Source: Malus domestica (taxonomy: Eukaryota; Streptophyta; Magnoliopsida; Rosales; Rosaceae). Taken from it: 64,000 nt of DNA. Within the stretch, counting starts at the first letter, position 1, and each line of letters begins with the position of its first letter. The notes beneath the pieces are model-generated. The model ran no database searches. It was not told where the DNA came from and was given only the letters and a program-made list of their open reading frames with translations. Below are positions 1 through 64,000 of the stretch, one piece after another. The stretch covers positions 25,002,001-25,066,000 of the forward strand of contig NC_091674.1 of NCBI RefSeq assembly GCF_042453785.1, written 5' to 3'. Position numbers and translations under genes: made by a program.

Positions 1-137
1 AAAACTCAATAGTATAATATGTAATAAGTTTTCCGAAAACCCTAGCAGGCCATAAAACCTTTGTGTAAAACATATATCGTATATAATGTTGTGTTTAGCC
101 GTAGTATCACAATCGCCCGTAGGCATTACATCTTTTG

Positions 138-400
138 GCCGAAGCCAATATATAAGTATTTTCCGGCCGAAGCGACCAACCAAATGCCCTGCCGAAGCCC
201 ATATAAATATCTTTCGACTGAAGCCACCAACCGAAGCCAATATAAGTATCTTTTGGCCGAAGCCACCAACCAAACGCCCCGGTCGAAGCCAATATAAGTA
301 TCTTACGGCCGAAGCCTAAGCCAATATAAGTATCTTCCGGCTGAAGCCACCAACCAAACGCCCGACCAAAGCCAATATAAGTATCATTCGCCTGTTGGCA
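138..400. repeat. degenerate ~60-bp minisatellite
   Basis: About six imperfect units built on GCCGAAGCCAATATAAGTAT followed by CTTxxGGCCGAAGCCACCAACC and AAACGCCC. Units vary in length and some are truncated. The short reading frames across it are repeats of the same peptide and not a gene. Confidence 0.8.
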
Positions 401-449
401 GTATCATATGAATATCCATTAAATAAGCACATAAAACATAAACATAATA

Positions 450-454
<5 letters not shown>

Positions 455-483
<29 letters not shown>
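455..483. repeat. (TA)n microsatellite
   Basis: Uninterrupted run of about 14 TA units, likely polymorphic between cultivars or haplotypes. Confidence 0.9.
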
Positions 484-839
484 CTTAAATCGGAGCTCAG
501 TAACTAAAATGTCATATTGTAAAACCACGTTCATCAGTGGGTATATAGTCATCAATCATATATACCACTAAGAACGTAAAGTCGAATAATCATGATAATT
601 CATAAAGCATGAAACCAATTTACTCATAAACGTTTCATAAACCATAGACATAAAATCATGTTTTTCATGTATGCACTTCTAATAGTAAAACATGCATTTT
701 GGAAAGGGGTCCACTCACAAATACTTCGCCGTCAAAGAGTCATGCAAACTGGAGAGGGACGGAAACATCATAAACACTTGCACCTAAGCACATAAAGGTA
801 CCAATTAATAAAATTATACTAAATTGTTGAATTTTGGGA

Positions 840-1950
840 AACGGACGTCATAAATGGATTTAAGACGTCGAAAAACATAAAGTGGGATCTCGGGTACCTC
901 TATGTGCCGCTACACGCACCTTCATGCGCTGCCGCATGTGCCGATTTGGGTCGTTGAAAAGTCATCGCTGTAGACGGCGGCGAAGCACAGTATCTTCGGT
1001 GGAGACGCGTGTGATCCATGCGTGGGCCAAAACCTGTGTGCTCACGGCCTGGGTTCTGGGATTAGTTCTGGGTTGGGCCGGTTTTCCTTTGGTTTGGGCC
1101 TAAGGTAGTTAGGTTTGGGCCCAGGCTAAAGGGTTGGGCTAGGTCTTATTTAGATTTGGGCTTGTAACTGGGCTGGGTTCAATAGGTCACAATTATGGAT
1201 TGGGCCAAGAGTTTGGGCCAAGTTCTATGGCCCAATAACATTGGGCCGGCTAAGGTTGTGGGTCAGGTTTAACCTATTTTAGTTTGGCTAATTTCTGGGC
1301 ACAAATTCAAACGCCCATAACTTTTTCGATACTCAACCAATTCAAGTGATTCAAAAATCAAAGTTGTAGTACTTGATGAGATAAAGAGAATGGTACCTTG
1401 CACAATGGCTAACTCGTCATGGTTTAGCCAGAAAACGCCTTGAAAATGGCGGTGCTAGCTGGAAAACTAGGAAAAGCTACTCCGAGCTATTTTCTGCGAT
1501 TAACACATATATACAACTCAAAACAAGCTTTGGTCTAACCCTAAAACATATCCCAAGGATTTCTAGAAGCTTAATAACGTCGAAAAATCACGAAACACGT
1601 CGGGGAATACGATGAACAGTGACATCGTCAATGTAGGGTTTCCTGGTGCTTGGCTTAGGGTTTTCGAAGCCTCTCCGTCCAGGTGGTGGTGGTTTGAGGT
1701 GGTTGTGGTTGCTCTGTGTGTGTGGTTCAGAGAGGAGATGGAGAGTTTCAGAGAAAGAGAGCTCGGGGAGAGATGAGAGATAAAGAGAATGAGAGAAAGT
1801 GAGGGAGAAATATGAGATAGTTGTGAGAGAGAAAGCTCACGGATCCAAAATGAAGAAAGGGAAGGGGGTCGGGAGACAAACCAAAATGAATGGGTCCCAC
1901 TTGGGCACACCAAATATAAAATAAGGCCCAAAAGCAACCCATTTCAAAAT
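840..1950. other. GC-richer TE-like segment with GGGCC cluster
   Basis: This stretch has no convincing gene. Between about 1020 and 1270 the words TGGGCC, GGGCCC and TTGGGC recur about a dozen times, followed by a purine-rich GAGAGA tract at 1730-1850. The composition resembles the long LTRs of plant Gypsy-type elements and the similarly composed 23.35-24.9 kb region. I could not find paired ends or a target-site duplication. Confidence 0.35.
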
Positions 1951-2040
1951 ATCTAGTCCAACCATAATGAAAATACCAAAATACCCTTCCGTTCCAAAAT
2001 CCGTTATATTAATTGGGACGAGTTGTTACAGTGTAATTCC

Positions 2041-2262
2041 ATGATTCCTGGGTATTGCAATATGAGGTGCGCTGGAGATGCGATGAGGGTTGTTCCGGGA
2101 AATGAGGGGTGATGGATTTGATCCTAATGAAACAACTTTGGCGACAGTTCTTGAGCATCCGGGGACATGGGGGATTTGAGTTTGGGTCCGTGGGTGGAGA
2201 GTTTTGTAGTTGAGGAGAAATTAGAGATGAATTCATATGTAGGCTCTCCATTGATTGGCAGG
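2041..2262 (+). pseudogene. PPR protein gene fragment
   Basis: Translation in shifting frames gives pieces typical of a pentatricopeptide-repeat protein: MIPGYCNMRCAGDAMRV, then GFDPNETTLATVL, then GDMGDLSLG and SFVVEEKLEMNSYVGSPLIG. At least two frameshifts are needed to join them and nothing extends beyond about 75 codons. It is a small relic of an organelle RNA-binding PPR gene, probably a transposed or truncated copy. Recognition rests on the pattern of the family. Confidence 0.6.
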
Positions 2263-2759
2263 ATAAAAGTTATAAGAAATCCATGGAAAAAATCCATACA
2301 AATCCATAGAAATATATAGGTGAAATCCTTATAAATCTATCAAAATCCATATAAGCTTGTAGAATCTATTAAAATCCTTTAAAATATGTCACTTAAAAAA
2401 GTCTATTAAAATCCTCTTAAATCCAAGTTGACTACACCCCCTTAGTAAATCAAGGGAAGGAAAAAGTAAAAAAGGGTAATTGTAATGTGTTGTGCCCTAT
2501 TTTATTGAAGGGAGAGAGTGAGAGATGGTGCGTAAAAGAAAGATGATAGAGTTGAGAAATTTATGTTATGTGCATTTCTCATTACTGTGCCTTTATTTAT
2601 AGTAGTACAAAATATAATCTACTACTGATTTACAAAATCATACTTGCACTAGAATTTGTGTCACAACATAGTCTTTATTGTGTGTTTTTTTCTTTTTTTT
2701 TTTGTGGTCAAACGATAGAAGATATTATTAAATACGTATTGAAAGGTTTACATTTTTGG
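2263..2759. other. AT-rich intergenic DNA, no gene seen
   Basis: Contains a short cluster of AAATCCATA-like words at 2280-2400, resembling a decayed repeat, and a T-rich tract near 2690. No reading frame with recognisable protein content. Confidence 0.5.
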
Positions 2760-2899
2760 TCAAAATTTTAGACAGTCATCCCAAGAACGTCGTACCCAAT
2801 CTATAGTGCCTCTATTCCTCATTATAAATGAAGCCGCTAAGTGAGCCGCTCCATTGCATTTTCGAGAAGCAATAGAAAACTCAATCGACTCCAATTGTT
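2760..2899 (-). pseudogene. LINE RNase H-like C-terminal remnant
   Basis: The minus strand reads ESIEFSIASRKCNGAAHLAA, then SFIMRNRGTIDWVRRSWDD and a stop. This is the usual C-terminal end of the RVT_3-type RNase H domain of plant non-LTR retrotransposons (pattern R-x-x-N-xx-AH-xLA). The rest of the element is absent. A second, unrelated copy of the same domain end occurs at 12990-13271. Confidence 0.6.
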
Positions 2900-2905
2900 A
2901 GCTAA

Positions 2906-4444
2906 TTGTTGGATATCAAAGGTGAACCGGACCAGACCAAACCAGTAAATGCTAAAAATTTGAACTTGCATTTGGGTATATGAGGTTTTCTTCGATTTAG
3001 AATACAAAGGTTAAAAGTCATATTTGACTCCAAATTTGGCGATGCAAGTGATTAAAACTCCAATGCAAAGTCAATTTTGAATTTAACTTTTTAATCTTAT
3101 GTATTAGAGAGAGATTAAGTCCAATTTAGAGTTAAATATAATTGTGCAATGCACTTTTAACTCTAAAGTTAAATATGATTTCACATCATATATGAGATTG
3201 TCATTGAAGAATGACACTATAGATTGTCATTGACCACTTCTACACTTTGATCAGAGGTCAGTGACAATAGATTTGAGGGTTGGAGTTGTCATCAATCATC
3301 ATCGGGCTCTATGACGAGGTAAGAATGGGAGAGGAGAAAGTGAAGAGTAGGAAACGAGAGAATTAATGGGGTGTCTTCAATGTTAACCCTTTTGTTTTTC
3401 ACGCTAGGATTTCACTATTATGTCGCTCATCTATCTTAATTTTTTCACATATGATGTAGTTGGTGTTATTTTAGATGCGGAAGAATGAAAGAAGGAAGCG
3501 CCATTTAATTAAGAAAAGTGACTGGAGAATTTGTAATTCAGGAGTTTAAATATTATTTGTTGCTGCCATATCTAGAAGTGGATGTTTCAGACTTTTTAGG
3601 TTGTTCAGATGAATGCTACTTTCATTTGGTGTAACTTTCTCTCGCTAAGCCATAACGCGTTCGTAGAAGAGGTGTTCCTTTCTCCTTCAAAAGTGGCTAG
3701 CCAGAAATCCGTCAAAGCAATTCTCTCACAAAAGTGATTTGAGCAATCTTTCATAGAAATCCGTCAAAACTACAAGTAACTAATAAATGAGGTTTTTTAT
3801 TGTTTGTCTTTTAGATCATGGGTTTTATGTTCATTATTGTTTGCCTTTTGGGGTTTCAAGGGCTTTATTGCTTATCTTTTAGTTTTCTTGAGCAAGCTTT
3901 ATAGTCTATTTCTAGGCTTGAGCAACCTTTTCATTCAATAAAAATTCAAAAGCAAGAGTTTCTATCACAACTTTTGGTATTTCAAAGTTCTATCCAATGA
4001 TGGCCGTTCGTGATTCCTATATCCGTAACATTATTCACTGTGTCATTTTCTCCCAAAAATTCTTTTCAGTTCCTCTTGAAATTTTATAGCTCAACCATAA
4101 ATCTAATTATAAAAAAAAATTGGTTTGAGTAAAGATTCAAAATCCACCCCATCTGATTGACTAATTAAGATATTAGGTATCTCGTATGCATAGCGGAATA
4201 TCGTTCATGTTATGATTGATTATATCTTTTGGGTGCATTGCTTGATTATATTTTATTTTTTAGTTGATTAAAAAGTTGTAAAACGATAGTTTTGTTACTT
4301 GAAGATGTTGATTCTAATTGATGATGAATTTCTATTGAAATTTTACCTTTTAGTTTTAGTGTATGATAAAAAAAAAAAAATTCCTAGTATTTATATGCAA
4401 GGGCCTCCCATTTAATTTCTCGCTCTGAGCCTATAAATTCTTAA
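2906..4444. other. AT-rich intergenic DNA, no gene seen
   Basis: No coding potential. It holds homopolymer A tracts (about 4113 and 4370) and scattered direct words. Nothing assignable to a known element. Confidence 0.5.
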
Positions 4445-4566
4445 GACCGGCCCTAATAGTAATACTCTTAACCACAAGAATTTCAAAAGATAAACACTTA
4501 TTTTCAGGACCGACCCTGATAGTAATACTCTAAACCGCAAGAGTTTCAAAAGATAAACACTTATCA
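4445..4566. repeat. two-copy ~64-bp tandem duplication
   Basis: The string beginning GACCGGCCCTAATAGTAATA is repeated as GACCGACCCTGATAGTAATA about 64 bp later. Both copies end in TTTCAAAAGATAAACACTTAT. A few substitutions separate them, so it is an older local duplication. Confidence 0.75.
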
Positions 4567-4940
4567 ATTACTCGGTTTAGTTACCTAAGCCAAACCCTTC
4601 TAAAATGTCGATTGTCCTACAATACCCAAGATTATCAATAGCTATGTAAATTGGCCATGATCAATCTATTAAGCACATTGCATAATGCAAATTGAACAAC
4701 TAATATTGTACTCAACTTTCATTGGTTGATTTAAACACGTTTGGATAAAGTTTATGGACTGATCACAATTCGCGAAGTGAAGAACCAAAAGCCCCGGTGA
4801 TCCAGAGAATCGCGAGCGTCGTTGGACAACAAAATCGACGGTCCATATTTTCCCCCACAAATGCAATGACCCAAGAGAAAGCCTCTGGGAAAGCTCTGTA
4901 ACTCTGTTGCAAGCAACCTCCGTAGTACTCGTGTTTCAAA

Positions 4941-7900
4941 ATGTCACGGACGAGAAAGTCCAACAGAAACAAAAAACCCACCACCCTCGAAATCGTCCTC
5001 GACTCCTCTGACACCATCACCGACACCGACTCCGACTCCTCCGACCTAAACTCTCCAATCTCAGGTATGTTCTCCTTCGCCTTCCCGACCAACCCATTGT
5101 TGTGCGGAAGCGGCGTACGACTGTAAGTGAATAGTAAAACAGAACAGAATAAAACCAACACCAACAAGAACACCAAGATTTATACTGGTTCGGCAATGCC
5201 TACATCCAGTTTGGAGACGACGGAGTATTCCACTATAATCAATGAGAACATACAATAGTGTTTATCACTCAATTTCCCAAAGACCCAAATAACCCCAAGC
5301 TCTCACACTTACAATAGGAAGAGAAAACCAAAAATACAAAACAAGACAATTTGAGAAAATTCTTCTCTATGCCAAATGGCTTCTTGCTATTTTTCTCTCT
5401 TCCTTGTTCTTCTCTACTTCTCCATGCTTATGAGCTACACCTTGCTCTCCTTTTATAGCCAAAGAAAAGCTTCTCAAAGACATCAATGGCCAAAGGCCTA
5501 ACATCAAGTCAAAAAGAATTAGGCATAAGTGCATCCAATTTTGGTTTCCCACATGTAGCATGCCATCCAACAATTTTGACCACAAAAGTAGCCCAAAGAT
5601 TTGGACTTTGACTACATGTTTGAGTCAATAATCAACAATCTCCACCTTGACTCAAACCCTCTAAGTAGAACTCCAAATAGTCATCTCCCAATCCCCCATG
5701 GGGCAATCAACAAATTTTACAAACGCCAATCAAGTCTAAGCAGTGCTTAAACTTGTGCAACGAAACTGGCTTCGTTAACATATCCGCAGGATTGTCAGCG
5801 GTCCCAATCTTCTGAAGAAGAATATCTCCCTCGTCAATAACCTCACGAACAAAATGGAACCTCACGTCAATGTGTTTCGTACGTGCATGATGAACTTGAT
5901 TCTTTGCTAAATGTATAGCACTCTGACTGTCGCAATAAACATCCACATGGTCTTGTTGAACCCCTAAGTCATCAAGCAACCCTTGAAGCCAGATGGCTTC
6001 CTTTATAGCTTCTGTCACAGCCATGTATTCTGCCTCAGTAGTCGACAAAGCAACTGTAGATTGCAGAATCGACCTCCAACTTACTGGACCTCCAGCAATA
6101 GAGAATACAAAACCAGTAGTGGACCTACGCTTGTCCAAATCACCTGCGTAATCAGAATCCACATATCCAACAACACATTTACCAGTAACTTTATCCTGCT
6201 GGAACAATAAACCAACATCCACAGTACCCAGAATATACCGTAGAATCCATTTCACAGCTTGCCAATGCCCTTTTCCTGGATTATGCATATATCTACTGAC
6301 AATGCTAACAGCTTGTGAAATATCAGGCCTAGTACACACCATAGCATACATCAAACTACCAACAACATTTGCATAAGGAATTTGAGCCATGTACTGACTC
6401 TCTTTAACAGTTTTAGGAGACATAGAAGCGCTAAGTTTGAAATGAGAGGCAAGAGGTGTACTAACCGGTTTTGAATTTTCATTCATCCTGAAACGTTGTA
6501 GTACCTTCTTCAAATACTGCTTCTGACACAGACTAATCTTGCCCTTCGCTCTATCTCTTTCAATTTCCATACCTAGTATCTTCCGAGCTTCTCCCAAGTC
6601 CTTCATCTCAAATTCATTACTTAGTTGAGTCTTCAACCTTGTAATCTCCACTTTGCTCTTACATGCTATAAGCATATCATCAACATATAAAAGCAGATAA
6701 ATGAAGGTTCCATCTTGTAGTTTGCGAAAGTATACACAATGGTCATAGTGACTTCTTGTGTACTTCTGCCCGATCATAAATCTATCAAATCGCTTGTACC
6801 ATTGTCTTGGAGACTGCTTCAAGCCATACAATGATTTTTCCAATTTGCAAACCCAATTTTCCTTTCCAGCAACCTTAAAACCTTCTGGCTGAGACATATA
6901 AATCTCTTCCTCCAAATCACCATGTAAGAACGCAGTCTTGACATCAAGTTGGGCCAACTCAAGGTCAAACTGCACAACTAAAGCCAACAGAATACGAATA
7001 GAAGAATGTTTTACTACAGGAGAAAATACCTCATTGTAGTCAATGCCTTCCTTCTGAGCATAGCCTTTAGCTACCAATCTGGCTTTGAATCTTACATTGT
7101 CTTTTCCCAAAGATTCCATCTTTTTGGCATACACCCATTTACAACCAATTGCTTTCTTCCCCTTTGGTAACTGAACCAGCTTCCAAGTCTCATTTTTATG
7201 AAGAGATTTCATCTCCTCATCCATAGATTTCTTCCACAACTCGCACTCTGAACTCATGACAGCTTCTTTGTAGGCGGATGGAATATCATCTTCAATAACG
7301 GGAAGTGCATATGCCACAATATCAGTAAATCGAGCAGGCTTTCGGATTTCCCTTCTCGATCTTCTGGTTGCAATATAGTCTTGTTGCTGTGGAGGCTCTT
7401 GGGTAGGTGCCTCCTCTTCATCATCCTCGTCCTCATCATCAGAATTAACTGTAGGACTAGTGTTTGAAACATCAGACCTTACTGGAACAACTGGAGTCTT
7501 CAGTAACTCCACCTGCTTTGAGCTCCTCATGGTTTTGGTCGCTTCAGTTTCACCTTCATGCTTGTTCTGATTAACCATAGCAGCCTCATCAAAAGTCACA
7601 TCTCTGCTTACAACAAATTTCTTCTCATCTGGACACCAGAGTCGGTATCCCTTCACGCCAATGCTAAAGCCCATAAATAGAGCTTTCTTTGCTCTTGGAT
7701 CCAACTTGCTTTCTCTGACATGATAGTAAGCAGAACAACCAAATATGTGTAAAAACTTGTAATCAGTACAAGGTTTACTAGACCATACCTCCATGGGCGT
7801 TTTGCCCTCATTCGCAGCAGCTGGCAATCGATTAATGAGATGGCTTGCATAAGTGAGTGCCTCAGCCCAAAACGCCTTGCCTAATCCAGCATTAGACAAC

Positions 7901-10900
7901 ATACACCGAACTTTCTCAAGCAAAGTACGGTTCATGCGCTCCGCCACCCCATTCTGTTGCGGTGTCTCCCTAACCGTGAAGTGCCTCACAATACCCTCAT
8001 CTTGACAAACTTTCAAGAAAGGATCAGACTTATATTCACCCCCATTGTCTGATCTGAGAGTCTTGATCTTTCGACCGCTTTGCGTTTCAATCATCTTTTT
8101 CCACTTCAGGAATATCTTCAAGACTTCATCTTTACGCTTCATGGTGTACACCCATATTCTTCTAGAGAAGTCATCAACAAAGGAGACAAAATAATGGCTA
8201 CCTCCCCAAGATGCATTCTTGGAAGGTCCCCAAACATCAGTGTGAACATAATCAAGAATGCCCTTAGTGTGGTGAATAGCAGTGCCAAATTTTACTCTAG
8301 TTTGCTTACCCAACACACAATGCTCACAGAATTCCAATTTGCATGCCTTTGCACCTTTCAATAAGCCTTGCTTCACCAATCCTTGCAACGCTTTTTCACC
8401 AGCATGCCCAAGACGCATATGCCATAACCTCGTGGTGTCTGTGCTATCTGCGTCAGCAGCTTCGGTGACAGCTGCTCCACCAATAACTGTATTCCCCTGC
8501 AAGAAATACAAGTTATTTCGTCTTGTACCTTTCATCACCACCAGTGCCCCGTACACAGCTTTAAGAACTCCACCCTCCATGGTGATCTTGAGACCCTTGG
8601 ATTCCAATGCACCCAGTGAGATAAGATTTTTCTTCATATCCGGTACATACCGAACATCACTTAATTCTCTGACTGTTCCATCATGCATCTTCAAACAGAT
8701 TTTGCCTATCCCTTGTGTTTTGCAGGCATTATTATTACCCATCAAAACAACTCCACCATCCAGCTCCTCGAAATTAGAAAACCATTCCCGAATGGGACAC
8801 ATATGATAGGTGCAACCTGAATCCAAAATCCACTCATTGGAGTGACCATCAGCATATGAACTAGCCAAAGCAAACTCGAAATCATCATCTCCAGATTTTG
8901 CAATATTTGCTTCAGAACCCGCTTTCTCCTTCTCTTTGTTCTTCAATTTGGGGCAGTCTTTCTTCCAATGACCCTTTTGGCGACAAAAAGCACATTCATC
9001 TTTAGCAGGAAACTTCCCTCGTGACTTTGAACGAGATTTTCCCCGCTTCCCAGATTTTCTTTCCTCTGTTCGACCCCTTGCAACAAATGCCTCGGTTTGT
9101 GAATTGTGAGTCTTCAATTCCTTCTTACGACACTCATGATTCACCAATGCCGCAGACACCTCATCAAGTTTCACCTCGGATTTTCCATACAACAGAGTAG
9201 TTGTCAAATGATCATAATCATCAGGCAATGAATTTAACAAACATAGTGCCTTGTCCTCGTCAGGAATTTTCACATCAAGGTTTGCTAAATCAGCAAGTAT
9301 TTTATTATAATCATTGAGGTGTTCGTGCATAGAGATACCTGGACGATACTGAAATCGGAAGAGTCGCTTCTTCAAGAAGAGACGATTTTCTGCGCTCTTG
9401 GTCATATACTTCTCCTCCAATTTCGTCCATAACTCCTTAGCAGAAGTTTCCTTCATATACGGGTATTTCAACTCCTTATCAAGGAACGATCGAATAGCAG
9501 CACAAGCATGAAGATTAATTCGCGTCCACTGCTTGTCATCAATATCTTCTGGTTTATCTTCCAGAACCATATCCAACTCTTGTTGATACAACACATCCAT
9601 AACTTCACATTGCCACATACCAAAATTATTAGAGCCATTGAATTTATCAACCTCTAACCTTGTAGTAGTGGTTGGATGTCTATTGGATGAAGACGAAGAC
9701 GATGCTGACTCCTTCCTTACAGATTCATCTTTATCTCCAGCCATCTACTCGGTACTGTTCACAAATACGGCACTGTTCACAGGTACAATACTGTTCACAG
9801 ATATTGTAGCAGTTCACTGTTCATTGAACTGTAGCGCCAACACTATTCACGGAACTGGGCTCTGGTACCACTTGTTGTGCGGAAGCGGCGTACGACTGTA
9901 AGTGAATAGTAAAACAGAACAGAATAAAACCAACACCAACAAGAACACCAAGATTTATACTGGTTCGGCAATGCCTACATCCAGTTTGGAGACGACGGAG
10001 TATTCCACTATAATCAATGAGAACATACAATAGTGTTTATCACTCAATTTCCCAAAGACCCAAATAACCCCAAGCTCTCACACTTACAATAGGAAGAGAA
10101 AACCAAAAATACAAAACAAGACAATTTGAGAAAATTCTTCTCTATGCCAAATGGCTTCTTGCTATTTTTCTCTCTTCCTTGTTCTTCTCTACTTCTCCAT
10201 GCTTATGAGCTACACCTTGCTCTCCTTTTATAGCCAAAGAAAAGCTTCTCAAAGACATCAATGGCCAAAGGCCTAACATCAAGTCAAAAAGAATTAGGCA
10301 TAAGTGCATCCAATTTTGGTTTCCCACATGTAGCATGCCATCCAACAATTTTGACCACAAAAGTAGCCCAAAGATTTGGACTTTGACTACATGTTTGAGT
10401 CAATAATCAACACCCATGTAAGTCTTTTACTCTTCTTCTGTCGCTGCCATTTTTCTTGCTTTCCTGCGTTTACCTACTCAACGTACAGATAGTTATTGTT
10501 CAAAGTTTCCAACTTTATATCATTTTTCTTCGGATTTTTAGGCAACAGGCGAAGTTTTTGTTTTTAATTCAAGGGAAAAATGGTGGGATGAGATGACATA
10601 TTTTAAATAAAACGTAAAACAATGGAAATTAGATGAAAATTTCTATCTTTTTAAGCTTTTTCGGATACCAGTGTGCCCGCATTGAGCATTTTGGGTTAGA
10701 ATATGAGCTCCTGGAACCTTTCCCTTGCAAGCCGGTTTCTGCAAGGGTTTAGGGTTTGGTGATGGAATTTAGATTAAAATCCGAACCGTTTCGGTTGAAG
10801 GATTTTTTTGTATGATTTGTTTTGTTATTGTTCTGGTTGTAAGTTCAATGCTGGTGAATGGTTGATGGGTTTTAGTGTTTGTACTCCAACAGAGCTTTTC

Positions 10901-12210
10901 AGACAAAATGTGTCGAAACATCGCTCATGCTGGAGGCATGTTTTTGCGTCTTCGATTGTTCAAAAGAAGAGAATAACTCTAGGGGATATTAAAGAGGTAA
11001 AGAAGAGTTCAATGTGCCTTTTGGAATGCCCTCCCCGCTTCACTCGCCACGAGAGGTCAAAGAGATTTGGGAAAAAAGAAGAGGTGAAAGAGCTGATGAG
11101 GCCTCACAAGGTTGCCGAGCGTGCAGTTTCACGAAAAAAGGAAAAGCTAGACTCTGGAGATTTCATGCGTTACTTTGAGTGAGTCTTTCAAATTAGCGTT
11201 CGTGAGTAAGTACCCTTTAATTTGTCGAATTGGATTTAAAAATTTGTTTGGAATGTGTAGGAACTTGTGGAACAGCTTTTCAGAAGACAAGAGGACCTCT
11301 TTCGCTTACCTTGACTGTTTATGGTTTAGCTTGTACTTGCAACAAAACATTCACAAAGAACTTAAACGAGACATTAAGACCAAGGTGCTGAAGTGGATTA
11401 AGAATAAGTGTATCTTCTCAAAGAAATATGTCATTGTTCCTATTGTTTGCTGGTAGCTTTCTTCCATTACCCTGAGCTAAATTCGTTCCATTCTCTGAAT
11501 GCGTGGAGTTCCAACATTTTCTTTTCTGAAACGTTTCCTTTTCAGGAGCCACTGGAACCTCTTAATTCTATGCCATTTTGGTGAGACTCTGCAGTCGGAA
11601 ACCCAAAGACCATGTATGCTGTTGCTTGATTCTCTTCAAGGTGCTGATCCGGGGCGGTATGAAGAATATATAAGAAAGTATGGTTTTCTTTGGCAAGTTG
11701 TGTATCGCATTTGTATTTTTTTTTTAGGCTACAGTTCCCTTATTAGGTGTTTGATGTGTGTTTTTCATCGTTTTCAGATTTGTACTGGACATTTTTATGG
11801 AAGAGGGAAGACCTGAGAAGAAAGATCTTATCTACCGAATTCCTTTGTTGGTGCCTGAGGTGATCTTAACAGTCTCTTTGTTACTTTCGATGTTCACATT
11901 AAAAAACCTTTTCCTAAAAAAGAAAAAATTTCAGGTGCCACAACAGCGAGATGATTTCGAGTGTGGTAACTTTGTTCTCTACTACATTAACTTGTTCATG
12001 GAAGGTGCTCCCGAGAATTTCAGCACTGAGGGCTACCCCTACTTTGTAAGTTTTACCTTTTGTCATATGTTTTTACTTACGATGCAGAATTAAAAACAGT
12101 ATCGATTATGGACTCTACCTTTCATTTGGTAATTGCAGATGAAGAAGGATTGGTTTTCCCCCAAGGGCTTGGATTATTTCTGCCAGAAACTGTACACTTC
12201 TGCAACGTGA
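4941..12210 (+). CDS. Ulp1-like SUMO/NEDD8-type cysteine protease (C48 family), retrotransposon in intron 1
   Basis: Predicted ubiquitin-like-protein protease, 332 residues, that would cleave a SUMO- or NEDD8-like modifier from precursors or substrates. Exons: 4941-5064, 10893-11178, 11261-11452, 11546-11677, 11778-11859, 11935-12045, 12139-12210. All junctions are GT/AG and in phase. The family triad is visible: His203 in [12 protein letters not shown], Asp229 in CMLLLDSL, Cys282 in [11 protein letters not shown], so the catalytic domain is complete. The N-terminus is acidic and serine-rich, after a basic [12 protein letters not shown] start. The 5.3-kb Copia element lies 28 bp past the exon 1 donor CAG|GTATGT. 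A second strong donor (CCCAT|GTAAGT) in the ancestral sequence coincides with the insertion point and is in the same phase, so the insertion could instead interrupt exon 1. From memory the closest Arabidopsis gene is At3g48480, next to TELO2 there as here. Whether intron 1 is still spliced is not visible. Confidence 0.85.
5093..5097. repeat. target-site duplication CCCAT (left), pair at 10413-10417
   Basis: CCCAT directly precedes the left LTR and directly follows the right LTR. Removing one copy and the element restores a plausible continuous host sequence, ACCAACCCATGTAAGTC. Confidence 0.95.
5098..5637 (-). repeat. 3' LTR of the intact Copia element
   Basis: 540 bp, TG...CA ends. On the minus strand a TATA box, CTATAAAAGGAG, lies at about 5447-5458 and marks the LTR promoter. 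The 72- and 64-codon frames inside it recur identically in the other LTR and are not genes. Confidence 0.95.
5638..5652 (-). other. polypurine tract of the intact Copia element
   Basis: The minus strand reads AAGGTGGAGAT immediately upstream of the 3' LTR start TGTTGATT. This is the expected position and composition for plus-strand cDNA priming. Confidence 0.8.
5707..9744 (-). CDS. Copia gag-pol polyprotein, uninterrupted
   Basis: 1345 residues in one frame. In order: gag of the UBN2 type (about residues 30-215); a CCHC zinc knuckle [14 protein letters not shown] near 250; an aspartic protease with DSG in [12 protein letters not shown] near 310; a GAG-pre-integrase region with LWHMRLGH; an integrase core including [10 protein letters not shown] and [14 protein letters not shown]; a reverse transcriptase with [13 protein letters not shown] and LLLYVDDML; and an RNase H with [18 protein letters not shown] and [12 protein letters not shown]. 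Every catalytic motif is present with no stop or frameshift, so it could be autonomous. The start MAGDKDES lies 128 bp inside the 5' LTR edge. It resembles the Tnt1/Tork-type group, an assignment from motif resemblance only. Confidence 0.97.
9745..9855 (-). repeat. ACTGTTCAC-type repeats in the Copia 5' leader
   Basis: The word ACTGTTCAC (minus: GTGAACAGT) or a close variant recurs about six times between the gag start and the primer-binding site, at irregular 18-25 bp spacing. It lies in the packaged RNA leader, so it could be a structural or dimerisation element. Its function is unknown. Confidence 0.6.
9856..9871 (-). other. primer-binding site (initiator Met tRNA type)
   Basis: The minus strand reads TGGTACCAGAGCCCAG two bases after the 5' LTR end. 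It is close to the TGGTATCAGAGC complement of initiator tRNA-Met used by most plant Copia elements, with one difference. Confidence 0.8.
9873..10412 (-). repeat. 5' LTR of the intact Copia element
   Basis: 540 bp, apparently identical to the LTR at 5098-5637, including the minus-strand TATA box near 10222-10233. It supplies the promoter for gag-pol, which is transcribed leftward and antisense to the host protease gene. Confidence 0.95.
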
Positions 12211-12989
12211 TGTTCGTATGCTAACAGTGAAAGAGAGGTCCATAGGTTCTTGTTGACTTAATGCAATTGTTTCTGTAAAGTGAATAAGATATAATCAGGT
12301 GATTTAGGTGGATTAAAAGTTAGTCTTAGGATGACAAAGTAACGGAGGAAAAGTGTGTACTGAGAAACCTTTTGGTTAATGAGAAAGGGAAGCCCATATG
12401 TTATAGATATCGGCTCCTTCTCGACTGGCCTGTAATTTTCTTAGAGAGATGATTTCGCTAAACGCAATTTAGAGCTGTTAATCAAAGTGTTAAGATTACC
12501 ATCAAGTGTTGTGACATGATCAGCTTTTGTGATTAAGCAGGGATTGCTTCCTTCTACTTATTGCAAATTACAATGTAGTCTCGATGATATGAACAAGATG
12601 TGGTTTCATCTTCCTTTTTTCTTTCGGGATGTGGTATGTTGTGATGGTTCTTATCAAGAGGTTGAGGCAAAAAGAGAGTTTTCTCCATTAAAAGTCAATC
12701 CAAGAAGGGTTTTCTCCTCCTTAAAATAAGCATTTGGCATGGTCGTGTGAATCATCCATCCCTTGCTTCCCCGAGACTCCTTGGCTCGTCCTGCGTCAGA
12801 TGCAGCTATAACTCGACTGAAATTTAGAGCTGTAATCAAACTGTTAAGATTACTATTTAGTTGGGCTTCTGTGATTAAGTAATTTGTACTTAATCAACTC
12901 AAAGATGCGGACTCAGAAATAATACATAACTGAATATGACAACCTAAAGCTTAACCACTAATACATAACTCAAAGATGCGGACTTTGCT
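12211..12989. other. protease 3' flank with a duplicated AT-rich segment
   Basis: The first 100-200 bp are the likely 3' UTR of the C48 protease. The word AATTTAGAGCTGTxAATCAAA followed by TGTTAAGATTAC occurs near 12466 and again near 12822, showing a local duplication about 355 bp apart. No gene seen. Confidence 0.5.
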
Positions 12990-13271
12990 TTAATTATCTT
13001 GAATGAGTAAGAAGAAAATCCTCTTCTCACCAGAAATGGAAAAATTCTTGGATACGGTCTCACCCATAATTCTTTTAAGTGGAAATGATTTATATTGATG
13101 AAAAACTTCAATCGCAAACGAGTCTTGGAAGAGGACATCTCGTGTAACATCAGGTAGCTCCTCGAACCAAACTTTAGAGGTATCAATTGAAAGACCAAAC
13201 TTAGCTAAGCGGTGAGCGACACCGTTACGAAGCCTAGGGATATGATTAAAGGTTTTTTCCTGTACCTGCAC
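12990..13271 (-). pseudogene. LINE RNase H-like C-terminal remnant
   Basis: The minus-strand frame includes FNHIPRLRNGVAHRLAKFGL and WFEELPDVTRDVLFQD. These match the characteristic end of the RVT_3 RNase H domain carried by plant non-LTR retrotransposons. No reverse transcriptase is present beside it, so it is a 5'-truncated or eroded copy. Confidence 0.65.
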
Positions 13272-14483
13272 AGCAAGTTGGTCTCACTCATAATTTAAAA
13301 AAGAGAAGTACATAAGAAAAAATACGCTTCCATTAAAACATTTTTTCCAAACATATAAATTTCAAATCTGTTGGTTTTAAATGAATAAAATTTATTTTTG
13401 GTGAATTAAATGAATAGAGTTGAAATTCACAGTTCTGAACAGATTTTGTTCACTAGCGTCATGCCTCCCTCGTGACATTAATTCCTGATAAGAACATGCA
13501 GAAAAGGCAAAAAAGAGTCGACTGTGTTATTTATTCTCTTTCTTCTTGTAGTCTTGTTTAGATAGAAGGTCAATCTTCTGCTTCTCTTCTTTCAATTGCA
13601 GGTTAGACTTCCAATCTATCTTTCGTTTATGATTATGTTCTGATATGAAGGTTGTGATGCGTTTGTTAAAGGATCTTTAATTACTTCAGATGAATTTTAT
13701 GACTGAGATTGATTGTAGTTTCTTGAAGGTTTCTTTGCGAAGTCCCCTCGGTGTTCTTGAAGGTCTCGTTCAGTATTTAGGATTTGATTGAAATAGATAA
13801 CTCGCTAAATTCAAGATAAAACCGTTCTCTCTAGCTTGCTTTTCTCCTAAATACCTCACCTTCGTCTTCTCACTTTACATTTTTAAACATGCAATCCTAC
13901 TTTGTCACTTCTTTTTCTCCAGTAGCTCGCTCTCTTAAGCTTCCTTTCATCTCCATATGAGAGGATTACGATTTCATGAACTCGCAAACCTCATTTTATA
14001 CTCCGTAAATGTGGATTCGAAAGCAGCTGCTAGATTTTGTTACATTTTGTGGTAATTGCTGTTGCTGCTGCTGCGTGTGTATATATATACAGTGAAAATA
14101 ATCCCTCTGATTATTATATACACACATTGGTTTCAACACAATTTTCGTTTCACTGTATCTTAGGGATTGAAATTGGAGAACTTTTTTGCTCTTCATAGTT
14201 ATCTTTGCATGTCGAACAAGAACTAAAAACTAAGCTTTGCATGCTCTTAGTATTTTCTCATTGTGATTTGGTTTTACTCCATTGGTTTGTTAGTGTATTT
14301 GGTTCTAATCCATTGTTTTGCTAGTTGACATTGGTAACATGTTGTAACAAGCTTAAGAAGACAAACATGATCTTCAACCAAAAAAATTTGCAATTGTCCG
14401 GTTTTAAATGACGGAGATTTGGATCCCGTAGTTTCAGAATTCCTTTTAATTTGCAATTCCTTTATCCAAACGCAGGGACAACA
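13272..14483. other. intergenic region before the P450 locus
   Basis: AT-rich with no recognisable gene. It contains a short CAG/CTG-like run near 14050-14070 and a TATATATATA stretch near 14082. It may hold the old P450 promoter, but no definite box can be assigned. Confidence 0.4.
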
Positions 14484-15970
14484 ATGGATCTCTCTCTCTT
14501 GTTCCTAAACACTTCCATAGCTGGACTCTTTGCCATGCTTGTGTTTTCCTTCTCTATGATCACAATTTGGAGGCTTAGAACTGCTGCTGCAAATGCCAAA
14601 CTTCCCGAACCACCAAAAGTGGCAGGCGGGTGGCCTCTAGTAGGTCACCTCTACCTATTCAGACGGCCCCAGTTCCACCCCATGTAACGTTGGGAGCATT
14701 GGCGGACAAGTATGGACCAGTCTTCAGCATCAGAATTGGCATCCACTCCGCCCTTGTGGTAAATACTTGGGAGGCTGCAAAGGAGTGCTTCACCAGCAAC
14801 GACTTGGTTATTTCTCAACGTCCCAAAACTATAGCCGCTGAAATCTTGAGCTACAACCACGCCATGCTAGGGTTAAGCCCGTATGGTGCATACTGGCGTG
14901 ACTTCCGCAAAATTATAGTCCAAGAGCTACTCTCAAGCCACATGCTTGAGCAATTCAAACATGTTCGAGAATCCGAAGTAGTGATGGCCACAAAAGAGGT
15001 ATACAATCTATGGACCAAAAGAAACGATTCAAAAGAAAATGGTTCCGGACAACTTTTGGTGGAGCTGAAGCAGTGGTTCAACGATTTAACTCTAAAGGTG
15101 TTTTTTAGGATGGTTGCTGGAAATAGATATAATAATTTGGGTGACGAGATAGACGAAGTTCGGTGCCATAAGGCCGTGAGGGAGCTCTTTCATTTTATTG
15201 GATTGTTTGCCCTTGGGGATGCTGTTCCATGGCTTAGGTTTTTGGATATTGGTGGGCACGAAAAAGCTAGAAAAAAACTGCCAAAGAGCTCGATACCATA
15301 GTTATGTCCTGGTTGGAGGAGCACAAGCAGAGAAGAGCTAAAGATGGAGACAATAATCGAGATTTCATCGACCTGATGCTTTCAGTCCTCGACAGACAAA
15401 ATGTTGCGCAACATGAATCATTTGATGCTGATACCGTCATGAAAGCAACAGTTTTGGTACATAGTATGAATGTTCTTAATTAACTCGCATGCAGCACCAA
15501 ACTTCTCTTTTAGCCATCTGTAATCGTTGTTTTGTATTATAATTGGATATGTATTGAATAAGCAACTTGATTATGACTTTGCAGAATCTGATTGCTGGAG
15601 GAAGCGATCCAACCTCCGTGCTCATGGGCTGCGCAATCTCAATGTTGTTGGACAACCGCCATGCTTTGAAGAAAGTCTATGAAGAACTAGACAACCATGT
15701 TGGCAAAGGAAGACTAGTGAATGAATTAGATATCAATAATCTCGTGTACCTGCAAGCCGTTATTAAAGAAGTGTTGCGTTTATATGCAACATTCTCTGGC
15801 TACAGAGAATTCACCGAGGACTGCATTGTGGGAGGGCACCATGTCCCGAAAGGCACGTGGCTGATAGTGAACGCGTGGAAGATTCATACTGACCCGCAGG
15901 TTTGGGATGACCCGATGGAGTTCAAGACGGAAAGATTTCTCAAAAGATATAAGGATGTTGATGTCAAGGG

Positions 15971-16735
15971 TGTTGGAGAACAATTCAGAAATAAACAGAA
16001 TAACAAAAATAAACAAAACTTGAAATTCACAATTTTTATTTCACAAAAGGTACTTGCTATACATAATGAAAAATATACAATAAATACATAAATTAATATA
16101 AGAATGTCAACGGTACTAACTTGATTACAGAAGGTAGAGGCTAGCATAAAAACTATGTCATTTGAACAGTAATTCCGTCTCACTCTTGTGCTTGTGGTTC
16201 TATAACGTCTGCTCGACCAGGATACAACTACCTAATCCTATAACCCGCACTGGATTATAGAATTCTAGCGAATTGCTTTGTGTGTTTACTCTCTCTGGAA
16301 AGTTTGTACGAAAGAAAAGGAAGAAGAAAAGATGATTCATTTGGATACCATGGATTGCAGATATATAGGCTGTTTCACACCCTTTCAAATACCAGTTCAG
16401 TGTATTTGAAGGTTCACAACTCTTTTCTAAGAGCTGTGTCTTTTAACCAAAACGCTTTTAATTAATAATAAATTAATTAAAAACTTAATCCGAAAATTAA
16501 AATTAATGAATCAGATTAATTTTAAATTCCAAGGCACTTGTCTTGATTAATTAATATTAATTATATTTAGGCTATATTATACAAGCCTAATCCACACAAC
16601 CATAAGGTCCAAGCCTTCAATCCATTTCCAAATGGCCTATATTCTAATTACTAGACTAAAGCACTAAATCTATATAAAGACCCTTGAGAATCTTGTTTTC
16701 CCCAATGTGGGACAAGAGTCTCAAAACTTCCAACA
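15971..16735 (-). repeat. left (3') LTR of the decayed Copia element
   Basis: Begins TGTTGGAGAA and ends CTTCCAACA on the plus strand, 765 bp. The adjacent minus-strand AAAATGTGGGGTAT at 16736-16749 is a good polypurine tract. Compared with the right fragment over 256 bp it differs at roughly a dozen positions, by eye count. Confidence 0.85.
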
Positions 16736-17300
16736 ATACCCCACATTTTGAGACGACTGTTTGGTCTTAGAGAAACTGAAACACGAGAGTAAACAATAGA
16801 TGTGACATACATCAGGAAAGATGTCTTTTGGACTTGAACCTACCTTAGTATATACTTATCGGATTTACTAGATGACGCAGTGAATATAAAATCTTGAACT
16901 GTTCATCTCCGCAGTAAACCAAGACAATAAGCAAAACATATGTCACACCAACACATTGCAAATTCATATGTTTGTGTTCATTTTGGTTCTGAACAAATCC
17001 TGGATTCATGAGAGCTTTAGAGAATGTAGCCATGTAATTCTCATAAATGTGACCCCACATTTACTCTCATATAGGTGATATTGATTATGAATAGGCTACT
17101 ACTATTCCACTTGATTTACAAGTACCAATATCATTAAACTAATGTATCCTGCACCATCAGCAGTCACCACACTTCTTCCATCATAGGAATGGGTATGTAA
17201 GTGTGTTTCTTCTTGAATCTAGCCAAACCAGTTTGCCTATTGAACCTAGACCATGGGATCTCCAATCAACTAGGTTAGGTTTCCGTTTGGCAGTTTCATT

Positions 17301-20300
17301 TTACTCTATTGGCTTTAAACCCATTCCCCTCGATGTATGTTTAACTTGCTCTCTAGATAAGCCTTTAGTAAGCGGATTCGCAATATTATCTTTTGACTTG
17401 ACATAGTCAATAGAAATTACACCACTAGAGAGCCATTCCTTTATTGTATTATGTCTTCGTCTAATTTGTCTAGACTTCCCATTGTATACACTATTTTTAG
17501 CTCGATATTGTGCAGCTAAACTATCACAGTGTATACATATTGTCGTTACAGGTTTAGGCCATATGGGAATATCTTCCAAGAAATCTCTTAGCCACTCAGC
17601 TTCTCCTCCAGCCATATCGAGAGCTATAAATTCTGATTCCATAGTTGATCGGGCTATACATGTTTGTTTGGAAGATTTCCAAGATATTGCTGCTCCTCCC
17701 AAAGTAAATACATATCCACTTGTGGATTTCGTATCAGTACTATCCGATATCCAATTCGCATCAGTGAATCCTTCGAGCACAGGAGGATACCTCGTATAAT
17801 GCAATCCATAATTCATTGTATGCTTTAAGTATCTCATAACTCGAATTAAAGCTTCCCAATGATCATGCCCAGGATTGCATGTATATCTATTCAATCTACT
17901 CACGGAGTATGCTATATTGTACAGTTCATAATGTACATAAGGCTTCCAATAACTTGTGAGTATTCACGTTGATATATAGCATCATCTTTATTTTTCTTAA
18001 GTTTGCTATTGGCATCAAAAGGAGTAATTGCATCCTTACTTTCCAAATGACCATATTTCCTAAGTGTAGCTTCTATATAATGGGACTGAGTAAGAATATA
18101 TCCTTCTTGGTTTCTTTTTATTTTTACACCAAGAATCACATCAGCTAGTCCAAGATCTTTCATATCGAAATTTGATTTCAATATCTTCTTGGTCCAATGT
18201 ATTATCTCTTTGTTAGTTCCCATTATAAGCATATCATCTACATATAAACACAACATAACGCAAGCATTATTTTGAGTTTTTGTGTAGACACACTTATCAC
18301 ACTCATTTATCTTAAAACCGTATGTGATCAGAACATGGTCAAATTTTTCATACCATTGCTTTGGAGCTTGTTTAAGCCCATATAGCGATTTCACAAGTTT
18401 ACACACTTTGTGTTCTTTACCTTTAACTACAAACCCCTCGGGTTGTTCCATATATATTTCCTCATCTAAGTCTCCATATAAGAATGCAGTTTTTACATCC
18501 ATTTGATGTATTTCCATGTTAAGGAGTGCATCTATAGCAATCAATAATCTTATTGAAGTAATTCTCGTTACAGGTGAGTATGTATCAAAGAAATCCAAAC
18601 CATGTTTTTGACGGTATCCTTTAGCCACCAAACGAGCCTTATATTTGTCAATTGTACCATATGGTTTTAATTTCTTCTTAAAGATCCATTTGTACCCAAT
18701 TGGCTTATTGCCAGGGGGCAAATCGACTAATTCCCATGTATGATTTTGCATAATGGAATCTATCTCACTGTTAACTGCATCCTTCCAAAATGGAGCTTCA
18801 GGAGTGGACATGGCCTCCTTGAATGATTGAGGTTCTGTCTCGGTTAATAAAGTCACAAAATCAGGCCCAAAGTCCTTTCGGATTTTTGTCCTTTTACTTC
18901 TTCTAGGTTCAAGTTCTTCTTCTTGAACTCTAGACGAGGTTGAACCATCATCATGTTCTCTAGGTTCATTAGTAACCTCAGATACATCATCATGTATTCT
19001 CTTTTTCAATAAATTAGACTTGCCTATTTTGTATGGAAAAATATCCTCAAAAAATATTGCATTTATAGATTCTATAATAGTATTGCATGTATATCACTTA
19101 TTTCGGAATGAAAAACTAAGAATCTATAAGCCGAACTATTAGATGCAAAACCAATAAAAACACAATCAATAGTTTTAGGTCCTAATTTTGTTCTTTTTGG
19201 CAATGGAACCTGTACTTTTGCCAGACAACCCCACACTTTAAGCAATTTAAACATAGGGGTTCTTCCTTTCCATAATTCATATGGTGACTCCTTTCTCGTT
19301 TTAGGTGGAATTCGATTCAAAATTTTATTTGCAGTAAGTAAAGCTTCACCCCACAAATTGTGTGGAAGTCTAGAACTATTCAACATAGAATTGATCATGT
19401 CTTTAAAAGTCCTATTTTTCCTTTCGGCAACACCGTTTTGTTGTGGTGTATAGGGGGCTGTTGTTTGATGAATTATGCCATGTGTGGCACAAAATTCAGC
19501 AAAAGCATGAGACTTATATTCTCCTCCCCTATCGGACCTTAAGACTTTAATCTTCTTGTTAAGTTGATTTCAACTTCTGCTTATATGTCTTAAACATATC
19601 CAAGGTCTCATATTTGTTATGAAGTAAATAAACATAACAATACTTACTGAAATCATCTATAAATGTTACATAATAATTCTTTCCACCACGAGTTGGTATG
19701 ATCTAAAATCACACAAGTCACTATGAATTAAATCTAACAAATCATTGGATTTTTCATGCACTGATTTAAAGCTTTGGCTTGCAAATTTCGATTCTGTACA
19801 AGTTTCACATTTAACATTATCTAGATAATCAATTTTGGGCAGCAAACCTAAATTATGCATTCTAAAAAGAGAACGAAAATTTACATGTCCTAACCTAGAG
19901 TGCCATAAATTAGACGAATCAACAATATAAGCAGAAACATTATTTATTTCATTCATAGCATTAGCAAGTACATTGAGTTTGAATAATCCATCAGCAAGGT
20001 AACCCTTTCCCACAAACATTCCCCCTTTCGTTAATACAAACTTATTAGACTCAAAAACTAGTTTGAATCCTTTATTATTAAGGATAGGACCAGAAACAAG
20101 ATTATTCCTTATATCGGGGACATGCAGTACGTCAAGAAGGGTCAATTCCTTTCCAGAAGTGAATTTTAGAACACACTTCCCTATTCCAGCCACAACAGAT
20201 GAGGATGCATTTCCCATAAACAGCTGCTCGTTTCCCTCTATTTTCTGGTACGAAGAAAACATTTTTCTATCACCACAAACATGGCGAGTCGCACCGGTAT

Positions 20301-21234
20301 CTATCCACCAATCAGCGTGGTCAGATATGAGGTTGATTTCAGAAATCATTGCAGCCAGGACATCCACATTGTTTTGAATCAAGTTTGCGCGGTTGTTGTT
20401 GCCTTGATTTCCAGGACCTTGATCCCTTCGATGGCGACATTCTTGAGCCCTATGGCCTTACTTTCCACAAACCCAGAAACTTCCCTTGATTTTCTTGAAG
20501 TCTTTGCCTTTCGCACCAGGGATAAAGTGGCTTTCCTTCTTCTTAGTTTTCTGGAATTTTGGCCTTTGCTTTGATGAACTTCCTTCAATAACATTCGCCT
20601 TGGCTTCCATACTCGAAACCAGGCCCTTCTCATTCTTTCTGTTATCTTCCTCAATTCTCAGCCTTACAATGAGATCCTCAAGGGTCATCTCCTTTCATTT
20701 GTGCTTGAGATAACTCTTGAACTCTTTCCAAGAAGGTGGTAGTTTTTCTATAATGGACGCCACTTGGAAAGACTCATTGATTACCATCCCTTCAACATGA
20801 ATGTCATGGATGATTTTCTGGAGATCTTCAGTTTGAGAGACAACAGACTTGGAATCCACCATTTTGTAGTCCAAAAATTTACCCACGACAAATTTCTTTG
20901 AACCAGCATCCTCGGTTTTATATTTTTTCTCAAGTGATTCCCAAAGTTCCTTGGCTGTTTTGCACCCTACGTAGACATCATACAATGAATCATCTAATGC
21001 ATTAAGAATATAGTTTTTGCAGAGGAAATCATTATGTTTCCAGGCATCTATAGCCGTCAAAGTTTCTGCAGAAAAAATATTTTCTCCATCTGCAATAGGT
21101 TCAGTCTGGTGCACAACATTAGCCAAATTCAAGGTTGTCAGATAAAACAGCATTTTCTGCTGCCATCGTTTGAAGTCTCCGCCCTTAAATTTCTCAGGCT
21201 TCTCAGAAAGAGGTTTAGTTCCTGATTGTTCCAT
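17301..21234 (-). pseudogene. Copia gag-pol, multiply disrupted
   Basis: The gag start MEQSGTKPLSEKPEKF lies at 21234. In-frame stops fall after SYLKHK (about 20695) and inside the zinc knuckle (CGK-stop-GHRAQEC, about 20458). The protease WWIDTGATRHVC and the LWHSRLGHV region are readable down to about 19700, where a frameshift hits the start of integrase. Integrase pieces continue at 19072-19398. RT with [12 protein letters not shown] occupies 17912-19009. A small deletion after NCT (about 17912) shifts into the RNase H part (17301-17903: FTDANW, STMESEF, CDSLAA). It cannot encode a working polyprotein and is clearly older than the element at 5-10 kb. Confidence 0.9.
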
Positions 21235-21247
21235 ACTGTTCGAATAT

Positions 21248-21800
21248 TGTTGGAGAACAATTCAGAAATAAACAGAATAACAGAAATAAATAGAACTTGA
21301 AATTCACAATTTTTATTTCACAAAAGGTACTTGCTATACAGAATGAAAAGTATACAATAAATACAGAAATTAATATAAGAATGTCAACAGTACTAACTTG
21401 ATTACAGAAGGTAGAGGCTAGCGTAAAAGCTATGTCCTTCGAACAGTAATTCCGTCCCACTCTTGTGCTTGTGGTTCTATAACGTCTGCTCGACCAGGAT
21501 ACACTCGAATTAAAGTTTCCCAATGATCATGCCCAGGATTGCATGTATATCTATTCGACCAGACGTTATAGAACCATAAGCACAAGAGTGGGACGGAATT
21601 ACTGTTCGAAGGACATAACTTTTACGCTAGCCTCTACCTTCTGTAATCAAGTTAGTACCGTTGACATTCTTATATTAATTTCTGTATTTATTGTATACTT
21701 TTCATTTTGTATAGCAAGTACCTTTTGTGAAATAAAAATTGTGAATTTCAAGTTCTGTTTATGTCTGTTATTCTGTTTATTTCTGAATTGTTCTCCAAAA
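21248..21800. repeat. inverted LTR fragments with 50-bp spacer (potential hairpin)
   Basis: Arm 1 (21248-21503) matches the first 256 bp of the left LTR. Arm 2 (about 21554-21800) is the same stretch reverse-complemented. Between them is a sequence matching 17839-17893, the RNase H region around ACTCGAATTAAAG. The arms are about 245 bp each and nearly identical by eye, so transcripts across them would fold back. Confidence 0.9.
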
Positions 21801-22036
21801 AAGGGTCGGCATTTTGAGTTAATGCCTTTTGGTAGCGGTCGAAGAGCATGCCCTGGCATAAATTTGGGCCTTCACTTGACGCTTTTGATCCTGGCTAGTT
21901 TTCTGCATGCGTTTGAGATCTCTACTCCAACAAATGCAACCGTTGATATGTGTCAAGGATTTGGAGATTCCAACAAGAAATCTACCCTACTTAAAGTCCT
22001 CGTTGAACCTTGCATGCCTCCAAATCTCTATGAATA

Positions 22037-23110
22037 AAGAATAAAGATTGGGGAAGCATCTCCAGAAATTTCTCATGTATGAATAAACAAAGACTGGGCA
22101 ATTTCTGTCGAAGTTTCACTTATATGGATATTTAAACCCCCAAAGAGGAGTTGTATCCTTTTTCTTATCTCTCTCAAATGGTCTTTGGAAAAAGATGGAA
22201 AGTTCTTCATTTTGCATGGACACATTCAGATTGTCAGTCCCAAAGAGAAACCAAGCAGATGAATACTAACACAATACAATAGATGCGTACAAATAATTTG
22301 TCAAAAAAAAGTTTAACTAAATTTTACACTCTTCAGGTTTCTGAGTGATTTTTCGTAGGAAAAGGAAGCATAAGACATTCGTCCCAGTATTTTCTCACGC
22401 AGGAAAGGCCTAAAAAATGGAGGCTAACACTGTTGTTGGAAGTTTGGTGATTTTATAACGAGAAAAAGCCTCATTCCCTCTATCAATTTCTTTCATTCAC
22501 CTTCAGTCCTCTCTTTTCGACTCGAAAAGTGCACCATCATCAACAAATCAGGCATCATTTTCAGCTTATCTGATTAGGGGTGGGCAAATGAGCCTTGGGC
22601 CTGCGAGTTGGGACGGGTCCAAGTGGTTCGGGGCGGGTCTAAAAATTCTAAATAGAAAACGGAATGGGGTGGGACGGGTCCAAAATTTTGAGAAAACAGG
22701 CACCCGGCCCGAACCGTTTCCACCTTTGATTTAATATCACTCAAATCAACATCGTTGATTCCCAACCCTATCACAAGTCACAACACTTTATCTCTCTCTG
22801 AATCTCAATCTCAAAGACTCAGACTTGTAGTGGCGCAACCAGTCAAGCTCATCCTTTGTCCCCATCTCTCTCGCTCATGTCTCCCAATCCCAACTCGATG
22901 TGTCTATCTCCCGACTCCGGCAGTAGAAGATTCCATTTTCAAAACCAGATCCAACCTCAAAATTAGAACTTGAATCCCAGAAAACCCAAAAAAAATCTGT
23001 AGTGGGATGAATTTGAAATTTTCAATTACACATGCACCCAGAAAACCCAAACCAGATCCAACCCCCATCTCCTACCTTTGAGCCAATCACACATGCAGTG
23101 GGATATATAA
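22037..23110. other. P450 3' flank and intergenic DNA
   Basis: After the P450 stop comes AT-rich DNA. Around 22575-22735 lies GGGGTGGGCAAATGAGCC followed by GGGACGGGTCC repeats, a pattern seen at the ends of many plant hAT-like non-autonomous elements. I could not define both ends. No gene seen. Confidence 0.4.
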
Positions 23111-23114
23111 TAAT

Positions 23115-23347
23115 TTTAGTTAATTGACCAAAAAACCAAAGGGGTTCTAGTTAAACCTTAATAAACCCGAGCTGAAGCATAGAAATAGTGGTTCCAGTTT
23201 AACCTCTTTTCCTCGCTTCCCTATTCTCTTTTCTCTTCCATGGCGACTGTAGTGCTACTAGTATCCGAGCCCACCCGAAAGCAACCCCGGCCGGGTCGGG
23301 GCGGATTCAAAGCCCATGAACTATCCGAAGAAAAGGCCCGAGTGTAA
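23115..23347 (+). pseudogene. truncated duplicate of the ELP3 5' end
   Basis: This copies the promoter-proximal and first-exon sequence of ELP3 found at 31740-31985. Shared runs include GGTTCTAGTTAAACCTTAAT, GGTTCCAGTTTAACCTCTTT and AAGCAACCCCGGCCGGGTCG. An ATG at 23240 opens a 35-codon frame ([20 protein letters not shown] onward) that keeps the ELP3 reading frame up to EEKARV. It then stops at TAA where unrelated sequence TGTAACGCCCC begins. The remaining ~530 codons are missing. It lies 8.6 kb upstream of the real gene, across TELO2, in the same orientation. Confidence 0.9.
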
Positions 23348-25106
23348 CGCCCCAGCTCCAAAATATTTATTTTCGGGAAATAATTCTAATGATAGGCCCA
23401 ATTCAATTCTCTTGTTTGATTTATTATCAGTACACTTTATTCTTTAATTAAATTTTTTTTCCTAACTACTCACATAAGTATCCCCCAAACTTACTTAGCA
23501 AAACGTACGTTTATATTTTGACTTTAACACCAATACCTTCATATACACTCTATTTCCCAAGAAGAGATCAAACTCAATTGTCCAATTACCATAATTACAT
23601 AATTTCCTGCTTAAATTTATTAAACGTTCACACAATTTATAACTAGAATTTATATATACAAAACATAAGATTTCCTTTTATAATAAAATTCCAAACTCCT
23701 TACTTAGTTCAATTTCTCAATCAAAGCTTTGTCTCGTTTATTTAATCTCACTTATTGTGTGGCTGCATCTAACATCTCATTAGACTGCTTACGTACCCTA
23801 AACCGGGATCAAACCATTCACATTTCCAAAATTCAAACCAAATCCAAATATATTCATTTAATCCAACATATACCACAATCGTATTAATATTCAAACCACA
23901 TCAGTTAGGTCTCAATAGCATAATTAGAATAACAAAATTCGCATAAAAACACAATGTCGGCTCCCTGACCGTGCGCTGCCGCAGCCACCTTCGCACCCAG
24001 CTCGCCGGAGAATTCAACTATTTCTAAAAATTCTAAAAAATCATAGAAATGAAGATCTCAAAGAGTAGAGCAAACTTTATATCTGTGGACAAGTCCAATT
24101 TGGCCTGGAAAAGCTCCAATTTGCCTCGAACCCGCCGGAAACCCTATAAATGGGTGGCCTCAAAACCTCACCTTCGGTGCTCCGCCGCCTCTACCATTGT
24201 TTGGTTTTTGTTCCAGACCTCAAGGGGAGTCTAATGGTGGTGGAGATGGATGTAGTTTGCTTCAGATTTAGTTGATTCGAACACACACCCGTCGCACCCC
24301 ATCGTGCGGTTTCTCCTGATTTAAAGTCCAAATCCCTATATTTTTGGGATGTAATAGAAAGAGGGAAGGTTGTGGAGGGGTTTCCAAGTGGTTGTTTGAT
24401 GTAATATGATCCTCCGTTTCTCTTTTCTCTCCTTTCTCCTCCCGGTTCTCTCTCTCCCTGGTCACCCTCCCCCTCCCCCCCCCATTCCTTCTTCCTTTTT
24501 CTCCTTTTCTATCATTTCCTTACCAAAATGTCTCTAACTTTAAACGTTAATAACTTCTTCGTTATAACTCCGTTTCACAAACGGTTTGCCCCCACGCGTT
24601 CGTGAGATCAAGCTCTATTCAAAAATTAAACTTGTGACCTTGAAAGGTCTACACATTTTAAATAAATAATTTCCAAACTTCCAACTTCGTAGCTAGTTTA
24701 ATTTAAAACTAAACTAAATTAAATTATTATAAATTCTCAAAAAATCATATAAAATCTCAAGAATACAAATACGTAATTTAAAACAATTTAGGAGGTTTGG
24801 TTTAACATTTCTCTAAAATCTAATTATTTTCAAGTGAAAAAGATAAAAGAAAATAAAAAATTCATTGGATGATCATTTTTACCAAACTTCCCCCCCCCCA
24901 TTAAATTGCTAATATTAAAAGAAAAAAAAAGTTTAAATAAAAACTAAAAAGATTAAAACAAAGTTAACAAACGCAGCCGTGAAGTCTCGAACCGTCTCTT
25001 CCGAAACTGATTATTTCTGCCGCCGAAAAGCAGACTCGCTGCGTATCGGCCAACAAAATTTCGGCCGCGAAAAGCTTCAGATTGTTGTAGAGAGCAACAA
25101 ACAAAC
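23348..25106. other. TE-like region between the ELP3 fragment and TELO2
   Basis: The sequence abutting the ELP3 fragment begins TGTAACGCCCCAGCTCC, a start common in Gypsy-type LTRs. It runs through AT-rich DNA, a GC-rich patch near 23960-24020, a C/T-rich tract at 24400-24520, and homopolymer runs of C near 24470 and 24890. No matching right end or target duplication was found, so a solo LTR is only a possibility. The last ~150 bp hold the TELO2 5' UTR. Confidence 0.35.
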
Positions 25107-28100
25107 ATGGAGAAGAAAGGTCCGAAAACACGAAGCGAAGTAGAAGAGAAACTTCTTGAGAAAGTAGGAGAAGCAATCGCAACCGTGAAGAAGGCGAAGC
25201 ACGTAGACCAAGTCATCTGCGCACTTCACTCCCTCGCCGTTCTTCTCTTCCCTCTCGACGCCTCTCTTCTCTCAGGTAACTTTTCAGCTTCTGCGTTTCA
25301 CCCGAAAAGTCTCGATTTTCCGAGTTCCTGAACTGGCTGTTTGGTTTCCGAGAAAATTCCAAAACCGAAAGTTTGCAAATTTGTTCACTTCTTGTGTCGT
25401 TTGATTGAAAATGAAACAAAAGAAATGTTTTACGAGCTGACTGTATTGAAAATGAAACAAAAGAAATGTTTTACGAGCTGACTGTTTTGGAATTTCAGGT
25501 GCTATTGACGAGCAATACAGAGAGCAGGTGAGCTATTGGCTGATGTGAAATTTGAAATTTTGAAATTTCACGAATTTTTATCGAAATTTATTTGTTGCAG
25601 CGAGTTTTCTTAGATATTTGAGCTTCTGTGATTGTGTTGTGTGCAGATAATTAGTTCCGAGGCTCCTTCTGCAGCTGAGAGAAGAGAGTGGTGGCAGGCA
25701 TTCTACGGAGGAGCTGCATTTTCGACATTTGCTCGGTTTCTGTTAATTGGTACTTTTCTTAGCTCTAAAATTCGAGTTTTGGGAAGAGAAATATATGTAA
25801 GTCAGTCAAATCACCAACACTCTAGGCGTGTAGAGAAGGGCGTTGAATCAAATGGAGGTTTATAAAACGTAAAGATTATAATTTATAGCTGATTTTCGTG
25901 GAGATTCTTGAGGAAAATTTGGCATCTCTTTCATTGGTTTTGGCTCACCCATTTTTTTTACTGTTGATGCTTTTGTGCATTCCTTTACATATGATTTGTT
26001 TTGGTGTTGTGTGCAGATTTTGCTTCCAACTGGCTAGCTTGTTTCCCCTTATCAGCACGTAAACATGTGTATGATGTTTTCTTTGTTCATGGACTTGCCA
26101 CCGAGGTAGTTCAGACCCTGGTCCCTTGTTTGCAGAAGAGTGGAGGTGATGATCTTGATGTTAAGGCCATTCACTCTAATACTGAAAGGTACGGAATAAG
26201 GGCATGTTACTGTCTGGTGGTTAGTTGAAAACAATAAAGGGTTCAGTCATTCCACTATCTATCGTGTGGATTTAGGATAGATATCTGAAATATCATTCTT
26301 TACTAACACTTAACCTCTCGGACTTTTTTCTACCATTACACAGATTACTCATACTCTGCTTGCTTGAAAATAATGGGGTGCTCCAGGTGGCTAGAGAATT
26401 CGGTGGTTCTTGCCAATCTGAAGATTATATAAATGAAAATCTTAAGCCAGCTGTATCTAGAGTGGCACAGATTGTTGCATCCATACCTGACAAAGCACAA
26501 TTGAGAGCTCCAACATCTCTTTCTTCACAGTATCCTTTTATCTCTTGTGCTGGATAATTGTACCAAATACTTGTGTATACTTAGAAAAAGTGTATTCCAT
26601 GATAATGGTTATAGTTTAAATTTTCTATTTTGATTATTTTAACATAGTGCAGTTAGAAATATGATAGCTCTACTTATTTGCAGATCAAAATTTTTCCGTT
26701 ACTGCCAATTTTTTGTTTATCTTGACATAAGTACTATAGTTTGTTCTTCAAGCAAGTTACAGTTCAGCTTCTTTCTCTAGCAGAAGAGAGGAATACAAAT
26801 CTATTAGATGGAGCGTTTCTTAAAAGTGACATGAATGGGACATTACTATTTGCTGGGGAAACATTTTCTCGTATATGTCGACGTGGATCTGTAGGTAACT
26901 ATTATAATTTTAAGCATCACAGTGGAGAAACGGTTTGTGCAAGAATTGCATTTATTCTCTGGTCAGTAGAGCATGACAATTGATATGCAAGAGTATTCTG
27001 GTAAGATGTCGATGGATTTGTAATCAAAGTGTTCTTCTTTTTTGAGTTTTTCACAGATGTACTTTTAAGCGAGATAATCCCCCGGATTCTTGGTCACGTA
27101 CGGAGCTTATTATCATCAAATATAGAGCCAGTTGTCTCAGATGTTTTTGAATCAAACCCAGAATCCCAATTTTGGCTGAATGTGATACAAGCAATGAGCG
27201 ATTCATATGCTGTAGAAAGAATGTCTGAGCAACTTTTGCATCAGCTTGCATCTGAAAGTGTCAGTGATGTTGAAGCCTACTGGATTCTTTGGCTATTATT
27301 TCATCGGGTTTCTCAATACCAGATATCAGTGAGGTCAGTGAATATATTTCCTTTCCTTCACCCTCTTCTCCCTGGTTTTATCTGAAGTCGAAATTGATTT
27401 AGCAGAATTGGTTTTTTGCCATCAATCTTGACTTTTTTTTTGGGTAGTAATTTCTGAAATATTGGATCCAAGCATGTGATTACTGTTATGTCTTTTATTA
27501 CATCATCAGATAGGCATATAGTAGAAAAAGTTCATGTCAGTAAGGTTTCTGAGCGAATGAAACTCACTTCGTTGAAGCTCTATTATCTATGGGAAAGAAT
27601 GCATTGTTTTGCTACTAGTTCATTTTGCAGTATTGTTTTGTGTTATACAAGGATTTAATTTCAGATTTCCTGTTTATTAGGTCAATGTTTTCTGACAAAT
27701 TTTTACTCTGGAAAGTATTTCCTGTTTGCTGCCTGCGATGGATCCTTCAGTTTGCTATTCTTGAACGCCCACCTGATAGTAATTCACTCGCTAAAGGTCA
27801 CAATACCCGAAATTTCTTGGACACATTGCAGCATCTGGTAGCAGTATGGTCAAAAAAGGAGTTTGTGCAATCAGCCCCAATGGAGCAGCAAACTTGTATC
27901 CTTCATGTTTTTATCCGGCATCTGATATTAGTCTGCAATAACTCCTGATGATTTTTACGTCTGGCCTTTACATTGGGAAACCTTGTAGACACTACAAGCC
28001 TACAACATAAATATGAAATCCCTGCAACTTATACCTGTAACTTTTCTATAGAAACTACCATTGTTTTATTATACTTATTTTGGAATTTGTTGTCCCTTAA

Positions 28101-30861
28101 TATTGCAATATTAGATGTATCTGCAGCTGTAGGCCTTTCCCTGGAGAAGATGTCTAAAGAGGAACTAGACGAGACTAAGGATGTGATGCACTCAATTCTC
28201 AAAGGAGTGAGCTGTAAATTCTTCACCGTTGTCTCTATCAGTATACTGTCTTGCAAAGTTAGCGATCATTATATATCTTATATTCTTTGCTGGCAGGTAG
28301 GCTGGAAAGCCCAAATCATTTAGTTCGGAAAATGGCCAGCAGTGTTGCTCTAGTGTTCTCCAAGGTGATTGACCCCAACAATCCTCTATACCTTGATGAT
28401 AGCTGCACTGAGGACACTGTCAACTGGGAATTTGGGTTGTCTACCCCTGAGAAAGTGACTTCAGGAACCTCAAGTTGCATACAACAGGGTATAGACAATC
28501 CTGAAGCATCTACTACCTCAGTGCTGGAAAAGGACTTAACCCGTAAAGCCAATGATGGTATATCAAGTAATGGGAAGAGTAAAAATAGGAAATCATATGA
28601 ACCGAAGTTGGTTGACCCAGACGAGATCATCGATCCAGTTACACTAAATTATGAGTCGGGCTCTGATGACAATGAAAATGACGATGCTAGTGAGAGTTCT
28701 GATGTTTCAAGTGAGTCATCTTTACAGCCATATGATTTGTCAGATGATGACACAGATTTGAAAAGAAAATTTTCACAGTTGGTTGATGTAGTTGCAGCAC
28801 TTCGGAAATCCGATGATGCTGATGGGGTAAGTAAACCAAGTTCGTAGGTTTAAAATTTAGTCAGATGATCTTCTTACAATAATCAGTAGTAAGTTACCCA
28901 AGTGGGATGAATATTATCCCTGGCTCCTTGATCATTAATTTTACTTTCATATTGCAGGTGGAGAATGCTCTTAATGTTGCTGAAAAACTTGTCCGAGCAT
29001 CACCTGATGAGCTTAAGCACGTAGCGAGTGATCTTGTGAGAACTCTTGTACAGGTTCGTTGTTCTGACTTGGCTGTAGAAGGTGAGGAAGATTCAGCTGA
29101 AGACAAGAGACAAAGAGCATTGGTTGCTTTGCTCGTGACATGTCCATTGGAATCTCTGGAGACATTAAACAAACTACTGTATTCTCCTAGTATAGATGTC
29201 AGTCAACGCATAATGATACTTGATGTCATGACGGAGGCTGCTCAGGAGCTTGCTCATACCAAAATTATGAAGCCTAAACAGGCTAAGGCACTCATATCAA
29301 CCACGTCAGAGACCCAGGCTTGGTTCTTGCCTAGTGACATAGGGCCTGCTGGAGCTGGTCCCTGGAAAGAGATTTCAGAATCAAAATCTTTACTGAATTG
29401 GACAAATCGTTATGAGAGGGAACTTCCTTCAAAACCTGGTCAGATTAAGAGAGGAAAGACACGCCAGAGGAGCCTAAAATCAGCAGATTGGCAAGAAGCC
29501 CAAATAGAATGGTCCCATAATAAATTTCCAGTGTATGCAGCAGCGTTTATGCTCCCTGCCATGCAGGGCTTTGATAAGAAAAGGCAGGGTGTTGACTTGC
29601 TTGATAGAGACTTTCTCGTCCTGGGGAAACTCATATATATGCTTGGAGTTTGTATGAAATGTGCAGCCATGCATCCAGAAGCATCTGTACTCGCTGCCCC
29701 TCTTCTAGATATGCTAAGATCCAGGTACTGAACAGAGAACAAAAACAGCAAACAACATTTCAAAATGTTACCAGACCCTTTATGTTGACCTTGAGGCGCA
29801 TACCTTATGTCTGCAAACATATTTAAAACGGTCTTTTGACTTGGCTGCAAAAAAATTCTGAGAATAAAATGATGATTAGGTTATGGTTTTCTAACAGCAC
29901 ATTTCTCATTGAACTTATGCATTCAACCGTATTTTATGTCACTAAAACTGTGGTTTTAACTACATGCAGGGAGATATGTCATCACAAGGAAGCTTATGTT
30001 AGAAAAGCTGCCCTTTTTGCAGCTTCGTGCGTACTGCTATCACTTCATCCCTCTTATGTAGCAACCTCTTTGGTTGAAGGAAATGTTGAAATTTCTAGCG
30101 GGCTTGAATGGGTGCGCACATGGGCCCTTCATGTAGCTGAATCTGACAGTGATAGAGAGTGCTACACGGTAAGCAACTAATCCTTGAACTGCCCAAGGGT
30201 TTGCAAATCATGCAGTCCTGTTATCTTCATCTCTGTTGGCATGTTATACTCACTAATTTTGAACGTGCACACGACCATACATGCATTGGAGAAGGTTTGG
30301 GGGGCAAGATTATAAGTTTTTGAACCCCTCCACTCCAAATTGGAGATGGTCGAAGGACATCGTGATTTTTATCAAAAACCATTTCTTGAACTTTATACTC
30401 TTACTTTGATTGAGGAGGGTGCATTTGCTGATGTCATATTTCTTAAATTGCGTAAGTTTTGAAATGGAGCAACGGTATTCATCCCCCTATCACAGCTACC
30501 ATCACATGCTGTTCATCCGATGTGTGGTTTTGAATTGGTGTATGCATGAACGTTCTGCCCCCCCCCACGCCCGAAACCTTTCTCCATGCATTGCCAGCTC
30601 TCTTATCTTCGTTGATTGTTTCTAATTGCGACAACGTCCATTGAATTTACCTGTGTCCCCATGACTTGTTGCTCACATGCTTTTTTCGTGTTGTAGATGG
30701 CTATGGCATGCCTGCAACTCCACGCTGAGATGGCCCTCCAAGCTTCCCGAGCACTAGAGTCAGCGGAAAGTACATCCATGGCGAAGAAGAATATCGGGCT
30801 ACCTTCCAGTCTATCCAAGGGGACAATTATCATCCCCCACTCCAATGTCATCAAATACTAA
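25107..30861 (+). CDS. TELO2: TELO2/TEL2-like telomere length regulation protein
   Basis: Predicted TTT-complex subunit that with TTI1, TTI2 and Hsp90 helps mature PIKK kinases (TOR, ATM, ATR). It is 955 residues in 13 exons: 25107-25275, 25499-25527, 25647-25749, 26017-26188, 26344-26529, 26740-26894, 27057-27333, 27681-27895, 28115-28213, 28297-28826, 28958-29724, 29970-30168, 30697-30861. All borders are GT/AG and in phase. It is a helical-repeat protein without a catalytic motif. Recognisable stretches are LSSHLFFKQ (across exons 5/6), the acidic linker near residues 510-560, and the C-terminal TEL2 domain including CPLESLETLNKLLYS and NKFPVYAAAFMLPAMQGFDK. The start MEKKGPKTR is the first ATG of the frame. 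From memory, Arabidopsis EMB2423 (At3g48470) is the counterpart and is embryo-essential. No lesion seen. Confidence 0.93.
25404..25485. repeat. 41-bp perfect tandem duplication in TELO2 intron 1
   Basis: ATTGAAAATGAAACAAAAGA and the following 21 bases are repeated exactly, copy 1 at 25404-25444 and copy 2 at 25445-25485. Perfect identity suggests a recent, possibly polymorphic duplication. It sits just upstream of the exon 2 acceptor. Confidence 0.9.
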
Positions 30862-31886
30862 AGCTTATTGGTTTTATCAACCAAAATGATCGAAATTATG
30901 TCGGCCTTCTGTTTGTACAGTTCACGCCGCTGGTTAATATCACTGTTTTTCTTCTCTTTCGAAATTGTCGATTTGTACTTTCTCCTCAGAAACTAGCAAT
31001 GAAGATTTACTTCTCAAGTTTGAATCCCCCTCTCTTTTGAGCATTATTCTATTTTGAAAGAGGCAAATACGACAAACAACAGATTTTTTATAAATTTTTA
31101 CTATTATTAAGGGAGGAGAGAGTTCGAAACTATTACAATAATTTAGGGGGACGACAAAGTTTTGAGTCTGAACGTATGGGTAGAAACCCAAAAATCTTAT
31201 GCATTAAGATATTGGACCGCATGCACACAAATAACATATTCTACAAAAGGATATAACGAGTTAAAAGAAACACATTTATCAAATAAAATCTTAATACATA
31301 TGGATATGTATGTGGTAGCTTTGCCCTGATGAATATGGTCTCCCGAGATTGAAACCCTATGTCTTAATCTAGCTTATAGAGCGTTTGTAATAAAAAGAAG
31401 GGCTAACTCCATTTTACACTTGGAAGTTTGGGTGTGTTCTTCAATTTACACTCTAAACTTTTCATAAATTATTTTTAAAGTTTCAATTTGTACACCTATA
31501 ATTAATGAAAAGAAACAGTTGCTTCCAAGTGATGAAATATCTCTGTAAGTCTTCTCAGCCTCCGAAATGAGTAGATAACCGTGACTTGCCACTAGTTATT
31601 CTCCTTAAAAAAAAAAACAAAAAAAAAACGCATTCCTCTTCTAGGAATACATTTTAATAAAAAATAAAAAAAATCTATCCCTACAAATTACTGTTTCATT
31701 GTTATAATAAGATGTGTTTGGATATTTACTTGGAGTCTGTTTAAATGACCAAAAAACCAAAAAGGTTTGATAAAAAGAAAAAACCAAAAAGGTTCTAGTT
31801 AAACCTTAATAAACCCGAGCTTAAGCGTAGAAACGGCGGTTCCAGTTTAACCTCTTTTCCTCGCTTCCCTCTTTCCGCTCTCTCCC
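30862..31886. other. TELO2 3' flank and ELP3 promoter region
   Basis: AT-rich, with A-runs near 31605-31675. The last ~150 bp hold the ELP3 promoter/5' UTR, including CCAAAAAGG words repeated at 31750-31795 and the C/T-rich leader CTCTTTTCCTCGCTTCCCTC. This leader is the part shared with the truncated ELP3 copy at 23.1 kb. No TATA box stands out. Confidence 0.45.
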
Positions 31887-35650
<3,764 letters not shown>

Positions 35651-35731
35651 CGAGATAAAAAAAACTAGTTTCGTACAGTTTTGTAACTCGATCCTAAACA
35701 AGTTGTAACTTCCATTGCATAACCAGTTTGT

Positions 35732-37141
35732 ATGTTTTGAGCTTCCAATACACAATTTGTTTGCTATTTACTCTCATTGTGGTCATCGCTTTAATTCCAT
35801 TCTTTTCACTTTGGTCCTCCCAATTTTTAGATTGTTTTCAATTTCATCCACCCACTCACCTTGCTGGCTCACGTCTTTTCGTACATTGTCCGTTTTGGTC
35901 GACATTGGAGGAAATGAGTTACATGGAATGGAATGAGTTACCATTATGCAGCGTTTTGGTTTAATAATATATGGGTGGGGATGTTGGCGATGATTTTATT
36001 TTATGTAAGTTGTTCTCCAATTTGAAACCCAAAATAGTAACTCAGATGTAAGACGGGGCCAACATGGGGCAAGATATTCACAAAATGGATAAAATGAGAC
36101 ACATTTTTGAAGTTGTAACTAAACTCTTCAAATTGATATCTAATCCTTATATGTATCTATCTTTAATCTATAATATCATCGATATATAGTTGGTATTAAA
36201 TTTTTCTACGATATATAGTTGGTATTAAATTTTTCTAAGTCGATATCTAATCGTTGCCTGTATCAATCTTTAATATGTTATGTCATCGATATATCGTTGA
36301 TATTAAAATTTTATCTGTTGATTCAATTTGATTTCTAATCATTTTACACAATGTTTTGAGCTTCCATTTCACGATTTGTTTGCTATTTACTCTCATTGTG
36401 GTCAACTCTTTAATTCCATTATTTTCACTTTGGTCCTCCCAATTTTTAGATTGTTATCATTTTCATCCATTCACTCACCCGGCTGGCTCACGTCTTTTCG
36501 TACATTTTGTCTGTTTTGGTCGACTTTTGAGCAAATGAGTTGCATGGAATGAGTTACCATTATGCGGAATTAGATCCTCTTCTCAGCTCGGGCTAAGAAG
36601 CCTACTGATTAGATCGTTAAATTTTGATCTAACGACTACAATTATTATAATTTTTAGGAAGATGCTCTATTTATAACCATTGGATTAAAATCTAACGATC
36701 CTTGTGTGTTGGTTAGGAGGCTCTTGAGCCCAAAATAAGGAGAGGATCCAATTCCACCATTATGCAGCGTTTTGGTTTAGTAGTATACGGGTTGGGATGT
36801 GTTGGCGATGATTTTATTTTATGTAAGTTATTCTCCTATTTGAAACCCAAAATGATCAACCTAGATGTAGAACGGCCAACATGGGGCAAGATATTCACAA
36901 AACGGGTAAAATGAGACACATTTTTGAAGTTGTAACTAAACTCTTCAAATTGATATATAATCCTTATATGTATCTATCTTTAATCTGTTATGTCATCGAT
37001 ATATCGTTGGTATTAAATTTTTCCAAGTCGATATCTTATCGTTGCCTGTATCAATCTTTGATCTGTTATGTGACCAATATATGGTTGATATTAAATTTTT
37101 ATCTGTTGATGCAATTTGATTTCTAATCATTTTACACAATG
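35732..37141. repeat. two tandem copies of a ~619-bp segment downstream of ELP3
   Basis: The segment starting ATGTTTTGAGCTTCCA at 35732 is repeated from 36351. Both copies end in TTTCTAATCATTTTACACAATG. Copy 1 carries an additional 29-bp tandem repeat (CGATATATAGTTGGTATTAA and following) near 36178-36235. Copy 2 carries a 190-bp MITE. No gene lies inside, and the short frames simply repeat one another. Confidence 0.9.
36566..36755. mobile_element. 190-bp MITE, Mutator-like, with 10-bp target duplication
   Basis: Ends are GGAATTAGATCCTCTTCTC on the left and GAGAGGATCCAATTCC on the right, imperfect terminal inverted repeats of about 16 bp. The flanks ACCATTATGC (36556-36565 and 36756-36765) are identical. 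Copy 1 of the surrounding duplication shows the unfilled site ACCATTATGCAG near 35940. A 9-10 bp duplication suits Mutator-type MITEs. It has no coding capacity. Confidence 0.9.
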
Positions 37142-37294
37142 TCGCGATAATATTTTAACAACGATAAAACGTCGTCGTTCACGTGTTTGATATAGACCAG
37201 TAAACCGGCAAAGCCATTGCCAATTTCGCAATAACGGGCAGAAAGCTATTTGCTCGCGCTCCTCGCTTTATTATCCCGGCTAGGCGGCTCCATT

Positions 37295-38794
37295 ATGCTT
37301 AAATCAAGCTTCGCTCCCATTTTCTCAACCTTTCCCGCCAAACGCCTATCGCCGCCGAAGCCACCGCCGGGCACTATCTTCACCTGCTTCGCACACACTG
37401 CGCCAACTGTTCGACAAAATGCCTCAACCAAAACCCCCGCCACCATTCTCCCGCTTCCCACTTCCGCCTACATCCACCTCCCTTTCTGCCGGAAGCGCTG
37501 CCACTACTGCGACTTCACAATCGTTGCCCTCGGCTCTGCTTCCACCCAAACGGACGATGACCCGCGAATGACGAACTACGTCCAGTTACTCTGCCGAGAA
37601 ATCAACGCCACCAAAGCCGAAAACAGGACCAACCCGCCTCTGGAGACGGTGTTTTTTGGCGGCGGCACGCCGTCTCTTGTGCCGCCAAAGCTCGTTAATT
37701 CCGTTTTGGAGACGTTGAGGTTGAAATTCGGGTTGAGTTCGGAGGCTGAGGTGTCAATGGAGATGGACCCGGGGACTTTCGATGCGAAGAAGATGAGGGG
37801 AATGATGGAGCTGGGTGTGAATAGGGTGTCATTGGGAGTTCAGGCGTTTCAGGAAGAGTTGTTGAAAGCTTGTGGGAGAGCTCATGGTCTTAGGGAAGTC
37901 TACGAGGCTATGGAGATTGTTGGGGAATGTGGGGTTGAGAATTGGAGCGTGGATCTTATCTCTTCTCTGCCTCACCAGACCCCGGAAATGTGGGAGGAGA
38001 GCTTGAGGCTGACGGTTGAGGCTCGTCCGACCCATGTTTCGGTTTATGATTTGCAAGTCGAACAAGGCACGAAATTCGGGTTGTTGTAAGTAATGGTACA
38101 AGTGATGAATTATGTGGTTTGAGTTTCGGAATGAATTTGGTTTTGAAGTTGGAATCTTTTTGCTTGCAGGTACACACCAGGGGAGTTCCCGTTGCCTTCG
38201 GAAACACGGTCAGCTGAGTTTTATAAGATGGCGTCTAGGATGCTTTCGGATGCGGGTTACAACCACTACGAAATTAGCAGTTACTGCAAGAGCGGATATC
38301 ACTGCAGACACAATCTCACTTATTGGAAGAACAAACCTTTCTATGCGTTTGGCCTCGGCTCTGCTAGCTATGTCGATGGTGTGAGGTTTTCGAGACCAAA
38401 GAGGATGAAAGAGTACACAGTTTATGTGGAGAATTTGGAAAATGGATTGGTGGATCACTGCGAAAGTAATCGTACTGCACAGGATATGGCCACGGATGTT
38501 GTTATGCTCTCTCTTAGAACTTCAAGAGGTCTGGATTTGAAGTCTTTCGGAGAAGCATATGGTAGCTCTCTCGTTCTTACTCTTTGCAAGGCCTATAAAC
38601 CTTATGTTGAAAGTGGGCATGTGGTTTTCTTGGATGAACAGAGAAGGGCCCTCACTGCAGATGAATTCGACGCCTTGCAAGTGAACAAGGACGAGACTGA
38701 AAGAAGTCCTGCCTACATTCGGCTTAGTGATCCAGACGGTTTCCTTTTGTCGAATGAATTGATATCGCTTGCATTTGCAGTTGTAGCTCCATAA
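37295..38794 (+). CDS. HemW-like radical SAM protein (coproporphyrinogen III oxidase-like)
   Basis: 471 residues in two exons, 37295-38085 and 38170-38794, joined in phase. The start is the ATG giving MLKSSFAPIFSTF; an in-frame TTG upstream is not a plausible start. The first ~50 residues are rich in Ser, Thr and basic residues, suggesting an organelle transit peptide. The radical SAM signature is HLPFCRKRCHYCDF (Cys65, Cys69, Cys72), followed by VFFGGGTPSLVP and the SAM-binding DLISSLPHQTPE. The C-terminal half has the HemW-type segments HNLTYWKNKPF, FGLGSASY and LSLRTSRGLDL. HemW proteins bind haem and act as haem chaperones, while true HemN makes protoporphyrinogen. Which reaction this plant form serves is not decidable here. 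Organelle targeting is inferred. Confidence 0.92.
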
Positions 38795-39760
38795 GCCAAG
38801 TGCAATTCCATGCACCTGCAGCATCTGGTGGTAGAGTGAAACACACACACCCAAGTAGCAGTTTCATGACATCATCCGAAGCTGAAGGTTTCGTATTTTC
38901 TTTAGTGTAGCGTCGGAAGAGACAATTAAACTCTTGCACCTTCCGTTGTCATGGTCGAGGAGAAAATGGTACGGCAGAGAATTGTGGCCGGTACATGCGT
39001 CGTTCAAATGATAAGCGACCAGCTGAGCATGTTGATCCACGCACTAATCATTTTCAGGGTGAACCAAGAAACCACGCATAAGTTCCCGGCATTGGGGAGG
39101 CATCGCGGAGCAGAATACGATGAGGTTGATTAAACATGAGTAGTAGAAGTTCATCACTCATCAAGGAGATGATTCTATAAGGAAGATTAGATCATTTAAA
39201 GGCGGCTCGTCGTAACATTTGTAATAAAAGATCATTCGCAAAGAGAAGCGAAGTACTTGTTCTCTTATAAATTAAGAAAATCTTTGTTTGTTAGAAAATC
39301 AATGTTACACGGACCTTCCTACACAGAGGCCGAATGACAAATTTGACGATGAATTACAACAAACTTTCGACGATAAATAACACAGGTTTATCGAAGAAAT
39401 ACGTTGTTTGCACCTGATTCTGCTTCCATCATCCACCAGAGCCTTTGATTAACGGAATGATACGTCACGTCTGAAGCAAGTTCGAAGATGATGGTCTAGA
39501 ATTTGGCGTTCTTGCACCATTTGTGTGCAACTTACTCCTCTGTGTGACGTATAGCATGCAGATCTATACGCAAATATGTTGAATCGCACGTTTGCGCCTG
39601 AAATCCTTGGTCTGTTCATTGCAACAGCTTCAAGTGCCTGAACTTAAATATATGAAACATATAAAGTTAGAAATTGGAGTCGCATTTTGTGATTTACTTA
39701 CACATTTTTCATGGTAGTACAAACCGTCTAAAATGAACTTTGTATATAGAATGCCAGCTA
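38795..39760. other. 3' flanks of the HemW-like gene and the C2H2 gene
   Basis: Convergent gene ends. The region between the two stops is about 970 bp with no coding potential that I trust. A 60-codon frame near 38951 has no recognisable content. Confidence 0.5.
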
Positions 39761-42410
39761 CTACGAGGGTTTTGTTTTCTGCCCAACTCTCGAGATGCGC
39801 CTAAGCTCTTGGGTTCCTTTCCTCATCTCACTGCAAATTGCAAACAAATTAGGAAAATCTTGCAATGAATCCAAATGCGAATTCCAAGTGTCCGAAAAAA
39901 GTGATACCTTTGGTGCAAATAAACTATCAGATAGAAAATAGGGAGAAGCATCAAAGTCAGTATGGAGATAGCCATGTAGAATACACTTGAATGCTTCTGC
40001 AAAAACAAAACGATGTGACAACATATTTCTTCGTGAAATCTTCGAAGAAAGAAAAATACGATATCAAAAATCACAGACAATCATGGCAAAACTGCAATGG
40101 AAAATAAGTCCGGAGATTGAAACTACGGCACAATTCATCCTTTATAGTGAAATCTACTGCGATAGGAGACTGAAACCTTACCTTTCCTCCTCTAGGAAAA
40201 AGTTTCCGTTTCCCCAAGCAAGTATGAGCGTGACAAAATTGGTGCAAGAAAAACTCTACCAATATATCAAAATGTAAATCTGAATTAGTACTAACACGAA
40301 CGACACCAAGAAAAGAGGTAAAATTAAGGCAGTCGAATAACATTAGAGCAGAAGTGGTAGAGCTTTGGTTGAAAACAAAGAAAAATACCATTAAGACGGC
40401 GTGCTGAAGGACTTTGGTTGATTGGAAAACAGCTATTGGCAAGACCCTGCAATATAAAAGGGAAAAGGGAAAAAATATTTAAACAAGGTAACGTATAAGA
40501 TTGAAAGAATATGAACAATGATAGTGCGTTAAAGCAACCTCACATAGGTGGTGATTCCTTGCAACAGCAGCAGGATTGCATTTGGTTTTGCTTGACTTGG
40601 TATTCAAAACAGCATCACAATGCAAAGCTCCGCATAAATCAGCTAAGCACTTGCTTCCACTCTGCATTCATGAATTTTTTTTCAAACTGAGCAAAACGAA
40701 CCATCTAGAGGAAACAAAAACCATACATTCGATTGAAGATATAATAGAAAAGACAGAAATCGAATAAGTTTATAATCATGTCTTGATGTATTCTGCAAGT
40801 TATATAGACCACATGGCAAGTTATGCTTGAAGCAGAGGCAGAATAGTTTTTCGGACTTTGAAACAACTACAGATGCTAACTGCCCTTGCCAGGATTACCA
40901 AAGAACAAGATACAGACCTTATGAAAGGAAAGATTATCACCTAGACGTTTCTTTATCGGCGTTAAACGATGCCATCTTGTAAAGCGGTTTAAGCCATGTA
41001 ATTCTTCTTCGTCAATTTTTAAGAAATAATTTCCTGATCTAATTTATTGAATCACGCTACAAGCCTACAACTAAAATAACACCTTTAAAGACGCGTAATT
41101 ATTTTTTGGAAAGCAGGGGTTATGAAACCCCAGACCAACAGGAAACTGATAAACATGGACTAGATGCAAATGCTTTTAAAAGAAAAGTTCTTTCATTTGC
41201 AGATAAAATTGATTAGAGATAACTTGGGTTTATAAATCAGAAGAACTAAATATAAATATAACAGAGAGGGGCAGCTGAAAATGAAATTCATCTTTCACTT
41301 ATTGACCAAGTGTTCACAAGTCCTAACATATTAAAGCACGGAAACACAGTCAACATACTATATTCAGAAGATTGTAGTGTCTATTGTCAAAATGTTGATC
41401 AAGAAACATTTCAGCACGGAAGCTGTTCTTACAGTATCCGCACTGCCATTCGTTTATATCCAACTGAACCTTGTGCTCTTCCTGATCTCTAAATAGATCA
41501 TTGTCGTGATGAAGTCGACAGTTACTTGGAATCTCATAGTGTTCTTGTTTCACAAATGGCATCAAATACTACAAAACACAAATCAGAACTGGCTTTGAGT
41601 ACACTATTACGATATACGCATGGTAATTTTGTAAAAACACTCAATGTTTTGTCAATACCTTCTCGATAATTTGCCATGCTGCCCTACTTCTTTCTCTGGA
41701 ACAATGCACTTCATGAGCATGCTCTTGTTCAAGAGTTCTAATATAAAGAAACACGTATTAAGCATATAACACCAGCCCAAAGAAAGAAACACCATATTCC
41801 AAGTTGCATAATTGACCATACAACTTCGAGCTTGTAACAATATAACCAATGGACGTTGTCAAAATAATCTAAACGATTAAAGGAGCCGTCAGCCGTATTA
41901 CCTTAAAGATTCAGATTTTTCAAAATCCTGGGTCAAAAAATGCAGAAAATAACATTAGCTAGGAAGGACTACAGAGCAAAATACATTACTAAATTCCCAG
42001 AAGAAGCAAATTTGAGTCTCTTTAAACTATTCTAATCCACAAGGGTGGGGTTCAAACTTAGTGCCGGCCCGAGCACACTGCCTTGACCAACTGGCCTAAG
42101 ACGTTCTAAAACTTGAATAAAAGGTAATTCAAGTTAGGGTGAAGCTCTAAAGCCTCTTTTGATCGAACCCTTTGCTTTTTTCTGTTGAATGGGGTTCAAA
42201 CCATGGAAATTTCGAACCTTTTTATCTAAACAAAAACACAATTGGTGTATTTTGCTACTTTCTGTAAAGTCCTCTCTAGCAGAAACCAAAATTTGATCGG
42301 ATAAAAATCATTACTTTATAAAACCCATAATCCAATATAGAAAATCGAAGCTACCCAGCAAAACCCAACATCTAAACAGGTAAAAAGCTGGATCATATGC
42401 ATATATACAT

Positions 42411-42462
<52 letters not shown>

Positions 42463-42558
42463 AAGTACCTGGTTTGCCTGCGTAAGGGAGGAGACTTGGA
42501 GTGTTTGTTGAAGGTATAACAAGAAAAGGATTGAAACAAACAGGTTGATTTTCTTCAT
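39761..42558 (-). CDS. predicted type I membrane protein with a C2H2-type finger
   Basis: 272 residues in nine exons: 42469-42558, 41902-41927, 41659-41737, 41359-41568, 40539-40661, 40389-40446, 40182-40255, 39908-39996, 39761-39830. All are GT/AG and in phase. The N-terminus MKKINLFVSILFLLYLQQ is a good signal peptide. Residues 108-129 form a C-x2-C-x12-H-x4-H finger (CGYCKNSF...DQHFDNRH). A cysteine-rich middle follows (CLADLCGALHC, CNPAAVA, CHAHTC). Residues about 225-247 form a transmembrane segment (AISILTLMLLPIFYLIVYL), then a short basic tail RRISRVGQKTKPS. The finger would face the lumen or cell exterior if the signal peptide is used. From memory it resembles Arabidopsis At5g63280, annotated only as C2H2-like. 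The biochemical role is unknown. Exon 2 is only 26 nt. Confidence 0.85.
42403..42460. repeat. (AC)n(AT)n compound microsatellite in an intron
   Basis: About nine AC units followed by about 17 AT units, lying in intron 1 of the C2H2/membrane-protein gene, a few bases from its donor site. Expected to be length-polymorphic. Confidence 0.9.
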
Positions 42559-43721
42559 CTCTATCAGAAATGGACCAGTTTGATGAGCTTTTCTGGGCAA
42601 AGCTGTATACTGGGAAAAGCTTCGGGAGTGCAGCTGAATGACAATACGGGTATGTTTGTTTGTTGGAGGTCGAAGCTCCGGGTTTTCCTTATTCCGGTCA
42701 AGAATAACCTGCTATCCAAGGATATTGGGTCGTATTTTCATTTTTTGATGAATATTATAAGGATTTTTCTTTTTTAATTTCGGTTTCACATAAGTTTTTC
42801 TCCTTTGAGTAGCTCGTTTTCTTTATCGTAAACTAATACATAATTGATTTTGTAATTGACTCTTTCATTATTTACCGCTCAATTTTGATTCAAATAGTTG
42901 ACCCAAAATCCAAATAAAAAGAAAATGTTACAAGAGATAAACTTAAAGAAAAAAAGTTCAAGCGAAGCACATGATGACCTAGTTAGACTATGTTGGTTGA
43001 CACAAACCGTCTTCGTTGTACCATCATGTACCTCACCAATTTGTCGTCTGGATCAATCGATATGCAGTCAGCACCAGCAAAACACAAAGTCATAAAACAA
43101 GCACCAACAAACATACAAGGGCCATAAAACAAAACCACAAATGCAGATAAGTCCCGAATGAAGGACACCATTTGTTTGACTATTCGCCAATTTAGATTCA
43201 TAGCAGTTTTGTATATTTGAAATAGGGAGTTTAAGGAAACACTCCTGGAATTGTTTACTTTTAACGTTAAGCATATTTTTAGCCTAAAAAATCACTTATA
43301 GTACTATTCACTTGCACCTTTATTTTGTCATTTTGGTTAAAAGCTAAAGTTACGGGTCGTAAATCGGAGAATTCATGAATAAAGGAGAATAACTTGTGTA
43401 CATATATTAAACTAGTGTACCTCTTCCATAGAGCCTTGCATGCAAATTGCAATGCATTCAAGAATATTGAGAGCAAGAAATGTGATTCTTTTAACTTCTC
43501 TGCTGTTGCTTTTTTCGGAAGCACTTTGAGCATGGTCATGAAATTGAAGGATATAAAAAAGCAAAAAATGAAATGTGGTGAAAAAATGAGGCAAAACCAC
43601 AAACTTACATAAAATTTATGTGAAAAACAGTAATTACGGTAATTCTCGTCTCGATCAAAATTTTACAACTATCTTGAAATACACTCAATGTAGCAGTACT
43701 GTGTAAACCGTAGCGAACAGC
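42559..43721. other. intergenic region between two minus-strand genes
   Basis: Holds the promoter/5' UTR of the C2H2 gene on its left side and the 3' flank of the Kelch gene on its right. AT-rich, no convincing frame, no TE ends recognised. Confidence 0.45.
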
Positions 43722-46700
43722 TTATCTTTTCTTCTTGCCTCTTTTTTTGGTACGAGTTTCCGGTTCTTGCTCCACAGCCTTCTGTTCTGCCTCTAATATG
43801 GCCAACTGCATCACACACAGAAGAATAAGAATATGAAACAAAAGAAGGAAACTTAATCCGTTTGGTTTCAGGAAGAAGCCTTGTATAAACCTTGAGTCGC
43901 AAAACCAAAATGTTACCTCATCGAGAATTGGTTTAAGCTCTCTGTATCGCGCTTCAGCAAGATCAAAACCATCCTTGCGGAGCTCCTGCAATGCCAAGGA
44001 CACACCATGCACATAACATGCACAAGAAAACAAATATCAGAACAGCAGGATTAGGAAGTTTCTTTTCCTCCATATGCAGCCTATAGTTGCTTCTTTGTTT
44101 CAACGTTCACTATCTACTCATTTGGTCCTTGATAACTATTAATTTAAGGGTTTTTTCTCTTTTGAGGAAAAGGAAGAAACAGACCTTTCCAGTGTGTTGA
44201 GTATGTTCGTGTGCCGCCATTTGCCAGTACATATTTGTACGTTTGTAGAATTCTCTCAAAGTTTCACCAGGCTTCACACAAGACATATTACAATATTAGC
44301 TGAAGTGATGTGATGAAGAAAATGCACAAAACAACCAACTTAAGCTTTCACAGACAGTGTAAAGAATGGCTCAAAACTTTGAATAGCGAATAAAGTACCG
44401 TTGGGGTTCTTTATGAATCTGAAAGTCCAAGACTGGCTCTGATCTGCTCAATTCTGGCCCGTTTCTCTTTCCTACGGAGACTCTTTCCCTCACCCTTGAT
44501 TAAAGCAACAGCATCCCCCATCTGAATCGATCCATCTTTCCCACTCTGCACACACGTAAAAGCGAAGACTAAGCTCAATATTTTCCTTCTTAGAAAGCAA
44601 CAGTGCAACAGTCTTCATGCAAAATAAGGAAAATTCAAGGCAGATGGCAAAAGAAATCCTTGTCACGAATCAGCTCAACCAAAAATATATAAAGGATCAA
44701 AATAAAATCTTGTAATTGGACTCATAATTTTACTAGATTTTTACTAGTAATTAACATGGATGCATGCAGCACTAAATTAAGAATCCTTCGTTTCAAAATT
44801 GAGTTAGCTGTAGAGAGAAGTGAAAAAATAAATAGCTGACTGAATAACAAAGGGAGATCATTCAAAACTTCATGTAAAAGGTCATGAAATGGTATTGTTA
44901 CTGTTATCTTAACCACAAAATCAGGATGTATTTAATTATTAAAAATGGAGTACGTAAAGAACCTCTTCATCATTATCATCATCAGTCTCATCACTGTTAC
45001 TATCTTCATCACCTTCATCTTCACTATCATCATCGTCATCTTCATCCTCATCTTCATCCTCGGAAGCCTCCACCCATTCAGTTTCTGTTGCCTGGGTAAA
45101 GGGAAAAGCAGACTTCAGGCTTAAAATGATGAAATTCAACAAAAGAAAAGATACCGAGCTGTTCCAGCTTATTTATAAAACAAAGCCTACAACAGTAATA
45201 GCTATGTCTAGTGATGCAAAGAGAACGAGATGATACAAGCAATTATCTGAAGAGACAATCGGTTACAAACCGGTATGATGCACTTCCACTCATCAAGTTT
45301 GCTAAGATTTAGAGAATACAAATCATTGAGTGTAATTTCTCGATCTTTAACCTCCATCATTCCCCCGTAAACATATAATGTATCTCTTCCAACAACCATG
45401 CAAGAATTGATACGTCCACAGGGCTTCACTACCTAACAAATTAACCAAATCCATGAATCAAATGGATGAATCTAAAATGTTTGAGAAAAGATAAACAAAA
45501 AAATAAAAACATAAACATATTCAGCATAGAAAACCTCTGGCAAATCATAATCTTGTGTATCCATATTAGCAGTAGATTCATGTATCTTTCCATCAGATTT
45601 GTCTTGTGTATCCATATTAGCAGTAGATTCATGTATCTTTCCATCAGATTTGTCAGCTAACCGATCATTACCAACAGTAATGGTTTTAGCCATTTGATGC
45701 GATATACCGTCAACTTTGCGTTCGAAGTCATCTGCTGCTTCATCATTCTCAGAGTTCACATCTTTTTCATTCGTAGCACATTCCTCTGGTTCAATTGAGT
45801 ATATCTTATCATCATTTTTACGCTTTCGTCCAGAACTCTTTTTAGGCTGCAAAAATGAACACAAGGGAAGCTATATGTTACTAAAACAATGGGATCTAAA
45901 ATGAATTGCTTCTTAATAAAGTGTGAAAGTTCAATGAGCAAAAACATCTATACAACATTGAAATCAGTACATATTCTAGTTATGAATGGTTATAACACCT
46001 TATCTTTTGTTGACTTCGCCTTCTGTAGCTCTAATGGGTACCTATACAAAAAAAATTGTACTTATCAAATGGGAAGGAACTATTGCACATTTAAAGTTCA
46101 TTGCCATAACAAAACCTCATTAATTGCTCATCAGAAAATTGGGAAAGAAACAATAAATAAAATGGGTCAGGAGGAAACTACTATTTATCACACTAGAGTG
46201 CAGCAAAATGCTAATTGATCTTTCAAAATAAAAATAAAAAACAAATTACTTGCAGCTGATTGTACAATAATCTCAAACTGTAAAATTGAAAAATAAAATT
46301 AAAAACTGAGGTGGAGCTTACCACCGATGGTTGTCTAATTGGAAGCCATACAGTTCGTCCAAGAACAAGCTCATCATTACATCACCTGCTTGCATCCGGA
46401 AATTAGAAAGGAAAATAAATCCACCTACCCTCCAAGGGCCAGTTGTAGCTTCAAGCCAGGACTGTATTGCCTAACGAAATAAGATAGGTAGAACACAAAA
46501 AGCTAACCTCCAACTTCCATGTCAACCACACCTCCAAAGAGCATAGCTCGCTTCTTATGAACACACATAGAAAACCCAGCACGAGGTCCAGGAGGCATCC
46601 CACTTTTCTTCACCTATAATATGTGTTTCAGTTATTAAAAAGATCTCAAACCACAAGCTGATAAATGTAAGTTGCTACTCATCATCAAATATGCATGAAA

Positions 46701-49157
46701 CGAAAATATAAATACAGTAATCAGTATACAAAAAGCTTCAGAATGATAACACAACCACGGCATAGCATCTACGATGTAGTAAAACCTTCATACCTGTTAA
46801 TCTATTCAAAAGTAGTATAACAGGTCCATTTTGCACAGAAAAATATTCAATATCTGAGTATAGCAGGGGAAGTAAAACTTGAGGTCGGACAATCATGTCT
46901 TGTTCAATTTATTGATAAATACACAGTAGTAAAAGAAAATAGTGGCGTGAAGTAAGAACCTTGTTCCATTCCCAAGTCCTAGGATCAAGGGCCCACAAGT
47001 CTGAATGAACAATTCCTTTCTCGGAGCCAGTTTTATCAGATGAAACTTCTTTGGAATAGCCACCATATAAGAAAATCTGTCATGTCAAAAAGGGACCACA
47101 AGGTCAAATTTTTGAGCAAGTCAAGACATGATATACATGAAACCATTCTAAATCACTCACTTCATCTTGGTACACAAAAAACTGAAAACCACTTCGGGCG
47201 CTTGGCCACAAGGAACCAGGCCTAGGAGTTATTTCTTGCCACTGAAATGCAACATTGTAAAAGCATTAGTTAAACATATATGTACATATATAAACGCGCA
47301 CAAATTTATAATAGTAGATTAACACAACAGAGACAAGATCTCTCCCTTGAACTGATCCAGGTCAAATACAAAGAGATCATTGTGATACCTGCACAACAAA
47401 TTATTATGTTCAGCTCCACATTAGCACCACACTCCGATTGTCAGCAACAATAAATCTGGTTTGGATAGTTAATATGTAAAGAAAACTTCTGAAAGAACAG
47501 AGATGCAATAAAACCAACTTAGCAACTAAATTCCATATAGTGATTTGCATCTGAGCTCGCCATAGAAAATCAACACAAAATAATGAGGTAAATAACTATG
47601 AAACTTTCAAAATGTTTATAAAATTCCATTAACAACCTCACTTCTCTAAGCGTGTCATAGAAGCCTCCAAAAACAATAATCTTGTGCTTGTACAGTACCT
47701 GTATCATGACCAAAAGTATAGATGTTTATAAAAAAATCTCTTTAAAAATATTCAAAAAATTGTATATGAAAGTAAGATTGGACTAATCTTTTCTTGTTAG
47801 TGTCTCAGTGCGCACACACGCACACACATAAAGGTACATGGAAATTAGACAGTTAAACTCCATAGCCCATTCTAATTAATTAATGAGAACACCAATCTAA
47901 AGAAACCTGAATTTACCATCCGATGACCTGAGCGTGGACTTGGACTCCCCTTTAGATGTTCCCATTGATTTGTTTTGAGGTCCAACATCCAAAAGTCCTA
48001 TAGCAGGAAAAAAAAAGGTAACATTATGATAACATAAACTAGGATGATAGGTAGTTTAAACAGTGAAAGCCGATTTTACAAAACTATATTTTAAACAGGT
48101 TTCACCTTGTAGTGATGGAACCTCTCTTGGTTTGGGGAAGTAAACTCACCACCTAATGACAAACAAATGCAATCATGTTCATGATGCAAAAGAATTAAAA
48201 GTGCAAGTGCAACATGTGTGTTTGTACATATGAATGGAAGTGTTGTCAGTATACCAAAGATGTAGAGATAGTTCTTCCAAGTGACCGCCTGGTGGGCACT
48301 ACGAGGAGGTGGACTATTGGGGCTCGAAATTAACTTCCAGTCCTGCTTTTCAACATCATACCGGTAAAGATCACCATACACAAATGTCTGCAGCAAAAAA
48401 AAATAACAAAAATCAGGTGAAACACTAGGGAAAGAAAAAATCCATTTAGTTCAAAACTTCAAATAAAGCACATAGATTTCTTGAAAAATATCAAAACCTA
48501 ACCTTATTACCATTATAGAATTCACCCCCATAAAGGATCAACTCTGTCTCTTTCAAGGGATTGATGCTCAGCTACACAATCATCAAGCACAAAAATTTGA
48601 GATCAACAAAGGGTAATGCACACATACCTTCCCAAACAAAACTAAGACTAACCCACTCAACAGAAATTTCTAACAAACACAAGCATGGGTCATACTGTGC
48701 AATTGGACCGCAGAGAGGGAGCTGGGACATTTTCCTCGACATGAACTTCCTTCTTCTTAGCTTCTTCCTTTTGAATACTTGACTGTAAAAAAATGTATAT
48801 TAAATGACTTAAAATTGAATCTTTTCTCCATGTCCATATAAAAAGTAAAACTTAATCTGATTAACAACAATGTATGAACTCCAGAAACAACAAAACACTT
48901 TCCATACAAAATATTTCTGTCGAAATCAGAACACCATTTTGTTTCTGCACAAAAAACACTCCATAAATGGCTGAACTGATTTCCCACAAAATATAATCTC
49001 ACACTCTCATCTATCCAAACTTTCCAAGAAAAACCAAATTCAAAAACTTAACTACAAATATCGAAAACCCAATAACCAAATTAGTCTAAAACTCCCAGAA
49101 GCTATTTCAGGCTTTTCAGCTGTTCACAAATGATCCATAACACTAAGTAACAAGCAC

Positions 49158-49201
<44 letters not shown>

Positions 49202-49533
49202 TATACATATCTATCCAAATTTTAACTGAAAACCCGAATTCAAAAACTTCAGCTCCGAATATCAAAAACCCAATAACTTAATTGGCTTTAAACTCCCAGA
49301 AACTATTTCAGCTGTACTCAGATGACCCATAACTCCAAATAACAAGCACCCAATACACGTACATATACACACATCTACATATATGGAGAGAACGAGATTA
49401 CCAAAATGGCATCGATGTCATCCTCGGGAGAGAGCTTCTTGGTCTCTCTGCGAGCTCTCTTCTCCTCAGCTTTCGCCGTTTTCTTCTCCGTCTTCTCTTT
49501 GCCCTTTCCCGGCTTCTTCGTCTTCTTCCCCAT
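43722..49533 (-). CDS. KLHDC4: Kelch-repeat protein (KLHDC4-like) with internal stop and non-GT donor
   Basis: Twenty exons read on the minus strand; full frame 684 codons. Exons: 49402-49533, 48696-48782, 48503-48571, 48255-48387, 48106-48152, 47917-47997, 47637-47698, 47346-47388, 47161-47241, 46960-47076, 46508-46613, 46322-46385, 45999-46041, 45535-45846, 45271-45432, 44963-45091, 44399-44545, 44185-44271, 43917-43985, 43722-43805. The basic N-terminus (MGKKTKKPGKGKEK) precedes Kelch blades such as LILYGGEF, LYIFGGEF, IIVFGGFY, IFLYGGYS, AMLFGGVV and LYVYGGMM. The C-terminal part is acidic, then basic. Two lesions: codon 601 is TAA (44411-44413) where the frame continues to KKRGKKKR, and the exon 8 donor reads TTCAAG|GGAGAG. 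Other junctions are GT/AG. It is either a damaged allele or a form truncated by 84 residues. The molecular role of this family is poorly known. Confidence 0.85.
44411..44413 (-). other. in-frame stop codon in the Kelch gene
   Basis: In exon 17 the frame reads ...GLSDS then TAA, and continues in the same frame as RTPT across a GT/AG intron into PGETLREFYKRTNMYWQ. The downstream exons stay open and protein-like, so the stop looks like a single-base change (for example CAA to TAA). Confidence 0.85.
45551..45652 (-). repeat. 51-bp perfect tandem duplication inside a Kelch gene exon
   Basis: Two exact 51-bp copies (45551-45601 and 45602-45652) encode KSDGKIHESTANMDTQD twice in a row. The length is a multiple of three, so the frame is kept. 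Exact identity suggests a recent expansion in a low-complexity acidic linker. Confidence 0.93.
49160..49193. repeat. (AC)n microsatellite
   Basis: About 16 AC units followed by ATATACACATATACAT, in the Kelch gene's first intron. Confidence 0.9.
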
Positions 49534-49661
49534 TTCTCGGACCGCAGCCAAAGAGGCGGAAAGCAGCTCTCAGTGTTTCAGTCAACTCACTAGCCACTAC
49601 AACAAAGCAGGCTCGGAACGAGGGAGAAGACGAAGGAAAGAGGCTTCGTGAACGACACTAT

Positions 49662-52011
49662 GGCCTCGTTTGGCACATCGGCACCGGATAGTACTAATAA
49701 CCAGAATACGGTGTTTGGTGTCCGTTTGTATTAAATAGCCATCGGATTAAATAATCCGAGTGCACCTACTTTATACGGTAAAGTTTCGCTTGCCTATTCC
49801 CTCCAAAACCACGGTACAATTTAGTCGGGTGAAATCTCTCGCTCTCTCCTTCCTCTCCTGACGCACTCTCGGTCCTCTCCAGCCGCTCTCTCTGCCTCTC
49901 GCGCGCTTGCTCTCTCGTGAATCCCAGTTAGTCTTCTCAAACGCCTTCTTCTTCGTTTGAATCCCAGTTCATCTTCTCATTTTTCTTCTTCTCCCCAGGT
50001 TCCGCCCCTCCCTCTGTTCTCCCCCCCTTCTATTTTTCTTGCAATTTTCTTTCAATTGATTGAATCTAGTTATTGTTTTCTCTCTAATTATGCAATTGAT
50101 TATGTAATTTTGTGTTTTAATTAGAATTTTCGAATTTTAAGTTTTGCTGTTGGGGTCGAATTTTGGATTTGTTGTTGGTGTTGAACTTTCATCCATATCA
50201 GTATATTGTTTAGTACTTGGGATTGGGTGTGGAATTTTAGATTCTTCATGAACACCAGCAGTATTCGTTGTAGCTTTCGGTTCCTAACTTCCTATCACAT
50301 TTAGCTCCATAAAAATATGATCTTTTCGCTGCCTCTTCTTCCTCCCAAGTTTTTTCACAGAAAAATTTGAGCTTGGAACACATTTCATTTTCTTTCTGTG
50401 ATTTCAAATGTGAAAGTCGGTGGAATATGTGATTCTGTAATCTGGGTATATTTTGGTTTGAGTTTTGAGGCTCTGTTTGGTTGCTGAGAAAATCGATGGA
50501 GGGAAACTCTGGAGCTAAGCTATACATTTTCCTGTGCTCACTGTTTTTGAAGCATTAAACTTTCTTTTTTGTATCACATTAAAATAAAAACTTTCCCTTT
50601 TTCTACTTTGTTCATCTGATTGCTCTGCAGCCAAAAGAGCATGATTGGCACTGCTTAGTCAGTGAAGCAATGGTTTCATCTTTTTGCTTGATGGGTTTGT
50701 TTAATTTATGTTTGATTAATTGATGCTATTGCTTTGATTGTTATTGATATTATTTGCTTGCATTTCCCATTCCCTATGATTTGTTTTCATTTTGATGAAT
50801 AAAGAGAAACTCATTTTGAAGTATGAAATGTGCATCCTGGTTTTGGTTGATGAGTTCTCATGCTATTCCGTTTTCAGTGTTATTATGCATTTTTGCTTTA
50901 ATTAGCCAATAATCATGTCTTCCTGTGTCCTTCTTATGTTCTTACTTATATGTATAATGTCACGCTTCAGTTACTTAATTATTTGCCACTATCTAATAAT
51001 GTTATTTTATATTTTCACTAGACATGGATGAAAGAAAGATTGTGGCATGCTTCATTGTTAAGTTGTGGTACTTGAATATTGTGACTTGGTTGATGATGTG
51101 GTTCATGATGAATCATAATTCAGCTAGGAGGCGGAATCTGCAACTTGCACTTAGAAATTCAAGTACCAAGAAAAGGAAGAGGTCAGCTGCTAATGATAAT
51201 GATCTTGCTGTGACATTTAAAGAAATGATTTCTGAATCAGTCGATAAGTTGGGTGAAATTTTACAAGCTGTTTTTGGGAAAGGAGTGGATTCAAAACCTG
51301 AGATTGCTTCAGAATTGTCAAAGATGGATTTGTCTATTGAGGATCAAATCAAGGCACTGATTATCCTTTTTGAAAAGCCACATAATGAGAGGACATTCTT
51401 GTCTTTGGATGGTGCAATGAAAAAATCATTCGTACTCATGTTACTTGGACAAAGTAACCGCAATTGACATTGGAAAACAACAACATTATATTTTGTTAAA
51501 AGCAACATGCATATCTTTTTTTTAAAGCTACAACATGTATAATTTTGGGTACTTGGACAAATTGCTTCTTACTGAAAGCAAAGTAGCAGCATGCATATAT
51601 TTTGGCTATCTGGACAAACTGTTTCTTACTGAAACCAACTTGCATTTGTATATTTTGTGAACTTGGATATGTGGTTGGATTAATCTATATAACGTAACGA
51701 TTGTAGTTGTGTTTTGTGAACCTTCTTTTATGTTATTGGAAAAGATTTTGAATTTGATGTATGGAATTTGAAATTTTGTATGGTTTTCAATATGTATAAA
51801 TATGAGAAAAGTTCAACAAACAAACAAAGATTTGTCAAATATTTTTTTCTTCCTTTTTCTTATCTGGTTCAGTACCAAACATAGTATAAATAATATAATC
51901 ATTAGTTTGATACTGCATCAAACGTCCAACTAATTTAGTCAGTACTATCCGGTGCTTATTTATCATATCCGACAAAAATAGGTAGTACAGTCCAAGTTGC
52001 CAAATGAGGCC
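49662..52011. mobile_element. PIF/Harbinger-like DNA transposon, non-autonomous (~2.35 kb)
   Basis: Terminal inverted repeats GGCCTCGTTTGGCA (left) and TGCCAAATGAGGCC (right) match at 13 of 14 positions. CACCGGATAGTACT (left) pairs with AGTACTATCCGGTG further in on the right. The 3-bp flanks are TAT on both sides, a short duplication of the kind left by PIF/Harbinger elements (more usually TTA or TAA). The interior has a C/T-rich leader and one frame at 51024-51467, but no full DDE transposase. It lies 129 bp upstream of the Kelch gene start codon, in its 5' region. Confidence 0.75.
51024..51467 (+). CDS. small ORF in the Harbinger-like element (Myb/SANT-ORF1-like C-terminus)
   Basis: 147 residues. 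The first ~35 form a hydrophobic stretch (IVKLWYLNIVTWLMMWFMM) ending in RRR, like the N-terminal leader seen in many PIF-type transposase ORFs. The rest has a basic KKRKR patch and a helical end (MDLSIEDQIKALIILFEKPH, then SFVLMLLGQ) that resembles the C-terminus of the Myb/SANT-like ORF1 proteins of Harbinger elements. It could therefore be a fusion made by internal deletion. The function is unknown and there is no DDE core. A splice acceptor-like CACTAG sits just before the start codon. Confidence 0.5.
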   Translation: MDERKIVACFIVKLWYLNIVTWLMMWFMMNHNSARRRNLQLALRNSSTKKRKRSAANDNDLAVTFKEMISESVDKLGEILQAVFGKGVDSKPEIASELSKMDLSIEDQIKALIILFEKPHNERTFLSLDGAMKKSFVLMLLGQSNRN

Positions 52012-52767
52012 TATAAGTGACTATGTTGATTTCGGCGCAATGTCGTTTATTTGGATAGTGATCTACTGGTAGCTGGGTCGCTGGGTTGGTTGTCGGTTTT
52101 TAAAGCAGTGAGGCCCAGCCCAAATGTGAGGATTGGTAAGACTGGGCCTTGTTTCGGCCCAAATAATTAGTACGACTAGGGATTTTTTTTTTTTTTTTTG
52201 AGTAAATAGAAATTTTTTATACTAGGAAAGGGGAAGTTCACCTAAACCACACAATGAGTAACCTGATTTAGTATTGAATTTGTCATCCATGAAATTGGAA
52301 CCTAAAACGACTCGAGAATGTTAGGTCACACTCTAACATCTTCCCTTTTTTTTTCTTTTTTTTGGCCATTCGGTTTTTTTCTTCAATCAACAACTACTCC
52401 ACATAGAGGTGAAAATTTTCTCGTTGTTTCTCGGCTGCCAAACAGAATTTACCGACGCGCCGTACCTGGTAAGTATTTTGCCCTTTTACTCACATATTTT
52501 CACTGTTTTAACTATAATATTATATATTTTTTGGATTGTTTGGATACCAAGAAAACCCTGATTTACTAAAACCCTAAATTCAACGAGGCTAATTGTTTGT
52601 TGTTGAATTAGAACTAATCCAACTAGTAATTAGGTTTTATTGTAGATTAGGAGATCAGGAGATTTTTTTTCTGAATTTCGTGCATATTTTACCCCCATAT
52701 ATGTAATGTATAATTTTCTATGGATACTTAAACCCTCGTAAAATGCTTGTTAATCGTCAAAATTACA
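52012..52767. other. intergenic DNA, no gene seen
   Basis: Continuation of the pre-insertion Kelch promoter side, a T-run near 52175-52200, and AT-rich DNA. A frame near 52318 has no recognisable content. Confidence 0.45.
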
Positions 52768-54423
52768 TGGTGTTCGTCGCAGGAATCTCCTGGCGGACGA
52801 GCACACAGCTCCCCTGGGAGAATGGCGTCGGTTGAGGGTATCTGTCGTACTTCTGCTTTCTTCTCGGACTCGCTCGGGCAAGCCTTTGTCGGGCAGATCT
52901 TGGTCGGGCAAGACACACTTCGGGCAAGGCTCGTCGGGCAGTTCTGAAAGAGAAGGACAGAGTTAATTTGAAAGGGTGCCTTTGTGGGGCCTTAGGTGTA
53001 GGCCTTAAGGCTCACAATCAAGATTAACTTTGTCGTGCTCAGGCGTGCCACTGCCATCTTTAGTATGGCAGATGTTGAATGGGTGTTAAGCTTTGATTGA
53101 ATATGTATGCGCCCGAGAAACCAAGTTAGATATAACAGGTGCCTTTGTGGGGCCTTAGGTATAGGCCTTGAGGCTTCCTGTCAACCTAAACCAGCGCTTG
53201 GATGTATCATATTTGGTCTTTTATGGTTGCCAGAGTCTTATCACTATTATACCTTTGATTATCTGAATCCAAGAGGTAGGACGAACCCAAATGAGTGCCT
53301 TTGTAGGGCCTTAGGTATAGGCCTTGAGGCTTCCCATCAGAGTTAATCCTTATACTCGGACCAACTAGACCGCAACATGAAATGAAGCTAAATAGATGCC
53401 TTCGTGGGGCCTTAGGTGTAGGCCTTGAGGCTTTCTATCAGAATTCACTCCGTGCTTAAGCCTTTTCTACGAATCAAGATATAATAGCAACAAAACGGAG
53501 AAATAGATTGATTACTTGCGCCCCAAGTAACTTCGGACTTCTCGCTTATCAAGGATTGTCGTGGATGGGTTGAGTCCACATAGAGTTCTTTTTTATGCCT
53601 TGAGGCCAAGGACTTTACTGATCTTTAAATTACATGCCCGCGGGCTTAAGACTTAGATCTGATTTGAACTCTGACGCGATTCAGATCGGATTCAAGTGCT
53701 GAAGACTCATTTTCATTATGACTTTGCTAGAAATAACTTGTATATAACTGGGAATATATAACATGTTATTGTGCTTTTAAAAGAAAGAAAAGACAAAGAC
53801 AGAGCAAAGATAGTCGGGTAAGTTTGAACCTTATCGGCCAAGGCTGAACTTCTTACAAAATCTATCTTTGTGGCTCTGTCAGAGGTCTGAAAGCTTTTAG
53901 AGGGGTTGACGGGGGAGAAGAGGATACAAAATGAATCGATACCACCATGAACACGGTAGCAGAGCTATTACAGGGGTTTGGGAAGGTTTATCCCGAATGG
54001 GATGAAGGCTTGTGCTGACTACAGCTTCGTTGAAGGCAAATCTGGCTTGAGCAGAGTTTTGGCTTTTGTTTGTTTGTTTGAGTGTCCTTAATTCTGTCTT
54101 CTCTTCCTCCTTTTATAGACGACTTCAGCTTGGGTTCCTGTAGCAATAGCGGTGCCCGAATGCGGTTTGGTGATGACTCACTAGCTTTTTTACATGAATG
54201 CCACCAATAAAGTACTTTATTGGGCTGTGTAGTGACTGAATAGCCTACCCCCTGTGGTCTTTGAGTAGGTAAGCATGTGGCTTTTGTAACTTGTGCCCAG
54301 CCGAAAGCCTCTTTCCTGCCTCCTAAGTTTTCCTCTGGGCCTTGGGTTTGGGCCGACTTTCTCTCTGGCCCAAAGTTCAGATTTTATCCCAAACACATGG
54401 TTTTTGAACTTTTATCGGTAACA
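52768..54423 (-). mobile_element. probable solo LTR (Gypsy-like, ~1.65 kb)
   Basis: The segment can be bounded as TGGTGTTCGTCG...TATCGGTAACA, with TG...CA ends. On the minus strand it has a strong TATA box CTATAAAAGGAGGAAGAG near 54100-54119, built like the LTR promoter of the 5-10 kb Copia element. The 5-bp flanks TTACA and TGTGT do not match, so the ends are uncertain. An alternative bound uses ACATG at 52765 and 54421. It contains no gene. Confidence 0.4.
52976..53440. repeat. four copies of a ~38-bp unit, irregularly spaced
   Basis: GTGCCTTTGTGGGGCCTTAG followed by GTxTAGGCCTTxAGGCT occurs near 52976, 53139, 53295 and 53397, at spacings of about 163, 156 and 102 bp. The core is palindrome-like (AGGCCT). 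Located inside the probable LTR. Confidence 0.85.
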
Positions 54424-54458
54424 TGTGTTTCTCGGAAACCGCATCGTATATATCGCAA

Positions 54459-55690
54459 ATGGGTTCGAAATCAAAGTCAAAGCGTCGCAAAGCATGCACT
54501 AGAGATAGGATCAGTGATTTACCGGATGATATTCTTGGCCACATTCTTTCCTACAAGACATGTTGTAAAGACCTGTGTTTTATCACACAGAGGGAAACAT
54601 ATGTCGACTTCTGGTCCGAATTTAGACCTATTTGTGTTTCACAGGATATGATAAAGGTCGTACCACGGGGTTTGTAGATCAAGTATTTCTCTTCCTTGGT
54701 CGTCAAACATGCATAAAGTTCATCGTTGTCGCAGAATAGAGGATTATTTTGATCGTATTGATGCTTGGATTTGCACTGCCACTGGGCGTAATGTTGTTGA
54801 ACTCGACCTTCAAGTTTATGTTTCCGTTGCTTCAGTCCTACAGTCCTACCTCAATTTGTTTCCTGAGGCTCAAGTACCTCCATGTTACAATACCTTAATT
54901 TCTTGACTAATTTCTTGACCAATCAAGAAGCGCTTTTCATGTCGCCCTGCGCTTGAAGATTTGATTATAGATGGACATTTTGCTATGCCTAAGGATGGTT
55001 CAACCGTAAACATAACTGTCAATGCACCTAAATTGAAAGGACTACGAATAAGTTTGGACGATGTTCGTATGGAAGTTGAGGATGTGGAGAAGCTTTGTAT
55101 TGTTGCTGATGTCTCAAATCTTGAGAAGTTGGATCTGAAGAGAACTTTATGGATGCTATTCCTTGAAGAAACTGAAGGCCCCTTAGGCAGGTAGGGTTTT
55201 GCCCGTGTTATAATGTTGATAAAAAACATAGGATTTTGGCAGAAATCTTCACTGTCAAGTATTTGTTCCTTTCAGCTTCATTTTTAGGGGATTCTCGTAT
55301 CGAATATCAATGTACTTTGCCTACGGTTAATCACTTGAACCTCTTGGAGCTATGTCTTTCAGTATGCCACGCTTGGAAATCACTAACAAACGCGCTCAAG
55401 GTATCGCCCAAACTGAAATATCTTGAATATCGATGTTCCTTTGCCTACATTTAACAATTTGTAACTGCTTGGAGCTACGTCTTTCAGTATGCTACGCTTG
55501 GAAATCACTAACAAACACGCTCAATGCCCCTGTGAGCATCATCCTAAGTCGATACTAGATGCCTCAGGACTATTTGCATACGAGGATTCAAGGGGCGACC
55601 AGATAAGTTGGAGGCGGCCGAGTACTTGTTGAATCATGGCAAGGTTTTGAATAAGTTGACAATTGATACTTGTGAGTTGTGATCTTAATG
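54459..55690 (+). pseudogene. F-box/LRR/FBD-type pseudogene
   Basis: The start MGSKSKSKRRK leads into an F-box (DRISDLPDDILGHILSYKT), which would bind SKP1 in an SCF ubiquitin ligase. The frame stops after VVPRGL. Later pieces in other frames are LRR-like: RNVVELDLQVYV, LEDLIIDGHFAMP, LKGLRISLDDV and LEKLDLKRTLW. A final FBD-like ending has AEYLLNHGKVLNKLTIDTCEL. At least four stops or frameshifts separate the pieces. It lies immediately beside the probable solo LTR. Confidence 0.75.
55299..55528 (+). repeat. ~130-bp internal duplication in the F-box pseudogene
   Basis: CTTGGAGCTATGTCTTTCAG, GTATGCCACGCTTGGAAATC and ACTAACAAACGCGCTCAA are repeated about 130 bp later with a few changes. This duplicates one LRR-coding unit and contributes to the frame loss. 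Confidence 0.8.
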
Positions 55691-58600
55691 AAAAATTAAT
55701 GAAGTAGAGCGGAAATTTTCAAGGTTGTATGTGGGTTCAAAGACTTGTAAAATTGAGTGAATCCTTTGAAATTTGTGAATGTACTTCTATCTATCCGATA
55801 GAACATGAATTTTATCTGCAGTTGTAGCGCAACCATATGAAATCTGTTGTACTTCTTAACCTGCCTTGTAAGTTTGCTAGACAAGGTTAGTTTTGCTATG
55901 TTCTAGAATTTAGAACAACTACTCCATTACATTAATAAAATGCGATTTATTCTTATAGTTGATGAAAATTCTTCATCATTTAATATACGAAGCATATAAT
56001 GTATTGGAAAACAAAAAAGGGGGCGATTTGGGGGGTGGCTATGGATACGGTACTTTTATCTTCATAACCATATTCAAAACCGCATCGGATAATTTTAGTT
56101 TCTTCATATACGTCTCAATACTATAAATAACCACATCCAAATCGTCCTCAAATGATTGGGTAACCGCACAAAACAAATTTAACGGGTATAGTTTTCATCC
56201 CTAACTAGGTGAGCCTTCTAGTCAGGGAATGGAGTTGGCTAAGGGTGAGCTTGTGCCTGGATCAGCATCAAAGTCACACTCTATATAAGGCATATCACAA
56301 CACTAATCTCAATTCAGAAAATCCTTGCATCATCCCACTATATGGCAAGTCGTATTTTAAGTTCCTACTTCCTAAGACTTTGAAGACAAGAACACCAAAA
56401 AAGGCAATGACTTTTGACTTTTTTTTCTTTTAACTGAGTATTAGGTAAATGAATTAGCAAATTGGTATCAATTAGTATTAAAAAAATAGTCATCATGTTC
56501 TCTGTTTTCAAGAAATGCTTGTAATATTCTCACTTGGGCTCTTTTGTTCTACTTTTGTGAATCTCCTTCCCATTTTGAAGTTTGATGACCGTCACCTTAT
56601 ACTTTCTAAATCACCCTCTAAAGATCAACTCTCCCAAAAAAAATAACCAAATAAAAAATCTTTTAACCTTGCAATTAACATTGGAAATTTTAGTGTTTAA
56701 GTGAATCAATTTGTCTATTTATTGAATAACTATTTCGGGTTTTTTGACAAAAAAAATAATAAGATTCGGGTTTAGTTTAATTTTTGCGTATACAATCTCT
56801 AAAGGGCAATCTAAAAAGTAAACGGTTTCGATCATCAAGCAACAATGTAATAATGAGGAGAGCCGAAAATGTAAAGGGCAAATGTCCAAATAAGAAGGTT
56901 GCTAATACTCTTCCTCTTTTTAATGTGTAATATATAAAAGAAGTATATGATAATTTTTAGCATGTCAATAACAACTCTAAATTAAATTATCAACTTAGCG
57001 ATGATTAGAAATTTAAGCAAGTGCATAGTTTCCTAAAGACAAAAAAAAATTTGTGAGAGATACCCTCTTAAAAGTAGTGCTTCTTCCATCTACGCTGCTG
57101 GCGTTGCTTTTGCTTCTTCCCTTCCCTATACTTGGGTTTTGGTCCTTACCTTTTTTTTAAGTAATGCCAAACCCTAACACTAATTTCTCAGTGTTTCTCC
57201 TTTTTATGGTGTAAAAAAATTAATATTTTCTCTTCTTTCTTGTCTCTTAAAAGGAGAACCCACTGTCGTTTAAAGCTTCATATGTACAATATATAAAATT
57301 TCTAATTCTGCGCATGCGATTGGTAAAAACGTAGAACTTGTATAAATGTAATTAGGGTTCATGGTTTTGAAGTTATAGCCCCTCCAAAAGGGTTTCGAAG
57401 TGATCCGCCAAAAAAAAACCCCTCCCACGAATATGTTCTTTAGAACTTCCACGAAACGATATGTGTACTCTTTTCTACTAATAATAGATGAGTGAAAAGT
57501 TGAAACCATCTAACGCATGAATAGGATCGCATTTGCATCGAAGTCCCAACGAGTCTTCTCACGTAATTAGCTACACATGAGGATAAAGGTAAAGATAGCT
57601 AGAGAAAAATGAAAGTTCACTCATACATCTAAGTTTTCTTACAATAATGTGTATATTTCCCTTATTATTTGATTAATTACGCAATGAAAATATAAACACA
57701 AAACTGGTAATATATACAACTAGTTACAAGACCGTTTTTCTCCTCTAAAAGATTAATGCTAATTAATTTAAGATAAAGTGTAATTAAGCTAAATTTGAGT
57801 GCAGCGTTTAAACCTTTGATGGCTACCTAGATTCTTTTAACTAGTGGACAACAAGTGACAATGGTTTGGCACCTTTAAATAATATTATTGTTTTCATTTC
57901 TTTAATTGCATGCGTCGTTACTCACATCTTTTAATGTATTTATATACTTTAGCTTTTTTTATTTATATTATTGGCTTTTTAAAGGCTATTGCCCACTATT
58001 TACTTCAATTTTTATTTTGTTGCTAATGCACGTCACAAATTCGAAGCCGTACACTACATTTTAAGGATACAAACATTGAGTACAAACTTTTAGCTTAAGA
58101 GTTAGGAAAACCCCAACACTCTTAAAGGTCCACAAGAGATACGATGCTTCCTTGATCTTAAAATTATAAATATAAAAACATTTTTAGATCCTAAAAGATT
58201 TTGATTTTGGAATTCTCAATCTAATCATCAATAAATAAGTGAATAATTAAGCAAAAACTAACTCAAAAATCATATATATTTTCTTGCTGGGCCCAAGTTA
58301 GTGTAAAGATAAGAGATTTAGGTGCAAGGTTAGATTAATTTGGACCGTTCCCCTCATCGTTTAGTCGTCAAGGAGTCAAACCTCCTCAGAACCCTAAAAA
58401 AATTTGAGCACGAAACCAGATCATATCAAATTTAAAGGAGATATTTGATAGACATTTTATTATGCATGATTGCATGATTACATGTCATGTGCAATGTTAT
58501 TAAGTATATAATTAGGTAGGCACAAAAAAAGACGTGATTAAGATCAAGTTTTGTTATCATATGTATTCGAGTTACAAATATACTTTATTACATGAGGAAA

Positions 58601-59165
58601 TTAATAATTAAAATTAACACGTAAATTAGGATATTCCGCCACTTCAATAGAACACAATAATTTCTCAAGTTATTGATATCAAACTCACATGAGTGATTAT
58701 AATGCATGACTTTAGTATATTTAGTTGCAATATGTCCGTTTATTAACCAACCTTCGATGAATTTGGGTTTATTTAAGAATAATACATTTTGTCAACCATT
58801 TTTGTTTTACAAATTTCCCACATTATACCTCTATAGACATTGACTTTAAAAAAAAAAATCCAATATAAATAGTAAACAATTATTTAAAAAAAAAAAAAAA
58901 AGTCAATCTAATTGTTCTTCTCTTCCTCCAGCAAAGATTGTCATCCCACATACAGAGCATGTTAGGTTGTCGAACATCTACGTCCAAGTTGTTCAGAATT
59001 TAAGATTTCCAAAACCCTAGCGAGTCTCCACAAAATACTGGATCATCACATGTATAATGAAAGAGGAGAGCCATCACAAAACTGCCTTCTTTTGTTGGAG
59101 TGAACTGTCAAAACCTATTGCACATCTTTCACAAATTTAGAATTCATTTGCGTGTGTTTTTGTTG
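55691..59165. other. gene-poor AT-rich DNA
   Basis: Some 3.5 kb without a credible gene. It has homopolymer A runs (58845, 58890) and many stops in all frames. No paired TE ends or recognisable domains were found. Confidence 0.5.
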
Positions 59166-60701
59166 ACCCTAGAAACTACAAAGCCTACGTGGCGCGCAGG
59201 CCGAGTATTTTCTAAGCTAACTACGTCCTTCGGTGATTGCGGGGCGTGCCAACTCGTCGGCCGAGCTCGACCGAGGAGTAAATTTGTTGATGTTGCGTTG
59301 AGCGCGCTGATGACTTCTGTGTCTTGCGATTGCGGCCGAGGAAGGAACAATTCTCGGCCTCTTGGGTTCTAGAGCCTGAAGACAAGGCTGCTAAAATGCG
59401 AAGTTCACGAACCGAATTCGGCTTCCAACGTGCCGAATACAATAACCTGGTAACACCTCACTTCGCCGAGAAGGCTGATGAGATGACCTCGACCAATAAG
59501 GATTCAGAAATCCTTCTCGACCGAGACTTGGATAGGTAACCAGTCGTCCTCGCCGTAGTGCTGTTGATGCCAACGGAAGATGCTGCGAGATCGGCTGATT
59601 CTACGGTGACAGAGCTATCTATGCCGACTTAAGATATCACCGGTTGCTTTCACAGTGCTGTTGATGCCAACGGAAGATGTGTCAGCGAAAAAGAAAAAGA
59701 AAAATCACAAGTTGTGAGAGTTTGCGCAGGGCAATTTTGTATTGATTTTTGTAGGGCTTTTCCTGATGCACAGCGTCCCCTATTTATAGTACTGAACCTT
59801 GAGTCCGAGTTTACATCCTACTCGGACTAGGTTTCCATCTCCGGATCACCTCGACCAATCCTACACCTACTAGGACTATGAACCTAGTCCTTAGCTAAGC
59901 TGGATTAGTTTCCTGGATATCCGATCCCGTTGAGACTCCCCATTGCACTAGGATTCGTCCTAACCGCCCTAGGTTTGAACTCCCACGGGTTGACCGATCC
60001 ATGGTCCTTTTGCCGCCTGGCCTCCTAGGCCGAGAGTGATCCTACCCTCGGCCCAAACTATTATTTTGGGCCCAAACATTGCCCCCTCGCTTCTGAGGTC
60101 CTCGGCCTGAAATCTTCGGCCGAGTTTCGGCCTTGAAGAAGTGAATCTACCACTCAGGATCCTAATACCCGAGTTCCAAGGCGCATTTATTGAGTACGAT
60201 CGCACGATCTTGAACCTGCTAACCCACTCGCCACGTGGCGTCTTCTAACATGGCCAATCCCCCGTAATGACGTCTAAGGCGTGCGGCAGCCTGAACCGTC
60301 TTGCCATCATGACCACTATCTCAATCCGCGAGCCACTACTTCAGTCCGTGAGCCCACTTGTCATCGTGCGGGCGTCGAACCGTCTTTCGTTATTAATTTC
60401 GCCGTCACACGCAACCCTGCGCCCCCAAAACCCTGACCTTCGGTCTTCTCAACCGCATTTCCCAAATGTTCATCATGATCAACAATTCCTTCGGTCGATT
60501 TTGCCCTTTGTTTTGAATTTCGAACGATTGCTCTTCCCCCTACAACTCTATAAATACCGAAATTCCCTCATTTGTACCTTTACGCTCTCAAACCTCCTGA
60601 AATCCTCTGCCGTTGATTTCTAGTGCATTTCCCTTATTCCAAGTCTTCGTCTTTAAGTCCCCAACCCAGACAACCCTTCTACTCCGTGCTTCTTTCTCAC
60701 A
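59166..60701. other. GC-richer TE-type leader/LTR region upstream of the PMD gene
   Basis: Composition changes sharply near 59170 to GC-rich sequence full of CGGCCGAG and TCGACCGA words, as in the PMD gene beyond. GTGCTGTTGATGCCAACGGA occurs twice (59558 and 59655). A minus-strand TATA (ACTATAAATAGGGG) lies near 59788-59801. The pattern is that of a retroelement LTR or leader, but I could not pair the ends. Confidence 0.45.
60548..60556 (+). promoter_or_regulatory. TATA box upstream of the PMD gene
   Basis: CTATAAATA lies about 154 bp before the MASFISKLSREC start codon, with a pyrimidine-rich leader after it. A plausible core promoter of the mobile-domain gene. Confidence 0.6.
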
Positions 60702-63700
60702 ATGGCGTCCTTCATTTCCAAGCTTTCCAGGGAGTGTGACCAACATCAGAAGATTTTTTATCGGAGCTCGATCAAGACCATCCGGTTTGAAAACGACATG
60801 AGCACCCAGTACCAAATCCTGGGCCCTCTCTTCAAAGCTACAATATCGCCGACTATCATCGGCCTTCTACAGGAGCACTGCCTAACACCCTTACTTCAAG
60901 GGTTTGTCGCGATGGGATGCGGCTAAGCCCCAGGGCTCCTGGCCCTCGACGACCACATCCTGGGCAGCCTGGGTCGTTCGAATGGAACGACTCTTCGGCG
61001 AGCAATGGAAGGCTCTTGGCATCTACGACGCCATCCTCCTTTCGTCTATGGAAATTGTTCCCGACAATGAGCTTCTCCAAGCCGCTCTGTGCTTCTGGTG
61101 CTCGGCCACCAACACAATGGTCCTTCCTCTGGGTCCCATTGGTCCCACCATCCTGGATATCACTGCCATTCTGGGGACTTCGGCGACCGGGATCCCTGTC
61201 GACGCGACCCTCTCTGGGCATCCGTCGAATATCGACCTGAAAACGCTCTTCGACCGTCGGGCCTCCGAGACCTTGAGCCGTGACGGTCATATCCCGTCGA
61301 AGGAAGACATTCAGAAGCTCCACAAGAACTTCTGTAATTACAACACCCTCTATCTCCATTTCGCCGGCCGAGGAGAAGAGGACATGCGAGAGGGAGAGCA
61401 TGAAGCCTTCCTCTTCTACTGGTACAACAAATACATTTGTTGTACCAAGTCAAACAAGTGTTTGGTCGAGAACATGCCGGTAGCCGAAGCCCTGGCTAGT
61501 GGTCACGTATTGGCACTGAGTTCCAACATTCTCGCCCAACTTTTCCGCTGCCTGGCCGAGGCGACCCTCCACAAGGTCGACCCGCACCAGAATGGTCCTC
61601 TCTGGATCTTCCAACTCTGGTTGCAGGTATACTTCGCCTCCCTTCGGCCGGCCATAGCTGAATTCTCACCAACAGAGGCGCTTGGGCCTCAACTGGCCTC
61701 TCGACCGACACCTCCCCATCAAGCCGAAGAGGTATTTCGGTACCTCTTCGCTCTCGACGACTTCTCCAACGACGAGTTCCTAATATGTCGTCGTCGAGAC
61801 TACCCTTCCTCCATCAGGCTGCCTACCTCCCCATGGAGCGCGGAGGAAGACGCCGATCTTCGTCAGACCTGGGGGTCGTTTGTGCTTGCTCGCGACCTCC
61901 CTCTCGGCTGTGATGGGAAACGGTCAGGTTGGGAAGTATATCATCCGAACTTCCTTGCCCGACAGCTCGGCTACCTTCAGGGCTGCCCTATTCCCCTTCT
62001 CTCCTCCCGAACGGTCCTAAGCCGTGGACGCGAACCCCGTTCCTCCGAGAAAGAGTTCCAAGAGCGCTGCCAAAAATTCCGCCTTCGACCAGCCACCCCG
62101 GAAACCCATTGCACCGACACCTTTGGCGAGTGGTGGGAGAAATACACCCAGGAATTCTTTGGTGCGCCGGTCGGAGAGGTGCTTAGCAGACTCTTCAGTG
62201 ACCGGCCTAAGAAGGCCTCGGCCCCTCATCCTCAAGGTACCTGTTCCACTTTCCTCCTTTCCATCAACCTTGCATATTGATTTGCCTTACTGAATTGTCT
62301 TTATCTTTTTAGGTAGTCGGCCTTTGAGAAAGACGGAGGCAGTTGCCGCTGCCACGGCCGAGAAAAAATCGGTCGTGGCCCAAAAGGACAAACCCGCTGG
62401 TAGGGCCGTGCTGATCAAACGGCCCCGCCAAGAGGCCGAGCCGGCTGTCGAGCCTTCCCCGCCTGCTAAGCGGGTTAAACAAATGGCGAAGAAAGGTGCA
62501 CGGGAGATCCACGTTATCTCCAGTCACACGACGACTCCCAGTGCTTCCCCTTCTCCCGCCGCCGGTCATTCTGGGGTCGAGAAACAGCCGACTTTGGCCG
62601 CAGAGACGGCCCCAGCGCGGCCTGCCTCTATGGCCGGCGCATCAATTGTCCCTCCCTCTATCGAGAAGGCACCTGTCTCACAACAGGCGGTTTCTACAAC
62701 CGAGGGAACCTCTCCCAAGAATCCAACGCCCTCGGTCCTCGTGTTGGAAGAGAGTGAGGGGAGCGACGAGGTCCCGCTGGCGCATCGTCCTCATGCTCGT
62801 CGACAACCTCCTCCAGTATCCGAGATGGCGGTTTAAACCGGCCCCTCCTCGGCTAATCGTGGCAAGCGCACGGTCGAGGAACCGACCCCGGTGGCCGAAC
62901 CTCTCGTTCCTTCTCAGGGCCAGGACGTCCCTGCCTCCCCTGAAGCAACTGCGCCAGTCGGCCCATCGGCAGCCGACCGTGGCAAACGGCTGCTCGAGGA
63001 ACCCGAGGCCACGGCGGAATCGCCGATCCATTCTCAAGACCAAGGCTTCCACATTCCTCCACAAGAGGTTACCTCGGCTTTTGTAAGTACCTTCAATTGT
63101 CTCCTCCTGATTGCTTTTCTGCTTTAGAATTCTAAACAAGGAAAATATTAAATGTCAGGTGCCTGTACATTCTTTTCACCGTCAATTCTATGCGCCGAAG
63201 GGCGTTATCTATATTTCCTGGCCGCCTCAGTGGCCATCAAACGTAGATAACTTCCATAGGCCGCGTGAAGTGAGAAGCAATCTGAGACACTGGGCTCGGC
63301 CATTGAGTTCTTTAGGTTCGAGCAACGATCCTGGGGACATGGCCGAGGTCTCCTCTCGGCAGGTTAAAAAAATGACACCTTGCTATTCTTGTCATGACTT
63401 CCTCTAAGCTTAACCTTGTCTATTCGTGCAGGCTTCATGGGAGGTTGAATTCAAAGCCCTCCTTTCCAGCACGACTGCAGAGTCCGGCCCTTCGGCCGCT
63501 CCGACTGAGGCTGCCGATCCAAGCGCCTTAACCCAGTTACGGGAAGTCCTGTCGCTCTCATCTTCGCAAGTACTTGAACGCAACGGTCTTGATCTGCTCG
63601 GCGTGTGTCTGAACGACCTTGGAGCCGACGGTCGCCTGAGCGGAGATGCCATTGTTCGGGCATCGTCTGCCTTGGAGCGCGTTCGGGAGACATTTAGTAT

Positions 63701-64000
63701 CTTCCAGACTGCGCTGAAGGCCGAACAAGACCTGCAAGCCGCCACGGCCGTTCAAGACACCCTCCGTCCGAAGATTGACGATCTACGGGCAAAAGGAGAA
63801 GCGTTAGCCGAGCTCGACCGTCAGATGGCCGAACTAGCAAAACGCCGGTCGGCCATTGCTTCTGAGCTTGCGAGGGACTTCGAGTCAGGTGGGAAGGATC
63901 GCCTAACTGAGTATGCGGCGGCCAAAAAACGGGTCGAGCGGCTGAAGCTGGACAAAAAGAATCGGCAAGCCGAAGTCATCATGGCCGACGTGCGGTGGTT
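60702..64000 (+). pseudogene. TE-type plant mobile domain / coiled-coil gene, disrupted, runs off the window
   Basis: The frame opens at 60702 (MASFISKLSRECDQHQKIFY). Near 60902 it must shift by one base to enter the plant mobile domain (PMD, aminotransferase-like): MERLFGEQWKALGIYDAI, LQAALCFWCSATNT, GPTILDITAILG. Exons are about 60702-62236, 62313-63082, 63159-63362 and 63432 to beyond 64000, with in-phase GT/AG joins. Exon 2 encodes a Pro/Ala/Glu-rich linker with a KRPR patch and has an in-frame TAA at 62834-62836; the frame continues after it. The last exon is a long charged coiled coil (ALAELDRQMAELAKRRSAIA). PMD proteins of this layout are commonly carried by LTR retrotransposons and MULEs; host MAIN/MAIL1 relatives act in silencing. 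The GC-rich composition matches the upstream TE-type block, unlike the surrounding host DNA. Confidence 0.75.

Follow-up and report, generated by a model that had tools for sequence, protein, structure and literature searches.

A Ty1/copia element, read on the minus strand at 15971–21800, interrupts a cytochrome P450 exon in the window, the 64,000-nt stretch of Malus domestica DNA analysed here, and is flanked on either side by the 5-bp duplication AAGGG. The features of the locus, in window positions, are the following.

15558–15968, plus strand: cytochrome P450 exon, left part (PF00067, 6.5e-36)
15966–15970: left target-site duplication AAGGG (direct reading; single copy in paralogs L040 and L041)
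15971–16735, minus strand: complete 3′ LTR of 765 nt, TG...CA, with the U5 edge outermost (reading and alignment)
16736–16746, minus strand: ATGTGGGGTAT, adjoining the 3′ LTR, which we take to be the polypurine tract (direct reading)
16747–21234, minus strand: degraded gag-pol in several broken frames (Pfam: RVT_2, integrase core, gag-pre-integrase, copia gag)
17301–17963, within gag-pol: presumably the RNase H region (Pfam match none)
17839–17892, minus strand: source copy of the 54-nt filler, within the RNase H region (alignment)
21235–21247, minus strand: leader of 13 nt, from the LTR end to the gag ATG, which together with the A of this ATG contains TTCGAACAGTA
21248–21503, minus strand: direct 5′ LTR remnant, the U5-side 256 nt (95% to the left LTR)
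21438–21448, minus strand: putative self-primer, the segment of the 5′ LTR remnant complementary to the leader over 11 nt
21503–21556, minus strand: RNase H filler of 54 nt, in the sense of the element (98% to 17839–17892, same orientation)
21555–21800, plus strand: inverted LTR arm of 246 nt, its U5 edge forming the right terminus of the insertion (alignment)
21801–21805: right target-site duplication AAGGG (direct reading)
21801–22034, plus strand: cytochrome P450 exon, right part (PF00067, 2.1e-09)

In the left LTR the U5 edge lies on the outside, the normal arrangement at the 3′ end of an element on the minus strand, and the element starts there with TGTTGGAG at 15971. At the opposite side the LTR starts normally beside gag at 21248 and breaks off after 256 nt, to be followed by the RNase H filler and then by the inverted arm, such that the insertion closes on the right with the left U5 edge in reverse complement and ends with CTCCAAAA at 21800, its terminal CA reading AA. 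An initial annotation had described two U5-side termini, the right one an inverted LTR fragment, bracketed by a duplication of AAGGG, and the reading at 15966–15970 and 21801–21805 and the course of the arm up to the U5 edge bear this out; the extent it gave, 15966–21805, corresponds to the outer limits of the duplications, with the element proper stopping at 21800. The piece of the element's own RNase H region that it placed at the inversion junction is indeed found there with 98% identity, at a length of 54 nt in place of 50, whereas the short words thought to be shared at both joins come strictly to one letter at the first and, at the second, to two letters if one LTR mismatch is allowed and to none otherwise. 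The domain order gag-INT-RT (copia gag, gag-pre-integrase, integrase core and RVT_2, from Pfam) is that of Ty1/copia, as is the 5-bp target-site duplication, and the left LTR reads TG...CA with the right terminus having AA for CA. This AA (window 21796–21800), situated beside the duplication, would be a later change or an imprecise end. The arm begins at a near-palindrome of the LTR (CTGGTCGAGCAG, window 21551–21566) in which one letter is altered towards a perfect palindrome, as expected from template switching at this position.

Five C15 loci from among 18 P450 matches were aligned to the interrupted exon, and all five (L040–L043 and L045) run across the site without insert, with L040 and L041 carrying GTCAAGGGTC with one AAGGG only. 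Hairpin reads can fake inverted repeats, and the right end of the insertion could on this ground be taken for a false palindrome introduced in assembly. We hold such an artefact to be very improbable, given that the two right-hand arms differ at 8 of 244 sites, that a duplicated 5-mer flanks the insertion and that the P450 exon resumes in frame beyond it.

Pairwise, the three LTR pieces of the window differ at 8, 12 and 15 of 244 sites, and the arm is thus not plainly younger than the remainder. Comparison with 27 relatives assigns 10 changes versus the family to the left LTR, 1–2 to the direct piece and 6 to the inverted arm, the latter including one terminal letter and one at the join. In the family, the 10 changes that mark the left LTR are uncommon, 7 of them being present in 1 to 3 of the 27 relatives, and this LTR may stem from another RNA. 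In the fine alignment of both arms with the left LTR, proposed as a check in the initial annotation, the inverted arm shares none of these 10 changes, which rules out that LTR as the source of an arm copied late; the direct piece carries too few changes for a like judgement. These counts bear on repair after insertion, in which a break in the right LTR of an ordinary element would be mended by synthesis-dependent repair that copied 54 nt from the RNase H region, continued into an inverted U5 and re-joined within the sequence TCCAACA. Plant break repair commonly leaves short templated fillers, and the U3 and U5 edges are identical over their last 7 bp, hence the end would seem intact. The absence of all 10 left-LTR changes from the arm speaks against repair, although late copying from the direct piece would be compatible with it, and with the sister insertions described below taken into account we regard repair as improbable.

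The searched genome (651 Mb, 19 contigs) contains 296 sites that match a 20-mer of the U5 edge with up to 2 mismatches, and the analysis of their pairing covers the 125 distinct sites listed of these 296. Outward-facing U5 edges within 16 kb of each other occur at three loci among the 125 (C14, which is the window locus, C9 and C10, the pair listed on C10 being the arm and the adjoining LTR, not the two termini), and no inward-facing U5 pairs are present among the same 125 of 296. The arm reaches the U5 edge in all three copies. To account for the three independent insertions, repair would each time have to stop copying the arm inside the final 7 bp. A 131-nt query for the window junction matched end to end at this locus alone (best 40 of 211 candidates), and a shared derived family, for which the initial annotation had advised to look, was not seen, the window and C9 junctions having one full-length match each (best 40 of 211 and best 40 of 158 candidates, respectively).

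The copy on C9 (C9:13688900–13695300) is 93% identical to the window element over 5.3 kb, carries a normal left LTR, and has the target-site duplication TATGT on both sides. Its right end consists of inverted U5, 154–172 nt long depending on how shared letters are counted, and this arm is joined to the leader ahead of gag. The C9 leader has 13 letters (CTTCGAACAGTAT) in common with the antisense of its own LTR, and the junction, CATACTGTTCGAAGATTGT followed by AGCTTTTACGC, is in register with this 13-nt leader/LTR match: the shared letters are followed by five that match the leader (ATTGT), and then the LTR resumes as if both had been laid side by side. The exact pattern of this join occurs at one genome site.

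Read from the left, the copy on C10 (L081 and neighbours) comprises an AAAAT flank, a complete inverted LTR (L081 125–876), about 230 nt of adjoining region and a filler, ATTCACGTCGGGTTCACCA, after which follow sense LTR from 281 nt before the U5 edge (window LTR count), the leader and gag. AAAAT is found at both outer ends, and the interior is 95.6–97.4% identical to the window element. A later insertion of about 7.2 kb lies in gag (C10:11941548–11948793), with a (CAA)n run at its start and flanked by CCTACTGTA; it looks to us like a non-LTR element, gag continues beyond it, and our reading of C10 leaves out some 5 kb of its inside (11943401–11948449). The right end of the C10 copy is the LTR of a different, related family (C10:11953157–11953767), followed by AAAAT. 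The inverted arm is a family-1 LTR and the copy's own 3′ LTR is of the other family, and deletions further set the arm apart from the 5′ LTR beside it, from which we infer that the arm came from another molecule. As an observation in its own right, the other-family 3′ LTR on a family-1 interior amounts to a swap of LTRs, the two families involved both being apparently self-priming.

The C10 filler matches the final 18 nt of tRNA-Trp, CCA among them, plus an A that also fits the next tRNA letter (18–19 nt). Two of the 15 tRNA-like sites in the genome (11 of them exact) were read; ARAGORN names both tRNA-Trp, and CCA is encoded in neither. The 18-mer with CCA has one genome site (up to 1 mismatch), which is the C10 join, and a reversed-pattern control likewise gave 1 loose match, so that the weight rests on the exact match at the join and not on rarity alone. 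Derivation of the filler from the tRNA-Trp primer site of another element is unsupported, the 18-mer being found at this single site with up to 1 mismatch. Judged by its letters, the simplest source of the filler would be a mature tRNA, copied from the 3′ end as far as about nucleotide 58. A methylated A near tRNA nucleotide 58 usually stops reverse transcriptases. A filler that includes CCA, absent from the tRNA-Trp genes read, points to RNA-templated copying before integration and so counts against repair of an integrated element. The C10 break at AGTGCGGG had resembled a cap site; a better TATA-like box, as judged by eye, lies about 110 nt upstream, which makes the break no more than a possible 5′ end of the RNA.

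A rearranged cDNA used by integrase had been the explanation put forward in the initial annotation, with autointegration or template switching as its source. A rearranged cDNA used by integrase is supported, template switching is supported by the two independent sister insertions, and the positions of the joins argue against autointegration. Autointegration, in which the LTR end of a cDNA attacks an internal site of the same molecule before integration, is known to rearrange retroviral and Ty1 cDNA. It would put an LTR terminus, with its CA end, on an internal site, whereas the window joins lie about 246–256 nt inside the LTR with no CA terminus at either, the U5 terminus of the window copy remains free on the outside, and the arms on C9 and C10 are likewise joined by their inner side. 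With the joins inside the LTR we reject autointegration, to which we give next to no credence.

Complementarity between the leader and the LTR of the same element extends over 11 nt in the window copy, 12 nt in C10 and 13 nt in C9, lengths that 0 of 2000 resampled LTRs reach in each case. The complement sits 172–201 nt from the U5 edge, and the left LTR of the window keeps 8 nt of it only. By eye, no primer site of tRNA-Met type is found in the 13-nt leader of the window, the tRNA-Met site being the sole comparison. For the sister family, the primer site was derived from the R letters of C10's other LTR family before searching, and a search with the predicted site (CTCCAACA, up to 6 letters, TAAAGATAG) gave 47 places, against 0 for a reversed-pattern control; primer and primer site thus co-vary between the two families. 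Two of these sister-family loci were read: in L089 a 12-nt stretch is complementary to the LTR of the same copy (2 of 2000 resampled LTRs), and L088 has 7-nt matches only, in the 700 nt tested. A fold of the leader with R-U5 is not unusually stable (z 0.38, with 131 of 200 shuffled sequences folding as well or better), its minimum-energy form leaves primer and primer site unpaired, and self-priming gains no support from it.

Self-priming has been predicted for the TAR lineage of plant Ty1/copia elements, which includes Houba and Osr-1 (Neumann et al. 2019, PMC6317226, where Tf1/sushi is also named). The window family is like this lineage in its copia gag-pol, its primer site complementary to its own LTR and its 5-bp target-site duplication; the passages of PMC6317226 on which we draw do not mention U5/U5 copies. 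On sequence grounds, the window family is probably self-priming and may be of TAR type. Tf1/sushi elements belong to Ty3/gypsy and use a self-primer cut from their own transcript, namely the very 5′ end of the RNA. The putative self-primer of the window family would also come from the element's own transcript, with the complement in this case 172–201 nt from the U5 edge.

The insertion is very probably a single cDNA that was misassembled in reverse transcription and then integrated, and its Ty1/copia family is probably self-priming. Minus-strand synthesis would have crossed the primer site and entered a 5′ LTR on its U5 side (21248–21503), whereupon the growing 3′ end would quit its template, inside the LTR in the window and C10 copies and just past the primer site on C9. 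In the window copy 54 nt of pol RNA, from the RNase H region, would be copied next, the transfer onto minus-strand DNA being either direct or by way of such a short piece of other RNA. The 3′ end would then land, in the window case, on a different minus-strand DNA (strong-stop DNA or a longer one), in the 5′ part of that molecule, and run off at its 5′ end. As the 5′ end of this minus-strand template is the U5 edge, the cDNA would gain a U5 terminus instead of the usual U3. The outer edges of the LTR have their last 7 bp (TCCAACA) in common, and integrase could for this reason use both ends, making the 5-bp duplication. The terminal CA reading AA requires a later change or imprecise use of the end, and this terminus and the uneven change counts of the LTR pieces are unexplained by the model. 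Also counting against it, the window filler could derive from DNA, and an RNA-only signature is absent in the window copy.

More tentatively, and with somewhat less than even confidence, we propose that self-priming builds in its own error, in that minus-strand strong-stop DNA can replace plus-strand strong-stop DNA at the second strand transfer. Because the primer would lie in the first-copied part of the LTR, minus-strand strong-stop DNA would bear the same primer-site letters as its plus-strand counterpart. If this holds, U5/U5 copies would be a regular by-product of self-priming families, and would document in the genome where the primer site and the RNA 5′ end lie and which RNAs, such as tRNA-Trp, are packaged.

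Three-LTR complexes with intact duplications are the form in which template switching is already known from plant LTR elements (PMC1950507). Sabot and Schulman (2007, PMC1950507) describe complex elements with flanking target-site duplications, produced by abnormal template switching, in Triticeae, rice and maize, and the window element shares with these abnormal template switching in reverse transcription, a single integration and the flanking duplication. Their elements are two-element fusions, defined by three LTRs and two internal regions, and the words "inverted" and "inversion" are absent from the text of PMC1950507, whereas the window element has one internal region and an inverted arm, with U5 replacing U3 at one terminus. 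PMC5668417 deals with recombination inside a plant family in the course of bursts. A narrow literature search, which supports no claim of absence, found among the entries listed no report of integrated U5/U5 elements, of a tRNA copy at such a junction or of a junction in self-primer register. Defective DNA with inverted strong-stop repeats, unintegrated, figures in the older avian retrovirus literature; the inverted duplication of an LTR end by misused strong-stop DNA is alike, and the copies described here are integrated fossils. The accepted view has an LTR element integrating by a U3 edge at one side and a U5 edge at the other, and tools for annotation and dating presume two direct LTRs. 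The presence of U5/U5 copies with intact target duplications suggests that integrase accepts two U5 ends in nature. Their junctions can be read as traces of reverse-transcription steps that are hard to watch in plants, among them the primer site, strand transfer and the copying of a tRNA to about nucleotide 58.

Element-sized pairs of U5 edges in the same orientation (4.7–7.2 kb) number 8 among the 125 listed sites, the window's own pair and a pair on C3 being left out. The latter (C3:17649963 and 17650541) consists of same-orientation U5 edges 578 bp apart, less than one LTR length, and may be another rearranged copy. At C13:6018643–6019652 there is an LTR in which the part corresponding to 206–335 of the query is repeated two further times over about 1 kb, with orientation unchanged.
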